A stretch of 64,000 nt of DNA from Gemmatimonadaceae bacterium. Lineage in GTDB: Bacteria; Gemmatimonadota; Gemmatimonadetes; Gemmatimonadales; Gemmatimonadaceae. The stretch's first letter is position 1, and every line of letters begins with the position of its first letter. A program made the position numbers and the translations under genes. The notes under the pieces are model-generated. The model worked only from the letters and a program-made list of their open reading frames with translations, ran no database searches and was not told where the DNA came from. The DNA is taken from the NCBI GenBank assembly GCA_036003045.1, contig DASYSS010000022.1, positions 1 through 64,000 on the forward strand. Reading direction: 5' to 3'. Shown here piece after piece: positions 1-64,000 of this stretch.

Positions 1-195
1 GGGGGCGGGGGCGGGTCTTGATTCGACTCCGCCCTCCTGCGCCTCACACGTGCCACGTCTCCGCACCCCGCCTCCGCACTCGTTCCACCCGCCGCGTTAG
101 CGGCGCAAACACAAAGGGCGGTTCCCCCCGCGGAGACCGCCCTCCATGCCCAGCTTCTTGTTCCGGCCCACCGACTGGCCGGCCCACCGGCCCCG
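1..195. other. intergenic region with terminator-like hairpins
   Basis: I see no gene here. On the minus strand, downstream of the HEAT-repeat gene that stops at 196, there are two hairpins. One has 6-bp arms at 177-182 and 187-192. The other has 6-bp arms at 117-122 and 136-141, followed on the minus strand by a moderately T-rich stretch (CCCTTTGTGTTTG), and could act as a terminator. The sequence at 59-82 is nearly repeated at 44096-44120. Confidence 0.45.
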
Positions 196-1476
196 TTACT
201 TCATCACGATATCCTGAAGCGCGGCTTTGATGCGCGGGTCGTCGGAGCGCGAGAGCTGCGAGATGGCGCGGCGGCGGACGGTGATGTTCTCTTCGCCCTT
301 CACGATCGTGAGCAGCTTGTCGACGGCGGCCTTGTCGCCGCTGCGCATGTAGACGTTGATCAGCGTCTCCTTCATGTTCGGATCGGTGGTCGTGTCGTAG
401 ATGTGAATCAGCTCGGCGATCGGCGCGCCGGCGCGGCTGGCGGCGTCGACGGCGCGGCGGCGCGTCTGGATCGGCGTGTCGCCGTTTTGGGCGAGCGCGA
501 GCAGCCACCTCGTGTTCTCCGAGCCACCCATCTCGGACAGCGAGTTGAACACCGCTTCGCGCGTCCGATCGCTGGAGAGCGTCGGGTACACTTGGCGGAG
601 CAGGGCGGCGTCCTGCGCGGTCGCGAAGTCCTGGCCCAGCGCCCGGAGCGCGACGGTGAGCACCTCGTCGGGGAGGTCCGTGCGCTTGACGGCGGTGCGC
701 AGATATTGACGGGCGCGCGGATCGCCGGAGCGCGCGAGCGCGGACATCGACTCTTTCGCCAGCCACGTGCTCTGGTTCTGCTGCGACAGTTGGATCAACG
801 GCTCGATGCCGGCGCCATGGTCGAGGCGACCGAGCACGGCGAGCCCTTGTTGGCGGACCGACTGATTGTCGCTCTCGTCTTTCACGATGCCGAGGATCGG
901 TTCAGTGACGGCGGCGGGAATCGTCTGCATGCCGTCGGTCGAGCGGCCCAGGTACGAGAGAGCCTGGCGGCGCGTCTCGCGCGGGAGCGCGCCGTTCTTG
1001 GCGATCGCGACGAGCAGCACGGAGGTGTTGGCGCTGTCGGCGAGCATCGCCGGCATGATCGCGTCGCGTCCGACTCGGCCGTCACTCTTCCCCGAAAGCG
1101 AGAGCAGATAGTCGGCGGCCGCTTGCCCGCTGACGTGACCGAGGTCGGTCACGCCGCGCAGCGTCGAGTCGGCCGGACCGACGTACGTCTGCACCGAGAG
1201 TGGAAGCTTGTCCGCGCGATCGACGACGACGCGCACCGGTCCGGGGACGCACGGCTCCAGGCGCCAGTTGTCGCCGTAGAAATTGCCGCTGTAGCTGTTC
1301 GGCCCCGTCTGGATCCAGCTGCGGCCATTGCCGCAGACGCCGGCGCGGGCGGGGAAGTTGAACTGCACTCGTCCGTCGGGTGCGGCGTCGACGCGTGCCG
1401 CGAGGGCGCCACCCTGCGCGCCGGCGAGAGCGGGCGCGGCAACGAGTGCTGCGAGAGCGAAGATGTTTGATCTCAT
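196..1476 (-). CDS. secreted HEAT-repeat protein
   Basis: This 426-residue protein starts with a clear signal peptide (hydrophobic core LAALVAAPALAGA, likely cut after AGA), so it probably acts in the periplasm or outside. Residues from about 120 to the end form successive 30-35 residue helical units with the pattern of HEAT/PBS repeats (for example the units around RQQGLAVLGRLD, ARSGDPRARQYL and ARRAISQLSRSDDPRIKAAL-like stretches), which normally act as protein-binding scaffolds. No catalytic motif is visible. Its ATG overlaps the stop of the upstream HEAT gene by 4 bases (ATGA), so the two are translationally coupled. It is the last gene of the ECF sigma operon read from 4682. The HEAT-scaffold reading is based on pattern; ligand and role are unknown. 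Confidence 0.85.
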   Translation of the reverse strand: MRSNIFALAALVAAPALAGAQGGALAARVDAAPDGRVQFNFPARAGVCGNGRSWIQTGPNSYSGNFYGDNWRLEPCVPGPVRVVVDRADKLPLSVQTYVGPADSTLRGVTDLGHVSGQAAADYLLSLSGKSDGRVGRDAIMPAMLADSANTSVLLVAIAKNGALPRETRRQALSYLGRSTDGMQTIPAAVTEPILGIVKDESDNQSVRQQGLAVLGRLDHGAGIEPLIQLSQQNQSTWLAKESMSALARSGDPRARQYLRTAVKRTDLPDEVLTVALRALGQDFATAQDAALLRQVYPTLSSDRTREAVFNSLSEMGGSENTRWLLALAQNGDTPIQTRRRAVDAASRAGAPIAELIHIYDTTTDPNMKETLINVYMRSGDKAAVDKLLTIVKGEENITVRRRAISQLSRSDDPRIKAALQDIVMK

Positions 1477-3374
1477 GGCTTCTTCCCTTCGATCATGTCA
1501 TTGAGAAGCTGCGTGGCCCGGGGATCGTTGCGGCGAATGATCGCCTGAACGGCTTCCTTCTTGATTTGCGGCACGGTGCTGGTCTTCGCGATGTCGATCA
1601 GCTTGTCGGCTGACTCCGAATCCCTGCGGCTGCCCAGGATCTGGACGATGCGCGAGCGGACATCGTAGCTCTCGGCGGCGTCGTAGATCTTCGCCAGGTC
1701 CGCGGTCGTGACCGTCGGAGAACGCGAGAGACGCGAGAGCGCGGCAGAGCGGGTGCGGCTCGACTCGTTGGAGTTCTTGGCGACCGATAGGACGAATACG
1801 TCGTTGTCCGTGCCGCCGATGCGAGACAGGGTGTTCAGAATTGCTTCCTTCATCTGATCGTTCTCGGCTCTGGGATAGAGCCCGCGCAGATACGCCGCGT
1901 CGTCGGTCGTGGCGCGGTCGGAGCTGAAGCTGTTGATCGCTTCGATCCGGAGATTCAACGGCGCGTCCTTGCGGTCGATCAGAGTGCGCATGCCCGAACG
2001 AGCCTTCGGGTTGTCGCTCGAGTTGAGCGCACGGATCACAGCGCGCTGAATGCGCTCGTCCGGATCGTTCTTGAGCAGGTCGTCGAGCGTAGCGAGGCCG
2101 GCGTCACCGGGCAGGCGGCCCAGGAAGTTGATCGCCGAGATGCGCACGTCGATACTCGGATCGGACTTCGCCGTCGCGATCAGGAGCGGCGCCACGTCGG
2201 CTTCGGACTTGCCGCCGAGTACGAACACGGCTGCCCGACGGAGCGAGACCGAACAGTCGTCCTTGCGCTCGAGCACCCTCTTGATGGCCGGCAGCCAGGT
2301 CGGGGCGTCCATCCGCGCGATGTTGTTGAGGATCTCGACCTTGACTTCGGTGTCCTCGCGGTCGCACGGCGATCCGATGGACGGAGCCACGCGGTTGAGC
2401 TCCTGCTGCGCTTCCGCATCGCCACGCTGAGCGAGCGCGCCGTTCACGCGAATGTAGAGCGTGGCCACCTCGGAATCGCCGAAACCGTTGCGTGTGTTGT
2501 AGACCATCGTGCAACCGTAGCCGCCACAGCCCTGGCCAATGCCGACGCGGACCGCATTGGAAACTTCGCCCGAATTCGTCGTGTTCGTGGCGCGCGGGGG
2601 CAACTTGGCGACCATCGGCTTGAGAATCTTCGCCGATTGATGGAGCTCGTCGGTCGTGCCGATCTTGTACCGAGCGAGTGCCTCGTAGTACTGCGAGGCG
2701 TCCGTCAGCTGCGACTTCGAGGCGTACTTCTGCACGACCTCATTGAACATCCGCGCCGCACGGCCGTAATCGCCGTTGTTGAGCGCCTCGCGGGCGATAC
2801 GATAAACGGAGTCCGCCGGGTCACCCTGCACCCACGGCGCGGGCACCGATCGATCCGTGAAATCGCGACCACCGAAAGTGACGAATGGAGCCGGAGTCAC
2901 GATTGGAGCCATCGGCGCCATCGGAGCGATCGCCCGCGGAGACGAAATGTACGGCGTGGAGAGCGCCATCGGCGCCGCCGCAAAGTCTCGTGAGAAGCGC
3001 TCGGCGTTGACGCGAGCGATCTCGCGGATGTTGTCCTGGTCGATGCGAACCGCCTGGCGGGCCGCTTCCTGCGCTTGGCGCGCGATCTCCCGCGCCTGAT
3101 CCTGGTCGATGCGCGCGGCTTCTCGCGCTACGTCCGCCGCGTGTCGCGCGATCTCTCGCTCATAGTCCCGATCGATGTCGTAGTCGAGATCTCTCGGGAT
3201 TCGCACAGCGCGCGGTGCCGGGACCGGCGCGGTCGGTGGAACCGGTGACACGGGGGACGGCGCGGGCGCCGGCACCGGTCTCGCCGGCGGTGTGGGTGGT
3301 GTCGGCGGCTCCTGGGCCAGGCCGACGACCGATCCGGCAGTGAGCGCAACAAAGGCGAGCGTGATCCGTTTCAT
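1473..3374 (-). CDS. secreted HEAT-repeat protein with coiled-coil and TPR-like segments
   Basis: The start is ATG at 3374, preceded by AGGAGA and giving the signal peptide MKRITLAFVALTAGSVVGLA; an upstream extension would have neither. The mature protein (about 610 residues) has a Pro-rich stretch (EPPTPPTPPARPVPAP), then a charged heptad-like region with repeated REIARQAQEAARQ / RIDQDN units (probable coiled coil), a short MAPMAPMAP repeat, a TPR-like helical pair (YRIAREALNNGDYGRAARMF), and a long C-terminal array of HEAT repeats. The upstream stop TAG at 3385-3387 is part of its ribosome-binding site. No enzyme motif is seen. It is probably a periplasmic scaffold or sensor output of the adjacent ECF sigma factor; this is inferred from the operon only. 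Confidence 0.85.
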   Translation of the reverse strand: MKRITLAFVALTAGSVVGLAQEPPTPPTPPARPVPAPAPSPVSPVPPTAPVPAPRAVRIPRDLDYDIDRDYEREIARHAADVAREAARIDQDQAREIARQAQEAARQAVRIDQDNIREIARVNAERFSRDFAAAPMALSTPYISSPRAIAPMAPMAPIVTPAPFVTFGGRDFTDRSVPAPWVQGDPADSVYRIAREALNNGDYGRAARMFNEVVQKYASKSQLTDASQYYEALARYKIGTTDELHQSAKILKPMVAKLPPRATNTTNSGEVSNAVRVGIGQGCGGYGCTMVYNTRNGFGDSEVATLYIRVNGALAQRGDAEAQQELNRVAPSIGSPCDREDTEVKVEILNNIARMDAPTWLPAIKRVLERKDDCSVSLRRAAVFVLGGKSEADVAPLLIATAKSDPSIDVRISAINFLGRLPGDAGLATLDDLLKNDPDERIQRAVIRALNSSDNPKARSGMRTLIDRKDAPLNLRIEAINSFSSDRATTDDAAYLRGLYPRAENDQMKEAILNTLSRIGGTDNDVFVLSVAKNSNESSRTRSAALSRLSRSPTVTTADLAKIYDAAESYDVRSRIVQILGSRRDSESADKLIDIAKTSTVPQIKKEAVQAIIRRNDPRATQLLNDMIEGKKP

Positions 3375-3384
3375 CGCTCTTCTC

Positions 3385-4050
3385 CTAATTCGCAGAAATG
3401 TCAGCGACCGCCGTACGCAGCCGCGGGATGACGTCGCGCTGTTCGAGCGCGCGGTTGATGAGGTCCAGCTCCGTGCGATCCTGCCCATTCTGTCCGTTCT
3501 GAAGCCGGACGACCTGCGCGAGCACCAACTCGAGATCCTCGAGCAGGGCGCGCATCTGCGTATCGTTCGCGGCCGGCGAGTCCAGCAGCAACCGCGTGCG
3601 CGTCAGCAGCTCGGCGGCCCGGCCGACGAACTTGTCGTCCGGGTGCCCGGAGCGCGTCTCGGACGGCAGCGCGATCAACAGCGCCGCGGTCTGGCCGAGG
3701 TACTGCGACGTCTCGACGTTGTAGGGCGCGTCGAACGCGGTGTCCGACTGCCGAACCGGTGAGACGCTCGCCATCGCGACTTCCGACTGCTTCGCAGGTG
3801 CAGCGTCGTGCTTCATCATCGTGGACGCGCGGCCCAATCCAATACCGATCACCAGCGTAGCCGCGGCGAGCCAACCCGATGCGCGCGTTCCGAGCCATCG
3901 CGCCTCGATGCGAGCCGGCTTCGTCGTCGCGACCACGCCCCAAGTTTCACGCTCGATCTCGGACCACATGCCGTCGAGATCGGGCTGAGGCGGTTTGCGA
4001 TACGTTCGCGCGGCGTCGCGCATGAGTGCTTCGAATCGATCTTCCTTCAT
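3385..4050 (-). CDS. single-pass membrane protein, probable anti-sigma factor
   Basis: This protein has 221 residues with one transmembrane segment at about residues 58-75 (SGWLAAATLVIGIGLGRA). The roughly 50-residue N-terminal part is cytoplasmic in an N-in topology and the rest would be periplasmic. The ATG overlaps the TGA of the ECF sigma gene by 4 bases, the classical arrangement for sigma/anti-sigma pairs. I see no zinc-binding HxxxCxxC motif of the ZAS family, so family membership cannot be shown; the role is inferred from position, topology and size. The C-terminal half is helical and charged (leucine-rich around ALLEDLELVLAQVVRLQ). It could instead be a scaffold for the two HEAT proteins encoded downstream. 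Confidence 0.75.
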   Translation of the reverse strand: MKEDRFEALMRDAARTYRKPPQPDLDGMWSEIERETWGVVATTKPARIEARWLGTRASGWLAAATLVIGIGLGRASTMMKHDAAPAKQSEVAMASVSPVRQSDTAFDAPYNVETSQYLGQTAALLIALPSETRSGHPDDKFVGRAAELLTRTRLLLDSPAANDTQMRALLEDLELVLAQVVRLQNGQNGQDRTELDLINRALEQRDVIPRLRTAVADISAN

Positions 4051-4682
4051 GATTCCAACTCTCCGGGTGCCAGGTCGCTGAGCGCGGCGCGAAGTTGCGC
4101 GCGGGCCTGCGACAGCCGGCTCTTGCAGGTTCCTTCGGCCACGCCGAGGACTTCGGCGATCTCGGTGTGGGTGTAGCCCTCGATGTCGTGCATGATGACT
4201 GTCGTGCGGTAGATCTCCGGCAGGGCATCGATCGCGCGGTGCAGTCGGTCGCGAAGCACGGGGTCGACACCCGAGTCCGAACCGGCGAACGGATGGACGT
4301 CCTCGAGCGACGTCTCCCGTTCCCTGAACCGCTTCACCTTTCGCATCGCGTTCGCCACGACTGTGACGGTGACTCGATGTAGCCAGGTGGAGAGCGCCGA
4401 GTCCCCGCGAAAGCGGGCCAGCTGACTGAAGGCGCGCACGAACGTGTCCTGCGTGAACTCGCGAGCCAGGTCGGCGTCTCCGGTCAACCGGAAGGCGAGC
4501 CGGAATACCCGGGGCGAGTGCGCGTCATAGAGCTCGCGCGCTGCGATCCGGTCTCCGGCGAGGACCCGAGCGATCAGTTCGGGTTCGCTCACCCGGTGGG
4601 CGGTCTGTAAGGCAACGGCCGGTCTGGTCACGTGTTGCATGCTTAGATGCAAGGTGTTGGGAAAGCGTTCGATGGGGCGCAT
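4047..4682 (-). CDS. ECF-subfamily RNA polymerase sigma factor
   Basis: The protein shows sigma region 2 (ARELYDAHSPRVFRLAFRLT, then DLAREFTQDTFVRAF) and region 4 (LPEIYRTTVIMHDIEGYTHTEIAEVL followed by GVAEGTCKSRLSQARAQL), with no region 1 or 3, as in ECF factors. Length is 211 residues from the ATG at 4682 or 197 from a second in-frame ATG at 4640. The conserved part begins well after both, so the start is undecided. A TTGCAT-N6-ATGCAA inverted repeat at 4635-4652 overlaps the second ATG. The gene heads the minus-strand operon that continues with the membrane partner and two HEAT-repeat proteins. It most likely directs transcription of its own operon and other envelope genes, as ECF factors usually do. 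Confidence 0.95.
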   Translation of the reverse strand: MRPIERFPNTLHLSMQHVTRPAVALQTAHRVSEPELIARVLAGDRIAARELYDAHSPRVFRLAFRLTGDADLAREFTQDTFVRAFSQLARFRGDSALSTWLHRVTVTVVANAMRKVKRFRERETSLEDVHPFAGSDSGVDPVLRDRLHRAIDALPEIYRTTVIMHDIEGYTHTEIAEVLGVAEGTCKSRLSQARAQLRAALSDLAPGELES

Positions 4683-4730
4683 GGACAGGTGGACAGGTGG
4701 ACAGGTGGACCGGTGGACCGGTGGACCGGT
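4683..4730. repeat. six tandem copies of an 8-bp unit GGAC(A/C)GGT
   Basis: Six contiguous copies occupy 4683-4730: three of GGACAGGT, then three of GGACCGGT. The array lies in the divergent gap between the ECF sigma gene (minus) and the PadR gene (plus), directly abutting the upstream ATG of the sigma gene. Simple repeats of this kind can change copy number by slippage, but no function is shown. Confidence 0.9.
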
Positions 4731-4770
4731 AGCCGGTGCAAACCTTTTTGACCGTCGCCGGGTCTAATCT

Positions 4771-4789
4771 CCCCGGAACCTTTCCGGGG
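4771..4789. promoter_or_regulatory. 8-bp perfect inverted repeat upstream of padR
   Basis: CCCCGGAA (4771-4778) and TTCCGGGG (4782-4789) are separated by 3 bases, and the right arm contains the likely Shine-Dalgarno GGGG(A) of the PadR gene. It could be a PadR operator or an RNA hairpin hiding the ribosome-binding site. A different inverted repeat with the same AACCTT centre sits before the second PadR gene (53431-53445). Confidence 0.45.
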
Positions 4790-4797
4790 ACTTGAAA

Positions 4798-5124
4798 GTG
4801 GCTGATCTCGACCTCCTCCAGGGTACGCTCGACACCCTGGTTCTCAAGACCCTGTCTTGGGGCCCACGCCATGGCTATGCGGTCGCGCAGTGGATCAAGG
4901 CGACGAGCGATGGGACGATCAACGTCGAGGATCGAGCCCTTTACGTCGCCCTCCACCGGCTGGAAGAGAGGCGGCTCGTCGAGTCGAAGTGGGGGCTCTC
5001 CGAGAACAATCGGAAAGCGAAGTACTACCAGTTGACCGCGGCCGGGCGGGGGCAGCTCAAGCAGCGGTCAGCGGACTGGACGGAGTACGCCAACGCGGTG
5101 TTCAAGATCCTGCGAATCGCGTGA
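4798..5124 (+). CDS. PadR-family transcriptional regulator
   Basis: This 108-residue winged-helix protein has the PadR N-terminal signature ([29 protein letters not shown]) and the wing segment [23 protein letters not shown] at 4798 is preferred because GGGGA (4786-4790) lies 7 bases upstream; an in-frame TTG at 4792 would be only one base from it. The stop is 10 bases before the ADOP permease ATG, so the two form an operon. PadR proteins of this type usually repress the adjacent transporter genes. The inverted repeat at 4771-4789 is a candidate operator. Ligand unknown. Confidence 0.93.
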
Positions 5125-5134
5125 GGACGTTTCC

Positions 5135-7795
5135 ATGACCGACGACACGCCCAAAAAGCTCTTCCACCACGAAGCGACCCGTCGAACCGTTCAGCGCGAC
5201 GTCGACGACGAGATGCGGTTCCATCTGGAGCAGCGCATCGACGACCTCGTCGCACGAGGAATGTCGGCGGACGACGCGCGTGAGTTGGCCGTCAGAGAAT
5301 TCGGCGACGTGAAAGCCGCCCGCGCGGAGCTGGCGTCGATGGACCGGCGCCGCGTCAGAAAATTCGCCGCGACCGAGTGGATCGCCTCGGTCGGTCAAGA
5401 CATCAAGTTCGCGGCGCGCTCGCTGCGCAAGCGTCCGGGATTTGCGGCCGCGGTGCTGCTCACCCTCGCGCTCGGGATCGGCGCCAACGCGGCGATCTTC
5501 AGCGTCGTCGAAGCGGTGCTGATCAAACCGCTTCCGTTCTCACGGCCCGACCGGCTGGTTCACCTCTGGGAAGTCTACCAGTCGAGAGTCGACAACCGGT
5601 CGGAGGCGTCGTACCCGGACTATCTCGATTGGCGCGCGCGGAACCGATCGTTCTCCGATATGGCCGGCTACTACGCCGGTGCGTTCGTGTACGGCGCCGA
5701 ACACCCACAGATCGTCCGCGCCGGCAAAACGACAGCGAACTTCTTCGACGTGCTCGGTGTGCACGCCGAGCTCGGGCGGACATTCGCCGAGGGCGAAGAC
5801 GCCGTCGGTGCACCGCGTCGTGTGCTGCTCGGCTACGGCTTCTGGCAACGCGGCTTCGCGGGTGATCGATCGGTCATCGGCCGCACGATCACGCTCGACG
5901 GGACGAACGCGACGATCATCGGCGTGTTGCCGAAGGATTTTCAATTCGCCCGCGTGGGGAACGTCTCGATCTGGGCGCCGATCGATCGACTCGACCGCTC
6001 GCGGCAACAGCGCGGCATGCACTGGCTCAACATCGTCGCTCGACTCAAGGATGGTGTCACGCTTCGCACTGCGTCTCTGAACATGTCGGCGATAATGGGA
6101 CAGCTCGCGCGCGAGTATCCACCGACGAACAACGGGCGTGACGCCCAAGTGATCGCGCTGCGCGATCAGCTCATCGGTTCGGTGCGGCCACTCGTGGTGC
6201 TTCTATACGGCGCTGTCGCTGTGATGCTGCTCGTCGCGTGCGCGAACGTCGCGAACCTGCTGCTGATGCGCGGCGCCGATCGCCGCCGAGAGGTCGCGGT
6301 CCGCATCGCGCTCGGCGCGGGGCGCGGGCGGCTCGTGCGCCAACTGATGACGGAGAGCCTGCTGCTCGCGGTGCTGGGGGGTGCGGCGGGGCTGGTCGTC
6401 GCGCACTACGGGATCCACACGCTCGTCGGCGTCATTCCGCCTGGGCAACGGCCGCCTGCGCTGGCCGACGTCGGTGTCAACGGTCCGGTGGCGATCTACA
6501 GTTGCCTCATCTCGGTCGTCGCCGGCGTGTTGTTCGGCCTCGTGCCCGCGCTGCGCGAAGCGCGTCCGCAGATGGCGGAGGTGCTGAAACAGGGCGTGCG
6601 CGGCAGCGCGCGGGCCGGAGCGGTGCGCGACGCGCTGGTCGTCGGCGAAGTCGCGCTCACGATGGTATTGATGTCGGGCGCCGCGCTCTTCGGACGCAGC
6701 CTCGTCAAGCTCATGTCGATCCAGCTCGGCTTTCAGGCCGAGCATCTGACGATCGCGGGCGTGTTCTTGCCTGACGCGAACTACGTGAAGCCGGAGCTGC
6801 GCGTCGCGACCTTCGACCAAATCGTCAGCCGAGCGCGCGCGCTGCCCGGCGTGGACGCCGCCGGTCTGGTCACGAAACTCCCGCTCGATTGGGGGAACAG
6901 CGTCGGCTTCGACATCGTCGGACAGGCGCCGACCGAGCCAGGGAAGGAACCGACGGCGAGCTATCGGACGTCTAGCCCGGGCTACTTCTCCGCGCTCGAG
7001 ATTCCCCTTTCGCATGGACGTGATTTCGGCGCGGGCGACGGCGTCGCCAATGCGCCGCCCGCGGGCATCGTGAATCGCGCGTTCGCCGAGGCCTACTTCA
7101 AGAACGGAAACGCAATCGGGCAGTCGGTCGTGATGGGCGGCGGACGCGACACGATTCACATCGTCGGCCAGGTCGGCGACGTTCCGATCGGCAATATCGA
7201 CGAACACATTCCGCCAACGCTCTACGTTCCGTTTGCTCAAGATCCAGAGACGTACATGAGCATCGCGATCCGGTCACAACGCGACGTCGGCGAGTTGGCG
7301 CGCGAGCTGACGCGGATCGTCGAGGAAACGGCTCCCGGCGCCGGAGTGGTCAACCCGATGGCGATGGATCAGTTGATCACGAATTCGTCTTCGGTCTTCA
7401 TGCGTCGATTCCCGCTGCTGCTCATCGGCGCGTTCGCCGCGGCGACGCTCGTGCTCGCGCTGATCGGTGTGTACGGCGTCGTGAGCTACTCCGTCGCACA
7501 GCGCACGCGCGAGCTCGGCATCCGCGTGGCACTCGGCGCGCAAACGCGAAGTCTCGTGATGCTCGTGGTTCGTCACGGTGCGTGGATGGCGGCCGCCGGA
7601 GTGACGATCGGCATCGCGTCGTCGCTGCTCCTCGGGAGATTCGTCGCCGGGATGCTCTACGGAATCGGAGCGCGCGATCCGGTGACTTTGGCGCTCGTGT
7701 CGATCGTGCTTGGCGTAGCCGCCGTGTCGGCGACGATCGTGCCGGCGAAGAGGGCGACGAAGGTGGATCCGGCGGTGGCGTTGCAGGCGGAATAG
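5135..7795 (+). CDS. ADOP-type ABC transporter permease (MacB/FtsX, duplicated)
   Basis: The protein has 886 residues in the order: N-terminal charged domain typical of PadR-linked permeases ([30 protein letters not shown]), first membrane helix at about residue 105 ([20 protein letters not shown]), periplasmic MacB_PCD domain, three-helix FtsX block (about 350-470), a second MacB_PCD domain, and a final FtsX block with the [14 protein letters not shown] signature. Two permease halves in one chain are characteristic of the ADOP family. No ATPase is encoded next to it, which is usual for these genes. The substrate is unknown; homologues are annotated for export or mechanotransmission. It is co-transcribed with the PadR gene 10 bases upstream. 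Confidence 0.93.
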
Positions 7796-8207
7796 GAGAG
7801 CAAACGGCGCGCAGCCATTCGCGGCTGTCGCGCCGAGCAGGCCACGTTCCTGTGGGACGTCGGACGTCTGAATTCGGACATCTGACGTCAGACCAGCCCT
7901 CGCCATACGGCGGTCGGCTCAGAGGGGAAGCTCCTCTAGCCCCGGCCCGAGCGGGCCCTGAACCGAAGAGAGGTACAGACCGGGATGTTTGGTAAGTCGT
8001 GACCGGGATGATCGGTCAGTCGGGCTGCACGTTATGGGCTTCACGCGGAGAAGCCCATGCCCTGGCGTCCCGAGTCTGTCATGTCCCAGCTGCCTTGGGC
8101 CGGCTGACGCTCGGGGTCTGTTCGGCGCATCAGGGCGCGGGCGCCGAGTGGCCGCGATCCGGAGTCCTGGTTGACCGAGCGGGGTCTCACGCGTATCCTC
8201 GCGCCCC
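7796..8207. other. 412-bp intergenic region with palindromes and a direct repeat
   Basis: I find no credible gene here. Structures seen are: a 12-bp perfect palindrome TCTGACGTCAGA at 7881-7892 within a run of GAC-rich half sites; small hairpins at 7921-7937 and 7944-7957; two adjacent near-identical 22-bp direct repeats at 7978-7999 and 8001-8022, both beginning GACCGGGATG and ending AGTCG; and a hairpin with perfect 9-bp arms ATGGGCTTC / GAAGCCCAT at 8034-8042 and 8050-8058. None is followed by a T-run. The region follows the ADOP gene and precedes the APC transporter gene. Confidence 0.6.
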
Positions 8208-9590
8208 ATGACCGAGCCGCTCACCGACGTCGAGATTCCGGCGACGGAAAGAACCGGCGCCGAGCCGACGCTCGCTCGGCGTCTGGGCGCGTTCGACGCG
8301 ACGATGATCGTGATGGGCGGGATCATCGGCTCGGGGATTTTCGTGAACCCGAGCGTGGTCGCGCGTGCGGTGCACACGCCGTTGCTCGTCATCGGCGCGT
8401 GGGTCGCCGGGGGCATGATCGCGCTGATCGGCGCGTTTGTTTACGGCGAGCTGGCGAGGCTGCGCCCGGGTGTCGGGGGACAATACGCATATCTCCGCGA
8501 TGCGTACCATCCGATCGTCGCGTTCCTATATGGATGGACGCTGCTGCTCGTGATTCAGACGGGCGGGATGGCCGGGTCGGCGATCATCTTCGGCCGCTAC
8601 ACGCGCGAGCTGACCGGGTGGGCGATCCCGGAGCAAGCGATCGCCGCGATTGCGCTCGGCCTTCTGACGTTGGTGAATTGTTTCGGCGTGCGCGCCGGCA
8701 GCAACGTGCAGTCGGCCCTGATGATCACTAAGCTCGCGGCGATCGGGCTGCTGATCGTCGTCGGCTTCATGTTCGCGGCGCCAGCGGCGAGCCTGGCATC
8801 CGCGTCGCTTCCAAACGGCACGGGTGGTCTCGCCGGCTTCGGGGCGGCCATGGTGCCGGTGTTGTTCGCGTATGGCGGTTGGCAGACGGCGAGCTTCGTG
8901 AGCGGTGAGATGCGCGACTCGCGCCGCGATCTGCCGCGCGGGTTATTGATCGGCGTGATCGGTGTGATCGCGCTCTACCTCGCGGTCACGATCGTTTGTT
9001 TGCGCGTGCTCGGCATGGACGGGCTCGCGGCGACGTCGACGCCGGCGTCGATGGTATTGAGGTCGGCACTCGGCGAGCGCGGCGCGCGGCTCATCGCGCT
9101 CGGTATCGCGATCTCGACGGTCGGGTTTCTCAGCCAGGGTGTGCTGACGGCCCCTCGCGTCTATTTCGCGATGGCGCGCGATGGGGTGTTCTTCAGGGCG
9201 GTGGCGAAGCTGGATCCTCGCTCTCGCGTTCCGGTCGTCGCGATCGTGGTGCAGGGGATCTGGGCGATGGTGATCGCGCTCGCTGGGAAATACGATCAGA
9301 TCCTCAACTACGTCGTGTCGATCGACGTGTTGTTTTTCGGACTGACCGGGGCGTCGCTTCTCGTTTTTCGCGCGCGGGAGGGTCGAGCGAACGAGCCAAG
9401 AGTCGGCGGACTTCGCGTCCCCGGCCATCCAGCGACCACCATGGTTTTCGTGTTGGCGTGCTGGGCGATATCCGCGTCGACGATCATTCAGTATCCCGAG
9501 AATGCCGGGATCGGCGTGGGCATACTGCTGATAGGCGTCGCGGTCTATTGGTTCTGGGCGCGGCGAATCGCGCCGCCCAAACCAGCCTGA
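8208..9590 (+). CDS. APC-superfamily amino acid permease
   Basis: This 460-residue inner-membrane protein has about 12 hydrophobic segments. The first carries the APC signature FDATMIVMGGIIGSGIFVNP, with the conserved GxIxGxGIF unwound-helix motif that binds the amino-acid backbone in this superfamily. Further conserved parts include GGQYAYLRDAYHPIVAFLYGW in TM2-3 and FAYGGWQTASFVSGEMRDS in TM6, typical of LAT/YfnA-like members. Substrate specificity cannot be read. A hairpin with 8-bp arms (9597-9614) just after the stop may terminate transcription. Confidence 0.92.
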   Translation: MTEPLTDVEIPATERTGAEPTLARRLGAFDATMIVMGGIIGSGIFVNPSVVARAVHTPLLVIGAWVAGGMIALIGAFVYGELARLRPGVGGQYAYLRDAYHPIVAFLYGWTLLLVIQTGGMAGSAIIFGRYTRELTGWAIPEQAIAAIALGLLTLVNCFGVRAGSNVQSALMITKLAAIGLLIVVGFMFAAPAASLASASLPNGTGGLAGFGAAMVPVLFAYGGWQTASFVSGEMRDSRRDLPRGLLIGVIGVIALYLAVTIVCLRVLGMDGLAATSTPASMVLRSALGERGARLIALGIAISTVGFLSQGVLTAPRVYFAMARDGVFFRAVAKLDPRSRVPVVAIVVQGIWAMVIALAGKYDQILNYVVSIDVLFFGLTGASLLVFRAREGRANEPRVGGLRVPGHPATTMVFVLACWAISASTIIQYPENAGIGVGILLIGVAVYWFWARRIAPPKPA

Positions 9591-9596
9591 GCGAGA

Positions 9597-9614
9597 CGTC
9601 CTCCCTGGAGGACG
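9597..9614 (+). terminator. candidate terminator hairpin after the APC permease
   Basis: CGTCCTCC and GGAGGACG are perfect arms around a 2-base loop, beginning 7 bases after the stop. The following AAATCTT is only weakly T-rich, so termination efficiency is uncertain. Confidence 0.4.
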
Positions 9615-9773
9615 AAATCTTCGCGCCTATCGGACGATGTGAGGCGGGTCACTCGAGCCTGCTTCAGCGTAAACCATTATAAGTACGGCATTTACGCGGC
9701 ATGGCCGACTCGGCACCGTCCATGCCTTTTGGTAGCGCGAGCGACTTCAGCTCAACCCACCAAAGGAGAAGCA

Positions 9774-10334
9774 ATGCGCAAACTCCACCTTTTGACGGCC
9801 GCGGGCGCTCTTGCCTTCGCGACCCCGATGCTGGCCCAGGGAATCTTCAGGGTTCCGCCGGGTCAGATGCCGCCTGCCGGCATGTGCAGGATCTGGATCG
9901 ATGGCGTTCCACCGGGCCGTCAGCCTGCGCCGATGAATTGCGAAGTCGCGGCGAGGCGTCTGCCGGTGAACGCGCACCTCATCTATGGTCCGGGCGCGTA
10001 CGGAAACAACGGCTACTACAACAACGATCGGATCTACCAGGACGAGATCCGCCGGCAGCGTGAGATCGAGATCGCGCGCGAGCGTCAGCTGCAGATCGAA
10101 CGCGAGCGTGAGTTCCAGATGGCGCAGCAGCGTGAGATCCTCCGCCAGCAGCAGATCCGTGCTCGCGAGGCTGAAGAGGCTCGGCTCCATGCGCAGGCGA
10201 TTCGCGATCGTGACAACCACGACCGCAACCGCGACGCGGATCGTCGTTGGAGCGACCATCGAAACGACGATCATAGGAACGACGCCCACCGGAACGACGA
10301 TCACCGGGATTTCCGGAGACCTGGCGGGCGCTAA
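9774..10334 (+). CDS. exported Arg/Glu-rich coiled-coil protein
   Basis: ATG at 9774 is chosen because AAGGAG lies 6 bases upstream and the product begins with a signal peptide (MRKLHLLTAAGALAFATPMLAQ). Of 186 residues, about 22-60 form a small domain with PPGQMPPAGMCRIWIDGVPPG, seen in short exported proteins of unknown function. Residues about 95-150 are a highly charged helix (REIEIARERQLQIERERE), very likely coiled coil. The C-terminus holds tandem copies of RNDDH-type units (HRNDDHRNDAHRNDDHR). I do not recognise a family with known function. It is followed after 9 bases by a lipoprotein gene. Confidence 0.8.
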   Translation: MRKLHLLTAAGALAFATPMLAQGIFRVPPGQMPPAGMCRIWIDGVPPGRQPAPMNCEVAARRLPVNAHLIYGPGAYGNNGYYNNDRIYQDEIRRQREIEIARERQLQIEREREFQMAQQREILRQQQIRAREAEEARLHAQAIRDRDNHDRNRDADRRWSDHRNDDHRNDAHRNDDHRDFRRPGGR

Positions 10335-10343
10335 TTTCCCGGG

Positions 10344-10907
10344 ATGCACCCAATTCGAATCGTCGCCATCGCTCTCGCCGCGCACGTCGCGAGCGGATGC
10401 GGTGGTGACGATTCGGCCGTTTTGAGGGGTCACGGCCTCTCGGTCGCCACGCTTTCGCCGGAGGCTCAGGGCCGCGTGTACGACGCGGCGGCTCGTGCCG
10501 CGTTCGACCTCAATGACCCAAATCAGTCGCTGCTGCTCGATCGACGCGGGTTACCTCGCACGGTGGGGCTCGCGGCAGCCGACACGTGGCCCGAGGCCGT
10601 CGAGACCGAAATGCGGCGGCTCGGATCGATCAAAGGAGTCTGTCAGCCGGCGATCACGGCCTCTCGCAAGACGGTAAAGTGCGCCGCCGCGCTCCCCGGC
10701 TACATCGTCCGGTTTTCGCCGGTCTTCGCGATGGCGGGTGACACGGTCGAGGTCTATCTCTTCGCGCAGAACTACGACAACGCGTCGTCGGGGTACACCA
10801 CGCCGCTGCGATTCGAGCGCGCGTATCAAGTCCTGCGCTCCGGCGATACTTGGCGCGCCGCACGCGAGGGCCGAATCCCCAAGGAAGTCCGTGGCGACAA
10901 GCGATAG
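10344..10907 (+). CDS. hypothetical lipoprotein
   Basis: This protein has 187 residues. The N-terminus (MHPIRIVAIALAAHVASGCGG) is a lipoprotein signal with lipobox-like ASGC, so the mature protein would be membrane-anchored. The rest has no motif I recognise, apart from two cysteines (GVCQP, VKCAAA) that might form a disulfide. It begins 9 bases after the coiled-coil gene. Its last 17 bases overlap the start of the kinase/peptidase/aminotransferase gene, which suggests one transcript. Confidence 0.75.
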   Translation: MHPIRIVAIALAAHVASGCGGDDSAVLRGHGLSVATLSPEAQGRVYDAAARAAFDLNDPNQSLLLDRRGLPRTVGLAAADTWPEAVETEMRRLGSIKGVCQPAITASRKTVKCAAALPGYIVRFSPVFAMAGDTVEVYLFAQNYDNASSGYTTPLRFERAYQVLRSGDTWRAAREGRIPKEVRGDKR

Positions 10908-13900
10908 TCTGCTGCGCGAGTCCCCCGCGCTGTCACCCGACACCGCCGCGGGAGTCGCGCGGACGCATTTCGGGATCGACGGCCGAGCCACTCCGCTACC
11001 GAGTGAGCGGGACCAGAATTTTCTGATCGTCGCCGGCGGCGAGCCTTCGGCGGTGCTCAAGGTCGCGAGCGCGGCCGAAGAACGGGGGATCCTGGAGGCG
11101 CAGCAGGCCGCGCTCGCCCACCTCGCGCGCACAGTGTCGACGACTCCGCGCGTGTTCGTCGCGCGGCACGGAGACTCACTCTTTGACGTTCGTGGCGATG
11201 ACGGACGCTCCCATCTGGCTTGGGCGGTGAGCTATCTGCCGGGCCGGCCGCTCGCACAGGCTCGCTACCGATCGCGGCGGCTCTTCGAGGAGCTTGGCCG
11301 CCAACTCGGCGCGATCGACGCGGCACTCGCCGATTTCGATCATCCCGCCGTGCATCGCGATTTTTACTGGGACATCGCGAACGCTCGCGCGACGGTCTCG
11401 AACAATCGGTCGATGCTCGCGGACGCTGCGCTCGCCGGGGCAATCGATGCGCTCGTCGATCGCTTCGACCGCTACACGGTGCCGCTCCTGGACCGACTGC
11501 CGCGCGGCGTCGTGCACGGCGATCCGAACGACTACAACATCCTCGTCGGAGGCGACGCCGACGTCGAGTCGCGCGGCCAACAAGTGACCGGCATCGTCGA
11601 CTTCGGCGACATGGTGTACAGCTACCGCGTCGCCGATCTGGCGATCGCCATGGCGTACCTGATGCTCGACGCGGCGGATCCGCTCGCCGTCGCCGCGCGG
11701 CTCGTACGCGGATTCAGAGAGGCGGTGCGGCTCAACGAAAACGAATTGGCTGCTGTGTTCGGCCTCGCGACGATGCGGTTGTGCGGAAGCGCGTCCATCG
11801 CGGCGTCGCAGCTCGGCGCCCAGCCCGATCACGACTACCTCGGCGTGAGCCAGGCGGCGATCGCGCGCACGCTGCCGCGTCTCGCGAAAATCCCGTTCGG
11901 CCTCGCGACGGCTGTCGTTCGGGAAGCCGCGGGGATGGAGCCCGCACCGCACCACGCGCGCGTCGTCGAGTTTCTTCGCGGGCGCGCGGCTTTTCCATCT
12001 GTGCTCGCGATCGACGCGCGGACACAGCCGTCGATCGTGCTCGACTTGAGCGTCTCGAGCCCGATGCTTTCGGCCGCCGAGGGCGGAAACGTCGAGCCGG
12101 TGCTCACGCGGCACGTGTTCGATGTGATGCGCGAAGCGGAAGTTCGAGTGTCGATCGGTCGATACGACGAGCCGCGGCTGCTCTACGTCGCGCCGGCGTT
12201 CGCACTCGGCCCGCGCCCCACCGACGAACACCGCACGATCCACATCGGGCTCGACCTGTTCGCCGACGCGGGAACGCCGGTGTTCGCGCCGCTCGACGGC
12301 GAGATCGCGGCGTTCAAGGACAACGGGATGAACCAGGACTACGGTCCGGTGATCATCCTGCGGCACCGTACCGACGACGGAACCGAGTTCTTCACGCTCT
12401 ACGGCCACTTGAGCCGTGAGTCGCTCGAGGGTCTCGCGGTGGGCAAGCGAGTGAAAGCCGGCGATCGCATCGCGACACTCGGCGCCGCGAACGTGAACGG
12501 CGGATGGACGCCGCATTTGCACTTGCAGGTGATCACCGATTTGCTGGAGCTTGGGACCGACTTCCCAGGGGTCGCGCGGCCGACGCAGCGGACGGTGTGG
12601 ACTTCGCTCTGCCCCGATCCGAACCTCATCGTTCGCGTTCCGGCGGATCGATTCCCGCCGGTGGAACGGGCGCGGCGAGAATCGCTCACGGCGAGAGAGA
12701 AGTCGCTCGGCGGGAACCTTAGTCTTTCGTATCGCGAGCCGGTCGAAGTGATCCGCGGATGGATGCAGTACCTGTTCGACCGCGACGGGCGTCGCTACGT
12801 AGACGCGTACAACAACGTTCCGCACGTGGGTCACTGTCATCCGCGGGTGGTAGAAGCCGCGGAAAGACAGATGCGCGTGCTGAACACGAACACGCGCTAT
12901 CTGACCGACCTGCTCGAGCGATACGCCGAGGCCCTGCTCGCGACGATGCCGCGCGAACTGGAGGTGTGCTATTTCGTCAGCTCGGCCAGCGAGGGGAACG
13001 AGCTCGCACTGCGCCTGGCGCGCGCCGCGACCGGGCGGAAGGACACGATCGTCCTGGAGGCCGCGTACCACGGCAATACGACGTCGCTGATCGACATCAG
13101 TCCATACAAGCATGCTGGCCCGGGTGGGACAGGAGCGCCGGACTGGGTTCACGTGGCGCCGGTGCCCGACGACTATCGCGGCCTGTATCGGCGCGGCGAT
13201 CCCGACGCGGGTGCGAAGTACGCGTCGCACGTCGGCGCGATCGTCGATGACCTGACTGCGTCCGGCCGCGGCGTCGCCGCGTTCATCGCGGAGACCTGTC
13301 CGAGTGTCGGTGGCCAGCTGATTCCCCCGCCGCGATATCTCGAGTCGGCGTACGCGCACGTGCGTGCGGGCGGCGGGGTTTGCATTGCGGACGAGGTGCA
13401 GACTGGTCTCGGACGAATGGGCACGAGCTTCTGGGCGTTCGAGGATCAACATGTCATGCCCGACATCGTCGTGATGGGAAAGCCGCTCGGCAACGGGCAT
13501 CCGATTGGAGCGATCGCGACGACGCGCGCCATCGCCGACGCATTCGACAATGGGATGGAGTACTTCAGCACGTTCGGCGGCAATACCGTTTCATGTGCGG
13601 TCGGACTCGCCGTGCTGGACACGGTGCGCATCGAGAAGCTCCAGGCGCACGCGCTACGCGTCGGGGCGCACCTACTCGATCGGTTGCGGCCGCTCGCCGA
13701 CCGATACGAAATCATCGGCGACGTCCGCGGATCCGGGCTCTTCTTGGGCGTCGAGCTGGTGAAAGACCGTCATACACGCGAGCCCGCCGGCGAAGAGGCG
13801 TCGTTCGTGGCGAACCGAATGAAAGAGAAGGGCATCCTGCTCGGGACCGACGGACCGTACCACAACGTGATCAAGATCCGGCCGCCAATGCCGTTTGACG

Positions 13901-13959
13901 TAGAGGACGCCGAGTTGCTTGCGGAGGCTTTGGACAGGTCGCTCGGCGAGCTTAGTTGA
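10891..13959 (+). CDS. APH kinase - M23 peptidase - class III aminotransferase fusion
   Basis: GTG at 10891 is chosen because AAGGA lies 5 bases upstream and the conserved sequence starts soon after. The 1022-residue product has three complete domains. Residues about 20-330 are an aminoglycoside-phosphotransferase-like kinase with VVHGDPNDYN (H209) and IVDFGD. Residues about 430-590 are an M23/LytM-type peptidase with both zinc motifs, HIGLD (H451) and HLHLQ (H542). Residues about 600-1020 are a PLP class III aminotransferase with VVMGKPLGNGHP (PLP lysine about K864). In animals hydroxylysine kinase (APH fold) and its PLP phospho-lyase partner act in sequence, so the outer domains could phosphorylate and then eliminate phosphate from an amino alcohol. 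Substrate and the M23 role are inference. Confidence 0.9.
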   Translation: MATSDSLLRESPALSPDTAAGVARTHFGIDGRATPLPSERDQNFLIVAGGEPSAVLKVASAAEERGILEAQQAALAHLARTVSTTPRVFVARHGDSLFDVRGDDGRSHLAWAVSYLPGRPLAQARYRSRRLFEELGRQLGAIDAALADFDHPAVHRDFYWDIANARATVSNNRSMLADAALAGAIDALVDRFDRYTVPLLDRLPRGVVHGDPNDYNILVGGDADVESRGQQVTGIVDFGDMVYSYRVADLAIAMAYLMLDAADPLAVAARLVRGFREAVRLNENELAAVFGLATMRLCGSASIAASQLGAQPDHDYLGVSQAAIARTLPRLAKIPFGLATAVVREAAGMEPAPHHARVVEFLRGRAAFPSVLAIDARTQPSIVLDLSVSSPMLSAAEGGNVEPVLTRHVFDVMREAEVRVSIGRYDEPRLLYVAPAFALGPRPTDEHRTIHIGLDLFADAGTPVFAPLDGEIAAFKDNGMNQDYGPVIILRHRTDDGTEFFTLYGHLSRESLEGLAVGKRVKAGDRIATLGAANVNGGWTPHLHLQVITDLLELGTDFPGVARPTQRTVWTSLCPDPNLIVRVPADRFPPVERARRESLTAREKSLGGNLSLSYREPVEVIRGWMQYLFDRDGRRYVDAYNNVPHVGHCHPRVVEAAERQMRVLNTNTRYLTDLLERYAEALLATMPRELEVCYFVSSASEGNELALRLARAATGRKDTIVLEAAYHGNTTSLIDISPYKHAGPGGTGAPDWVHVAPVPDDYRGLYRRGDPDAGAKYASHVGAIVDDLTASGRGVAAFIAETCPSVGGQLIPPPRYLESAYAHVRAGGGVCIADEVQTGLGRMGTSFWAFEDQHVMPDIVVMGKPLGNGHPIGAIATTRAIADAFDNGMEYFSTFGGNTVSCAVGLAVLDTVRIEKLQAHALRVGAHLLDRLRPLADRYEIIGDVRGSGLFLGVELVKDRHTREPAGEEASFVANRMKEKGILLGTDGPYHNVIKIRPPMPFDVEDAELLAEALDRSLGELS

Positions 13960-13980
13960 ACAGCACGACTGCTGAACCAC

Positions 13981-14219
13981 TTAACTGCTCACCGCGGAGA
14001 CGCGGAGAACGCGAGAACGCAGAGAACGGCTAGGGACTTGGGTCCTCTCCGCAAACGAGCCGGATTCTTTTTGGGGCCGCCCGCGAGGCTACGCGTGCCG
14101 GGAAATCCGCGCCGACAGAACTAGGCTTCCCGAGCGGCTTTAACCAAAGCATCTCGGGTCGTTGCGCCAAGTAGCTTGCTCGGGGTCGTGCTCTGCGTGC
14201 TCTGCGGTAAGTAGTTGCA
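13981..14219. repeat. MITE-like element with inverted CGCAGAG-rich ends (copy 1)
   Basis: The left end (13981-14026) contains AACTGCTCACCGCGGAGAC followed by further GCGGAGAAC-type units. The right end (14190-14219) is the same motif inverted; read backwards it gives GCAACTACTTACCGCAGAGC. The roughly 180 bases between them encode nothing I can support. A shorter copy is at 20336-20480 and a single arm at 23075-23100. No transposase is present in the window, so the element would be non-autonomous or a REP-type repeat. Confidence 0.6.
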
Positions 14220-14225
14220 TTTCAG

Positions 14226-16886
14226 TTGCGGTTGCGGTTGCAGTCAACTCGAACCTCACAAGAGCTCGATCTGACCCAACTCACGACACTCGACTGGTAC
14301 GTCGTCGGCATCAGTCTCGTGCTGTGCTATCTCCCCGCGATGTTCTACCTCAAGCGGGCGGGGTCGAGCACGGCGGAGTTCTTCGCGTCGGGCCAGTCGG
14401 CACCATGGTGGTTGGTGGGAACGTCGATGGTGGCGACGACGTTCAGCACGGATACGCCGAATCTCGTGACGGACTTCGTGCGATCGCACGGCGTGTCGTA
14501 CAACTGGGTATGGTGGGCGTTTCTGCTCACCGGCATGGCGACCGTCTTCTTCTATGCGCAGCTCTGGCGACGCTCGCGCGTGCTCACGGATCTCGAGTTC
14601 TACGAGCTTCGGTATTCGGGGAAGCCGGCCGCGGTCGTGCGCGGATTTCGCGCCGTGTACCTCGGTCTCTTCTTCAACATCATGATCATGTCGACGGTCA
14701 CCCTGGCCGCCGTCAAGATCGCGAACGTGATGCTCGGTTGGGGGCGCGTCGAGACGATCGTCGTGGCCGGCACGGCATGCGTGATCTTCGCGTCGGTGGC
14801 CGGGTTGTGGGGCGTGCTGGCGACGGACATCGTGCAGTTCGCCCTGGCGATGGTCGGGGTGATCGGCGCGGCGATCGTCGCGCTGCGGCAGCCGGCCGTG
14901 GGCGGGCTGTCGGCGATGCTGAGCAAGATCGACCCGCGCACGCTGTCGCTCCTTCCCGATTTCAACGACACGTCGCTCACGCTCACGGTGCTCGTCATTC
15001 CGCTCACCGTGCAGTGGTGGTCGGTGTGGTATCCCGGCGCCGAGCCGGGCGGCGGGAGCTACATCGCGCAACGCATCCTGGCGTCGAAGAACGAGCGGCA
15101 CGCGATGGGTGCGACGCTCTGGTTCAACGTCGCGCACTACGCGCTCCGGCCGTGGCCGTGGATCATCGTCGCGCTCTGTTCGATGCTCGTCTTTCCCTCG
15201 CTGACCGACATCCAGCGCGCCCTGCCGCACGTGGACCCGGCGCTCATCGGGAACGACCTCGCTTATCCGGCGATGCTCACGCTGCTGCCGGTCGGCATGA
15301 AGGGACTTCTCATCGCGTCGCTCTTCGCCGCCTATCGCTCGACGATGGAAACACACCTCAACTGGGGCTCGTCGTATCTCATCATCGATTTCTATCAGCG
15401 CTTCATTGGGCGCGGCAAGTCGGAGCGTCACTACCTCTGGATGTCGCGGGCGCTGACGGCGTTTCTCATGATCGCCGCCGGTGCGTTCACGCTCGCGCTG
15501 TCGACGGCGAGCGAAGCGTTTCAGTTGTTGCTGTCGATCGGCGCGGGGACGGGGCTCATCTACCTGCTCCGGTGGTTCTGGTGGCGCATCAACGCGTGGA
15601 GCGAGATCTCGGCGATGGTGTCGTCCTTCCTCGTCGCGTTCGGTTTTTTCGTCGCGAAGAAGGAAGGCTACGCGATCGCCGACCCGGCGCCGCTGCTCAT
15701 CACCGTCGCCGTGACGACGGTCGTGTGGATCGCCGTCACGATGCTCACCGAGCCGGCGGATCGCGCGTCGCTCGTGAGGTTCTACGAGCTGACGCGACCG
15801 GCGGGGCCCGGTTGGAATACGATTCGCGCCGAATCGAACCTGCCGCCGTCGAGCGACAGCTTTCCGCAGATGCTGCTCGGATGGACCGCCGGCGTCACGT
15901 TCGTGTACGCGGGTCTGTTCGGGACCGGGAGTCTGATCTACGGACGAATGGGTCACACGTTCGTCTGGGCGGTGCTGTTCGTCGTCAGTGGAGTCGTGCT
16001 CGTGAACGTCGTGAGGAAAACGTGGGCGAGCGAGCCGGAACTAGGAGGAAGCGAGACGTCGTCGGTCGCGGCCAAGCGGCCATGTACCAAGGCCGTCATT
16101 CTCGCGCGCGGACTGGGAAACCGAATGCGCGAGTCCGACGACGGAGCTCGGCTGTCGACCGAACAAGCCGCCGTCGCGGACGCGGGCGCGAAGGCGATGA
16201 TTCCGGTCGGCCGGCCGTTCCTCGACTACGTGCTGAGCGGACTCGCCGACGCCGGGTTCACGGACGTCTGCCTCGTCGTCGCTCCGCAACACACCGAGAT
16301 GTCCGACCGCTACGCGCGCGCGGCGATCCCGACGCGGCTTCAGGTTCAGTTCGCGGTGCAGGCAAAACCCCTTGGCACCGCGGACGCGGTGCTCGCGGCG
16401 GAGGAGTTTGTCGGCGGCGAGCCGTTCGTCGTGGTCAACGCCGATAACTACTATCCGACCGACCTCCTGACTCGACTTCGCACCGCGAGTGGACCGGCGG
16501 GCGTGGCGTTCTCGCGCGGCGGGCTGCTTCGCACCGGCGACATTCCCGCCAATCGAATCGCGTCGTACGCCGTGCTCGACGTCGAGGGCGGCGTTCTTCG
16601 GCGCATCGTCGAGAAGCCGGACGCGGCGACGGCATCGGCTCGGAGCGACTCACCGGTGAGCATGAACTGTTGGCGGCTCGATTCCAAGATCTTTCGGGCG
16701 TGTCGCGACGTGCCGCCGTCGTCGCGCGACGAGCTCGAGCTGCCGCACGCGATTCAATACGCCATCGACGTCCTCGGCGAACGCTTCGAGATGATTGCGG
16801 CCGACGCGTCGGTCCTCGACCTGTCGCGTCGCTCCGACGTCTCGAAAGTCGCCGAGCGGCTTCGCGATGTGGCGGTGCGCCTCTGA
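14226..16886 (+). CDS. sodium:solute symporter fused to a sugar nucleotidyltransferase
   Basis: One open frame encodes an SSS-family symporter followed by a second domain. The symporter part has about 14 membrane helices beginning at DWYVVGISLVLCYLPAMFYL, with the SSS segments GQSAPWWLVGTSMVATTFST and LLIASLFAAYRSTMETHLNWGSS-like helices. From about residue 622 (TKAVILARGLGNRMRES) comes a nucleotidyltransferase with PVGRPFLDYVLSGLADAGF, KPLGTADAVLAAEEF and FVVVNADNYYPTD (metal-binding Asp). The first start codon here is TTG at 14226; CTG at 14271 (MTQLTTLDW) better matches family N-termini. AGGAGG at 16043 and an out-of-frame TAG at 16042 mark the fusion joint, but no ATG, GTG or TTG follows the AGGAGG in frame at a usable distance. 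The 3' end overlaps the galactokinase-like gene. Probable role: sugar uptake and activation to NDP-sugar. Confidence 0.85.
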   Translation: MRLRLQSTRTSQELDLTQLTTLDWYVVGISLVLCYLPAMFYLKRAGSSTAEFFASGQSAPWWLVGTSMVATTFSTDTPNLVTDFVRSHGVSYNWVWWAFLLTGMATVFFYAQLWRRSRVLTDLEFYELRYSGKPAAVVRGFRAVYLGLFFNIMIMSTVTLAAVKIANVMLGWGRVETIVVAGTACVIFASVAGLWGVLATDIVQFALAMVGVIGAAIVALRQPAVGGLSAMLSKIDPRTLSLLPDFNDTSLTLTVLVIPLTVQWWSVWYPGAEPGGGSYIAQRILASKNERHAMGATLWFNVAHYALRPWPWIIVALCSMLVFPSLTDIQRALPHVDPALIGNDLAYPAMLTLLPVGMKGLLIASLFAAYRSTMETHLNWGSSYLIIDFYQRFIGRGKSERHYLWMSRALTAFLMIAAGAFTLALSTASEAFQLLLSIGAGTGLIYLLRWFWWRINAWSEISAMVSSFLVAFGFFVAKKEGYAIADPAPLLITVAVTTVVWIAVTMLTEPADRASLVRFYELTRPAGPGWNTIRAESNLPPSSDSFPQMLLGWTAGVTFVYAGLFGTGSLIYGRMGHTFVWAVLFVVSGVVLVNVVRKTWASEPELGGSETSSVAAKRPCTKAVILARGLGNRMRESDDGARLSTEQAAVADAGAKAMIPVGRPFLDYVLSGLADAGFTDVCLVVAPQHTEMSDRYARAAIPTRLQVQFAVQAKPLGTADAVLAAEEFVGGEPFVVVNADNYYPTDLLTRLRTASGPAGVAFSRGGLLRTGDIPANRIASYAVLDVEGGVLRRIVEKPDAATASARSDSPVSMNCWRLDSKIFRACRDVPPSSRDELELPHAIQYAIDVLGERFEMIAADASVLDLSRRSDVSKVAERLRDVAVRL

Positions 16887-18232
16887 CCGAACGCCCGCCG
16901 CCCGCTGCCGCCCGGTTTCGCGCCATCGGCTTGAGCGAAGAGGCCGTCGAAGCAAAGGTGGCGTTGTTCCAGAACGCGGAGGCGGCGCTGGCCACGCTCC
17001 GCGCCCGCGAACGCGGCTCCAATTCGGCGCGGGCGTTCTGGGTCCCCGGCCGTGTGGAGTTTCTGGGAAAGCACACGGACTACGCGGGCGGCCGCAGTCT
17101 GCTCTGCGCGATCGAGCGGGGCATCTGTATCGTCGCGCTACCGCGCTCAGACCGTCGGCTGCGGATCGCCGACGCGCGGATTGGCGAGGTTGTCGAAGGC
17201 ACGGTCGATCCCTACGTGCGCGCGACCGATGGACATTGGTCGACGTATCCGTTCACCGTCGCGCGCCGGATCGCGCGCGATTTCGGCGAGGCCGAGTCGC
17301 TGGTCGGCGCCGACATCGCGTTCGCGAGCGACCTCCCGGCGGCATCGGGCATGAGCAGCTCGAGCGCGTTGGTCGTGGCGACCTTCCTGGCGCTGGCCGA
17401 CGTCAACGGACTCGCGTCGCGCGATCTCTATCAGAGAGTCTTTCCCAGAACTGACGTTCTCGCTGGATATCTCGGCGCGGTCGAGAATGGTTACGCCTTC
17501 GAGGCGTTCGCGGGCGACACAGGCGTGGGAACGTTCGGGGGCAGTGAAGACCACACGGCGATCCTCTGCGCTCGGCCCGACGCGTTGATCCAATACTCGT
17601 TCTGCCCCGTACGATTCGAGCGGCAGGTTCCGCTGCCGAAGGACCACGAGCTGGTCCTCGCATCGTGCGGCGTGGTGGCCGAAAAGATCGGCGGCGCGCG
17701 CGAGGCCTACAATCGGCTGTCGCGGTCGACGCAGGAGTTGGCGGCGCGGTGGCGCGAAACGACGGGACGAGGCGACGCCACGCTCGGCGACGCCCTCGCG
17801 TCGTCGCCGGACGGCGCCGCGCGCCTGCTCGCGATGGCGTCGGATTGCGACGCAGAGCTGCGCGAACGCCTCGAGCAATTCGTGCACGAGAGCGCGGAGT
17901 TGATTCCGGGGTCTGGCGACGCGTTGCTTCGCGGCGATCTTTCTGCGCTTGGCGATCTGGTGGATCGGTCGCAAGCGGGCGCCGAACGTCTGCTCAAGAA
18001 CCAAATCGAGGAGACGATCCGGCTGGTGCGCGACGCACGGAACATGGGCGCCACGGCCGCGTCGGCGTTCGGCGCGGGATTTGGCGGCGCCGTTTGGGCG
18101 CTCGTTCCGTCGGCGGAGGCGCTGCCGTTCAAGGCGCAGTGGTCGGAGCGGTACAAGGAGCGTTTTCCGTCCGCGGCGGCAAAGGCGTCGTTCTTCGTCA
18201 CGAGAGCCGGGCCCGCGGCGACGCGCATCTAA
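16883..18232 (+). CDS. galactokinase-like GHMP kinase
   Basis: The galactokinase signature is present in the form GRVEFLGKHTDYAGGRSL, with Lys where galactokinases usually have Glu. The GHMP ATP-binding loop is LPAASGMSSSSALVVATF, and the C-terminal GHMP motif is GATAASAFGAGFGGAVWAL. The product would phosphorylate a monosaccharide at C1. The start is uncertain. CTG at 16883 overlaps the stop of the upstream gene (CTGA) and gives 449 residues; TTG at 16931 also keeps the conserved part. The tight overlap with the symporter-nucleotidyltransferase gene implies translational coupling and a shared substrate: transport, phosphorylation, nucleotidylation. The Glu-to-Lys change and the company suggest a sugar other than plain galactose, but this is not shown. 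Confidence 0.87.
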   Translation: MTERPPPAAARFRAIGLSEEAVEAKVALFQNAEAALATLRARERGSNSARAFWVPGRVEFLGKHTDYAGGRSLLCAIERGICIVALPRSDRRLRIADARIGEVVEGTVDPYVRATDGHWSTYPFTVARRIARDFGEAESLVGADIAFASDLPAASGMSSSSALVVATFLALADVNGLASRDLYQRVFPRTDVLAGYLGAVENGYAFEAFAGDTGVGTFGGSEDHTAILCARPDALIQYSFCPVRFERQVPLPKDHELVLASCGVVAEKIGGAREAYNRLSRSTQELAARWRETTGRGDATLGDALASSPDGAARLLAMASDCDAELRERLEQFVHESAELIPGSGDALLRGDLSALGDLVDRSQAGAERLLKNQIEETIRLVRDARNMGATAASAFGAGFGGAVWALVPSAEALPFKAQWSERYKERFPSAAAKASFFVTRAGPAATRI

Positions 18233-18283
18233 CGCCGCCGCCGCGGTACTTCCGCGCGACGGGCCGCCGTGCACCTTATCCGC

Positions 18284-20320
18284 ATGATATCACGCCGAGA
18301 GTTTCTCGATCGAAGCGGGCGTCTCGCGCTTGGTGCGGGCATTCTGCGCGCCGGCGAGAGCATCGATGCCATGATTCCATTCGCCGGTGCGAACGCGCTC
18401 AGATCGAGCGCGCGGCTGCAGGATCGCGTGCTGACGCTCGGCAACGAGTCGATCATCGCGACGTGGAGTCTCGCCAACAATTCGCTGCATCCGGCGAAGC
18501 TGACCGACCGGCTGAACCGCGCCGATCTTCCCGTCTCGAGCGAGTTGTTCACGCTGACGCTCGGTGCCGGGCCGACGGCGACCGTGCTTCCATCGAGCGC
18601 GTTTCGAATCGTCGGTGACGCGCGCACGGAGACGCTTTCGGCAAACGCATCGGCGTCGAGAAAATCGGAGCGCCTGCCGGGGAACAGTGTCGTGGTCACG
18701 CTCCGCGACCCCGAGGGCCGGCTCGAGGTCGGTTGGCGCGGCGTGCTGCGCGACGGCTCGACGTACGTGCGGCAGGAGTTGTCGGTGCGGGCGCTCTCCG
18801 GCGAAGTGCCGCTGCGCGACGTCACCCTCTTCGACTTCACCGCCCCACGAACGTGGGTGAGCGGCACGGTGCACGGCTCGCCGATCGTCGTCGACGACGC
18901 GTACTACGCATTCGAGCATCCGCTCGCGAACAACGGAGTGGACGGCGACCGCGTGCGCTGCCGAATGCCGCGCACGCTGCCACTCAAGCCGGGCACGACG
19001 CTCGAGGTCAGCTCGGTCGTCGGCGTGACGCGCAGCGGCCAGCTCCGACGCGACTTTCTCGCCTATGTCGAACGCGAGCGCGCGCATCCCTATCGCACGT
19101 TCCTGCACTACAACTCCTGGTACGACATCGGCTACTTCTCGAAGTTCAGCGAGTCGGACGCGCTCGGCGCGGTGAACGCGTTCGGGACGGAGCTCCACGA
19201 ACAGCGCGGCGTTGCGCTCGATTCGTTCCTGTTCGACGACGGTTGGGACGACCCAACGACGCTCTGGCGGTTCAATTCCGGATTTCCAAACGGATTCAGC
19301 GCCGTGCGCGACGCGACGCACAAGTTTGGCTCGGCGCCGGGCGTATGGATGTCGCCCTGGGGCGGCTACGGCAAACCGCACGACGACCGTGTCGCATTCG
19401 GCAAACAGCAGGGTTTCGAGACGAACGACCGCGGGTTCGCGCTCTCGGGGCCCGTGTACTATCAGCGCTTTCGCGACACGTGCATGGACATGATCCGCCG
19501 GTACGGCGTGAATCAGTTCAAGTTCGATGGCACGGGAAACGCCGCAAGCACGGCGCCGGGCAGCGCGTTCGACAGCGACTTCGATGCGGCGATCCATTTG
19601 ATCGCCGAGCTGCGAGCGGAGAAGCCGGACTTGTACGTGAACCTCACGACCGGAACGTATCCGTCGCCGTTCTGGCTTCGCTGGGCCGATTCGATTTGGC
19701 GTGGGGGCGAAGATCATTCATTCGCCGGAGTGGGCTCGAGCCGCCAACGATGGATCACGTATCGCGACGCGGACACGTACGACCACGTCGTCCGAGCCGG
19801 CGCGCTCTTCCCGCTCAGCTCATTGATGCTGCACGGTCTGATCTACGCCAAATCGGCGCACAATCTGAACACCGACCCAGGCAACGACTTCGCCAACGAG
19901 GTTCACGCGTACTTCGGCAACGGCACCCAGCTGCAAGAGATGTACATCACGCCCGCGCTTCTCTCGAAGGAGAATTGGGATGCGATTGCCGAGCACGCGA
20001 AGTGGTCGCGCGCGAACGCGGATACCCTGTTCGACACGCACTGGATCGGCGGCGATCCGCTGCGACTCGAGCCCTATGGCTGGGCGGCTTGGTCGGAGAA
20101 GAAGGGTATCGTCACGGTGAGAAACCCGAGCGAGCGGCCGCGGACGATCGGAATCGAACTTGGGCGGGACTTGGAGTTGCCGTCCCGTGCGCCGACCGGC
20201 TACGCCGCACGCAACCCGTTCGTGGGGCGCGACGTGCCGCGAGCCTTTCGGGCGGGGGAAGAGCAGCGAATATCTCTAGCGCCGTTCGAGGTGCTGACGA
20301 TCGAATTCGTGCCACGTTGA
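18284..20320 (+). CDS. Tat-exported alpha-galactosidase-like glycoside hydrolase
   Basis: ATG at 18284 gives a twin-arginine signal (SRREFLDRSGRLALGAG); a GTG at 18269 is the alternative. The 678-residue protein has an N-terminal beta-rich domain and a TIM-barrel region from about residue 270. Barrel motifs resemble GH36/clan D and related families: FLFDDGWDDPTTLW, GVWMSPWGGYGK, then NQFKFDGTGN, in which D415 is the likely nucleophile. The C-terminus is a small beta domain (VTVRNPSERPRTIGIELG). Exact GH family is uncertain. It follows the galactokinase-like gene by about 50 bases on the same strand and could release the sugar taken up by the symporter. Confidence 0.82.
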   Translation: MISRREFLDRSGRLALGAGILRAGESIDAMIPFAGANALRSSARLQDRVLTLGNESIIATWSLANNSLHPAKLTDRLNRADLPVSSELFTLTLGAGPTATVLPSSAFRIVGDARTETLSANASASRKSERLPGNSVVVTLRDPEGRLEVGWRGVLRDGSTYVRQELSVRALSGEVPLRDVTLFDFTAPRTWVSGTVHGSPIVVDDAYYAFEHPLANNGVDGDRVRCRMPRTLPLKPGTTLEVSSVVGVTRSGQLRRDFLAYVERERAHPYRTFLHYNSWYDIGYFSKFSESDALGAVNAFGTELHEQRGVALDSFLFDDGWDDPTTLWRFNSGFPNGFSAVRDATHKFGSAPGVWMSPWGGYGKPHDDRVAFGKQQGFETNDRGFALSGPVYYQRFRDTCMDMIRRYGVNQFKFDGTGNAASTAPGSAFDSDFDAAIHLIAELRAEKPDLYVNLTTGTYPSPFWLRWADSIWRGGEDHSFAGVGSSRQRWITYRDADTYDHVVRAGALFPLSSLMLHGLIYAKSAHNLNTDPGNDFANEVHAYFGNGTQLQEMYITPALLSKENWDAIAEHAKWSRANADTLFDTHWIGGDPLRLEPYGWAAWSEKKGIVTVRNPSERPRTIGIELGRDLELPSRAPTGYAARNPFVGRDVPRAFRAGEEQRISLAPFEVLTIEFVPR

Positions 20321-20335
20321 TCGAGCGCTGTACCT

Positions 20336-20480
20336 GCAACTGCCTCATGGCAGGGACGCAGAGGACGCGGAGACAGCCAAGACGCCTGAGCTACGCCGCC
20401 GCCTGTCTGCCCAAAATTCCGGCTTGGTGCGCGACATGGACTGGTTGTTCTCTGCGTCTCTCTGCGGTAAAGCAGTTCCA
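20336..20480. repeat. MITE-like element with inverted CGCAGAG-rich ends (copy 2)
   Basis: The left end (20336-20372) reads GCAACTGCC, then GGGACGCAGAGGACGCGGAG. The right end (20450-20480), read on the other strand, gives GGAACTGCTTTACCGCAGAG followed by AGACGCAGAG. Both match the ends of the 13981-14219 element. It fills most of the gap between the glycoside hydrolase gene and ahcY, whose 3' ends face each other. No gene is inside. Confidence 0.6.
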
Positions 20481-20515
20481 CGAGCTCGCCTGACAGAAGG
20501 TCCAAGCAAAGGTCC

Positions 20516-22024
<1,509 letters not shown>

Positions 22025-22966
22025 TCATTGCTTGCGGCCTGTGGCCACGAACAGCGTGGGACCTTTCGCTTCCGGCGCGACAGGAAGCGGTTGATAGCGG
22101 CAGTTCGCGAAACCGGCACCTTCGAGCCATGCGATCATCTGCGCTCCGTCGAACCCCTGCCAGACGTGTCCGAGCTGCACGACGTAGTCGACGCGGTCGT
22201 GCGACATGAGGTCCACGACCAGCAGCCGTCCACCGGGCCGAAGTACGCGCCGAACCTCCGCCATCGCGCGCGCCGGGTCGGTGACGAAGTGCGCGACGAG
22301 AAACAGAATCGCCGCATCGAGCGCGCCATCGTCGATCGGCAGCGATTCGATCGTGCCGACGCGCAGCTCGACGTTGTCGTGCGACGCGAGTCGCGTGCGT
22401 GCGGACTCGAGCATCGGGCCCGACTCGTCCACGGCGACGACCTTCGCGACGCACGGCGCGAGCGCTTCGGCGACGTGCCCCGTTCCGCAGCCCAGGTCGC
22501 CCACGACCCAGCTCTCGTCGAGCAGATGGAGCAACGCAAGCAGGTCGGCGCGCTCGCCGATCATCTCCGAGCGCATCACGTCCCACAGCTTCGACGAGTC
22601 GCGAAAGAACACGATCGCTTTGTCGCGCCGCTTGGCGAGAACGCCCTCGGCGCGCCGCTCATCCTGCCGCGAGCCGGCGCCGGCGGAGATTTGCCCGCGC
22701 ACGACCGACCAGAGCGACTTTGTGGATTCATCGAGACGGTCGCCGAGCATTCGATAGAACCGGCTCGTGCCCTCGCCGCGCGAGACCAGCCAGCCGTCAT
22801 CGGCGAGCAGCTTGAGATGCCGGCTCACCGTCGACTGCGGCAACTGCAGAATCGTGCACAGCTCTCCGACGGTGAGCTCGTGCCGCTCGAGCAGCAGCAA
22901 CACCCGGCTCCGGGTGGGGTCGGCGAGGATGGAAAGCTGTTCGAGTACGTTGGGTCCGGAACTCAT
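22025..22966 (-). CDS. ArsR-family regulator fused to a SAM-dependent methyltransferase domain (SahR-like)
   Basis: ATG at 22966 is chosen because ArsR homology starts at once (LEQLSILADPTRSRVLLLLE, then LCTILQLPQSTVSRHLKLLADDGWL). Residues about 10-95 are the winged helix. Residues about 140-310 are a class I methyltransferase fold with motif I VVGDLGCGTGHVAEAL and LRPGGRLLVVDLM. In Proteobacteria SahR has this architecture and represses SAM-cycle genes such as ahcY in response to SAH (established knowledge). Here ahcY is the next gene, 24 bases away. No metal-binding CxC motif is seen. Two palindromes upstream (22968-22983 and 23013-23024) are candidate operators. A catalytic methyltransferase role cannot be excluded. 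Confidence 0.88.
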   Translation of the reverse strand: MSSGPNVLEQLSILADPTRSRVLLLLERHELTVGELCTILQLPQSTVSRHLKLLADDGWLVSRGEGTSRFYRMLGDRLDESTKSLWSVVRGQISAGAGSRQDERRAEGVLAKRRDKAIVFFRDSSKLWDVMRSEMIGERADLLALLHLLDESWVVGDLGCGTGHVAEALAPCVAKVVAVDESGPMLESARTRLASHDNVELRVGTIESLPIDDGALDAAILFLVAHFVTDPARAMAEVRRVLRPGGRLLVVDLMSHDRVDYVVQLGHVWQGFDGAQMIAWLEGAGFANCRYQPLPVAPEAKGPTLFVATGRKQ

Positions 22967-22967
22967 T

Positions 22968-22983
22968 ATCCGTCTATCCGGAT
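22968..22983. promoter_or_regulatory. candidate SahR-like operator, ATCCG-N6-CGGAT
   Basis: A perfect 5-bp inverted repeat with 6-base spacing lies 1 base upstream of the regulator start codon, where it would overlap the ribosome-binding site. Its position suits autorepression of the regulator-ahcY operon. No second copy was found near metK. Confidence 0.4.
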
Positions 22984-23012
22984 GAAACGTATAACGACTC
23001 GTTCGATCCGTC

Positions 23013-23024
23013 AACGCATGCGTT
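23013..23024. promoter_or_regulatory. 12-bp perfect palindrome in a divergent promoter region
   Basis: AACGCATGCGTT lies between the SahR-like gene (minus) and the ECF sigma gene (plus), 46 bases upstream of the former. It is a candidate binding site for either regulator; no evidence decides between them. Confidence 0.35.
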
Positions 23025-23074
23025 AAGTGGCTGCTTTATAGCGACTTGAGTCACTTATCAAGAGCCGCCAAACC

Positions 23075-23100
23075 GCAACTGCTCAACGGAGAGACGCAGA
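23075..23100 (+). repeat. single arm of the CGCAGAG-rich dispersed repeat
   Basis: GCAACTGCTCAACGGAGAGA and the following CGCAGA match the ends of the two MITE-like elements at 13981-14219 and 20336-20480. No inverted partner is visible nearby, so this looks like a solo or decayed copy in the leader of the ECF sigma gene. Confidence 0.5.
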
Positions 23101-23138
23101 CCGGAACTAACGACCTGATTTGTGGCACTCATGCTGTG

Positions 23139-23750
23139 ATGTCCGACCCGGCCACCCACACGCCTCCGTTGTCATACTCTATTGTGAGCCTCTCGAAGGA
23201 CGATCAGCCGGCGACCGATCCAGAGCTGTATGGGCGCGTCTACGCGGAGCTGAAACGGATGGCGCGCCACCACCTTCGTGGTGCCGACGCCGTGACCCTG
23301 TCGACCACGGAACTCGTTCACGAGGCCTATCTCAAGCTTCACGGCCAGGCGGATTGGGAGGGACGAGCCCATTTCTTCGGCGCCGCCGCGCGAGCGATGC
23401 GCGAGGTGCTCGTCGATTTCGCCCGCCGCCGAGGGGCGACGAAGCGAGGCGGCGATGCAACGCGTGTCTCGCTCAGCGAAGGCGACGTCGCGCTGGAGAT
23501 GCAGCTCGACGACATCCTCGCGCTGGACGAAGCGCTCGGACGGCTCGCCGTGGTCGACGAGCGGCTGCGTCGCATCGTAGAACTGCGATTCTTCGGCGGC
23601 TTCTCGGAGAAGGAGATATCGGAGCTGCTTCGGGTCTCGGCGCGAACGATCGAGCGGGACTGGCTCAAGGCCCGCCTGTTCCTCCTTCGTGAGCTCGAGT
23701 CGGCGACGGCGCGAAAACTCGCCGGGCGCGAGGACTCGACGACCGAATAG
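23139..23750 (+). CDS. ECF-like sigma factor (Sig-70_X6 type)
   Basis: The product has 203 residues from ATG at 23139. Region 2 reads LYGRVYAELKRMARHHLRGADAVTLSTTELVHEAYLKLHG, split by the long linker typical of the group that is common near TPR kinases in Acidobacteriota, Planctomycetota and Gemmatimonadota. Then come HFFGAAARAMREVLVDFARRR and region 4 (VELRFFGGFSEKEISELLRVSARTIERDWLKARLFL). Such factors are often encoded beside a serine/threonine kinase with TPR repeats. Here the kinase is present at 25291-27957 but in opposite orientation, with a peroxidase gene between. The promoters it controls are unknown. Confidence 0.94.
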   Translation: MSDPATHTPPLSYSIVSLSKDDQPATDPELYGRVYAELKRMARHHLRGADAVTLSTTELVHEAYLKLHGQADWEGRAHFFGAAARAMREVLVDFARRRGATKRGGDATRVSLSEGDVALEMQLDDILALDEALGRLAVVDERLRRIVELRFFGGFSEKEISELLRVSARTIERDWLKARLFLLRELESATARKLAGREDSTTE

Positions 23751-23900
23751 CCGGATCAGCCGGCCCCCCACCGCACTTCCGGGGGGCCGGTGTCGGAAAT
23801 CCTCGCGCTTTTGCGCATGTCCCTCAAGGGGCCGCGTCGAAGTCGATGCGCCCGGGACCCATCCGCAGTAAGCCGCGAAAAGATCCGAGGGGACAGTCCG

Positions 23901-25286
23901 ATGAACCGCCTCCAGTGGAGCAGGCGAGCGTTACTGTTGTCAGCCGTTTTTGGTCCGGTCGCATGCTCCGACAGAATGACCGAAGCCCCGACCGCACCGA
24001 GCGCCGCGCGACCCGACGCCGCTTCGGCCGACGTCATCACGCCGCAACTGATTCGACAGCTTGCCGCCGGGCGTGGAATCGTTCCCCTCCCTCCGGCGCC
24101 GCACGTCCGCCCTGCGCTCGCGAAGCTCGGCCAGGCGCTCGCGTTCGACAAGATTCTGAGCGGTAATCGCGACATCTCGTGCATGACATGTCACCTCCCG
24201 GCGTTCTCCACGGGCGATGACAAGAGCTTGGCGGTCGGCCAGGGTGGCACCGGCCTCGGGCCGACGCGCGAGCCGCCCGCGACGGGCTTCATTCCGCGCA
24301 ATGGCCCCGCGCTCTTCAACCTGCACGCGATGAAGCATCTGTTCTGGGACGGACGCGTCGAGGTCGATGCACAGGGCGGCTTCCATACACCGGCCGGAAA
24401 TCAGATCCCCCCCGAGATCGCGAAGGTGTTCGAGTTCGGCGCGCTGTCGGCGCAGCCGATGTTCCCGCCGACCAATCGATTCGAGATGCGCGCATTTGGG
24501 AACAGCAACGAGCTGGCCCAAATCGACGACAACGATCTCCCAGGTATCTGGGCGGGCATCATGAAGCGGCTCGGCGCGATCGGCGAATACCGCGGATTGT
24601 TCGAGGCGGCGTACCCCGGCACGAAGTTCGAGGATATGACGTTCGCGCACGCATCGAACGCGATCGCCGGTTTCATCATCGATCAGTTCACGTTCAACAA
24701 CTCGCCGTGGGATCGGTTCCTCGCCGGCAACGACAACGCGCTGACGCCGCGGCAACTCGCCGGCGCGCAGACTTTTCTCACGCTCAAGTGCTCGCTCTGC
24801 CACAATGGGTCGACGTTCAGCGACGAGGAGTTCCACGACGTTGCCGTCGCGCAGATCGGACCCGGCGAAGGCGACGGAGTCTCAGGGCACGACGACTTCG
24901 GCCGCATGCGAGTGACCGGGAACGCGGCCGACAAGTACCTCTTCCGTACGACGCCCCTGCGCAACGTGGAATTGACCGGACCGTACGGCCACGACGGCGC
25001 GATCGTCACGCTCCGCGCGTTCGTCGAGCACTACAGCCAGTCCGATCTCAAACTGCAGAACTACGACCCGACGCAGCTCGAAGCCGCGCTGCAAGGCACG
25101 CTTCAGCCGAACCAATCCGCCATTCTCGCGCAGCGCGACCCGCTTCTCGCGGGCGTCGTGTTGACTCCCGACTTGGTCGACCAGCTCATGGATTACATGA
25201 GCGCTCTCACCGATCCCGCGGCCCGCAACTTGTCGCGCTCAACGCCGGTCCGAGTGCCGAGCAAGCTGCCTATCGACAAGCCGTAG
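23901..25286 (+). CDS. di-haem cytochrome c peroxidase-like lipoprotein
   Basis: ATG at 23901 follows GAGGGGAC and gives a signal ending in GPVAC, a borderline lipobox; earlier starts would bury it. The 461-residue product has two c-type haem sites, CMTCH (C94-H98) and CSLCH (C297-H301), plus the motifs QALAFDKILSGNRDISCMTC-like and FRTTPLRNVELTGPYGHDGA of the CCP/MauG family. It would reduce hydrogen peroxide in the periplasm using electrons from a small cytochrome or, if MauG-like, oxidise a protein side chain. It ends 4 bases from the stop of the convergent kinase gene. Upstream ECF sigma control is possible but not shown. Confidence 0.92.
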   Translation: MNRLQWSRRALLLSAVFGPVACSDRMTEAPTAPSAARPDAASADVITPQLIRQLAAGRGIVPLPPAPHVRPALAKLGQALAFDKILSGNRDISCMTCHLPAFSTGDDKSLAVGQGGTGLGPTREPPATGFIPRNGPALFNLHAMKHLFWDGRVEVDAQGGFHTPAGNQIPPEIAKVFEFGALSAQPMFPPTNRFEMRAFGNSNELAQIDDNDLPGIWAGIMKRLGAIGEYRGLFEAAYPGTKFEDMTFAHASNAIAGFIIDQFTFNNSPWDRFLAGNDNALTPRQLAGAQTFLTLKCSLCHNGSTFSDEEFHDVAVAQIGPGEGDGVSGHDDFGRMRVTGNAADKYLFRTTPLRNVELTGPYGHDGAIVTLRAFVEHYSQSDLKLQNYDPTQLEAALQGTLQPNQSAILAQRDPLLAGVVLTPDLVDQLMDYMSALTDPAARNLSRSTPVRVPSKLPIDKP

Positions 25287-25290
25287 TGAG

Positions 25291-27957
25291 TTAACGGGCG
25301 TCGGCAATGACGCGATGACGCAACGCGTCGTCGCGTCGCCCGACCGCATCGTCGAGGTCGGCGAGCCAACCGTAGACCTCGCGCACGTCGTGCTGCTCTC
25401 GTCCGACCTGGCGTTCCAGTTTGCGTAGTGACCCTCGCAACGCGGAGTCCGCCTCGACGTATCGGCCTTCGCGCGTCAGCACCATGCCGAGCAATCCTTG
25501 CGCGTAGGCGTCGCCCGGCGAGGCGCTGTTGCCGAGGCGCCCGCGAATTCGGATCGCGTCTCGTACAGTTCGTTCGGCCTCGGTCAAGTCGTGCCGCTGG
25601 ACGAGAAGGCGAGTAAGGCCGATTTCGAGGCCGGCGATCGTTTCGTGCTCCGGACCGCGAAGGCGGCGGTCCATCGCGATGGCGTCGCGATACAGGTTCG
25701 CCGCCTCGTCGAGCCTGCCGGCGTGACGAAGGGTGCTGGCCAAACTGCTCATGTAAGTCGCGACGAATGGATGCTCCGGTCCATACGCGCGACGGATGAC
25801 GTACAACGCCTGTCGCGACGTGGCGATGGCCGCCGAATCGTCCCCGCGCCGCGAAAGGAACCCCGCGATGTCGCTCAGCGTAGCCGCGACCATCGGGTGG
25901 GCATCGCCGAATCGAGCACGCCGGATCTCGAGCGCGCGGCTATAGAAAGGTCCGGCGCGATTGTAGTCGCGCCGGTCTTCGTCCAGCAGATACGCGATTT
26001 GGACGAGGGCGTCGGCAACATGCGGATTGTCGCGGCCGCCCGAACGTTCGGCGGCGGCGAGCGACGCTCGATATTCGTTTTCCGCCTCCACGAAGCGACC
26101 CTCGCGCCGCAGGGTCGAACCGAGCGTGAGATAGCTTTCGGCGGTCAACGAGTCATCTGGCCCGAGCGAGTTCTCACGGAGAGCCAAAGCGCGCCGATTG
26201 AAAGTGTCCGCGACGGCTAACCGTCCTTGGTAGACCGCGACATTGGCGATCCGATGGAGCGTGACGGCCACACTCGGGTGGTTGGGGCCGAGCGCCGCCA
26301 CCTGAATTCGAAGCGCCTCGCGCGCCGCCGAATCGGCCGCGGCGTAGCGGTCCAGGCGAATGAGCTCTGCCGACAGCTCGTCGAGCGTGGCCGCCGCTTC
26401 GGGCGTCCTCCCGGCGCCGGCGTTTTGCTCGATCGAAAGCGCGCGCGCAAACATCTGGCCGGCCTTCGCGTATTGGCCAAGTCCCCGATACAACCGGGCT
26501 GTGACTTCGAGCATGCGCGCTTGCGCCAGCGGATGGCTTTGGAGTTTCTCGGCGCGGGCAGCCGCTCGTTGCAGGAGCTCGTGCGCCGTTAGCGTGTCGC
26601 CCCTCGCCTCCGATGGGTCGCTCGTTTCGAACAGGCCCATGAGGAACGCGGTGATGGCCTCCGACTCTCGCGACGCCGCTGCCGCGATGTCGCGCTCCGC
26701 CGCCGCCCGATGGGCTTGGGTCAACGCGACTCCGGCTCCGACGATCAAGGAAAGCGAGACACCGAGCGTCGCGATTGCCTCGACACGGTGACGCCGCACG
26801 AGCCGCCGAGCTCGATACCACGCCGATCCGCGTCGCGCGTGAACCGCGTGGCCGTGGAGATAGCGGCGCAGGTCGTCGGCGAGCGCGTCGACCGAAGCGT
26901 AGCGCTCGTCGGGCTCCCTGCGGATGGCCTTGAGCACGATGGCGTCCAAGTCGCCGGCGAGAGCTTTCGCGCGCGCGGGATCGCTGTCGCGGACAGCCGC
27001 CGACGGTGGAGCCGGCTCACCCTTGAGAATCGCCGCCTCGAGTTCCCGAAGATCTCCGTCGTCCGCCGTAAAGGGCAACCGACCGGACAGCACTCGATAG
27101 AGCACGACGCCGAGCTGGTACACGTCGGTCAGCGTCGTGACGGGATGTCTCCGAATCTGCTCGGGTGCGGCGTATTCGGGCGTCATCCAATGCGCGCCGG
27201 TGTGCGCCGCGGTCTCGTCCCGCGATCGAGCGCCGGGTTCGAGCAGCTTCGCCAGGCCGAAGTCGAGCAGCTTCACTGTGCCGTCGGCGCCGACGAGGAT
27301 GTTCGACGGTTTGATGTCGCGGTGGATGACCAGATTGCGATGCGCGAACTGCGTCGCACCCGCCGCCAAGAGGAAGAGCTCGACTCGTCCGCCAACAGAG
27401 AGTGCGCGCGTGTTGCAGTAGACGTCGATCGGTTGGCCGTCGACGTACTCGAGCACCAGATACGGCTGCCCTGCGTCGGTGCGTCCGCCGTCGAGCAGCC
27501 GCGCGATGTTCGGATGGTTGAGGGACGCGACGATCTGTCGCTCAGCGCGGAATCGCGCGTGATCGAGTTCCGAGTCGAGTCCGGCGCGCAGCAGCTTGAG
27601 CGCGACGTGCTGCTCGAAGTGCCCGTCGGCGCGGCGAGCCAACAGCACGCGCGACATTCCACCGCGGCCGATTTCTCGCTCGATCGAGTAGGCGCCGATT
27701 CGACGCCCCGTCGCGTATTCGGCCGCATCGTCAGCCTCGGCGACAACTGCCGCCGCGACGTTGGACGGTGGCGTCGTCAGAAACTGCCGGGCGTCGTCGA
27801 CGCGCTCGAGCAGGAGCTGCGCTTCGCGCCGCAGGTCCGGGGCCCCCGCGCATGCGGCGTCGAGCACTTGCGGCCAATCGTTCGGATCGTGCGCGAGCGC
27901 CGCATCGAGTATCTCGGCGAGTCGCTGCCAACGATCCGTATCGACGTTCGTCGTCAT
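25291..27957 (-). CDS. serine/threonine protein kinase with C-terminal TPR repeats
   Basis: This 888-residue protein opens with the N-terminal helix pair usual in this family (WQRLAEILDAALAHDP and VLDAACAGAPDLRREAQLLL). The Hanks-type kinase domain at about 88-360 has the glycine loop GRGGMSRVLLA, ATP lysine K121, HRDIKPSN, DFG and APEQ, so it should be active. A single membrane helix (VEAIATLGVSLSLIVGAGVAL) follows, then about 430 residues of TPR_12-type repeats with periodic PNHP / PEHP / GPEHE turns, likely outside the membrane. The TPR part probably binds a partner or ligand that controls the kinase. Nearest partners are the ECF sigma factor at 23139 and the SusCD pair upstream. Confidence 0.95.
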   Translation of the reverse strand: MTTNVDTDRWQRLAEILDAALAHDPNDWPQVLDAACAGAPDLRREAQLLLERVDDARQFLTTPPSNVAAAVVAEADDAAEYATGRRIGAYSIEREIGRGGMSRVLLARRADGHFEQHVALKLLRAGLDSELDHARFRAERQIVASLNHPNIARLLDGGRTDAGQPYLVLEYVDGQPIDVYCNTRALSVGGRVELFLLAAGATQFAHRNLVIHRDIKPSNILVGADGTVKLLDFGLAKLLEPGARSRDETAAHTGAHWMTPEYAAPEQIRRHPVTTLTDVYQLGVVLYRVLSGRLPFTADDGDLRELEAAILKGEPAPPSAAVRDSDPARAKALAGDLDAIVLKAIRREPDERYASVDALADDLRRYLHGHAVHARRGSAWYRARRLVRRHRVEAIATLGVSLSLIVGAGVALTQAHRAAAERDIAAAASRESEAITAFLMGLFETSDPSEARGDTLTAHELLQRAAARAEKLQSHPLAQARMLEVTARLYRGLGQYAKAGQMFARALSIEQNAGAGRTPEAAATLDELSAELIRLDRYAAADSAAREALRIQVAALGPNHPSVAVTLHRIANVAVYQGRLAVADTFNRRALALRENSLGPDDSLTAESYLTLGSTLRREGRFVEAENEYRASLAAAERSGGRDNPHVADALVQIAYLLDEDRRDYNRAGPFYSRALEIRRARFGDAHPMVAATLSDIAGFLSRRGDDSAAIATSRQALYVIRRAYGPEHPFVATYMSSLASTLRHAGRLDEAANLYRDAIAMDRRLRGPEHETIAGLEIGLTRLLVQRHDLTEAERTVRDAIRIRGRLGNSASPGDAYAQGLLGMVLTREGRYVEADSALRGSLRKLERQVGREQHDVREVYGWLADLDDAVGRRDDALRHRVIADAR

Positions 27958-27981
27958 GGACGACCGACACGGGTAAGACGT

Positions 27982-28106
27982 GAAGCGCCGGCGCCGGCGC
28001 TTCGGTCAAACGTTCAGCGCCCCGACCAAGACGGCAAGGCCGCAAGGTCGGGGCGCCGAGGCGAACGGAACTTCGGTAACCGCTCGCCCGCCAAAAAGCG
28101 CGGGCG
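27982..28106. other. structured intergenic segment between susD-like and kinase genes
   Basis: There are three strong inverted repeats in 125 bases. A 22-bp perfect palindrome at 27982-28003 has left half GAAGCGCCGGC. An 11-bp stem (28017-28027 with 28046-28056, arm GCGCCCCGACC) has an 18-base loop containing GGCAAGGCCGCAA. A 6-bp stem (28085-28090 with 28101-28106) has a loop that reads CGCTTTTTGG on the minus strand. The segment follows the SusD-like gene and precedes the kinase start on the minus strand. It could be a terminator cluster, a leader RNA or an operator. Confidence 0.5.
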
Positions 28107-28127
28107 CCTGCATCAAATCATGTCAGG

Positions 28128-29465
28128 TCAGTCTCCCGACCCGCCGAGCTTGGGGTTGCTCTGGCGCTCGACATCCGGCAACGGCAGCCCGATTCGGGCG
28201 TCGCCGACGCACGCCTGCGATCCGTACGTCAGACCGGCCGGGAAGTTGGTGCCCGTCGCCGGCGTCAGCGCGAGCTTGTAGCGCATGATGTCGCCGATGT
28301 GCGTGCCCGTGAGGAAGAGCGCGCGGCGGCGCTGATCGATCACTTCGTTGAGCAGCGACGCGGCATCCGTCGGACCCGTGTAGGTGCCTTCGCTGCCCTT
28401 GGCTCTGAACGCATTGATGATCGAGATCGTGTTCGCCGAGTTGGACGACGCGTCGGCCTCGGCGATGATCAACTGCGCTTCATCGCCCGTCGCCATCGGG
28501 ATGTTCGAGGAGACCGACGTGTACTTGAGCTGCGCCCACGCCGGAACGCCGAGCGCGTTCGGCCGGTTCAGGTTCTGGACCGGAACGCGCGGATCGTTCA
28601 TCGTGCGGTACCGAGCGCCGACCGACGACGACACGCCCAAGGCGTTGCTCTCGACGAACACGCGGTTGTTGCGGCGGCTGCTGACCGAGGATGCCGTGGC
28701 GTTGAACACGAAACTGGCGGGCACCAACGCCGCGTCGGTTCGCGCACCGGCCAGGTTTCCCTGGTCCTGCCGGGCCCTTGCTCGGCCGACGAGCGCCATG
28801 TTGAGAATGCTCGACGCCGCAGCACCCTGGGCCTGTGCCACGGTGATCGCCTGGTTGAAGCGGTCCTCGGCGGCCTTGAAGGCGTCGTTCCGCGTCGTCT
28901 CGCCGGCGTAGGCGAAATCGGTTCCGGAAATCGTCGTCAACACCGTGGAGCAGAACCCTTCTCCGAGGAGGAGGATGCTCCAGGCCTCGTACGCGGCGGC
29001 CGTGGCGATGAGCACCTGCCGGTTGGTACCGGCCGGAATTTCGGCGTCGGTCCAGCCCTCGAGCAGCGTGCGGATGTGGTTGGCCGTGACGCGGGCGGTC
29101 TGCAGCGGCGTGTAGACACCGAGACCGTCGCACGAATTGACGGAGTACATGCTCTGGTTCGACTGCACGTCGCGGCGGTCGTAGGGCCACCGTGAGGCGG
29201 TCTGCGTGTAGTCGTCGAGCTCTTCGCCGACGAGACCGCCGACGACGACGTAGGCGCCGAACGCGCACTCGAAGTCAGAGACGGCGCCGTTGACGAGGAG
29301 CGCGGCGTTGGCCGGGGTCTCGAGCGTCCCGGCCGGGATGCGGCTGGGCGAGTCGACCGACAGTGCCTTGTTGACGTCGCAGCCGGCGAGGGCGAGCGCC
29401 GTCGCCGCCGACGCCACCAGCGCGGCGATCCACCGGCTCCGCGCTTTCAGATTATATGGATGCAT
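28128..29465 (-). CDS. SusD/RagB-like outer-membrane lipoprotein
   Basis: The 445-residue product has a lipoprotein signal (VASAATALALAGCDVNKAL; lipobox LAGC). The mature part is mostly helical with TPR-like units, and the stretches AYEAWSILLLGEGFCS, RFNQAITVAQ, ARARQDQGNLAGARTDAALV and VIDQRRRALFLTGTHIGDIMRYKL follow the RagB/SusD pattern. SusD proteins sit on the extracellular face and form a lid on the SusC channel to capture glycans or peptides. It lies 12 bases downstream of the SusC-like gene, giving the canonical pair. No dedicated polysaccharide enzyme is adjacent, so the substrate is unknown. Confidence 0.9.
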   Translation of the reverse strand: MHPYNLKARSRWIAALVASAATALALAGCDVNKALSVDSPSRIPAGTLETPANAALLVNGAVSDFECAFGAYVVVGGLVGEELDDYTQTASRWPYDRRDVQSNQSMYSVNSCDGLGVYTPLQTARVTANHIRTLLEGWTDAEIPAGTNRQVLIATAAAYEAWSILLLGEGFCSTVLTTISGTDFAYAGETTRNDAFKAAEDRFNQAITVAQAQGAAASSILNMALVGRARARQDQGNLAGARTDAALVPASFVFNATASSVSSRRNNRVFVESNALGVSSSVGARYRTMNDPRVPVQNLNRPNALGVPAWAQLKYTSVSSNIPMATGDEAQLIIAEADASSNSANTISIINAFRAKGSEGTYTGPTDAASLLNEVIDQRRRALFLTGTHIGDIMRYKLALTPATGTNFPAGLTYGSQACVGDARIGLPLPDVERQSNPKLGGSGD

Positions 29466-29477
29466 ATTTATAATCTC

Positions 29478-32400
29478 TTAGAAGCCGAGGTTGAGGGAGA
29501 GGATCCAGGTCGTGAGCTGTGGGGTCAGCGTCTGCTCCCACGCGACGTTGCCGCCGCGGGTGCCGCCGAGCCAACTCGCTTCGGGCTCGAAGCCCTGATA
29601 GTTGGTCCACGTGTGCAGGTTGCGGCCCGAGATCGAGACCGTCGCGCGCGACACGTTGCCGTGGTGGCTGAAACGCTCCGGGACGTCGTACGACACGGTG
29701 AACTCGCGCCACTTCGTGAAGCTCGCGTCGGTGATGAGGAAATCCACGACGTTCGAGTTCTGCATCTGCGCGATCGTGACCGGGTCGTAGTCGAGCGGGA
29801 AGTAATTCTCGCGGCAGCGGCCGCCGATGACCGGCGTGCAGCGGACGCGCGTGTTGCCGTCGATCTTCTTGTGCCCCTGCTTGAAGTCGATGAAGGTGCT
29901 GACGTGGAAGCGGCTCCAGAGGCCGAGGTTGGCCGACACCGAACCTTCGTGCGGCGGCACCGACCGGCCGAGGTAGACGAGCGGCGCGTCGTCGGCGGTG
30001 CCGAACGCGTTGTCCGGACCGGCGCACTGCACCTGGCCGCCCTTGCCGTTGGAGCACATCAGCGTGCTGAGAATGAGCTTGCCGTTGGCGTCGAGCTTCG
30101 CGTCGGTCACGTGGCGCTCCCAGAATCCGAACGCGTCGTAGCCGATCGCCTGTCGCGTGAAGCTGCCCGAGTTCACGAACGACACCGTGTCGAACAGCGC
30201 GAGCACGCGGTTGTCGTTGTTCGCGAAGTTGAACGTCAGGTCGAGGTTGGCGTTTCGCGTGCGGAGCGGGTTCGCGCGAACCTGGAGCTCGTTGCCCCAG
30301 TTGCGGATCGCGCCGGCGTTGAACGGCTGCGTGCTCGGAATGCCGGTGGACGGCGCGATCTGGCGGTTGAGGATCGCGTCGACGGTTTTCTTATTGTAAT
30401 ACGTGTACTCGATGCCGAGCCGGTCGTCGAGCATGCTGGCGTCGAAGCCGAGCTCGATTTCCTTGCCGCGCTCGGGGCCGAGGTTCGGGTTGCCGATGAA
30501 CAGGGGCGTGACCGCCGGCGTGTCGCCCGGACCGGACGCCGAGCCGTACGTGCGGAGCGCCGAGTAGGTCGACGGCGCCTTGCCGGCCTCGCCGTACGCC
30601 GCGCGCAGACGCAGCGACGACAACCGGTTGCCGATCACCGGAACCTTGAACCACGGCTCGTCGGAGATCACGTAGCTCACCGAGTACTTCGGGTACGTCA
30701 CTCGGCTGAAGCCCGCGCCGAACGCGCTGGCGTCGTCGGAGCGCAGCGCGGCCGTGAGGAAGAGACGATCGCGCCAGCCGAACTGCTCCTGCACGTACAC
30801 GCCGAGCGTCTTGTCTTCCGAGAAGTCCTGGTCGTTCGTCTTCGACTGCGTCGTCGCCTGGACGGTGCTCAACCCCGGCGTCGGGAAAACGGAGCCGCTC
30901 GCCGAGACGTAGTCCACGGAGTTGTGGTAGAACTGCGCGCCGCCCGACGTGATGAAGCGCGTCGTCGGCCTGAAGTCGTACGTCGCGCTCGCCGAGTAGT
31001 CGAGCGTGTTGTACGTGGTCGAGCGATCCTGCACGCTGCGGTAGCCGAGCGCGTCGGAGCCGACCGTGTAGACCAGCGAGTCGATTCGCGGCGCGTAGGT
31101 GTCGTTCTCTTCACGCGTGCGGTCGAGACCGATCGCCAGATGCTGCTGGAACCACGTGAACGGCGTATGGTCGATCCGGAGACTGCCGGAGAATCGATCC
31201 AAATTCTGCCAGTAGTGATAGATGTCGTCGTATTGGTACGGCAAAAGACTATGAAAGCCGTGGCGCCGCGGGTTGTTGTAGTTGGCCGGCGTACCCAGCA
31301 GCGTGGTCCACGTGTGGCCGCCGCATCCGCCCTCGCAGCCGAGCTGCGTCGGGCCGGTGTTGAGGCCGAGGTTCGCCGAGATGCGGAGCGACTGCGACGC
31401 GGCGAGACCGAGGTTCATGCGCGTGCTGTAGCGGCGCAAGTCGTTGTTCGGGTCGGCGCCCTGCGAGTCGAGCAGATTGCCGCTGAGGTAGTAGTTCAGG
31501 TTGCCCGTTCCGCCGCTGACGGCGACTTCGCTCTCCTGATGGCGTCCGTCACGATAGATGTCGCAGCGACGGCCGGTCTTGTTCGCGGTCGAGTCGCCGC
31601 ACGCGCCGACTTCGAGCGAGTCCATGTTGAGCGGAACCGGCGTCGTCGTGCCGGGGATGATGCCCCAGTTCTGCGCGAAACGGCTCTTCCAGTCCTGGAC
31701 GTAGTTCTGTCCCTGACGGAGCATCACGTTCCAACGCGCGTTTCCGCCGGTGCCCTTCTTCGTGATGATGTTGACGACGCCGTTCGACGCTTCCGTTCCA
31801 TAGAGCGTCGCCGCGCTCGGACCCTTGAGGACTTCGATCGACTCGATGTCTTCGGGGTTCAAGTCGTTGAGGCGCGAGATCGAGCTCGAGCTGAACGCCT
31901 GATTGACGGGACCGGTCGCGACTTCGTTGTTGACGCGAACGCCGTCGATGTAGATGAGCGGATTGTTGCCGAGCGAGAAGCTCGCCGTGCCGCGCACCCG
32001 AAGCTGCTGGCCCGAGCCCACCATGCCCGACGTCGGCATCACGACCACGCTCGGCGTCCGGCCGTTGATCAGGCCTTGCACCGAGAGGATCGGGGCGTTG
32101 GCGACGATGTCCGCCGCGTCGATCGTGCCGACGGAGTTACCGATTTCACGCTTTTGCGCCGCGCCGACGGTGCCCGTCACGACGACCGCCTCGAGGCTCG
32201 CGGGATTGCTCACGAGCGTGATCGTCAAATCGGTTTGTCCGACGCGGGCCGCGACTTCCGCGTTCCGGTATCCGATGCGACGCACGCTGAGCGTCGCGTT
32301 GGTGCCGATGATGCCCGTGATGCGAAATTTTCCCTGATTGTCGGAGGTGGCGCGGAGCGTTCCGCCGGCCGCGGTGATTTGCGCGTTGGGAATCGCTTCG

Positions 32401-32573
32401 GCGGATCCGGCGGCGATGACCTGGCCCGAGATGGCGCCCTGCGCGAATGCGGAACTTGCTGAACCAACGGTCGCGATCGCGGCGATCGCGAGAGAGATGA
32501 GGCTACGTGTGAGGAGTGATCGCCCCGCGCGTGGCATATGCACACGACGGGCGTGGGGGTGGGGCATTGCCAT
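29478..32573 (-). CDS. SusC/RagA-type TonB-linked outer-membrane transporter
   Basis: The 1031-residue product has a signal peptide (ISLAIAAIATVGSASSAFA), then a carboxypeptidase-like regulatory beta domain (GAISGQVIAAGSAEAIPNAQ), the TonB plug (VQGLINGRTPSVVVMPTSG, NNPLIYIDGVRVNN) and the SusC-specific IESIEVLKGPSAATLYGTEA motif, followed by a long 22-strand barrel ending in a terminal aromatic residue (ILSLNLGF). It imports large substrates across the outer membrane using TonB energy. ATG at 32573 has GGAAGG upstream; an internal Met at residue 13 is also possible. It is co-transcribed with the SusD-like gene 12 bases downstream. Confidence 0.95.
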   Translation of the reverse strand: MAMPHPHARRVHMPRAGRSLLTRSLISLAIAAIATVGSASSAFAQGAISGQVIAAGSAEAIPNAQITAAGGTLRATSDNQGKFRITGIIGTNATLSVRRIGYRNAEVAARVGQTDLTITLVSNPASLEAVVVTGTVGAAQKREIGNSVGTIDAADIVANAPILSVQGLINGRTPSVVVMPTSGMVGSGQQLRVRGTASFSLGNNPLIYIDGVRVNNEVATGPVNQAFSSSSISRLNDLNPEDIESIEVLKGPSAATLYGTEASNGVVNIITKKGTGGNARWNVMLRQGQNYVQDWKSRFAQNWGIIPGTTTPVPLNMDSLEVGACGDSTANKTGRRCDIYRDGRHQESEVAVSGGTGNLNYYLSGNLLDSQGADPNNDLRRYSTRMNLGLAASQSLRISANLGLNTGPTQLGCEGGCGGHTWTTLLGTPANYNNPRRHGFHSLLPYQYDDIYHYWQNLDRFSGSLRIDHTPFTWFQQHLAIGLDRTREENDTYAPRIDSLVYTVGSDALGYRSVQDRSTTYNTLDYSASATYDFRPTTRFITSGGAQFYHNSVDYVSASGSVFPTPGLSTVQATTQSKTNDQDFSEDKTLGVYVQEQFGWRDRLFLTAALRSDDASAFGAGFSRVTYPKYSVSYVISDEPWFKVPVIGNRLSSLRLRAAYGEAGKAPSTYSALRTYGSASGPGDTPAVTPLFIGNPNLGPERGKEIELGFDASMLDDRLGIEYTYYNKKTVDAILNRQIAPSTGIPSTQPFNAGAIRNWGNELQVRANPLRTRNANLDLTFNFANNDNRVLALFDTVSFVNSGSFTRQAIGYDAFGFWERHVTDAKLDANGKLILSTLMCSNGKGGQVQCAGPDNAFGTADDAPLVYLGRSVPPHEGSVSANLGLWSRFHVSTFIDFKQGHKKIDGNTRVRCTPVIGGRCRENYFPLDYDPVTIAQMQNSNVVDFLITDASFTKWREFTVSYDVPERFSHHGNVSRATVSISGRNLHTWTNYQGFEPEASWLGGTRGGNVAWEQTLTPQLTTWILSLNLGF

Positions 32574-32686
32574 GACGGCCCTTCCAGGTGGGGATGACGA
32601 AGCCGAACAAGGGGAGTATGTCCAACGGGCCTACCTTATCCGAGCGCGCGACACCAAGCAAGGCCGCGCGCGGACGACAAAATGGA

Positions 32687-33457
32687 TTACATGTGATGGA
32701 TAAAATCCGGTGCCTCGGGGACGAACGATCGCCACGCCGATTCGAAGCTCTTCGGATCGTCGAGCACCAGGCCGATTCGGTCGACGAGACGTGTTCGCCC
32801 GTACGCACGTCGGGCCATCACCGGTTCGCGCAACGCGATCAGCGCGTTCGGCTCGCCCATCGCGGCGCGGAGATATCGCGGCGTGCCCTTCGCCGGCGCA
32901 CGCACTCGGCCGAATTCGATCGTCGCGCCGGCGAGCGGCACGTCGACGCTGGCGGCGAGGCCGTTGCGAATCAGGAGCGCGTCTGCGGTGAGCACGATCG
33001 GGCGAAGTTGTACGGCTCGCACGAACCCGAGCATCCAGATCGCCGCGAAAACGTCGACGATGAACAGCACGTTCGCGGCTTTGGCGTGACTCGCGCGCAC
33101 CATCAGGTCGACGGCGACCATCTCGATCACGGCGGCACCCACCACGGCGTACAGAATCGCCGCGTACGCGTTGCGCCGGTGGTAAGAGAAGGCGCGCGTT
33201 CCCGGCGGCGCAAAGGGCTTCCGTTTCCACGCGGCGAGCGCGTAATAGAAGACGGCCGCTTCGGTGGCGAGCGCCGACGCGGCGCCGTCACCGAGGCCGG
33301 CGCCCCACAGCGCATCGCGAATTCTTTCCGGGACGTCGGCCTGACCACGCTCGCCGAGCCGCCCCGCTCGCCGTCCCCTCCGCCAAAGCGCCAGGAGCAC
33401 GACCAGCGCGACCGCAGCCACTTCGAGGGGGAGGAGCACACCCAGCGAGCGGAGCAT
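32687..33457 (-). CDS. hypothetical multi-pass membrane protein
   Basis: This 256-residue protein has a first helix at residues 5-25 (LGVLLPLEVAAVALVVLLALW) and at least two more at about 105-125 (AILYAVVGAAVIEMVAVDLM) and 130-150 (VLFIVDVFAAIWMLGFVRA). Its cytoplasmic C-terminal half (about 150-256) looks like a PH-type beta sandwich, with the phrase PIVLTADALLIRNG common to bPH domains. I cannot assign a function. It is divergent from the ECF sigma gene at 33531 (73-base gap) and lies 113 bases upstream of the SusC-like gene on the same strand. Confidence 0.75.
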   Translation of the reverse strand: MLRSLGVLLPLEVAAVALVVLLALWRRGRRAGRLGERGQADVPERIRDALWGAGLGDGAASALATEAAVFYYALAAWKRKPFAPPGTRAFSYHRRNAYAAILYAVVGAAVIEMVAVDLMVRASHAKAANVLFIVDVFAAIWMLGFVRAVQLRPIVLTADALLIRNGLAASVDVPLAGATIEFGRVRAPAKGTPRYLRAAMGEPNALIALREPVMARRAYGRTRLVDRIGLVLDDPKSFESAWRSFVPEAPDFIHHM

Positions 33458-33530
33458 GGAATAGAATGAATAACGGTGACCGCGCCACCTCGACGGCGGT
33501 TAGGCCGTAGGCGAGTTTGTCGAGGGAACC

Positions 33531-34115
33531 CTGACGAGCTATCCACTGCCGCACCCCGCTCCATCGGCCGCACTCGATTCGCGCACGATTCGCCGCGCGA
33601 AGCTCGGTGACATCGACGCCTTCACGCTCATCGTGCAGACGTATTATCCGCGCTGCCTGAGGTTCGCGCGGTCGATGTTGCACGACACGGACGAGGGCGA
33701 GGACGTCGTGCAGGAGACGTTCGTCCGGCTCTACCGCGCGCTGCCGCGCTACGAGGAGCGACAGCGGTTCGAGTCGTGGCTCTTTCAGATACTTGGCAAC
33801 TGCTGCCGCACGGCGAACACGGCGTCGCAACGCCGCGTGGCACGATCGGTATCGGACGACGAGCTGTTGGCTCGTGTTCCGGCGGAGGACAGCGCGAGCG
33901 CGCTGGTGGATCGAGAGTGGGACGAGTCGGTTCGACGCGCGCTCGCCGAGCTGCCGGAGCACAATCGGGAGATTTTTCTGCTGCATTACGTCGAAGGGTT
34001 TTCGTACGAGGAGATCGAGGCGATGACGGGCGTCGGGCAATCGGCGCTCAAGATGCGGGTCAAGCGCGCGTCGGATGCGTTGCGCGCGCGCCTCGCGCCG
34101 GCGGGGGACGAATGA
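33531..34115 (+). CDS. ECF-subfamily RNA polymerase sigma factor
   Basis: Region 2 runs from KLGDIDAFTLIVQTYYPRCL through DEGEDVVQETFVRLYRAL, and region 4 is LPEHNREIFLLHYVEGFSYEEIEAMTGVGQSALKMRVKRA. The first usual start codon in frame is GTG at 33633, but it would remove GDIDAFTLI, which is conserved at the start of region 2. The only candidate further upstream before the in-frame stop at 33501 is CTG at 33531, with GAGGGA 4-9 bases before it (194 residues). The ATG of the membrane partner overlaps the stop (ATGA). This is the first gene of a four-gene locus ending at 36578. Confidence 0.92.
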   Translation: MTSYPLPHPAPSAALDSRTIRRAKLGDIDAFTLIVQTYYPRCLRFARSMLHDTDEGEDVVQETFVRLYRALPRYEERQRFESWLFQILGNCCRTANTASQRRVARSVSDDELLARVPAEDSASALVDREWDESVRRALAELPEHNREIFLLHYVEGFSYEEIEAMTGVGQSALKMRVKRASDALRARLAPAGDE

Positions 34116-34744
34116 GCGAGCTCGAACGCGATCACGTGCTTCGTCGCGTCGTGCAGACGCTCCGCCATCTGCCGGCGCCGGAAGCGGACGACATCCGTCG
34201 TGTCGTCGAAGCGGCGGCCGCGCAGCGGCTCATGCCGCCGGCGGACGATCCGGCGAGCGTCGCCCCGACGTCACGACGCGCGCGTAGCCGGCCGTGGATG
34301 TTCGTGGGCTTGAGCAGTCTGGTGGCCGCGGCGGCGATCGTCGGTTTCGTCGTTCGCGGGCAGTTCGCGCGACCCACGCCTGCCGTCGAGGTCGCGCCGA
34401 CCCCAATGAGTCCAGCGGCTCCGCTGCAGCCGGCGGCGAACGGCGCCGACGGAGCGCAGGACGTTCGGCCGATCCCGCAGCAATTCGTCTTCCGGAGCTC
34501 GTCGGCGCGGCGCGTCGCGGTGGTCGGCGACTTCAATGGGTGGAACACCGCGAGCGCGCCGATGACGCGCGAATCCGGCGGCGACCTCTGGTCGGTGACG
34601 ATTCCGATCACGCCGGGCCGGCACACGTACGGATTCATGGTCAACGACTCGACGTTTACCCTCGACCAAGACGCCCGGGTCGCGCGGGCGCGCGATCCCG
34701 ATCTCGGAGTCGAGGGTTCCGTCGTCATCGTGGGGCGGCCGTGA
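34112..34744 (+). CDS. single-pass membrane protein with C-terminal glycogen-binding (CBM48/AMPK-type) domain, probable anti-sigma factor
   Basis: This 210-residue protein has residues 1-60 as a charged helical cytoplasmic part, 63-83 as a transmembrane helix (MFVGLSSLVAAAAIVGFVVRG), 85-120 as a Pro/Ala-rich linker, and 123-208 as a beta-sandwich of the AMPK/isoamylase early-set type. The glycan-binding family motif VAVVGDFNGW is at 136-144, with the W-S-V-T-I-P and GRHTYGFMVNDS strands. The gene overlaps the sigma gene by 4 bases, so an anti-sigma role is likely, with a periplasmic carbohydrate-type domain as sensor. No zinc anti-sigma motif is seen. Such early-set folds also mediate protein contacts, so glycan binding is not proved. 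Confidence 0.85.
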   Translation: MSELERDHVLRRVVQTLRHLPAPEADDIRRVVEAAAAQRLMPPADDPASVAPTSRRARSRPWMFVGLSSLVAAAAIVGFVVRGQFARPTPAVEVAPTPMSPAAPLQPAANGADGAQDVRPIPQQFVFRSSSARRVAVVGDFNGWNTASAPMTRESGGDLWSVTIPITPGRHTYGFMVNDSTFTLDQDARVARARDPDLGVEGSVVIVGRP

Positions 34745-35397
34745 GATCGCGCTACGTCGTCGCCTTCGTTCTCGCGCTCGTCGCTCGCGGCGCGCGCGCT
34801 CAAGACTCCGTCGCGTTCAAAGGCGCCGACCGCGAGACGCGCGCGTCGCTCGCGAAAATCGTCGCCGACGCGGACGCGCGAGGCCTCCCGAGTGGTCACA
34901 TCGTGTCGAAGGTCCAGTTCGCGCTGGTCGTGCACGCGCCGCCCGCGCGGATTCTCGAAACGGCGAAGGCCGTCGCCGACCGTCTCGAAACGGCGAGAAC
35001 GGCCATCGCGACCGACACGCTGTCCGCCGACATCGCCGCCGGCGAAGAGGCGTTGTCCTTCAAGATTTCGAAAGACATCCTCACGCGGATTCACCGGGCC
35101 GCGCCGACTCGCGCGATCGCCGTTCCGATCGGGCTCCTCACGCAGCTCGTCGCGAACGCGGTGCCGGCGGAACACGCCGGCGAGATCGTCATCAGGCTGG
35201 TGCGAGGCGGCGCGACGCCCAAACAGTTCGCGGACTTTGGCAACGACGTGAACTCTGACGTCCAGCGAGGCGCCAAAGGAGCGGAGTCCGTCGACATTCG
35301 GCTTCGCGGCTTGACCCCCCTCTTGTCGCCGACCGCGGCGACCGCGGGAGACCTCACGGCCAGCTCGCCGGCTGCCCCGGGACCCAAGAAGCCGTAG
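34741..35397 (+). CDS. exported hypothetical protein in ECF/CBM48 locus
   Basis: GTG at 34741 overlaps the stop of the upstream gene (GTGA) and yields a signal peptide (MRSRYVVAFVLALVARGARA). The mature part of about 198 residues is mainly helical in two similar blocks and ends in a low-complexity tail (TASSPAAPGPKKP). The first block has KIVADADARGLPSGHIVSKV; the second has LLTQLVANAVPAEHAGEIVIRLVRGGATPKQFADFG. Both resemble a degenerate internal repeat centred on GLP / AVP. I recognise no family. Translational coupling to the membrane partner suggests that the product acts with it in the periplasm. Confidence 0.78.
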   Translation: MRSRYVVAFVLALVARGARAQDSVAFKGADRETRASLAKIVADADARGLPSGHIVSKVQFALVVHAPPARILETAKAVADRLETARTAIATDTLSADIAAGEEALSFKISKDILTRIHRAAPTRAIAVPIGLLTQLVANAVPAEHAGEIVIRLVRGGATPKQFADFGNDVNSDVQRGAKGAESVDIRLRGLTPLLSPTAATAGDLTASSPAAPGPKKP

Positions 35398-35474
35398 AAG
35401 TCCCCAAACAGCCGTAACGTCGAGTCGCCGCGGGACCTGGGAACTCGCGAGGGGTCCGGACACTATTTTGGGGG

Positions 35475-36578
35475 ATGCGGCGTGTCCGGGAATTCGCGAC
35501 TCTGGCGACAGTTCTGTCGTTGGCGTTCCCTGAATTGGCGCGCGCGCAGTGGCAGGCATCCGCTGATGCGGGACTGTCCCACCTTCGACAGACCGGAATT
35601 CCCGAGTCGGTCGCGCAGACACTCGCGGGGACGATAGACGGAATCGGCAGTCGCGCCTGGCTGCACGCCGTCGGACTCGCGTCGCTCCAACCGAACAACG
35701 CGCGGACGGAACAGGCCCTCGCGATGGGCGGAATCTTCGGAACGATCGTCGATCCGGTGCGCTGGGAGCTCGGCGGTGCGTTCAGCGCATTCAATCAAAG
35801 CGGGGTGCCGATCACCACCACGAGCGGCGAACTGAACGCGCGGCTTCGCTTCGGCGGCCCGCTCGGTGGCGTCTCACTCGGCGGCGGCGCGGGCACCAGC
35901 GCGAACAGCTTCTATAATGTCCGAGTCGGCAGAGGATCGCTCGACGCGTGGTGGACGGCGGGACGGGAGCGGCTGCTCGCCGGCGCGATGGTCACGCACA
36001 TCGGCAGCACCCAGTACACCGACTTTGCCGCCGGTTGGCGGCACGACGCGGGCGCCGCGTCGATCGGCGCGACCGCGGCGCTTCGCGCGGGCGATGGAAG
36101 CGGCGGCTGGCAGGCCGCCGACGCGGAGCTCTGGGTCTCGTCCAGGCTCGCCGTGGTTCTCGCCGCCGGCACCGCGCTCTCGGACGTGGTGCGCGGCACG
36201 CCGAGTACGAGATACGCGTCGGCGAGTCTGCGTGTGGCGTGGCAGCCGCATGTCGCGCTGCGGTTCCGACGGGACACGAATGCCGGAGTGCGCGTCGTCA
36301 TCTCGCGGTCAGGCTCGGGCGAAGGCATCGCGCGCATCGACGTCTCGGGGTCGACTCCCGGCATGGCGCGAGTCGAACTGATGGCTGATTTCACCGGGTG
36401 GGAACCGATCGTGCTCACCCGCGCCGGCGACGGATGGTTCGCCGAGCGCGCGGTGACGCCCGGTCTCCACCGACTCGCGATTCGCGTCGACGGCGGCGCG
36501 TGGATCGCTCCATTCAACGTTCCAAAGCTTCGCGACGACGATCTCGGCGGAACGGTCGGTCTGATCACCGTGCCGTGA
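35475..36578 (+). CDS. exported beta-rich protein with C-terminal glycogen-binding-like domain
   Basis: This 367-residue protein has a signal peptide (MRRVREFATLATVLSLAFPELARA). Residues about 25-280 alternate glycine-rich amphipathic strands (LNARLRFGGPLGGVSLGGGA, WWTAGRERLLAGAMVTHIG), as in a small outer-membrane barrel. Residues about 288-367 repeat the early-set pattern of the membrane protein at 34112: ARVELMADFTGWEP, then WFAERAVTPGLHRLAIRVDGG and a final beta strand. A GGAAC (35440-35444), 16 bases before CACTAT, could be an ECF-type promoter placed very close to the ATG. It probably belongs to the regulon of the sigma factor at 33531. Function unknown. Confidence 0.8.
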   Translation: MRRVREFATLATVLSLAFPELARAQWQASADAGLSHLRQTGIPESVAQTLAGTIDGIGSRAWLHAVGLASLQPNNARTEQALAMGGIFGTIVDPVRWELGGAFSAFNQSGVPITTTSGELNARLRFGGPLGGVSLGGGAGTSANSFYNVRVGRGSLDAWWTAGRERLLAGAMVTHIGSTQYTDFAAGWRHDAGAASIGATAALRAGDGSGGWQAADAELWVSSRLAVVLAAGTALSDVVRGTPSTRYASASLRVAWQPHVALRFRRDTNAGVRVVISRSGSGEGIARIDVSGSTPGMARVELMADFTGWEPIVLTRAGDGWFAERAVTPGLHRLAIRVDGGAWIAPFNVPKLRDDDLGGTVGLITVP

Positions 36579-36649
36579 TCGGAGGATTTTGCATCAGGTG
36601 AAACATCTCGATGGCTTGACGCACGAAACACCGGTGGTAGTTTGCATTT

Positions 36650-36711
36650 GCGCGGCGATTTCCCCGATTTGACGGGCCGCGCGCCGGAGCGAGATTCCGG
36701 AAAAACCCGTC
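36650..36711 (+). ncRNA. SAM-II-like pseudoknot riboswitch upstream of metK
   Basis: The segment folds as an H-type pseudoknot. P1 pairs 36650-36655 with 36677-36682 (GCGCGG / CCGCGC). P2 pairs loop bases 36671-36676 (GACGGG) with 36706-36711 (CCCGTC). Between them sit a small hairpin (36684-36688 with 36696-36700, CCGGA / TCCGG) and AAAAA (36701-36705). The order of features (GATTT directly after P1, then CCG, TTG before P2, an A-rich stretch before the 3' arm, CTAA after it) follows the SAM-II class, which binds S-adenosylmethionine. The following gene is metK and a terminator lies between. The pairing is seen directly; the class is a match from memory. Confidence 0.6.
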
Positions 36712-36729
36712 TAAGTCGTCGGACGCCTC

Positions 36730-36761
36730 AGGCCCGCGACGAAATCGTCGGGGCCTTTTTT
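36730..36761 (+). terminator. intrinsic terminator in the metK leader
   Basis: AGGCCC and CGACGA (36730-36742, one bulged G at 36736) pair with TCGTCG and GGGCCT (36745-36756), followed by six T residues (36756-36761). TCGTCG at 36716-36721 can instead pair with CGACGA of the left arm, giving a plausible antiterminator. The position, after the pseudoknot and 32 bases before the metK ATG, suggests attenuation by SAM. It could also terminate read-through from the gene ending at 36578. Confidence 0.8.
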
Positions 36762-36793
36762 GTTCGCTCCACTGGAGCATCGAGGTCGGCCGC

Positions 36794-37879
36794 ATGAGCT
36801 CGTACACGTTCACGTCGGAGTCGGTCAGCGAAGGGCATCCGGACAAAGTCTGCGATTTCATCGCCGACTCCATCCTCGACGCGCATCTCGCCGGCGATGC
36901 CGCCAGCCGCGTCGCCTGCGAGGTGTTGTGCAAGAGCGGCGAAGTCGTGCTCGCGGGCGAGATCACGTCGAAGGTGAACGTCGACTATGAGAAGATCGCG
37001 CGCGATGCGATTCGCGAGATCGGATACGTCGATCCGCACGAAGCGTTCAACGCCGACGGAGTGCGCGTCACGCAGTTCATCTCCAAGCAATCGGGCGACA
37101 TCGCGATGGGCGTCGACACGGGCGGCGCGGGCGACCAGGGCATCATGTTCGGTTACGCGACCGACGAGACGCCCGAGCTCATGCCCTTGCCGGTGCAGCT
37201 CGCCCACCGGCTATCTCAGCGACTCGCCACGGCGCGCAAGCGGGGTGAACGCGCGTGGCTGCGGCCGGACTCGAAGACTCAGGTCAGCGTCCGCTATGAA
37301 GACCATCGTCCGGTGCGCGTCGAGACGGTGCTCGTCTCCACGCAGCACACGCAGGAGGCGGCGCAGGACGAGATCCGCGATTTCGTCGCGAGCTGCCTCC
37401 TTCCGGAGGTGCTCGGTCCGTGGTTCGGGCCGCACGTCGAGATACTCGTGAATCCCACGGGGCAATTCATCGAAGGCGGACCGTCGGCCGACTGCGGCGT
37501 CACCGGCCGCAAGATCATCGTCGACTCCTACGGCGGCATGGGCCGCCACGGCGGCGGCGCGTTCAGCGGAAAGGATCCATCGAAGGTGGACCGCAGCGGC
37601 GCGTACTTTGGCCGCTTCGTCGCTCGTCAGGTCGTTCGCAACAAGCTCGCATCGCGCGCCGAAGTGCAGGTCGCGTATGCAATCGGCCGCGCGCAGCCGG
37701 TATCGGTTCGTGTGGACACGTTCGGAACGGGCGACATCGCGGCGGCCGCGGACTTCGTGCGCGAGTTCGATTATCGCCCCGAAGCGATGATCGAGCGCCT
37801 CGCGCTCCGCCGGCCGATCTACCGACAGACGACCAACTACGGACACTTCGGAAAGCCGTCGCTCAGCTGGGAAGCGTAG
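36794..37879 (+). CDS. metK: S-adenosylmethionine synthetase
   Basis: This 361-residue cytosolic enzyme makes SAM from methionine and ATP. It begins SSYTFTSESVSEGHPDKVCD, where GHPDK is the ATP-binding motif, and continues with GDIAMGVDTGGAGDQGIMFGYA, the methionine-loop region and the P-loop-like GGGAFSGKDPSKVDRSGAY, all diagnostic. It is slightly shorter than the roughly 384-residue E. coli enzyme. The leader contains a SAM-II-like pseudoknot and an intrinsic terminator, so feedback control by its own product is likely. It faces the M13 peptidase gene tail to tail. Confidence 0.98.
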   Translation: MSSYTFTSESVSEGHPDKVCDFIADSILDAHLAGDAASRVACEVLCKSGEVVLAGEITSKVNVDYEKIARDAIREIGYVDPHEAFNADGVRVTQFISKQSGDIAMGVDTGGAGDQGIMFGYATDETPELMPLPVQLAHRLSQRLATARKRGERAWLRPDSKTQVSVRYEDHRPVRVETVLVSTQHTQEAAQDEIRDFVASCLLPEVLGPWFGPHVEILVNPTGQFIEGGPSADCGVTGRKIIVDSYGGMGRHGGGAFSGKDPSKVDRSGAYFGRFVARQVVRNKLASRAEVQVAYAIGRAQPVSVRVDTFGTGDIAAAADFVREFDYRPEAMIERLALRRPIYRQTTNYGHFGKPSLSWEA

Positions 37880-37926
37880 ACGCAGAGGACACGCCCCTCT
37901 GTGTCCCCTGTGTCGAGTAGATCCGG
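37880..37926. other. short convergent gap with terminator-like hairpin
   Basis: The 47 bases between the metK stop and the M13 peptidase stop contain AGAGG-ACACGCC-CCTCT and the phrase ACGCAGAGGACAC, related to the CGCAGAG-rich dispersed repeats. The hairpin may serve as a bidirectional terminator, though there is no T-run. Confidence 0.35.
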
Positions 37927-40011
37927 CTACCAAATACGAGCGCGGAGCGAATCCGGGCGCACCATCGGGTCGCCGTCCTTGCAGCCCCATGCGGCCTTGA
38001 ACTCCGGCATGTTGCTGAGCGGTCCGTTGACGCGCCACTTCGCCGGGGCGTGGGGGTTGGTGTTGACCTGAGCCTTCGCCGCGGCGTCGCTTTGGAGCGT
38101 GCGCCACACTTGAGCCCAGCCAAGGAAGAAACGCTGCTCGGGCGTGAAACCGTCGATCTTCGCGGGACGGCCGTGCTCTTTCAGTGACTTCTCGAGCGCA
38201 AGGTACGCGATCTTCAGGCCGCCGAGGTCGCCGATGTTCTCGCCGAGCGTGAGCTTGCCGTTCACGTGCGTCGTCGAGTCGACGATCGTGTAGGCGTTGA
38301 ATTGATCGACGACGCGCTGCGCTTGAGCGTTGTACTTGTCGGCGTCGCTCTTCGTCCACCAATCGCGCAGGTTGCCCCTGGCGTCGAAGCGGCGGCCCTG
38401 GTCGTCGAAGCCGTGCGACATTTCGTGGCCAATGACCGCGCCCATCGCGCCGTAGTTCACGCCGTCGTCGGCGTTCGGATCATAGAACGGCGGCTGGAGA
38501 ATGCCCGCCGGGAAAACGATCTCGTTCCAGAGCGGGTTGTAGTACGCGTTCACCTCTGGCGGCGTCATCCCCCACTCGCTGCGGTCGATCGGCTTGCCGA
38601 CCTTGGCCCAGTTTCGCTCGGCTGACCAGTCGCTGAACCGCTTGAAGTTGCCGTCGTAGTCGCCGACGCGGACCTCGAGCTTCGAGTAATCACGCCATTT
38701 GTCGGGGTATCCGATTTTGCGCGTGAACGCCTCGAGCTTGGCGGCCGCCTGCTTCTTGGTCGAGTCGCTCATCCAATCGAGCTGTCCGATCTGATCGTGC
38801 AGCACCGACACCATGTTGTCGACGATCGCTTTGGCGCGCGCCTTGGCGGCGGGCGTGAACGTACGCGCGACGTACTCCTGTCCGACGGCTTCGCCGAGGA
38901 CGCCGTCGGTGTTTCGCTCGCAGATCTGCCAGCGCGGAAGCTTCTCCTTCTGTCCCGTGAAGGTCTTCTGGAACGAGAAGTTTTCGTCGGCAAAACGCTT
39001 CGGCAGCCGCGACGCGGAGACGTTGAGCAGGCGCCAGCGGAGCAGCGTCTTCCAATCGTCGACCGCGATGGACGTGATGAAGCCGTCCATCGCCTTGAAG
39101 AAGTCGGGCTGCGAGACGTTGATCTCCTTGAGACCTGCCGGAGCGCCCATCGTCGTGAGGAACGTGTCCCACTTCATGCGCGGCGCGATCGAATCGAACT
39201 GCGCGACCGTCATGAGGTGATAAATGGCGTCGGGGTTGCGCATCGTCACGCGATCCATCGACGCGCCGGCAAATTTTGTCTCGATCTCCAGCACGGTCTT
39301 CGCGTGCGCGGCCGCCTCGGCATCGCTTTCGCCGTCGAGCTTGAACATCGCCGCGACGTGTTTCTCGAATTTGTCGCGGATACTCTTCATGGCCGTGTCC
39401 TGCGAGATGTAATAGTTCTTCTCCGGCAGACTCAGGCCGCCCTGACCGGCGTTGGCGATGATCCGGTCGGCGTTCTTGAGGTCCTGGCCCGCGCCGACGC
39501 CGAACGGCGCCAGGCCGTCGGACTTCTCGAGCGTGGTGAGCGCCGCCGGGAGGTCGGCCGACGATTTGATCGCCGCGATCCGCTCCATCGACGCCTGGAT
39601 CGGCTTGGTGCCGAGCGCCTCGATCGCGGCCGTGTCGATGCACGCGCCATAAAACGCGCCGATTTTGAACTGGTTCGACGGCGCCTTGGCCTTGCCGGAT
39701 TTGACGTCACGCGCCGCGGCCTCGACGATCTCGCGAACGATCGTCTCGTTCTTGTCCTGGAGCTGGTCGAACGCGCCCCATTCACCGTACTTGGCGGGGA
39801 TGGTCGTGCGCTTGAGCCAACCACCGTTGGCGAACGTATAGAAGTCCGAGCACGCCGCGCAGGTCGTGTCGAGGTTGGCGCGGTCGAGCGCCTTGGGCGC
39901 GCCAGCCTTCGACGCGGCCGGTACGCCGGCCGTCTGCTGAGCAACGACCGGCGTCGCCGCGGCCAGGCCGCCGAACAGCGCCCCGAATAGGAAAGCGGAT
40001 CGAGAGATCAT
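37927..40011 (-). CDS. exported M13-family zinc endopeptidase (PepO/neprilysin-like)
   Basis: This 694-residue protein has a signal peptide (FLFGALFGGLAAATPVVA). The N-terminal M13 domain starts at CAACSDFYTFANGGWLKRT. The catalytic domain has the NAYY motif (EVNAYYNPLWNEIVFPAGIL), the zinc motif GHEMSHGFDDQG (H529, E530, H533), the third zinc ligand E591 in LGENIGDLGG, and the terminal CKDGDPMV segment. All catalytic residues are present. It should cleave peptides in the periplasm or outside. It stands alone on the minus strand, divergent from the M16 pair at 40060. Confidence 0.97.
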   Translation of the reverse strand: MISRSAFLFGALFGGLAAATPVVAQQTAGVPAASKAGAPKALDRANLDTTCAACSDFYTFANGGWLKRTTIPAKYGEWGAFDQLQDKNETIVREIVEAAARDVKSGKAKAPSNQFKIGAFYGACIDTAAIEALGTKPIQASMERIAAIKSSADLPAALTTLEKSDGLAPFGVGAGQDLKNADRIIANAGQGGLSLPEKNYYISQDTAMKSIRDKFEKHVAAMFKLDGESDAEAAAHAKTVLEIETKFAGASMDRVTMRNPDAIYHLMTVAQFDSIAPRMKWDTFLTTMGAPAGLKEINVSQPDFFKAMDGFITSIAVDDWKTLLRWRLLNVSASRLPKRFADENFSFQKTFTGQKEKLPRWQICERNTDGVLGEAVGQEYVARTFTPAAKARAKAIVDNMVSVLHDQIGQLDWMSDSTKKQAAAKLEAFTRKIGYPDKWRDYSKLEVRVGDYDGNFKRFSDWSAERNWAKVGKPIDRSEWGMTPPEVNAYYNPLWNEIVFPAGILQPPFYDPNADDGVNYGAMGAVIGHEMSHGFDDQGRRFDARGNLRDWWTKSDADKYNAQAQRVVDQFNAYTIVDSTTHVNGKLTLGENIGDLGGLKIAYLALEKSLKEHGRPAKIDGFTPEQRFFLGWAQVWRTLQSDAAAKAQVNTNPHAPAKWRVNGPLSNMPEFKAAWGCKDGDPMVRPDSLRARIW

Positions 40012-40059
40012 GTGAGGCAGGACGGGGTGGAGGAGGGTGGGTTTTGGTATCTTGAATGT

Positions 40060-41520
40060 ATGAACCGGGCAGGGCGATTGTTCCCATTTTTCTGCGCCGC
40101 CGAGCTATTGCTCGGCCCGTTGGCGCGCGGCTCGGTCGGAGCGCAGTCGACGGCTCCGCTCGCTCCGCTCCGCCCTCTCGCCTACACGCGATTCACGCTG
40201 CCAAACGGACTCGTCGCGATCCTCAATGAGGACCACGCGACGCCCATCGTCAGCGTGCAGGTTTGGTATCACGTCGGGTCGAAGGACGACGACCCGGGCC
40301 GGCCCGGACTGGTCCACCTCTGCGAGCACCTGAGCTCGCAGGGTTCGCCGCATCTGAGTCAACCGCAGCAGGCTTTCTATCGCTCACTCGGCGGAACGTC
40401 GGGCGGCCAGACGACCGAGGATGTAACCAAGTTCTTCATCACGGTCCCCAGCAATGAGCTCGAGACTGTACTATGGACCGAATCGGACCGCATGGCGGCA
40501 CCGCTGGCGCTGGCCGATTCGCAGCGCGTCGCCGCCGTAGGACGACTTGTCGAACAAGAGCGAAGGCAGAACGTCGACAACGTGCCGTTCGGCGTGTATC
40601 GAGAGCTCATTCCGGGCTCGCTCTTTCCAGACGGCCATCCATATCACCTCGAGCCACTCTCGCAGAACGCTGCGTTGGCCACCGTCACGCCGGCCGCGCT
40701 GCGAGCAAAGTGCGCTCCGTACTACACGCCGAACAACGCCGTGTTGGCGATCAGCGGCGATTTCGACACGCCCGCGGCTCGCTCGCTGGTCGAGAAGTAC
40801 TTCGCGGCGATTTCCAACGGCTCGCCGGTCACGCGTGCGGACCTGAACGTCGAAGCGCCTACCCCCCGCGCGGAGCGTCGCCTCGTGCTCGAGGATGCGC
40901 GCGCCAACCAAACGAGGCTTCACATCGCCTGGCGGGGCGCCTCGTATGGAAGTCCCGATCGCATGGCTGCGTTGGCGCTCGCGTCGGTGCTGTCCCTTCC
41001 GCGATTCGGCCGTCTATCCAAACTGCTCGTCCACGACCGGCAGCTCGCATCGAGCGTCACCGCCGACAACCATGACTTCGAGAAGTCCGGCGTGTTCGAG
41101 ATTGTCGTCGTTCCGAACGCCGGCGCGTCGATGACGGCGATCGAGGAGTTGGTGGACAGCACGATCGCTTCGCTCGAGACGACGACGCCGGCGACGAGCG
41201 AAGAAATCGAGCGATTCAATGCGTTCAACGGCGTGAATGCATCGACTTCGCTCCAGCTTCATGTCGCCCGCGCCGACACGCTCGCGCATGACGAGGTGTT
41301 CACGGGCAACCCCTCGTCGTACGCTTCGCAGAACAACGCTGCCCTCGCTCTGACTTCGGCGGATGTACAAGCCGTCGCTCGCCGCTATCTGACGCAGGCG
41401 CGCGTCGTGATGAGCCTCGTCCCGGGCGGCAAACTGGAATTGATTAGCAAGCCGAACGCGCCGTACACCAACGTGACGAGGCCTCCTGGTTCCGCGGGCC
41501 CCGCCGCGGCGCGTCCATGA
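40060..41520 (+). CDS. M16-family zinc peptidase, catalytic member of a pair
   Basis: ATG at 40060 gives a signal-like N-terminus (LFPFFCAAELLLGPLARGSVGA); 486 residues. The inverted zinc motif HLCEH (H86, E89, H90) with E167 at the expected spacing of about 77 residues shows an active M16B half, and the FTLPNGLVAILNEDHATPIVSVQVWY start of the domain is typical. The second M16 half has no zinc site, as usual. The next gene overlaps by 4 bases and encodes an M16 protein without the zinc motif, so the two likely form an active heterodimer acting on peptides in the periplasm. Confidence 0.95.
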   Translation: MNRAGRLFPFFCAAELLLGPLARGSVGAQSTAPLAPLRPLAYTRFTLPNGLVAILNEDHATPIVSVQVWYHVGSKDDDPGRPGLVHLCEHLSSQGSPHLSQPQQAFYRSLGGTSGGQTTEDVTKFFITVPSNELETVLWTESDRMAAPLALADSQRVAAVGRLVEQERRQNVDNVPFGVYRELIPGSLFPDGHPYHLEPLSQNAALATVTPAALRAKCAPYYTPNNAVLAISGDFDTPAARSLVEKYFAAISNGSPVTRADLNVEAPTPRAERRLVLEDARANQTRLHIAWRGASYGSPDRMAALALASVLSLPRFGRLSKLLVHDRQLASSVTADNHDFEKSGVFEIVVVPNAGASMTAIEELVDSTIASLETTTPATSEEIERFNAFNGVNASTSLQLHVARADTLAHDEVFTGNPSSYASQNNAALALTSADVQAVARRYLTQARVVMSLVPGGKLELISKPNAPYTNVTRPPGSAGPAAARP

Positions 41521-42920
41521 GATTCTCGCTCGGTCTCTTCGGACTCGCCCTGGCCGGACCGGCGCTTTGCCAGCGGGTCGATCGCGCTGCGCAACCGGTG
41601 GCACCGCGCGCGGCGCCGTTCAAATTTCCGACGATTCGGGCCCACAGACTCCCGAACGGACTCCGCCTACTCGTCGTCGAAGATCACTCCATTCCGGTCG
41701 TCGCCGTGCGCGCGATCGTCGGCGCGGATTCGACGTCGGACCCGCCAGGCAAGGAGGGTCTCTACGATGTGACGCTCGGCGCTTTGGGCGAAGGGTCGAC
41801 CACGCGGAGTCCAGACGAGCTCGCGGCCGCGGCGGCGGCTCTCGGAACCGCGATCGTTCCAACCGGCTTCACCACGGTCTCGTCGGCCTTCGTGCCCGCT
41901 CTCGGCCTCATGTCCGAAATGCTCACGAAGCCTGCGTTCGACTCGACGTCGATCGAGCGGCGAAAGACCGCGCAACTGGCCGCGGCGCGGCGAATCGCGC
42001 AGGCGCCGGTCACGATCCCGCGCCGCTTGTTCTACTCGTTGGTGTATGGGGCGAACGATCCGTTCGTCCGGTCGCTGATTCCAACTGAGGCGACGGTCGC
42101 ATCGATCAGTCGCGCGGACGTCATCGCCTTCTACGGCCGATTCTTCACGCCGCCGACGACAACATTGGCAATCGCCGGCGATGTGACCGATTCGGCCGCG
42201 CTCGACGCCGCCACACGAACGTTTGGCGGATGGCAGGCCACGTCGTCACCGCGCGACGCCGAGGTCAAGGCGGTCACCGCTCGCGACACCCACATCTATC
42301 TGCAGGACGTGCCGAACGCCGGGACGCAGGCATACCTGTATGTCGGAGCCGTCGGACCGTCCCGTACCGATTCCGACGCGGTCGCCACGGAGGCGTTCGC
42401 GGCGGTCGCGACCGCTCGACTCCAGGAGACCCTTCGCGAGAAGCGCTCGTTCATTTACTCGAGCACCACGGGTCTCACCTGGCGGCACGCGGGGGCTGAA
42501 GGCGCGTTCGTCGGGAGCGCCAATGTGAGCGCTCAAAAGGCGGATAGCGCTCTCGCCGAGTGGCTCCGGATTCTGCGCGAGTTGCGCACGACGCGTCCGC
42601 CAACCGCCGGAGAGCTCGACGCCGTACGCTCAGCTCGAGTGGGGGTGCTGCCGTCCCGCATCGATGGGCCGGATTCGATCGTGACCCGGCTCGTGGAGAT
42701 CGCGCGTGACAGGCTGCCGCTCGATTTCTTCGAGCGGTATGCCTCACGGATGTCATCCGTCACTTTGGCCGACCTAAAGTTGGCGGCAGCGCGCCACGTG
42801 GACGTCGCCCACCTGGTGATAGTCGTGACCGGGGACGCTCGCGTTCTGGAGCCGGTTCTGGGTGCGGTCAAGCTGGCTCCCGTGACCGTGTTGCCTCCCC
42901 AGCGGGGCTCCGCTCCATAG
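41517..42920 (+). CDS. M16-family protein without zinc motif, non-catalytic partner
   Basis: This 467-residue protein has a signal peptide (MRFSLGLFGLALAGPALC). It shares the M16 start RAHRLPNGLRLLVVEDHSIPVVAVRAI, but the position of HxxEH reads GKEGLYDVTLGA, so no zinc can be bound. The C-terminal half retains the substrate-positioning R/Y region (LQETLREKRSFIYSSTTGL). Its ATG overlaps the stop of the catalytic M16 gene (ATGA). In mitochondrial processing peptidase and bacterial M16B pairs the inactive subunit helps hold the substrate; the same role is inferred here. Confidence 0.93.
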   Translation: MRFSLGLFGLALAGPALCQRVDRAAQPVAPRAAPFKFPTIRAHRLPNGLRLLVVEDHSIPVVAVRAIVGADSTSDPPGKEGLYDVTLGALGEGSTTRSPDELAAAAAALGTAIVPTGFTTVSSAFVPALGLMSEMLTKPAFDSTSIERRKTAQLAAARRIAQAPVTIPRRLFYSLVYGANDPFVRSLIPTEATVASISRADVIAFYGRFFTPPTTTLAIAGDVTDSAALDAATRTFGGWQATSSPRDAEVKAVTARDTHIYLQDVPNAGTQAYLYVGAVGPSRTDSDAVATEAFAAVATARLQETLREKRSFIYSSTTGLTWRHAGAEGAFVGSANVSAQKADSALAEWLRILRELRTTRPPTAGELDAVRSARVGVLPSRIDGPDSIVTRLVEIARDRLPLDFFERYASRMSSVTLADLKLAAARHVDVAHLVIVVTGDARVLEPVLGAVKLAPVTVLPPQRGSAP

Positions 42921-42973
42921 GGGTTTCGCATCGTTCTACCGTTCTTGAAACCCGGACGTACATTGGAGCGACG

Positions 42974-43993
42974 ATGACCGCGCCCGCCTCCGCCAAGCCC
43001 ACCCTCACGCTCGTCACCACGCCGCGGCCGCTGCCGACGGATCATGTCGAGCGGAATCCGGGCATGGCGCTCGATCTGGACGTCGTGCGGGCGATTCGGG
43101 TGAATCGAAGTGCCGTCGAACGCCGAGCCGCGACGATTCCGACGCGCCGTACGGTGAAGAAGGAATGGCAGGCCGCGTGGCTGCTCCGCGCCATCACGCT
43201 GATCGACCTCACGACGCTGTCGGGCGATGACACGCCTGGCAACGTGCGACGACTGTGCGCCAAAGCGCGCCATCCATTGCGCGACGACATCGCGCACTCG
43301 TTGGGCGTGCGGCAGCTCGGCGTTCGCGTCGGCGCGGTGTGCGTCTACCACTCACTCGTCCCGACGGCGGTCGACGCGTTGGCGGGATCGAACATTCCGG
43401 TCGCGGCCGTATCCACGGGATTTCCGGCGGGGCTCAGCCCGATCGATCAGCGCGTTCAGGAGATTCGCGCGAGCGTTGCCGCCGGCGCCCGGGAGATCGA
43501 CATCGTCATCACGCGAGCGCACGTGCTCACCGGCAACTACGAGGCGCTGTACGACGAGGTCAAACGCTTCCGCGAAGCGTGCGGTGACGCGCACATGAAA
43601 GCGATTCTCGCAACCGGTGAGCTGGCGACGCTGGGCAACGTCGCGCGCGCGAGCGTGGTGGCGATGCAAGCGGGCGCAGACTTCATCAAGACGTCGACCG
43701 GCAAGGAAGGCGTGAACGCGACGCTTCCTTTCGGTGTCGTCATGTGCCGAATGATTCGCGAGTACTTCGAGCGCACCGGCTACGCTGTCGGCTTCAAGCC
43801 GGCGGGCGGGATTCGGTCCGCCAAGAACGCGCTCGAGTATTTGTACTTGATGAAAGAAGAGCTGGGCGACCGGTGGCTTCGCGCCGATCTCTTCCGCTTC
43901 GGCGCCAGCTCGCTCCTTACCGACATCGAACGGCAGCTCGAGCATTTCGTGACCGGACGGTACGCCGCGGCACACCACCAACCGATGCCGTAG
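42974..43993 (+). CDS. deoC: deoxyribose-phosphate aldolase
   Basis: This 339-residue aldolase splits 2-deoxyribose-5-phosphate into glyceraldehyde-3-phosphate and acetaldehyde. The class I Schiff-base lysine lies in ADFIKTSTGKEG and the second active-site lysine in GFKPAGGIRS. The conserved IDLTTLSGDDTPGNVRRLC and AVSTGFPAGLS segments are also present. The N-terminal 50 residues extend beyond the E. coli enzyme, as in many longer bacterial and animal forms. The next gene is a large aldehyde dehydrogenase, which could oxidise the acetaldehyde. Confidence 0.96.
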   Translation: MTAPASAKPTLTLVTTPRPLPTDHVERNPGMALDLDVVRAIRVNRSAVERRAATIPTRRTVKKEWQAAWLLRAITLIDLTTLSGDDTPGNVRRLCAKARHPLRDDIAHSLGVRQLGVRVGAVCVYHSLVPTAVDALAGSNIPVAAVSTGFPAGLSPIDQRVQEIRASVAAGAREIDIVITRAHVLTGNYEALYDEVKRFREACGDAHMKAILATGELATLGNVARASVVAMQAGADFIKTSTGKEGVNATLPFGVVMCRMIREYFERTGYAVGFKPAGGIRSAKNALEYLYLMKEELGDRWLRADLFRFGASSLLTDIERQLEHFVTGRYAAAHHQPMP

Positions 43994-44130
43994 CACGAGG
44001 GACGCGTGCGGCGGCGGTGTACGGGGAACCGCAAGGAGTGAGGAGCGCGGTGACCTTCCACTAGAACTACACCTCACGTCGTCCGCGTCTCAGGCCTCCG
44101 CACCCCGCCCTCGCACTCCTCCCTCTGAGA

Positions 44131-46527
44131 ATGACCAACGTCGCCGAGATCTTCCAAACGATGGAGTACGGGCCGGCGCCGGAGAGCGACAAGGAAGCGC
44201 TCGCCTGGCTCGGTAAGCATGAACGCGTGTTCGGGCATTACATCGACGGCGCGTGGACCGAGCCGGCTTCGATGTTCGAGGTGATCAATCCCTCCACGGC
44301 CAAGACGATCGCGCGAGTCACCAACGGAACGGCAGCCGACGTCGACGCCGCGGTTCGTGCCGCTCGCGCCGCGCTTCCCAAATGGAAGGCGCTCTCGCCA
44401 CATGCGCGCGCGCGCTACCTCTACGCGCTCGCGCGCGGCGTCCAGAAGCACTCGCGGCTGCTCGCAGTGCTCGAGAGCATGGACAACGGCAAGTCGATTC
44501 GCGAGACGCGCGACATCGACATCCCGCTCGTCGCCCGACATTTCTACCATCACGCGGGCTGGGCGCAGCTGATCGACACCGAGTTCGCCGGCTATGAAGC
44601 GGTGGGTGTCGTCGGACAGATCATTCCGTGGAACTTCCCGCTGCTCATGCTCGCCTGGAAGATCGCGCCCGCATTAGCGGCCGGTAATACGGTGATTCTC
44701 AAGCCGGCCGAATTCACGCCGATGACCGCGCTGGCGTTCGCCGAGATTATAGAACACGCCGCGCTACCGCCCGGCGTGGTCAACATCCTCACCGGCGACG
44801 GTTCCACGGGCGCGGCGATCGTCGAGCATCCGGACGTCGACAAGATCGCGTTCACCGGTTCGACCGAAGTGGGCCGCATCATCCGGCGCGCGACCGCCGG
44901 CTCCGGCAAGAAGCTGAGCCTCGAGCTCGGCGGAAAGAGCCCGTTCATCGTTTACGACGACGCGGATCTCGACAGCGTCGTCGAAGGCGTCGTCGACGCG
45001 ATCTGGTTCAACCAGGGCCAGGTGTGCTGCGCCGGTTCACGGCTGCTCGTGCAGGAGGGCGTCGCCGACCGACTCGTGAACAAGCTGCGCGCGCGAATGG
45101 AAAAGCTTCGACTCGGCGCGCCGCTCGACAAAGCGGTGGACATGGGCGCGATCGTGGCGCCGGCGCAGCTCGAGCGCATTCGCGACCTGGTGAAGCAGGG
45201 CGTCGAAGAAGGCGCGACCATGTGGCAGCCGTCGTGGGCGTGCCCCACCGAGGGCTACTTCTATCCGCCGACGCTCTTCACCGACGTCCAGCCGTCGTCG
45301 ACGATCGCGCAGGTCGAGATCTTCGGGCCGGTGCTCGTGACGATGACCTTCCGTACGCCCGACGAGTCGGTCGCGCTGGCGAACAACACGCCGTACGGGC
45401 TCGCTGCCAGCGTATGGACCGAGAGCATCAACCTCGCGCTCGACGTCGCGCCGAAGATCAAGGCCGGCGTCGTCTGGGTGAATTCGACGAATCTGTTCGA
45501 TGCCGCCGCCGGCTTCGGCGGCTACCGAGAGAGTGGGTTCGGGAGGGAAGGCGGGCGTGAAGGGATGTGGGAATACCTGAAAGCGGTGACCGGCCACCGG
45601 TCTCCGGCCACCGGAAATACCGCGAACGCCTCGGTTGACTCTCTCGCCGCTCCCCGGAGGCCGGAGACTGGAGACCAGGGACCGGCCGTTGATCGTACTC
45701 CCAAGCTGTTCATTGCCGGCAAGCAAGCGCGTCCCGATCAAGGCTACACGCGACGGATTCTCTCACCGAGCGGCAAGTTCATCGGCGAGGCGCCGGAAGG
45801 AAACCGCAAGGACATTCGCAACGCGGTCGAAGCGGCGCATGCGGCGACGGGGTGGGGACGCTCCACCGGGCACAACCGCGGTCAGATCCTCTACTACATC
45901 GCCGAGAATCTGTCGGCGCGCGCCAAGGAATTCGCTTCGCGCATCGACGAGATGACCGAGTGCGGCGGACGCCGGGCCAAGCGCGAAGTGGACGCGTCGG
46001 TCGAGCGTCTGTTCACCTATGCGGCGTGGGCCGACAAGTACGACGGTTCGGTGCACAGCGTGCCGATACGCGGCGTGTCGATCGCCATGAACGAACCCAT
46101 CGGCGTGATTGGTGTCGCCTGTCCCGACGAGTTCCCGCTGCTCGGACTCGTCTCGCTCATCGGGCCGGCGATGGCAACGGGCAACACGACGATCGTGATT
46201 CCCTCGCCGCACCATCCACTCGCCGCCACCGATTTCTATTCGGTGCTCGAGACGTCGGACGTTCCCGGCGGCGTGATCAACATCGTGACGGGCGACAAGG
46301 ACGCGCTGGCGAAGGTGCTGGCGGAGCACGACGACGTCGAGGCCGTCTGGTACTTCGGCCGACAGGAAGGGGTCAAGGCCGTCGAGCTGGCGTCCGCGTC
46401 GAACATGAAGCGCACTTGGGCCACTTGGTACGGCCGCGATTGGCTCGATCGAACCGAAGGCGAGGGTAGGGAGTTTCTTCGGGCGGCCACTCAGGTCAAG
46501 AACGTCTGGGTGCCTTACGGCGAGTGA
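44131..46527 (+). CDS. ALDH16-type aldehyde dehydrogenase with two ALDH domains
   Basis: This protein has 798 residues. The first domain (about 20-490) is complete, with NAD-site phrases VVGQIIPWNFPLLMLAWKI and FTGSTEVGR, catalytic Glu E265 in LELGGKSP and Cys C299 in FNQGQVCCAGSR. The second domain (about 525-798) is truncated and lacks both the ELGG and GQxC motifs, as in ALDH16 proteins, where it is structural. The linker (about 488-522, VTGHRSPATGNTANASVDSL onward) is low-complexity and is encoded by an inverted-repeat sequence. It lies 137 bases after deoC on the same strand and probably converts acetaldehyde to acetate in deoxynucleoside use. Confidence 0.93.
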   Translation: MTNVAEIFQTMEYGPAPESDKEALAWLGKHERVFGHYIDGAWTEPASMFEVINPSTAKTIARVTNGTAADVDAAVRAARAALPKWKALSPHARARYLYALARGVQKHSRLLAVLESMDNGKSIRETRDIDIPLVARHFYHHAGWAQLIDTEFAGYEAVGVVGQIIPWNFPLLMLAWKIAPALAAGNTVILKPAEFTPMTALAFAEIIEHAALPPGVVNILTGDGSTGAAIVEHPDVDKIAFTGSTEVGRIIRRATAGSGKKLSLELGGKSPFIVYDDADLDSVVEGVVDAIWFNQGQVCCAGSRLLVQEGVADRLVNKLRARMEKLRLGAPLDKAVDMGAIVAPAQLERIRDLVKQGVEEGATMWQPSWACPTEGYFYPPTLFTDVQPSSTIAQVEIFGPVLVTMTFRTPDESVALANNTPYGLAASVWTESINLALDVAPKIKAGVVWVNSTNLFDAAAGFGGYRESGFGREGGREGMWEYLKAVTGHRSPATGNTANASVDSLAAPRRPETGDQGPAVDRTPKLFIAGKQARPDQGYTRRILSPSGKFIGEAPEGNRKDIRNAVEAAHAATGWGRSTGHNRGQILYYIAENLSARAKEFASRIDEMTECGGRRAKREVDASVERLFTYAAWADKYDGSVHSVPIRGVSIAMNEPIGVIGVACPDEFPLLGLVSLIGPAMATGNTTIVIPSPHHPLAATDFYSVLETSDVPGGVINIVTGDKDALAKVLAEHDDVEAVWYFGRQEGVKAVELASASNMKRTWATWYGRDWLDRTEGEGREFLRAATQVKNVWVPYGE
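45600..45668. repeat. imperfect inverted repeat inside the ALDH16 linker
   Basis: GTCTCCGGCCACCGG at 45600-45614 and CCGGAGGCCGGAGAC at 45654-45668 are inverted copies with one mismatch, flanked by further CCGGT / GACCGG units. The 69-bp segment is in frame and encodes the disordered linker between the two ALDH domains, so it looks like a repeat element tolerated inside a gene. Confidence 0.55.
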
Positions 46528-46617
46528 CCCGCGAACATTGATTAGAAGTTGATACGGCAACCGCTCGCCAACCTTCCAGCAGGCTAGCGCCGCGCAGCGG
46601 CGCATCGAGCTCACTCC

Positions 46618-49263
46618 ATGAATCTTCGCGCGACGACCGCGGTAGCATTGTCTGCCGCCGCATTGGTTGCCTGCCATGACTCGACGACGATCCCGCATAC
46701 GCCGACGTCGATCGTCATCGTGTCGGGGAACAACCAGTCGGCCAACGTAGCGACGGCGCTCGACTCGGCGCTCGTCGTGCGCGTGATCGACGGCGCGGGA
46801 AAGTCGGTGAGCGGCGTTCCGCTCGCGTGGACGGTGGTCGGCGGAGGGTCGCTCAGCGCTACGACGTCGACGACCGACAACAACGGACTGGCGTCGATCC
46901 ACTGGACGTTGTCACCGACGGTGGGGACGCAGGTGGTGACGGTGACGAGCACGCAGATCGGCGGTGCATCGGTGTCGTTCGTCGCCGGGAACGGTTCGAC
47001 GATCACGGGCACGGTGACGTCGATCGCCGTGAACCCGTTCGGCGCCACGTTCTCGCGCTCGCCGTCGCGCGTCGCGCTGGCATCCGCGGCGCGATCGCCG
47101 ACCGCCAGTCATGCTCCTGCCCGATCGAACCGCATCGTGATCGGCTTCAAGAGCGCCGTGTTGGGATTGGCGCCCGCGAGCTCGATGTCCTATCGCTCGA
47201 TGTCGGTCGCGCGGTCCGCCGGCGCGCGGCTCAGCGAGCGTGTCGGCTCGCTCGCTTCACGAAACGGAATCCTCAAGAGCGAAGTGTCGCCGACGATCCT
47301 GGCCGCGCGACTCACGGTCGGCGATACGACCCGCATCGACGCGGTCATGAACGCGCTTCGCGGCGAAGCCGACGTCGCGTACGTCGAACGCGAAATGACG
47401 CTCACGATTCGAAACGCGCCGGCAATGCGCGTCGCGAATGCATCGGCGCTGGCGAACGCGCGAACGTGGGAGCCGGCGCCGTCTACTCCATTGCGGAGCT
47501 CCGTGGCGACGCTCATTCCCAACGACCACTTCTATCCGTACCAGATGTGGACGGCGAACATGGTCGACCTGCCGAAGGCGTGGGCCGTGACGACCGGGAG
47601 CTCGAGCGTCACGGTCGCGGTTCTCGACATGGGAGTGCGCTTCGAGCACAACAGCATCGCGCCGAACCTCACGACCGACGGGTACGACTTCGTCAACGGA
47701 TTCGCGTTCGACTCCACGAACATCAACTGTGACGACGGGAAGCCGTTCCCGTTCACGACGACATCGGGCGACGGCGACGGGCCGGACACCGATCCCACCG
47801 ACGTCGACGATCTCGGCTTCGACAGTTTCGCCGGCTGCTGGTTCCACGTGTCCGCGGGAGACCACGGCCTCTGGACCTCGGGAATCATCGGCGCCATCGG
47901 CAATCAGAACATCGGCGTGGCCGGCGTGAACTGGAGCGTGAAGATCCGTCCGGTGCGCGTGCTCGACATCATGGGTTCCGGCTCATTCTTCGACATCGCG
48001 CAAGGAATGCTCTACGCCGCTGGACTGCCCGCGCTCGGCGCCAACAACAACCTGGTGCAGACGAGCAAGGCTCCCATCATCAACGTCAGCCTCGGCGGCG
48101 GGTTCGACGATCAGGTGATGCGCGACGCGGTGACTGCGGCCTCGAACGCGGGTTCGCTCATCGTCGCGTCGGCGGGCAACGACGGCCTCGACGAACAGAT
48201 TCCGACATTTCCGGCCGCGTACCCGGGCGTGATGGCGGTCGCCGCGGTAGGAATGGACGGCGCGCTCGCGACCTACACGAACGCCGGCACCAACATCTCC
48301 GTCGCGGCTCCCGGCGGTGATTTCCGTCTCGACGACAACGGCGGCGGCGGCGTCATCGGTCCGGGCTGGGACTTCGAGGCGGGTGCGGCCGAGTTCATCA
48401 TCGGCTACGGAACCTCGGCGTCGGCGCCGTTCGTGTCGGGCGTCGCCGCGCTTTTACTGTCGAAGAACCCAGGTCTCAGCGCGGCACAATTGCGAACACG
48501 CATCGAGCAGTTCGCGACGCGGCCGGCTGGTTCGTCGCGCAGCGATTCGTTCGGGTGGGGAATCGTGAACGCTTACAACGCGCTCACGCAGACGACTGGA
48601 CCCGCGCGACAAGCGAGCGCTCGTCTCGTCGACGCGACGACGGGAGCGCTCGTGCGCACCACGACGGTGAACGCCGACGGCAGCTTCGCGTTCGCCAAGC
48701 TCACGGCGGGCTCGAGCTACTACCTGCAAGCGGGTGAAGACGAGGCGGGCGACGGGCTGATCGGAGTGCCGGGGCGGCGGTTCGCCGTCGCCGGCGGTCT
48801 CGGGAACACCACCGTGTTCAACGTCAGCACGGGCGTGCAGTCGGCCGCGCTAGCGCTCGGATTTCCGTTCGAGTCCGAGCCGAACGACGACGCGCAGCAC
48901 GCCAATTTGCTCACCGTGGGAAGCTACGTCGTTGGAACCATCACGATGCCCGACGTGAACGATATCTATCGCGTGCCGATCCCCACTCCGGGGACGTACA
49001 CGTTCGAAACCTCCGGAGTCGTCGGAACGTGCGGATTGGGAATCGAGCTCGACACGTTCTTGGCTGTGAGCTCCGCTTCTCCAGTGATAGGAGTCGTAGG
49101 CACGAGCGACAACATCAACGCGCTGCCGAATCCGTTCTGCTCCCGCGTACGCGCGCAGCTCACGCCGGGGATCTACTACGTCACCGTCGGAGGGAGCCAA
49201 GTCTCGTTACCGTTCACCACGCCCCACGGCCGTTATCGGCTCCAGGTGCGCTCCGGCAACTAG
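46618..49263 (+). CDS. secreted or lipid-anchored S8 subtilisin-like protease
   Basis: This 881-residue protein starts with a lipoprotein-like signal (TTAVALSAAALVACHD). An Ig-like (Big_1/2-type) domain follows at about 28-125 (SVSGVPLAWTVVGGGSLSAT), then a propeptide region with RIVIGFKSAVLG and VAYVEREMTLTI. The S8 domain at about 300-665 has catalytic Asp D337 (VAVLDMGVRFEH), His H416 (DHGLWTSGIIGA) and Ser S600 (YGTSASAPFVSG). The His motif is HGLW rather than the usual HGTH. C-terminal domains are a carboxypeptidase-regulatory-like segment and a pre-peptidase C-type domain (about 770-881, ESEPNDDAQHANLL). It probably degrades extracellular protein. A strong terminator follows at 49285-49314. 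Confidence 0.95.
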   Translation: MNLRATTAVALSAAALVACHDSTTIPHTPTSIVIVSGNNQSANVATALDSALVVRVIDGAGKSVSGVPLAWTVVGGGSLSATTSTTDNNGLASIHWTLSPTVGTQVVTVTSTQIGGASVSFVAGNGSTITGTVTSIAVNPFGATFSRSPSRVALASAARSPTASHAPARSNRIVIGFKSAVLGLAPASSMSYRSMSVARSAGARLSERVGSLASRNGILKSEVSPTILAARLTVGDTTRIDAVMNALRGEADVAYVEREMTLTIRNAPAMRVANASALANARTWEPAPSTPLRSSVATLIPNDHFYPYQMWTANMVDLPKAWAVTTGSSSVTVAVLDMGVRFEHNSIAPNLTTDGYDFVNGFAFDSTNINCDDGKPFPFTTTSGDGDGPDTDPTDVDDLGFDSFAGCWFHVSAGDHGLWTSGIIGAIGNQNIGVAGVNWSVKIRPVRVLDIMGSGSFFDIAQGMLYAAGLPALGANNNLVQTSKAPIINVSLGGGFDDQVMRDAVTAASNAGSLIVASAGNDGLDEQIPTFPAAYPGVMAVAAVGMDGALATYTNAGTNISVAAPGGDFRLDDNGGGGVIGPGWDFEAGAAEFIIGYGTSASAPFVSGVAALLLSKNPGLSAAQLRTRIEQFATRPAGSSRSDSFGWGIVNAYNALTQTTGPARQASARLVDATTGALVRTTTVNADGSFAFAKLTAGSSYYLQAGEDEAGDGLIGVPGRRFAVAGGLGNTTVFNVSTGVQSAALALGFPFESEPNDDAQHANLLTVGSYVVGTITMPDVNDIYRVPIPTPGTYTFETSGVVGTCGLGIELDTFLAVSSASPVIGVVGTSDNINALPNPFCSRVRAQLTPGIYYVTVGGSQVSLPFTTPHGRYRLQVRSGN

Positions 49264-49284
49264 TCAGCCGTCGCACGAACGGAG

Positions 49285-49321
49285 AACGGCGGTCGCGTGT
49301 TCGCGACCGCCGTTTCTGTTT
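49285..49321 (+). terminator. strong intrinsic terminator after the subtilase gene
   Basis: A 13-bp perfect stem (AACGGCGGTCGCG at 49285-49297 with its complement at 49302-49314) has a TGTT loop and is followed by TCTGTTT. It lies between convergent genes (subtilase plus, S9 peptidase minus) and mainly suits the plus strand. Confidence 0.88.
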
Positions 49322-51399
49322 CACGCTTTCGGGTTCGCGCTCAAGTATTTCTCGAGCCAGCCCTGGACCTCGCCCCACCACAGCTTCTGGTTCTGCGGCT
49401 TGAGCACCCAATGGCCTTCGTCCGGAAAGATCACGAGTCTGCTCGGCACGTTCATTCGCTGGAGCGACGTGAACATGGACAGGTCTTCCGTATACGGCAC
49501 GCGGTAGTCGAGCTCACCACCCGTCACCAGCGTCGGAGTCTTGAAGTTCTTCACGAACAGATGCGGCGAGTAAACGCGGTACTGCGTGGCCATCGCCTTC
49601 GCATTCCAGAACGGCCCGCCGTACTCCCAATCGGGGAACCAGAGCTCTTCGGTCGCGGTGGCCATGTTCTCGAGATTGAACGGCCCGGCGTGAGAGACGA
49701 GCGCCTTGAACCGCGTCGAGTGGCCGGCGATCCAGTCCACCATGTAGCCGCCGAACGACCCGCCGGCCGCGCCGAGCGCCGTCGAATCGATCCACGGATT
49801 CTTCGCGAGCGCGGCGTCGAGACCGTTCATCAAGTCGGTGTAGACCTTTCCACCCCAACCTTTCGAAACGTCGTCGACGAATTTCTGCCCGTATCCCGTC
49901 GAACCGCGCGGATTGATGATGATGAGCGCCGCGCCGGTCGCCGCGAACATCTGGTAGTTCCAGCGTCCGTGCCACTCGTCGAGCCACGCGCCCTGCGGGC
50001 CGCCGTGAATCAAAAGGATTGCCGGATATTTCTTTCCCGGTTTCCAATTCGGCGGTTTGACGACGAAGCCTTGGACCTTGGCGCCCGCCGCGCCGGTGAA
50101 CCAGAAATCCTCGGCGGGATTGACCGCCAGTTGCGCCACGAGCGCGTCGTTCTCGTGCGTCAGGGAACGAGCCGAGTATGGCGCGCTCGTCGACGGCTCG
50201 GCGACATACACCTCGGCCGGGAACTGCGTCGCGTTGCGGACCCAGGCGAGCGTGTGGCCGTCGTGGGAGAGCGCGAACGCGGTGTTGTTGTGCTCACCGA
50301 CGACGAGCTGCGGCGCGCTCGCGTCGCCCGCGGCGGAAAGGTCGACGCGATAGAGCTTGTCGCGTCCGGCATCGGTGGTCTGCACGTAGACGACCTTCGA
50401 GTCCGGAGACCAGAAGTATGCGTCTGCGTTGCGGTCCCACTTGGGCAGCAGCTCGCGGCTCGCGCGCCGCGTGCGATCATAGAGCATCAGCCGCTGTCGA
50501 TCCGACTCGAAACCGGCGCGCGCCTGCGACGCATATGCGATGAACCGTCCGTCGGGCGAATACACGGGGTTCGCGTCGGCGCCCTTGTTTGCCCCGGTGA
50601 TCACGGTGGCAGCGCCGCCTGTCGCCGCGATGACGTAGACGTTCAAGTCCGTCGTCGTCGCGTCGTTTCGCCCCTGATCCTTCGCGGTGTACGCCAGCTC
50701 ACGTTCGTCGGGTGACCACGCGTACCCTTCGCTTCCGCCGAAAGGGCCGGGGGGAATGTCGTACTTCGCGCCGGGGACGAGATCGCGTGGCGCGCCGCCG
50801 TCTACCGAAACCGTGAAAAGATGTGACCGCGTTCCCTCATCCCACGCGTTCCAGTGCCGATACATCAACTGATCGGCGATGTGCGCCTTCACTTTGCTGT
50901 CCGCCGCAGCCTTGGCTTTGGCGGTGTTGCACGTGTCGGTAGTGCAGTCGGGGTAGACGGCGGACGTGAAAACGATTTGATCGCCGTTCGGAGCCCAGAT
51001 CGGTCCGGTCGCTCCGCCGTTCAGATCGGTGAGCTGCTTTCGTGTTCCGCCGGTCGCGTCCGCGATCCACAGTTGTCCGCTCGCGATGTATGCGACGCGT
51101 TTTCCATCTGGAGACCAGCGCGCCTCTGTCGCCGAGACGTCGGCACCGGGGAACGGCTTCGGTGAACCGCCGGCGGCCGGAACGACGTACGTGTGAGACG
51201 AGCGGTTGTTGGCGGAAACATCCGTCGTGCGAACGGCGTACAGGACCAGCTTCCCGTCGGGCGAAGGTTGCGGATCGCCGACGCCGCGGACGGCGGCGAA
51301 GTCATCGAAGGTGATCGTTCGCGGTTGCTGTGCGCCGGCGGAGACGACGAGCGCGGCGCCGGTTGCTACGAGCGTGGGAACAAGACGGGTAAGTCGCAT
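49321..51399 (-). CDS. exported S9-family prolyl oligopeptidase-like peptidase
   Basis: ATG at 51399 is chosen because a signal peptide follows (RLVPTLVATGAALVVSAGA); an earlier in-frame ATG at 51543 would bury it. The 692-residue protein has a beta-propeller of WD40-like/TolB-type blades (PQPSPDGKLVLYAVR, EARWSPDGKRVAYIAS, AYFWSPDSKVVYVQTT) covering about 30-400. The alpha/beta-hydrolase domain has the nucleophile in GAAGGSFGGYMVDW, the oxyanion-side sequence ILLIHGGPQGAW, and a terminal His in IFPDEGHWVLKPQN. The triad is complete. It likely cleaves short peptides in the periplasm. Confidence 0.96.
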   Translation of the reverse strand: MRLTRLVPTLVATGAALVVSAGAQQPRTITFDDFAAVRGVGDPQPSPDGKLVLYAVRTTDVSANNRSSHTYVVPAAGGSPKPFPGADVSATEARWSPDGKRVAYIASGQLWIADATGGTRKQLTDLNGGATGPIWAPNGDQIVFTSAVYPDCTTDTCNTAKAKAAADSKVKAHIADQLMYRHWNAWDEGTRSHLFTVSVDGGAPRDLVPGAKYDIPPGPFGGSEGYAWSPDERELAYTAKDQGRNDATTTDLNVYVIAATGGAATVITGANKGADANPVYSPDGRFIAYASQARAGFESDRQRLMLYDRTRRASRELLPKWDRNADAYFWSPDSKVVYVQTTDAGRDKLYRVDLSAAGDASAPQLVVGEHNNTAFALSHDGHTLAWVRNATQFPAEVYVAEPSTSAPYSARSLTHENDALVAQLAVNPAEDFWFTGAAGAKVQGFVVKPPNWKPGKKYPAILLIHGGPQGAWLDEWHGRWNYQMFAATGAALIIINPRGSTGYGQKFVDDVSKGWGGKVYTDLMNGLDAALAKNPWIDSTALGAAGGSFGGYMVDWIAGHSTRFKALVSHAGPFNLENMATATEELWFPDWEYGGPFWNAKAMATQYRVYSPHLFVKNFKTPTLVTGGELDYRVPYTEDLSMFTSLQRMNVPSRLVIFPDEGHWVLKPQNQKLWWGEVQGWLEKYLSANPKA

Positions 51400-51534
51400 C
51401 AGAAGTGTCGTGGTCGAAATACGTGGTTCGTCGGTGACGTGATACCCCGCAACACACCGGCGGGGCTCTGGCGGCCTGCAACCGGCGGGAACGCCAGGGG
51501 TACTAAAATCTGGAAACAACCGCGAGGCAACTAA

Positions 51535-51765
51535 ATGTCCCAATTCCGTTTTTCAGTGCGAGGCCTGGCCTCGCGGCAAGATGGCGTCATCGAGAGCGAG
51601 TCCTTCGTCGCCGCGGTGGATGCCCTCGGCCAGCATGTCACGGTGAAGGCAGGCGACATTCTGGAGATTGGCGTCTACGGATTTCCGCCGGCTGTTTATC
51701 AGTGCATTGGCGAGCCCGAAAAGGGCACTCCGATTTGGATGCCGACGGGTAAGCTCGCGGCGTAA
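51535..51765 (+). CDS. small hypothetical protein
   Basis: The product has 76 residues from ATG at 51535, with GAGG 7-10 bases upstream. The composition is balanced and beta-rich (FRFSVRGLASRQDG, HVTVKAGDILEIGVYGFPPAVYQCIG), resembling a small SH3-like or OB-like barrel; no signal peptide or membrane helix. It is alone on this strand. An inverted repeat with 9-bp arms (51799-51807 and 51813-51821), inside the 3' end of the convergent DUF72 gene, could terminate its transcript. Function unknown. Confidence 0.65.
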   Translation: MSQFRFSVRGLASRQDGVIESESFVAAVDALGQHVTVKAGDILEIGVYGFPPAVYQCIGEPEKGTPIWMPTGKLAA

Positions 51766-51776
51766 GCCTCCGCGCA

Positions 51777-52778
51777 TCACTTCATCGTGTCATCGATCAA
51801 CGCGGCCAATTCGGCCGCGTTTGTCGTTCCGTAGTTCGCGTAGCAATTGTTGAAGACGACGTGCACGCGTTCGGCCGCCTCGGCGAGCTCCAGAATCGTC
51901 GGCAGCCACTCGGCGAGCTCGTCGGCGTCGTAGAGGTAGCGGTATTTCTCGAGGACAGTCGCCTCGCGCGCACCCCAGAGCTCGCTTCGCCGCCCGTGCA
52001 GCCGAACGACCGCCAAACCCGGTGTCGTGACGGCGGGAACGATGGGCAGGCTGGTCTTGGTGCCTGGCGGCGTGTCCGCGACCACGTAGGTCATCCCGTG
52101 ATCGCGAAGCTGGGCCCACAGGCGCTCTCGCAGACGAGGAGCGAGCCAGCTTGGGTGGCGGAACTCCGTGGACACGGGAAGGTCGCCGAGCCGCTCACGG
52201 ATTTTGGTGAGCATGGCCGGGGTTCCCCGGTTTGGGACCACCCAAGGCGCGAACTGGAGAAGAATCGCTCCAAGTCTTCCAGACTCATGCAGTGGCGCCA
52301 TGGCGTCGCTAAAGAGGCGCCATACGTCGCCCTGAATCGACTCAGGCAGGTCCTTGGCGTACACGCGAGGACCAAGCTCCGAAGGCAGCTCGTCGCGAAT
52401 CAGGCGCGGGAGGCGGGCGACGTCGGTCGCATGGCCGGTCATCAGCGCGTGGCCTTTGACGTCGAACACGAAGTCGCCGGGTGTGCGCTCGACCCATCGC
52501 TCCGTGAGCGCCCGGTCCGGGATCGCGTAGAAGCCCATGTCGGCCTCCACCAGCGCGAACCGAGACGCGTAATAGCGCAGCCGGTCCTCCGGCGTTTTGG
52601 CGTCGTCCGGATAGAAGACTCCGTGCGCGGTGAGCGTCCGATCGGTCCACCCCGCGGTACCGACGCGAAGATCCGTCGAACCAACGGTAAATCGCCGCGA
52701 GAACGAGTGGGCGTCGCCGCGTGCCCTCGCGCGCTCGGTGCCGGGGTCGTGCCGGGTGTCGCGCCGCGTGTCGCTCAT
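51777..52778 (-). CDS. DUF72-family protein
   Basis: This 333-residue protein shows the DUF72 pattern: VGTAGWTDRTL near the start, RLRYYASRFALVEADMGFYAIPD, TPGDFVFDVKGHALMTG, ILLQFAPWVV, STEFRHPSWL, and the C-terminal VHVVFNNCYANYGTTNAAEL. The fold is a TIM barrel related to metal-dependent endonuclease IV/xylose-isomerase-like proteins; a nuclease or structural role has been proposed for the family but is not established. The N-terminal 30 residues are rich in Arg and not conserved, so the true start may be later. It faces the small protein gene with an 11-base gap. Confidence 0.92.
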   Translation of the reverse strand: MSDTRRDTRHDPGTERARARGDAHSFSRRFTVGSTDLRVGTAGWTDRTLTAHGVFYPDDAKTPEDRLRYYASRFALVEADMGFYAIPDRALTERWVERTPGDFVFDVKGHALMTGHATDVARLPRLIRDELPSELGPRVYAKDLPESIQGDVWRLFSDAMAPLHESGRLGAILLQFAPWVVPNRGTPAMLTKIRERLGDLPVSTEFRHPSWLAPRLRERLWAQLRDHGMTYVVADTPPGTKTSLPIVPAVTTPGLAVVRLHGRRSELWGAREATVLEKYRYLYDADELAEWLPTILELAEAAERVHVVFNNCYANYGTTNAAELAALIDDTMK

Positions 52779-52827
52779 AGCCTGATGGATCTTACCTCAG
52801 GCCGGCCTTCGACGACCAATCCTCGTT

Positions 52828-53340
52828 CTAGCTGATCGCGCGGCGCATGCGGGCGACAACGCGCGCCACGCGCTCTTCGATCCGCGTCGACAGCGATTTG
52901 GTGATCACTGGCCGCGCACAGATCGGGCACGGCCCGAGTCGAGGCGTGACTCCCAGCGACACGAGCACTGGGCCGTGAACGACGGTCTGATGCTGTGCCG
53001 TGTCCGTGATGATCGCCGTGACGGTCGCGGTCGCGCCGCTCACTTTTCCCGTAAAACGCGCCGGGTCGGTCGGGCCGACGGCGATGGGATACGCGTGCAG
53101 CGTGTAGTTGCCCGAGACGTCAAAGGTGCCGTCCGAGTTCACTTGCACTCTCCCCGAGACGTCGCCGAACGTGCAGCCGACGTGCAGGTGGAGCGACGTA
53201 TCGCTCACGATCATCCCGGCGCTGTCGCCGCCCCACGTGCCCAGAGGAAGCTCGCCGTCGGCCGGCGCCAGATTCGGCGCCGCCGAGCACGCCGCGAGCA
53301 TGGGTACAGCGAGGAAGAGAAACAGACGGTGAGTCATCAC
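52828..53340 (-). CDS. hypothetical lipoprotein
   Basis: This 170-residue protein has a lipoprotein signal (LFLFLAVPMLAACSAAP; lipobox LAAC). The mature part begins with GTWGGDSAGMIVSDTSLHLHVGCTFGDVSGRV, a beta-barrel-like pattern found in small exported proteins of unknown function. It ends with a CPICARP motif that might bind metal or form a disulfide, followed by an Arg-rich helix. Two adjacent ATG codons (53340 and 53337) are equally possible starts. It is divergent from the PadR gene at 53489. Confidence 0.78.
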   Translation of the reverse strand: MMTHRLFLFLAVPMLAACSAAPNLAPADGELPLGTWGGDSAGMIVSDTSLHLHVGCTFGDVSGRVQVNSDGTFDVSGNYTLHAYPIAVGPTDPARFTGKVSGATATVTAIITDTAQHQTVVHGPVLVSLGVTPRLGPCPICARPVITKSLSTRIEERVARVVARMRRAIS

Positions 53341-53430
53341 TTGCCAAACTGGTTGAGTGAGGCCGGGGTCACAGACCGCCCCATCGGCCCCAGGCTGGAG
53401 GCAACCGTTTCGCGGGTCTTGCTGTCTGAC

Positions 53431-53445
53431 CCTAAGAACCTTAGG
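53431..53445. promoter_or_regulatory. CCTAAG-AAC-CTTAGG inverted repeat upstream of padR
   Basis: A perfect 6-bp inverted repeat with a 3-base spacer lies 43 bases upstream of the PadR start. It shares the central AACCTT with the repeat before the first PadR gene (4771-4789). Candidate PadR operator. Confidence 0.45.
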
Positions 53446-53488
53446 TAAAGGATCGCTTGTGGTCTTCGGTGACCGGAGATCTGCTCAA

Positions 53489-53845
53489 ATGAACCAGCCC
53501 GAGCTCGACCTCGTTCGCGGCACCCTCGATCTTCTCATCCTCAAGACTCTGTCCTGGGGACCGATGCACGGACTTGCCGTCGTGCGTTGGATCCAGAACG
53601 CCACCAACGATCAACTCCAGATCGAAGAAGGCGCGCTCTATCCCGCGCTCCACCGCATGGAGAGCAAAGGCTGGCTCGAGGCCGACTGGGGATACACCGA
53701 CCGAAATCGCAAGGCGAAGTTCTACCGCCTCACCACGATGGGTCGAAAGCATCTCGCCGCCGAACACGTGCGATGGACGCGCTACGCGGGCGTCGTCGGT
53801 CTGGTGCTCGAGGCGCGCGGCGCGGCGGCCGGAGCAACGCGGTGA
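53489..53845 (+). CDS. PadR-family transcriptional regulator
   Basis: This 118-residue winged-helix protein has the PadR start [30 protein letters not shown] and the wing EEGALYPALHRMESKGWLEADWG. ATG at 53489 has GGAG 10 bases upstream. The stop overlaps the GTG of the ADOP permease gene by 4 bases, so the two are translationally coupled. Close in sequence to the PadR at 4798 (shared ILKTLSWGP and NRKAKFYRLT stretches), suggesting module duplication. Confidence 0.95.
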   Translation: MNQPELDLVRGTLDLLILKTLSWGPMHGLAVVRWIQNATNDQLQIEEGALYPALHRMESKGWLEADWGYTDRNRKAKFYRLTTMGRKHLAAEHVRWTRYAGVVGLVLEARGAAAGATR

Positions 53846-56532
53846 GACGCGTCTTTCGAATTCCCGGCGGCGGCCGCCCCGCCGATCGCGCGCTCGACGA
53901 CGAGCTGCGCTTTCACCTCGACGGACGCGTCGAAGAGCTGATGCAGGCCGAAGGGCTGTCGCGCGACGAAGCCGAACGAGAAGCGCGGCGCCGGTTCGGA
54001 GACTACGAGGCCTATCGCCGACAGGCACGCGCAATCGACGACGACATGCTGCGCCGGAGGAATCGCATGGAAATGTTCGACGCCATAGCGCGCGAGACAC
54101 GCCACGCGGCACGCTCGCTCGGACGCGCGCCCTCGTTCTCACTCATCGCCGCGCTCACGCTCGCGCTCGGCCTCGGCGCGGCGACGACGATTTTCACGCT
54201 TCTCGACCGCGTGGTGATTCGCCCGCTTCCCTATCCCCACGCCGACCGGCTCGTTCATCTAGGCACGCTCTGGCCGAAGGTGAAGGAAGGCGAGGAGTAC
54301 ATGCTCTCCAGGGGACAGTACTTCTACTTCAAGAAGAACAGCCGAGTACTCGCCGACATCGCGATGTACGACGAGGACATGCTCGTCGTACCGGGAGACG
54401 CGTCGCATCCCGCCGAGCGGGTGCCCGAGGTGGACGTGAGCGCGAGCGTGTTTCGGTTGCTCGGCATTCGACCCGAACTGGGGCGCGCGATCAGCGAAGA
54501 CGACGAACGGCTTCCCAACGGCGATCCCCACTACGCGCTGATCTCGCACGGCTATTGGCTCCGCCGTTTCGGCGGAGATCCGCACATCGTCGGGAAACGA
54601 TTGATGACGGGCGACACGACGACGCTCGAGATCATCGGCGTGTTACCAGCAGGCGCGACGATTCCCGACGTGAAAGCGGACGTGTGGATTCGCGAACATC
54701 TCAATCCGGACGACCCACCGGTCAATAACCACACGCATCCGGCCATCGGTTTGATCAAGCCGGGCATCACCGTTGCCGCTGCGCTCGCCGACATCAAGCT
54801 CGTCCAGCAGCGCATGCAAGAGGAGTATCCGACCGTCTACCGGAAGGCGTTTCTCGACCGATCCGGATTTGCGATGAACGTGACGTCGCTTCGCGATCAC
54901 GTCGTCGGCGCGTCGATCGTGCGCCGGCTGTGGCTGATCTTCGGCGCCGTTGCGTTCGTACTGCTGATCGCGGCGGCGAATGTGGCGAACCTATTCCTCG
55001 TTCGCATCGACGCGCGTCGCCGCGAGGTGGCCGTGCGCACGGCGCTCGGCGCGGATCGAGCGCACATGGCGATCCACTATCTCACGGAAAGCATCTTGCT
55101 CGCGGTTGCCGCCGGCATCGCGGCGATCGCTATCGCGGCGATACTGCTGCACGTCGTGCTCGCGATCGCGCCGCAAACGCTGCCGCGTCTGGCCGAGGTG
55201 GCGGTCGATTCGCGCGGCGTGGCATTCTGTCTCGGATCGGCGCTGGCTTTCGGGATCGTCCTCGGTGTGCTTCCGCTCGGTGCGGCGAAGCTCGACGTCT
55301 CGTCGTTGCGCGACGGCGGCCGAGGCCTCACGTCTTCCAAGTCGCGTGAAACGGCACGTCGTGGACTGGTGCTCGCTCAGGTCGCGCTGGCGGTGGTGCT
55401 ACTCGCGGGCGCCGGGCTCATGGCCGAGAGCTTCGCCAAGCTGCGGCGGGTGCATCCCGGGTTCGATCCGAGTGGCGTCGAGACGATGTCGATCATCCTG
55501 CCGCGCGGCTACCGGGTACCGCAGCAAGCCGAGACGTTCTGGCATTCGTTCATCACGCGAGTCGGCGCGATACCCGGCGTGGTCCACGCCGGCGCGGTCG
55601 ACCAGCTTCCGCTTTCCGGGGGATGGGGCTGCAGCGGGCTCACGGTCGACGTGACGAACTCGCTCGGCGAGTCGGGCAACTGCATGCCGATGGGTGTGAT
55701 CACGCCCGGCTACCTCGAGACGATGGGGATCAAGTTCCAAGGGACGGCGCCCACGTGGGAATCGCTCGAGGCGCGCACCGCGCCGACGGTCGTCACCACC
55801 GCCTTCGCCAAGCGGTTTTGGGAGGATCGCAGCGCGCTCGGACACATCGTCAAGCCGTTCAACGCGACCAACGCTTTCCCGGTCGTCGCCGTGACGGAGG
55901 ATCTCCGGTCGAACGGGCTTCAGAATCCGCCAATTCAAGAGGTATTGCTGCCCATGCTCGGCACGGCGGCGTCGCCGGACTGGAACGTCGGCTCGGACTT
56001 GACGCTCGTGGTCAAAGCGCCCGGCGTGAGCACGTCGGCACTGGTGCCGGCGATTCGCGCGATGCTCGCGCAGGTCGAGCCGAAAGCGATCGTCGCCGAC
56101 GTGCAACCGATGGAGCTCGTCGTCGCGAAGTCGATGGCCCAGACGTCGTTCACGATGCTCCTCATGCTCATCGCCGCGGCGATCGCCCTGGCGTTGAGCG
56201 CCGTCGGCATCTACGGCGTGATCGCGTACGTCGTCGGGCAGCGGCGAAGCGAAATCGGCATTCGCATCGCGCTCGGCGCGCAGCTCGGCGCGGTGACGCG
56301 ATTGGTCGTCGGCCAATCGCTCGCGATCGTCGCGGCCGGCGTCGCGCTCGGCATCGTCTGCGCGCTCGCGGGGACACGGCTGCTCCGCTCGCTGCTCTTC
56401 GACGTCAGCCCAAGCGATCCGTTCGTGCTCGCGGCAACTGCCCTGGTGTTGCTGGTCGTCGCCGTGCTCGCGAGCGCCGCTCCGGCACGTCGTGCCGCGA
56501 AGATCGACCCGGTCGAAGCGATGCGCGAATAG
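53842..56532 (+). CDS. ADOP-type ABC transporter permease
   Basis: GTG at 53842 overlaps the PadR stop (GTGA); 896 residues. Order of parts: N-terminal domain DRALDDELRFHLDGRVEELMQAEGLSRDEAE, first helix FSLIAALTLALGLGAATTIF, MacB_PCD periplasmic domain, FtsX block from about 375 ([33 protein letters not shown]), second MacB_PCD domain, and a last FtsX block with RRSEIGIRIALGAQLG. No ATPase gene is adjacent. Substrate unknown. It ends 9 bases from the stop of another ADOP gene on the opposite strand. Confidence 0.93.
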   Translation: MRRVFRIPGGGRPADRALDDELRFHLDGRVEELMQAEGLSRDEAEREARRRFGDYEAYRRQARAIDDDMLRRRNRMEMFDAIARETRHAARSLGRAPSFSLIAALTLALGLGAATTIFTLLDRVVIRPLPYPHADRLVHLGTLWPKVKEGEEYMLSRGQYFYFKKNSRVLADIAMYDEDMLVVPGDASHPAERVPEVDVSASVFRLLGIRPELGRAISEDDERLPNGDPHYALISHGYWLRRFGGDPHIVGKRLMTGDTTTLEIIGVLPAGATIPDVKADVWIREHLNPDDPPVNNHTHPAIGLIKPGITVAAALADIKLVQQRMQEEYPTVYRKAFLDRSGFAMNVTSLRDHVVGASIVRRLWLIFGAVAFVLLIAAANVANLFLVRIDARRREVAVRTALGADRAHMAIHYLTESILLAVAAGIAAIAIAAILLHVVLAIAPQTLPRLAEVAVDSRGVAFCLGSALAFGIVLGVLPLGAAKLDVSSLRDGGRGLTSSKSRETARRGLVLAQVALAVVLLAGAGLMAESFAKLRRVHPGFDPSGVETMSIILPRGYRVPQQAETFWHSFITRVGAIPGVVHAGAVDQLPLSGGWGCSGLTVDVTNSLGESGNCMPMGVITPGYLETMGIKFQGTAPTWESLEARTAPTVVTTAFAKRFWEDRSALGHIVKPFNATNAFPVVAVTEDLRSNGLQNPPIQEVLLPMLGTAASPDWNVGSDLTLVVKAPGVSTSALVPAIRAMLAQVEPKAIVADVQPMELVVAKSMAQTSFTMLLMLIAAAIALALSAVGIYGVIAYVVGQRRSEIGIRIALGAQLGAVTRLVVGQSLAIVAAGVALGIVCALAGTRLLRSLLFDVSPSDPFVLAATALVLLVVAVLASAAPARRAAKIDPVEAMRE

Positions 56533-56541
56533 CGGTCGGAA

Positions 56542-59196
56542 CTACTCGGCTCGGAGGGCGACCAGCGGATCGACCTTGGTCGCTCTCCAAGCCGGAATCC
56601 AGCTCGCCCCCGCCGCCACGGCGAGCAACGTCAGCGCCACTCCGACGAACGTAAGGGGATCGGTCGGCGTCACGCCGTAGAGAACTCCCTGCATCAGTCT
56701 CGTCAGGGCGAGGGCGGCGGCGATTCCCACGAGCACGCCGAGTCCCGCGAGGCGAAGCCCCCGCCAGACGATCATGCCGAGCACCGACGACGCTCGCGCG
56801 CCGAGCGCGACGCGGACGCCGATCTCGCGCGTGCGCTGCGTGACGAGATACGACAGCACGCCGTAGATGCCCAACGCGCCGAGGACGAGGCCCATCGTGC
56901 CGAAAAGTCCGAGCAACACGGCGAGCAAGCGCGGACGCGCCACCGCCTCGCCGACGGCGTCGTCGAGCGTGAACGCGCCCGTGAACGTCTGCTGCCGATC
57001 GACGGCGCGCACGGCATCCTCGATGCGTTTGATCATCAGTTGTGGATCGCCTTGCGCTCGCACCACGAGATTCACTTTCACCCGGAAGATCTGGTACGCG
57101 CTCGCGTAGATGCGCGGTGCCGGCGTCTCGTCGACCGTGCCTTGATGAACGTCGCCGACCACGCCGACGATCGCGAAATGGTTGGTGTCACCGAAGGTGA
57201 TCGTCTGCCCGATCGGGCTTCGGTCGGGGAAATATTTCTTGGCCAGAGCCTCGTTCACGACGAGCGCGATCGGCGCGCCGATGCGATCCTGTTGCGAGAG
57301 ATCGCGGCCGGCGACGAGCGGGATGCCCATCGTCGAAAAGAATCCATCGCTCGTGAACATCAGCGTCGCGCGCGGCAGCTCGCCGTCGGCACCGCGCGTC
57401 ACCCCCGGCGGCATGAAGCCGATCGTCTCACCGTCGCCGCGGAAGGGAATGTCTCGCACGGCTCCGGCGGCGATGACGCCCGGTACTTGCCGCACGCGGT
57501 TCAGCATTTCGCGATACGTGTCGCGCATCTCGGCCGCCGTCGAGTGGCGCGCGGTTGAAATGCTGTAGTTCACGACGACGCGGTGATCGCGTTTGAATCC
57601 GAGATCCACTTGCAGCAGCTTCACGAAGCTTCGTGTCATGAGGCCGGCGCCGACCACGAGTACGACGGCCAGCGCCACCTCGGCCACGACCAGTGCGTTT
57701 CGCAGTCCACCGGCCGCGCTGGTGGCCCCGCGCGATCCTTCGCGCAACGACTGCTGCAGCTCGGGCGACGAGGCGCGAATCGCCGGAATCAACCCGAACG
57801 CGACGCCGGTGACGATGGTCAGCCCCGCGGTGAACAACACCACGCGGTAGTCGAGCCCCACCTCTTCGGCCCGGGGGAGCTGTCCGGCCGCGAGGCGAAG
57901 GAGCCCGGCCTTGCCCAACACCGCGACTCCGATCCCCAGCACACCGCCGACGATCGCCAGAACCATGCTCTCGGTGCACAGCTGGCGAATGACGCGGGAT
58001 CGGCCGGCGCCGAGTGCGACGCGAATCGCCAATTCTCGCTCGCGCGACGTGGCGCGCGCGAGCAACAGGCTCGCGAGGTTCACCGCGGCGATGATGAGCA
58101 CGAATCCCACCGCGCCCAGCAACACGAGCAAGCTGGCTCGCACCTTTCCCACGATCGAGTCGCGAAGCGGCGTCACCGCCGCACCGCCGAGGTTGCGGTC
58201 GTCCTCGTATTCCGCGGCGAGTCCACGCGTGATCACGTTCATCTCGGCGCTCGCCTGAGCGATGGTGACGCCGGGCTTCATCCGAGCGACGACGTTCATG
58301 ATGCGTACGGGGCGAATGCGCGGAATCGACTGATCGGGGATCGTCGAAAACGGGATGTACATCTGGACGTCGGGCGCCGGAAAACGGAAGGTGGGCGGCA
58401 TCACGCCGACGATCTCGTATGAGTCGCCGCCGAGCGTGACGCGTCGCCCGACGACGGAGCGTTCTCCACCGAACTGGCGCTGCCAGAAGTCGTGGCTCAG
58501 CACGACCAGCTTGTCGTTCGCGCCGCGCACCATCTCCTCGTCGCGCGGAACGCGGCCGACTTCGGGCGCGACGCCGAGGGTATTCCAAAATCCCGGCGAA
58601 ACGAAAGTGGTCGAGATGCGCTGCGGTTCCCCGATTCCAGTGAGATCGGTACCGCTCATTCCTTCGATGTAGAAATAGCCTCCGATGTCGACGAGCATCC
58701 GGCGACGCGCGCGCCAGTCATCGAGATTCACCGCCGAAACGGTGGTGGTATTCGAGACGCCCTTCACGATCTCGACTTGGCGCACACTCACCAACCGCTC
58801 GGGGTCGGGAAAGGCGAGCGGTCTGAGCAGGACGCCGTTTACCACGCTGAAGATCGCGCTGTTCGCGCCGATCCCCAGCGCCAGCGTCAGAATCGCGACG
58901 AGCGAGAAGGCCGGCGCGCTCAAGAGCGCGCGGACCGCGAACCTGATGTCCTGCGTCAACGAATCCAACATGTTTTCCTCCAGCCTGCTATCGACCTCGT
59001 GGGCTCGCGTCGTTCGATCGCTGCGCCGGGCGCGCACGGCGAGCGCGATCAGTCCGGGGAGCTCTTCGAACAAGGCGCGCGCGCCCCGCCGCCGCGCTAG
59101 TTCGCTGAACACGCCGACCATGTCGTCGGCGAACGCGTCGTGAAATCGCGACGGCAGCAGGATCGCCAACAGGGCGCGGTACGCACGGACGATCAT
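56542..59196 (-). CDS. ADOP-type ABC transporter permease
   Basis: ATG at 59196 overlaps the stop of the PadR gene (ATGA); 884 residues. Its N-terminal domain differs from the other two ADOPs in this window (MIVRAYRALLAILLPSRFHD, then FADDMVGVFSELARRRG), a known alternative leader domain. The rest has the usual layout: first helix [20 protein letters not shown], MacB_PCD, FtsX block (FVLIIAAVNLASLLLARATSRERELAIRVALGAG), second MacB_PCD and last FtsX block (RTREIGVRVALGARASSVLG). Tail to tail with the ADOP gene at 53842. Confidence 0.93.
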   Translation of the reverse strand: MIVRAYRALLAILLPSRFHDAFADDMVGVFSELARRRGARALFEELPGLIALAVRARRSDRTTRAHEVDSRLEENMLDSLTQDIRFAVRALLSAPAFSLVAILTLALGIGANSAIFSVVNGVLLRPLAFPDPERLVSVRQVEIVKGVSNTTTVSAVNLDDWRARRRMLVDIGGYFYIEGMSGTDLTGIGEPQRISTTFVSPGFWNTLGVAPEVGRVPRDEEMVRGANDKLVVLSHDFWQRQFGGERSVVGRRVTLGGDSYEIVGVMPPTFRFPAPDVQMYIPFSTIPDQSIPRIRPVRIMNVVARMKPGVTIAQASAEMNVITRGLAAEYEDDRNLGGAAVTPLRDSIVGKVRASLLVLLGAVGFVLIIAAVNLASLLLARATSRERELAIRVALGAGRSRVIRQLCTESMVLAIVGGVLGIGVAVLGKAGLLRLAAGQLPRAEEVGLDYRVVLFTAGLTIVTGVAFGLIPAIRASSPELQQSLREGSRGATSAAGGLRNALVVAEVALAVVLVVGAGLMTRSFVKLLQVDLGFKRDHRVVVNYSISTARHSTAAEMRDTYREMLNRVRQVPGVIAAGAVRDIPFRGDGETIGFMPPGVTRGADGELPRATLMFTSDGFFSTMGIPLVAGRDLSQQDRIGAPIALVVNEALAKKYFPDRSPIGQTITFGDTNHFAIVGVVGDVHQGTVDETPAPRIYASAYQIFRVKVNLVVRAQGDPQLMIKRIEDAVRAVDRQQTFTGAFTLDDAVGEAVARPRLLAVLLGLFGTMGLVLGALGIYGVLSYLVTQRTREIGVRVALGARASSVLGMIVWRGLRLAGLGVLVGIAAALALTRLMQGVLYGVTPTDPLTFVGVALTLLAVAAGASWIPAWRATKVDPLVALRAE

Positions 59197-59549
59197 CGTC
59201 GCGCGCCGATGAGTTGCTTGGATCTGGCCATGCCCGCGAGCCGCTCGACGCGCAGCGCCTCGGCGCGGGCGGCCTGTCGCCCGCGCGGCGTCAGGCGGTA
59301 GTATCGCCGGCGTGAGTCGTCGCCGGCGCGCGGACGCTGGCGTAGCTCCTCGATCCACCCGTTGTCGAGCAAACGCTTCACGGCGGCGTACAGCGTGCTG
59401 GCCGTCAGCCGGATTTCTCCGTCCGTTCGCCGCGCGACGTCCTGGATGATGGCGTAGCCATGCAGGTCGTCGTCGACCAGCGAAAGCAGGATCTGAAAGA
59501 CCTGCACCGAGAGCGGGCCTGTCGGGTCGATGGTGTCGCGGTTCGTCAT
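59193..59549 (-). CDS. PadR-family transcriptional regulator
   Basis: This 118-residue protein from ATG at 59549 shows the other common PadR pattern: VQVFQILLSLVDDDLHGYAIIQDVARRTDGEIRLTASTLYAAVKRLLDNGWIEE, followed by the wing RRRYYRLTPRGRQAARAEA. Translationally coupled to the ADOP permease gene downstream. Upstream lies a symmetric TATACCG / CGGTATA element (59586-59604), a likely operator for autoregulation. Confidence 0.92.
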   Translation of the reverse strand: MTNRDTIDPTGPLSVQVFQILLSLVDDDLHGYAIIQDVARRTDGEIRLTASTLYAAVKRLLDNGWIEELRQRPRAGDDSRRRYYRLTPRGRQAARAEALRVERLAGMARSKQLIGARR

Positions 59550-59585
59550 GATGCGCCGTTCCCCGAGTCCTATATCATCGAGCGC

Positions 59586-59604
59586 TATACCGTCGCGCGG
59601 TATA
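59586..59604. promoter_or_regulatory. candidate PadR operator TATACCG-N5-CGGTATA
   Basis: A perfect 7-bp inverted repeat with a 5-base spacer lies 37 bases upstream of the PadR start, where the promoter is expected. A further CTATA half site is at 59570-59574. AT-rich symmetric elements containing TATAC are typical of PadR targets. Confidence 0.55.
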
Positions 59605-59701
59605 ATGGGCGTGGGGCGCGCGCATCGCAAGCGAGGTGGGACGGGAGGGCAGGTTCGAGTGGACCGGTCCGGCCATCGACCGGTCCGCCGCCCGGTGCCG
59701 G

Positions 59702-60775
59702 TTATTCGCTTTCTTGGGCGAGCAGGAGGCGTTTCCGGTCGACGCCCCACTTGTAACCGGAGAGCTGTCCGTCGCCGCGAACGACCCGATGGCAGGGCAC
59801 CACAACCGCGACACGGTTGCCGGCGCACGCCTGCGCGACGGCGCGACTCGCGCCGGGAGCGCCGATTGCGTGGGCCACCTGCGCGTACGATCGGCGTTCG
59901 CCCGCCGGAATCGCCTGAAGCGCGTTCCAAACGCGGCGCTGAAACTCGGTTCCGGTCAGATCCAACGGTATTCGATTCGACGGCTGTTGTTCCGGATGGC
60001 GCACGCGATCGAGTACGGCGCGCACCCACGTTCCATTCGCCGAGTCGTCGCGATCGATGGAGGCCTTCGGAAAATCGGCGCGAAGCGCGCGCTCGACATC
60101 GGCGTCCGTGGCGCCGAGCTCGACCGCACACACTCCGCGTTCCGTCGTCGCAACCAGCACGCGCCCGATCGGTGCGTCTTCGATCGTGTAAGCGATCCGA
60201 ACGCCGGCACCGCCTCGCCGATAGGAGGCGGGTGTCATACCCAACGACTGCGCGGCACGCTCGTACACGCGACTGCTCGACCCGAATCCGGCTTCGTATG
60301 TGGCGCGACTCACCGTGTCGCCGGCGCGCAAACGCGCCTTGAAGCGCCGCATGCGAGCTTCGGCCTGATACGCCTTCGGCGAGGCGCCCACGACGCGCTT
60401 GAACGAACGCTGCACGTGCGATGCGCTCATCCCGACCGCCGCGGCCAATTCGTCGAGCGACACGAGACGGTCGGTGTGCGCGTCGAGGTATTCGCGCGCG
60501 CGCTCGACGGCGGGATGGACTCCGGCATCCGTCGGCTTGCAACGGCGACACGCACGAAAGCCCGCGCGCTCCGCTTCGGCGGTCGTCGAAAAGAACTCGA
60601 CGTTCGCGCGCAACGCGCGCCGCGACGGACACGACGGCTTGCAAAACACCCCCGTCGAGCGGACGCCGTACACGAAGCGTCCGTCGTAGGTCGAGTCTCT
60701 CCGCTCGACCGCATGCCAGGCGGTGGAGCTCGAGATCCTGGTCGTTTCGTTCGAAGTGACGGCCATCGTCGCCAT
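59702..60775 (-). CDS. ada: Ada: methylated-DNA-protein cysteine methyltransferase and AraC-type activator
   Basis: This 357-residue protein repairs alkylated DNA and activates the adaptive response. N-terminal zinc domain: C45, C49, C76 and C79 (GVFCKPSC, ACRRC), where C45 accepts methyl groups from phosphotriesters. The AraC helix-turn-helix lies at about 85-185 (SLDELAAAVGMSASHVQRSFKRVVGASPKAYQ). The C-terminal O6-alkylguanine transferase has the acceptor C328 in VVPCHRVV. All three functions look intact. Starts at residue 1 or 4 are both possible. No classical Ada box was found upstream; a GGTAGG-N9-CCTACC hairpin lies at 60790-60810. Confidence 0.97.
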   Translation of the reverse strand: MATMAVTSNETTRISSSTAWHAVERRDSTYDGRFVYGVRSTGVFCKPSCPSRRALRANVEFFSTTAEAERAGFRACRRCKPTDAGVHPAVERAREYLDAHTDRLVSLDELAAAVGMSASHVQRSFKRVVGASPKAYQAEARMRRFKARLRAGDTVSRATYEAGFGSSSRVYERAAQSLGMTPASYRRGGAGVRIAYTIEDAPIGRVLVATTERGVCAVELGATDADVERALRADFPKASIDRDDSANGTWVRAVLDRVRHPEQQPSNRIPLDLTGTEFQRRVWNALQAIPAGERRSYAQVAHAIGAPGASRAVAQACAGNRVAVVVPCHRVVRGDGQLSGYKWGVDRKRLLLAQESE

Positions 60776-60944
60776 GATTTGCTCCCGTTGGTAGGCACGC
60801 GCAACCTACCCCCGCACCGCGCCGCCGAGCTATCCGAACCTTGCTCTCAAATTTCGCCTGCTGCGCTCTTCAGCGCGGCCGGGTTCGGGGTGGGGCTGAC
60901 CTCGGGCGGCTCGGCGCGTGTGTGATCGCGCGCCTTTCCCGCGG

Positions 60945-62333
60945 TCAGACGTTCTTGATTTCGGTGATGAGGCCCGTGAGCGAGGCCTTGGCGTCGCCGA
61001 ACAGCATGCTCGTGCGCTTGTCGTAGAACAGCTCGTTCTCGATCCCGGCGAAACCGGCGGACATGCCGCGTTTGAGAACGATCACGCTCTTGGCATGATC
61101 CGCGTTCAGAATCGGCATCCCGTAGATGGGCGACGCTTTGTCGTTGCGCGCCGCCGGGTTCACGACGTCGTTCGCACCGATGACCAGCGCGACGTCGGCG
61201 CGATCGAACTCGCTGTTGATCTCGTCCATGTCGTACAGCTTGTCGTACGGCACGTTCGCTTCGGCGAGAAGGACGTTCATATGGCCTGGCATTCGCCCGG
61301 CCACCGGGTGAACGGCGAATTTGACTTCGCCGCCGCGCTTTTCGATCAACTCGGCGAGCTCGCGCACGGCGTGCTGCGCCTGCGCGACGGCCATGCCGTA
61401 GCCGGGAATCACGATCACGAGCTGCGCGTACGCGAGTTGGATCGCGGCGTCTTCGACGCTGATCGAGCGGACGCTCAACCCGGCCGACGACTTGGCGCCG
61501 ATCGCGGCCGTCTCGCTGCCGAACGCGCCGAAGAGCACGTTCCTGAACGACCGGTTCATGGCCTTGCTCATCAGGATCGACAGGATGAATCCCGACGCGC
61601 CGTCGAGCGAGCCGCTGATGATCAGGATGACGTTGCCGATCGCGAACCCCATCGCGCACGACGCGAGGCCGGAGTACGAGTTGAGCAACGCGACGACCAC
61701 CGGCATGTCCGCGCCGCCGATCGGTATGACGAACAGGATGCCGAACACGAACGACGCCGCGATCATCGCGTAGAACGCCCAGCCGGCCGCCGGGTCGACG
61801 ATCGTGTAAACCGCCAGCGCAATGATGCCGAGGAAAAACGCCGCGTTTACGAGATTCTGACCCGTGTACGTGACGGCCCTCGATGTAATCCATTCCTGGA
61901 GCTTGCCCGCCGCGACGATCGTTCCGCCGACGGTGATGGATCCGAGAATGATCTCGAAGTCCAGCGCGAGCATCGTCGCGCGCGTGGGCAGCCCGCCGGC
62001 GACGATCTCCGAGTGATACTCGGCGACACCGACGAGCGTCGCGGCGAGCGCGCTGAACGTGAGCGCGATCGCGATTCGCTGCGGCATCGCCGTCATCGGC
62101 ACCCACTGGCCCATCGGGTAGCCGATCACCACGCCGAGAACGAGTCCGGCGGCGATCCAGCGGTAGTCGACGAGGGTGTGGTTCAGCAGCGTGCCGACGA
62201 TGGCGAACAACATGCCCACCGCCGCCTGCTGCATGCCGCGGCGGGCTCGGTCGGGGCGAGTGAGGCTGCGCAGTCCAAGAATGAACAGCGCGGAGGCGAT
62301 GAGGTAGCTCGCCTGGATGAAGAGCTCGCGCAT
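60945..62333 (-). CDS. pntB: NAD(P) transhydrogenase subunit beta
   Basis: This 462-residue subunit has about 8-9 membrane helices in the first 260 residues (GGADMPVVVALLNSYSGLASCAMGFAIGN is the hallmark), then the NADP-binding domain III: VIVIPGYGMAVAQAQHAVREL, HPVAGRMPGHMNVLLAEANVPYD and VLVIGANDVVNPAARND-type sequence. With the two alpha subunits it uses the proton gradient to reduce NADP with NADH. The start overlaps the stop of the small alpha subunit by 1 base. End of a three-gene operon. Confidence 0.98.
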   Translation of the reverse strand: MRELFIQASYLIASALFILGLRSLTRPDRARRGMQQAAVGMLFAIVGTLLNHTLVDYRWIAAGLVLGVVIGYPMGQWVPMTAMPQRIAIALTFSALAATLVGVAEYHSEIVAGGLPTRATMLALDFEIILGSITVGGTIVAAGKLQEWITSRAVTYTGQNLVNAAFFLGIIALAVYTIVDPAAGWAFYAMIAASFVFGILFVIPIGGADMPVVVALLNSYSGLASCAMGFAIGNVILIISGSLDGASGFILSILMSKAMNRSFRNVLFGAFGSETAAIGAKSSAGLSVRSISVEDAAIQLAYAQLVIVIPGYGMAVAQAQHAVRELAELIEKRGGEVKFAVHPVAGRMPGHMNVLLAEANVPYDKLYDMDEINSEFDRADVALVIGANDVVNPAARNDKASPIYGMPILNADHAKSVIVLKRGMSAGFAGIENELFYDKRTSMLFGDAKASLTGLITEIKNV

Positions 62334-62629
62334 CAGCGCGGTCCCGCCTTGTTGTCGCTGCCCGACTTGAACATCCGCAGCATGCGGTCGGTGATGAGGA
62401 ATCCGCCGACGATGTTGCTCGACGCGGCGACGACGGCGATGAATCCGAGGATCGTCGCCACGTGATCGCGCGCCGAGCCCGCCGCGATCAGCGAACCGAC
62501 CAGCGAGATGCCGGAGATGGCGTTCGTCGCCGCCATCAGCGGCGTGTGGAGGAGCGGCGGCACGCGCGAGATGACCATGAAGCCGACGAATGCCGCCAAC
62601 ATGAAGACGTACAGTTCGAGAAGATTCAT
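62333..62629 (-). CDS. pntAB: NAD(P) transhydrogenase subunit alpha, membrane part
   Basis: This 98-residue protein has three membrane helices (LYVFMLAAFVGFMVI, ATNAISGISLVGSLIAAG, ATILGFIAVVAASSNIVGGF) ending in the conserved GGFLITDRMLRMF. It corresponds to the C-terminal part of E. coli PntA, encoded separately as in many Proteobacteria and Actinobacteria. ATG overlaps the stop of the large alpha subunit (ATGA). Confidence 0.96.
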   Translation of the reverse strand: MNLLELYVFMLAAFVGFMVISRVPPLLHTPLMAATNAISGISLVGSLIAAGSARDHVATILGFIAVVAASSNIVGGFLITDRMLRMFKSGSDNKAGPR

Positions 62630-63738
62630 TGTTTGAGCACCCGTCCGTCGTGGGTCATCAACATCGCGCCGGTGATCTCGTCCGTCGGGTCGAGTTGGAG
62701 AACGCCGTCCTTCACGAGATGCTTGAGCAGCTCGAAGATGTTCCGGCCGAACATCTGGCTGGCGTGGAACGCCACGGTGCTCGGCACGTTGAGCGGCGCG
62801 ATGATCGTGACGTCGTGAGCCTCGACTGTTTCGCCGGGCTTCGACAGCACGCAGTTGCCGCCCGTCTCCGCGGCGAGGTCCACGATCACCGAGCCGGCAC
62901 GCATCGATGCCACCATCTCGGCCGTGATCAGCTTGGGCGCGGGACGTCCGGGAATCGCCGCGGTGGTGACGACGAGGTCCTGATCCTTGATGTGTCCCGC
63001 GATCGCGGCGAGTGTGCGCGTCTGTTCGTCCGTCGTCTGTGCTCGCGCATACCCGCCCGCGGCTTGCGCGTCTTCGGCGACCAGCTCGTTCGCGACGAAC
63101 GTTGCGCCGAGGCTGAGCACTTGTTCGCGAGCGGCGGGGCGCACGTCGAAGGCCGACACCACGCCGCCCAATCGCCGGCCGGTGGCGATCGCCTGAAGGC
63201 CGGCGACGCCCGCACCGATCACGAAGACCTTCGCCGGCGAAATGTTGCCGGCGGCCGTCGTGAGCATCGGGAGAAACTTTCCCAGCGCCGAGGCGCCGAT
63301 CAGCACGCCTTTGTAGCCGGAGACGGTGCTCTGCGACGAGAGCACATCCATCGACTGGGCGCGTGTGATGCGGGGAACGAGCTCGAGGGCGAGAGCGGAA
63401 ACGCGCCGCTCGGCAAGAGCCTGCACGACGTCGGCGCTCTGACCCGGCCTCAGGAGAGAGATGAGGGTCGACCCCTCGGCGATTCGGGCAATCTCCTGAG
63501 AGTCCGGGGGCTGGACCTTCGCGATCACCGGGGCAGCGGCGAAGGCCGCGGCCGCGTCGGGCACGATGGTCGCGCCGGCCGCCTGATACGCGTCGTCGCG
63601 GAAGCCGGCGCGAATCCCAGCCCCGCGCTGCACGGCGATCTCGAGCTTCAGTTGTTTGACGAGCCGCGCCACGCTGTCAGGCGCGAGTGCGACCCTCTGC
63701 TCGCGGGGAGCGGATTCGGATGGAACGCTGATTTTCAT
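62626..63738 (-). CDS. pntAA: NAD(P) transhydrogenase subunit alpha, NAD-binding part
   Basis: This 370-residue soluble subunit binds NAD(H) and resembles alanine dehydrogenase. It starts MKISVPSESAPREQRVALAPDS; the Rossmann motif is VFVIGAGVAGLQAIATGRRLG, followed by VSAFDVRPAAREQV, the mobile loop YARAQTTDEQ and ETGGNCVLSKPGE. First gene of the pnt operon. The leader on the minus strand contains a hairpin with 7-bp arms (63755-63761 and 63769-63775). Confidence 0.97.
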   Translation of the reverse strand: MKISVPSESAPREQRVALAPDSVARLVKQLKLEIAVQRGAGIRAGFRDDAYQAAGATIVPDAAAAFAAAPVIAKVQPPDSQEIARIAEGSTLISLLRPGQSADVVQALAERRVSALALELVPRITRAQSMDVLSSQSTVSGYKGVLIGASALGKFLPMLTTAAGNISPAKVFVIGAGVAGLQAIATGRRLGGVVSAFDVRPAAREQVLSLGATFVANELVAEDAQAAGGYARAQTTDEQTRTLAAIAGHIKDQDLVVTTAAIPGRPAPKLITAEMVASMRAGSVIVDLAAETGGNCVLSKPGETVEAHDVTIIAPLNVPSTVAFHASQMFGRNIFELLKHLVKDGVLQLDPTDEITGAMLMTHDGRVLKQ

Positions 63739-63875
63739 GAAGTTGCGGGTGTCGGCACGCGGGCGTCTCGCGTGCTAACGCGCGCCGTCGGGGAAACGCT
63801 GCTGAGCTTGAAGCTACGCGCGCCGGGCGGCGGCGCAAACAGCCGGGCTGGAGGCGTTGGGGCGTCACGACTTGC

Positions 63876-63900
63876 GCGACCCTTACATCTCGAGGGTCGC
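63876..63900. other. hairpin between the pnt operon and the window end
   Basis: GCGACCCT (63876-63883) and AGGGTCGC (63893-63900) are perfect 8-bp arms with a 9-base loop. It lies in the leader or promoter region upstream of pntAA and just before a possible plus-strand start at 63912. No T-run follows. Confidence 0.4.
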
Positions 63901-63911
63901 GTCGCCGTCGC

Positions 63912-64000
63912 ATGAAGTTTGATATTCCGGTGTCGTCACCTCTCGGGAGCCGGCCGTGGCCACGTCTCGTTTTGGGTCTCGATTTGGGGGTCGCGTGCGA
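63912..64000 (+). CDS. possible 5' end of a gene running off the window
   Basis: ATG at 63912 opens a frame without stop to the window end (29 codons: MKFDIPVSSPLGSRPWPRLV, then LGLDLGVAC). It is divergent from the pnt operon, which is a reasonable place for a gene. There is no clear Shine-Dalgarno and too little sequence to recognise a family, so this may be chance. Confidence 0.35.
   Translation, partial: MKFDIPVSSPLGSRPWPRLVLGLDLGVAC

Follow-up and report, generated by a model that had tools for sequence, protein, structure and literature searches.

Gemmatimonadota are abundant in soil, and the regulation of their envelope has been little studied. In a Gemmatimonadaceae genome, of which one stretch of 64,000 nucleotides was analysed (the window), an ECF σ factor gene is followed by genes for a membrane protein and two exported proteins (here P1, P2 and P3), and both P1 and P3 appear to carry a domain of the CBM48/AMPK glycogen-binding type. 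What does such an operon sense, and what does it control? The question reaches beyond one genome: the cassette is found in most of the genomes sampled, often in several copies, and it comes with a defined promoter and a candidate regulon.

The four genes of the operon

The genes σ, P1, P2 and P3 adjoin one another in this order on the + strand, all present, contiguous and co-directional as the initial annotation had described them. The σ product (33531..34115, +) has regions σ2 and σ4 without σ3 (Sigma70_r2 3.1e-16, Sigma70_r4_2 1.2e-14, TIGR02937 sigma70-ECF above cut-off) and belongs to the ECF σ70 factors. No ATG, GTG or TTG start lies 5' of σ region 2 in the window frame, and the CTG at 33531, taken here as the start codon, is plausible from the sequence.

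P1 (34112..34744, +), whose start overlaps the end of σ by ATGA, was first described as crossing the membrane once and having a CBM48/AMPK-type domain in the periplasm, and this description is borne out. Cytosolic residues 1-60 are followed by a transmembrane segment at about residues 63-81 (34298..34354, +), with arginines on its N-terminal side (N-in), and by the periplasmic domain (34475..34732, +), in which the FNGW motif is present and the CBM_48 (1.3e-9) and AMPK1_CBM (1.8e-7) profiles both match above cut-off; the same profiles were matched in 34 of 34 P1 homologues. A σ-adjacent gene, a cytosolic N-terminus, a transmembrane segment and an extracytoplasmic domain make up the layout of a class I anti-σ factor. 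Profile searches gave no Pfam anti-σ domain in P1, and no FecR match or RsgI domain in P1 or its homologues, and the anti-σ profile NF052375 matched the N-terminus weakly and below cut-off both in the window (E 0.098) and in locus L122 (E 5e-5). In locus L136 a single reading frame of 728 amino acids joins σ, the P1 N-terminus, the transmembrane segment, the CBM48 domain and P2, and this fusion gives indirect support to P1 as the putative anti-σ factor. An apparent σ-P1 fusion in another locus (L138) has the σ C-terminus out of frame and is probably a frameshift.

P2 (34741..35397, +) overlaps P1 by GTGA and is exported and helical as annotated: it has a signal peptide, and its AlphaFold model consists entirely of helices, 10 in number (pLDDT 89). 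It belongs to no known family: neither Pfam nor NCBIfam gave a match, and Foldseek found none in the PDB at E <= 0.001, CnrX not being among the matches listed. With mTERF rows set aside, the structure search returned designed helical repeats only, with Z up to 10.8, which is below the meaningful level for helical proteins.

P3 (35475..36578, +) had been described as an exported, beta-rich protein ending in an early-set domain. The export and the FTGW motif inside a C-terminal domain of this type hold, and the beta-rich part is now better described as a predicted outer-membrane barrel of 14 strands (residues 26-255; 35550..36239, +), closed and antiparallel as in porins (AlphaFold pLDDT 88). 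In the model the barrel starts right after the signal peptide and has no plug, unlike a TonB-dependent receptor with an N-terminal signalling domain. Its model resembles the monomeric 14-strand porins CymA (Z 18.2) and OmpG (Z 17.5), which differ from P3 in that they lack a C-terminal CBM48 domain, are not linked to a σ factor and share only about 5-8% identity with it; Porin_4 was matched in 2 of 39 P3 homologues. The CBM48-like domain (residues 285-366; 36327..36572, +) should face the periplasm according to the model. Alone, this domain of the window P3 has no Pfam match, and it is assigned through homologues: AMPK1_CBM was matched by 32 of 39 (E<=0.1, best 7.3e-8). Moreover, the P1 profile picks up P3 and the P3 profile picks up P1, in agreement with the proposal that one fold is used on both proteins. 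An apparent P2-P3 fusion (L133) keeps the internal signal peptide of P3, and it was left unused.

Conservation and promoter motif in Gemmatimonadota

P2 is present in 154 of the 249 Gemmatimonadota genomes sampled, and by such matches most of them carry one or more copies of the four-gene unit, usually 1-2 cassettes and up to 4 per genome. Among 118 P2 matches, 114 adjoin a P1-like match and 85 are near a P3, and the best 30 P1 matches have σ upstream (30/30) and P2 downstream (30/30), reversed or truncated loci being judged by eye. The order σ-P1-P2-P3 was seen in 18 of 18 loci having the P3 motif, counted in named genomes where the locus was long enough to show order; in the named isolate Roseisolibacter sp. 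H3M3-2 (L171), P1-P2-P3 is visible and the contig ends before σ. Pairwise distances of the cassette parts correlate as well (r 0.39-0.66; permutation maximum 0.21). The neighbourhood survey for co-occurrence, which had been put forward as a check, thus found the four-gene order conserved, and from these loci we conclude that the order is not due to chance because it is kept throughout the phylum. An all-against-all comparison of the flanks, which vary, showed no further neighbour common to all cassettes, and Rfam had no match in the cassette region.

A promoter-like element, GGTGACCG-N15-GGTTAGGC, is located at 33475..33505 (+), some 26 nt 5' of the σ frame used, and a pattern search of the genome recovered the exact motif copy before the window σ (33476-33505). 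Its consensus, GTGAC-N17/18-GGT, stands before σ in 50 of the 57 cassettes, as against 1.4% of Markov shuffles (EM motif, score >=8). It is absent upstream of P2, and upstream of P3 in cassettes of standard order, and for this reason a single operon promoter is assumed. From the copy before σ the operon appears to be autoregulated. GGAAC-type promoters were also tried upstream, and none was conserved.

In all, the motif was found at 79 sites, compared with 5-8 when the matrices were scrambled. Outside the cassettes it stands for the most part before genes for lipoproteins and exported proteins, with 19 of 21 such targets exported vs 17% at random positions. Every genome with a match to one OMP-like family (T4) has the motif there (6 of 6), including that of the window. 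Judged by these candidate targets, the cassette seems to govern lipoproteins at the surface and proteins of the outer membrane, and the envelope role suggested at the outset is supported. The σ regulon is probably small, because a stricter genome-wide pattern applied to six genomes gave few matches with little excess over the control.

Possible ligands of the CBM48 domains

The initial annotation had suggested that a glycan is sensed or that the two domains sense each other by domain swapping. If the signal were an α-glucan, such as maltodextrin or glycogen, the operon would be a sensor and uptake system: P3 would act as a porin of the cyclodextrin/maltodextrin kind, and the sugar would be bound by the CBM48 domain of P1 as well as by that of P3. 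The CBM_48 and AMPK1_CBM matches agree with this, as do the rank of the cyclodextrin porin CymA as the closest structural neighbour of P3 and the retention of the sugar-stacking tryptophans of AMPK, W100 being kept and W133 mostly kept (near-invariant in P3, at 39/39 and 38/39). However, the likeness to CymA may reflect strand number only, and the polar glycogen contacts are mostly lost: K126 is missing, N150 is missing in P3 and partly in P1, and the set W100, K126, W133 and N150 is therefore incomplete in the cassette domains. The distribution of the cassette is also independent of GH13 genes (it is present in 23 of 30 relatives that lack a GH13 match and in 55 of 66 that have one; Fisher p 0.57), the flank comparison showed no recurrent saccharolytic neighbour, and the proteins encoded behind the motif are lipoproteins or OMP-like. 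These comparisons do not support an α-glucan as the ligand, and the sensor-uptake system is improbable. We give slightly less credence still to peptidoglycan, or some other glycan of the envelope, as what these domains sense; the periplasmic location, the envelope regulon and the conserved aromatic pair would suit it. The familiar peptidoglycan binders, to our knowledge, use folds other than CBM48.

Proposed signalling from the outer membrane and known systems compared

The reading to which we incline, with moderate confidence, is that of an autoregulated, TonB-independent ECF σ operon for envelope signalling at the cell surface, running from the P3 barrel through P2 and P1 to σ release and envelope genes. 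It starts from computed features, namely the operon, its order, the fusion, the barrel and CBM48 predictions, the motif and the exported targets, and it supposes P1-σ binding, periplasmic contacts, a signal direction and the signal itself. P1 would be a membrane anti-σ factor whose short N-terminal helices hold σ and whose CBM48 domain lies in the periplasm, P2 would be its periplasmic helical partner, and P3 would be the 14-strand barrel with a C-terminal CBM48 domain suspended on the periplasmic side. When the barrel changes, be it in ligand, occupancy or assembly state, this would be relayed via contacts of P3-CBM48, P2 and P1-CBM48, and σ freed by P1 would transcribe its own operon from GTGAC-N17/18-GGT and also a limited number of genes for lipoproteins and outer-membrane proteins with such promoters. 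The proposed role of P3 as transmitter has a precedent: anti-σ factor and outer-membrane receptor meet through periplasmic domains in PupR/PupB and FecR/FecA (PMC9249621).

P3 might instead be output only. In that case σ, P1 and P2 would sense envelope stress alone, P3 and the lipoproteins would be made as the response, and the shared CBM48 would reflect duplication or a homeostatic feedback, with unassembled P3 titrating P1 (cf. σE and misfolded OMPs). The position of P3 inside an autoregulated operon fits this, as does the motif copy that stands before P3 in the P3-first cassettes L118 and L143, and the remaining targets are likewise exported envelope proteins. In one subfamily an exported peptidase stands in for P3 at 5 loci, which makes P3 dispensable for the cassette core. 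On the other hand, P3 bears its CBM48-like domain, in conserved order, in most cassettes, and the near-invariant P3 tryptophans suggest a retained binding surface. We regard P3 as output only as the less likely reading, and retain the signalling operon with P3 as transmitter.

A wider claim would be a second, TonB-independent architecture by which the outer membrane signals to RNA polymerase, made of a porin CBM48, a helical adaptor and an anti-σ CBM48, with a sugar-binding fold turned into a protein-protein signalling module; cells throughout Gemmatimonadota would use it in as many as four paralogous channels each. Taken jointly this is tentative and somewhat likelier to be wrong than right. 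If the barrel signals, outer-membrane-to-σ signalling would be possible without a TonB-dependent receptor; a function would also be given to P2, a widespread family that stands alone so far, and to a number of lipoprotein and outer-membrane families that lack annotation.

No description of the cassette architecture was found in the open literature searched, in keeping with the original impression that it was undescribed, and the same literature had nothing relevant on an anti-σ factor with a CBM48 or glycogen-binding domain. What is more specifically new is that a CBM48 anti-σ candidate is paired with a barrel of the outer membrane bearing the same domain. Like the cassette as we read it, FecI-FecR-FecA and PupI-PupR-PupB (PMC9249621) combine an ECF σ, a single-pass regulator that has a periplasmic domain, and an outer-membrane barrel that contacts this regulator through a periplasmic domain of its own. 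The cassette differs in that P1 has no FecR match, P2 is additional, and P3 is porin-like with 14 strands, without plug or N-terminal signalling domain, its own domain being C-terminal; the operon also seems to control itself, and no connection with iron was seen. CnrH-CnrY-CnrX of Cupriavidus (PMC4598750) shares with the cassette as we read it an ECF σ, a short helical membrane anti-σ and a periplasmic partner. It differs in sensing metal and in having no CBM48, and Foldseek gave no P2-CnrX relation among the matches listed. We know of no outer-membrane partner for signalling in that system. The clostridial polysaccharide sensor RsgI is a precedent for an extracytoplasmic module of carbohydrate-binding type on an anti-σ factor, and σI autoregulates (PMC6056542); unlike the cassette, σI is not an ECF factor, the hosts are Gram-positive, the modules are CBM3 and GH, an outer-membrane partner is lacking, and P1 has no RsgI domain. 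The precedent for such a module fused to a σ factor is SCO4117 (ECF52, Streptomyces; PMC8999054), in which σ, a transmembrane segment and an extracytoplasmic carbohydrate-binding domain are linked much as in the L136 fusion, the differences being that it is one polypeptide, comes from Actinobacteria and lacks both an outer-membrane barrel and P2.

The four-gene cassette and its conservation

The four consecutive genes proposed in the initial annotation stand at the positions claimed in the window sequence and are all co-directional. The first encodes an ECF σ factor (33531-34115, + strand) with clear σ2 and σ4 regions. Because region 2 is preceded in this frame by no ATG, GTG or TTG, the CTG at 33531 chosen in that annotation, which has a GAGGG-like site before it, is a plausible candidate start codon. 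The σ gene overlaps P1 by ATGA, P1 overlaps P2 by GTGA, and a gap of 77 nt separates P2 from P3. P1, the candidate anti-σ factor, is a protein of 210 aa in which about 60 N-terminal residues are followed by a single hydrophobic segment, flanked by arginines on its N-terminal side, and by a C-terminal domain whose CBM_48/AMPK1_CBM matches exceed the Pfam cut-offs. Both P2 and P3 of the window carry signal peptides, and neither had a family match in the domain-profile search of the window proteins. Genes for a TonB receptor resembling SusC/RagA and a lipoprotein resembling SusD (28128-32573, - strand; judged by eye) adjoin the cassette on the opposite strand, and the flank comparison did not place them among the neighbours common to other cassettes. 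An M13-like metalloprotease gene (37927-40011, - strand) and two M16-like peptidase genes (40012-42920, + strand), likewise judged by eye, lie downstream of metK.

P1, P2 and P3 were searched separately in 98 relatives. A P1-like match lies within 1.5 kb on the same strand for 114 of the 118 P2 matches, P2 is downstream of P1 in 114/115 pairings, P3 occurs within 3 kb of 85 of the 118, and 60 genomes possess the whole P1, P2 and P3 triple. At the best 30 P1 loci, ranked by P1 alone, σ is immediately upstream and P2 downstream in every case (30/30); an automated tally of 19 and 18 left out reversed or truncated loci, whose matches show the same genes. When named genomes were scanned independently for a peptide motif of P3, 27 loci came out, 26 of them labelled, or taken to be, Gemmatimonadota, and the order σ-P1-P2-P3 is found in all 18 that have enough flank. 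The sole exception in taxonomy is locus L166, where a 6.2-kb contig with the label Vicinamibacterales carries the complete cassette; it may represent misbinning or transfer between phyla. The relatives of the window's genome are Gemmatimonadaceae MAGs. P2 was found in 154 of 249 genomes sampled from the phylum, and one relative, G026 (contig G026:C1), has three cassettes. A set of 41 cassettes had been picked partly for having all parts nearby and was therefore left out of the unbiased evidence. The cassette parts have correlated pairwise distances (r 0.39-0.66, against at most 0.21 in permutations), which is what units inherited together would show; shared phylogeny is not factored out of this comparison.

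Envelope components and a proposed signalling model

In the P3 model, built from 39 sequences (pLDDT 88), residues 26-255 form 14 long strands, and a small β domain occupies 285-366. Its best PDB neighbour is the monomeric porin CymA (Z 18.2, 232 residues, 3.8 Å), with OmpG also among the best (Z 17.5); in Pfam, AMPK1_CBM is matched by 32/39 P3 homologues and Porin_4 by two. Because both barrel ends are expected on the periplasmic side, the CBM48 domain of P3 should lie in the periplasm. P2 is confidently modelled as all-helical, and the structure search returned no PDB match for it at E ≤ 0.001.

The arrangement fits an anti-σ system that includes a component in the outer membrane. P1 is likely the anti-σ factor, given that about 79% of Gemmatimonadetes ECFs were associated with class I anti-σ factors in a coevolution study (PMC7406223). 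The closest working model is iron cell-surface signalling, since there the periplasmic domain of the outer-membrane receptor touches the periplasmic part of the anti-σ factor (PMC9249621); the cassette is unlike that system in every part except σ. We lean modestly towards an autoregulated envelope-signalling operon in which P3 signals via P1; that P3 is output only, with no part in signalling, is a less probable reading that we still take seriously. CBM-type modules are already known on an anti-σ factor (RsgI; PMC6056542) and on a fused σ protein (SCO4117; PMC8999054). In the open papers searched, no description came up of such a module combined with P2 and with an outer-membrane barrel bearing CBM48; the main ECF reclassification may contain a mention.

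With AMPK β1 as reference for the sugar-contact residues, the W100 equivalent is invariant (34/34 P1, 39/39 P3) and that of W133 is tryptophan in 38/39 P3 and 21/34 P1. The K126 equivalent is gone from both proteins; the N150 position is mostly occupied by V or A in P3, and P1 varies there. An aromatic surface kept without the polar sugar contacts fits a binding face whose ligand could be something other than glycogen. The glycan sensing suggested in the initial annotation is not supported for α-glucans: these polar contacts are largely gone, and by a hand tally the cassette is similarly frequent in relatives without a GH13 match (23/30) and with one (55/66; Fisher p 0.57), so its occurrence does not follow that of α-glucan metabolism by GH13 enzymes.

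Promoter motif and candidate regulon

An EM search over the regions upstream of 57 σ genes recovered the motif (T/G/A)GTGAC-N17/18-GGT, which scores at least 8 in 50/57 regions vs 1.4% of Markov shuffles, a contrast that is partly by construction because the matrix was trained on the same regions. The motif matrix places the promoter-like copy of the window at 33475-33505, upstream of σ. Independent tests came from a scrambled-matrix and random-position control and from an OMP-like family, T4. The matrix found 79 sites in 60 loci, and three scrambled versions found 5, 6 and 8; of the 79, 37 are upstream of cassette σ genes and four upstream of cassette P2 or CBM48-bearing genes. For 21 sites another ORF begins within 120 nt, and in 19 of these 21 its product is a lipoprotein or some other exported or membrane protein, vs 17% at random positions. 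Several non-cassette targets fall into related groups: one small lipoprotein recurs in L112, L129 and twice in L149, another in L118 and L147, and a DUF4382 lipoprotein in L127 and relatives. DUF4382-type genes in L123, L124, L125, L127 and L135 point away from σ, each with its own motif copy.

T4 proteins are exported, about 490 aa long and without a Pfam match. The gene adjoins the cassette in L121 and is remote from it in the window's genome (L164, G000:C80 near 11224); further T4 loci are L211-L217. The motif stands upstream of T4 in all six genomes with a T4 match, among eleven examined, and at least three of the six were found by a route other than the motif. A genus-specific form has five sites in the window's genome vs none for the reversed control, one being the σ promoter and three of the other four preceding exported proteins. 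At L163 (G000:C22 near 121713) the motif is just upstream of an Emfourin-like lipoprotein gene, followed by one for an MscS-like protein. A stricter pattern gave few matches in six genomes, and the regulon is therefore probably small.

Fusion and variants of the cassette

At L136:1763-3946, a single 728-aa frame runs through σ, a P1-like N-terminus, a transmembrane segment, CBM48 and P2, with no stop or visible frame change along it. As read from its sequence, this fusion ties three cassette parts together and is a candidate natural membrane-tethered σ factor. Two further apparent fusions, at other loci, were discarded as probable frameshifts or doubtful.

P3 precedes σ in L118, L143, L147 and L148, and the motif stands before P3 in L118 and L143. 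In L117, L137, L146, L153 and L154, P3 is absent and the exported protein encoded right after P2 is probably an M14-type peptidase, a family judged by eye. Several loci have a second P2 copy downstream of P3, which in two of them (L140 and L176) has its own motif. From the variants in P3 order and presence, the most constant core is σ-P1-P2, and P3 is its commonest fourth member.
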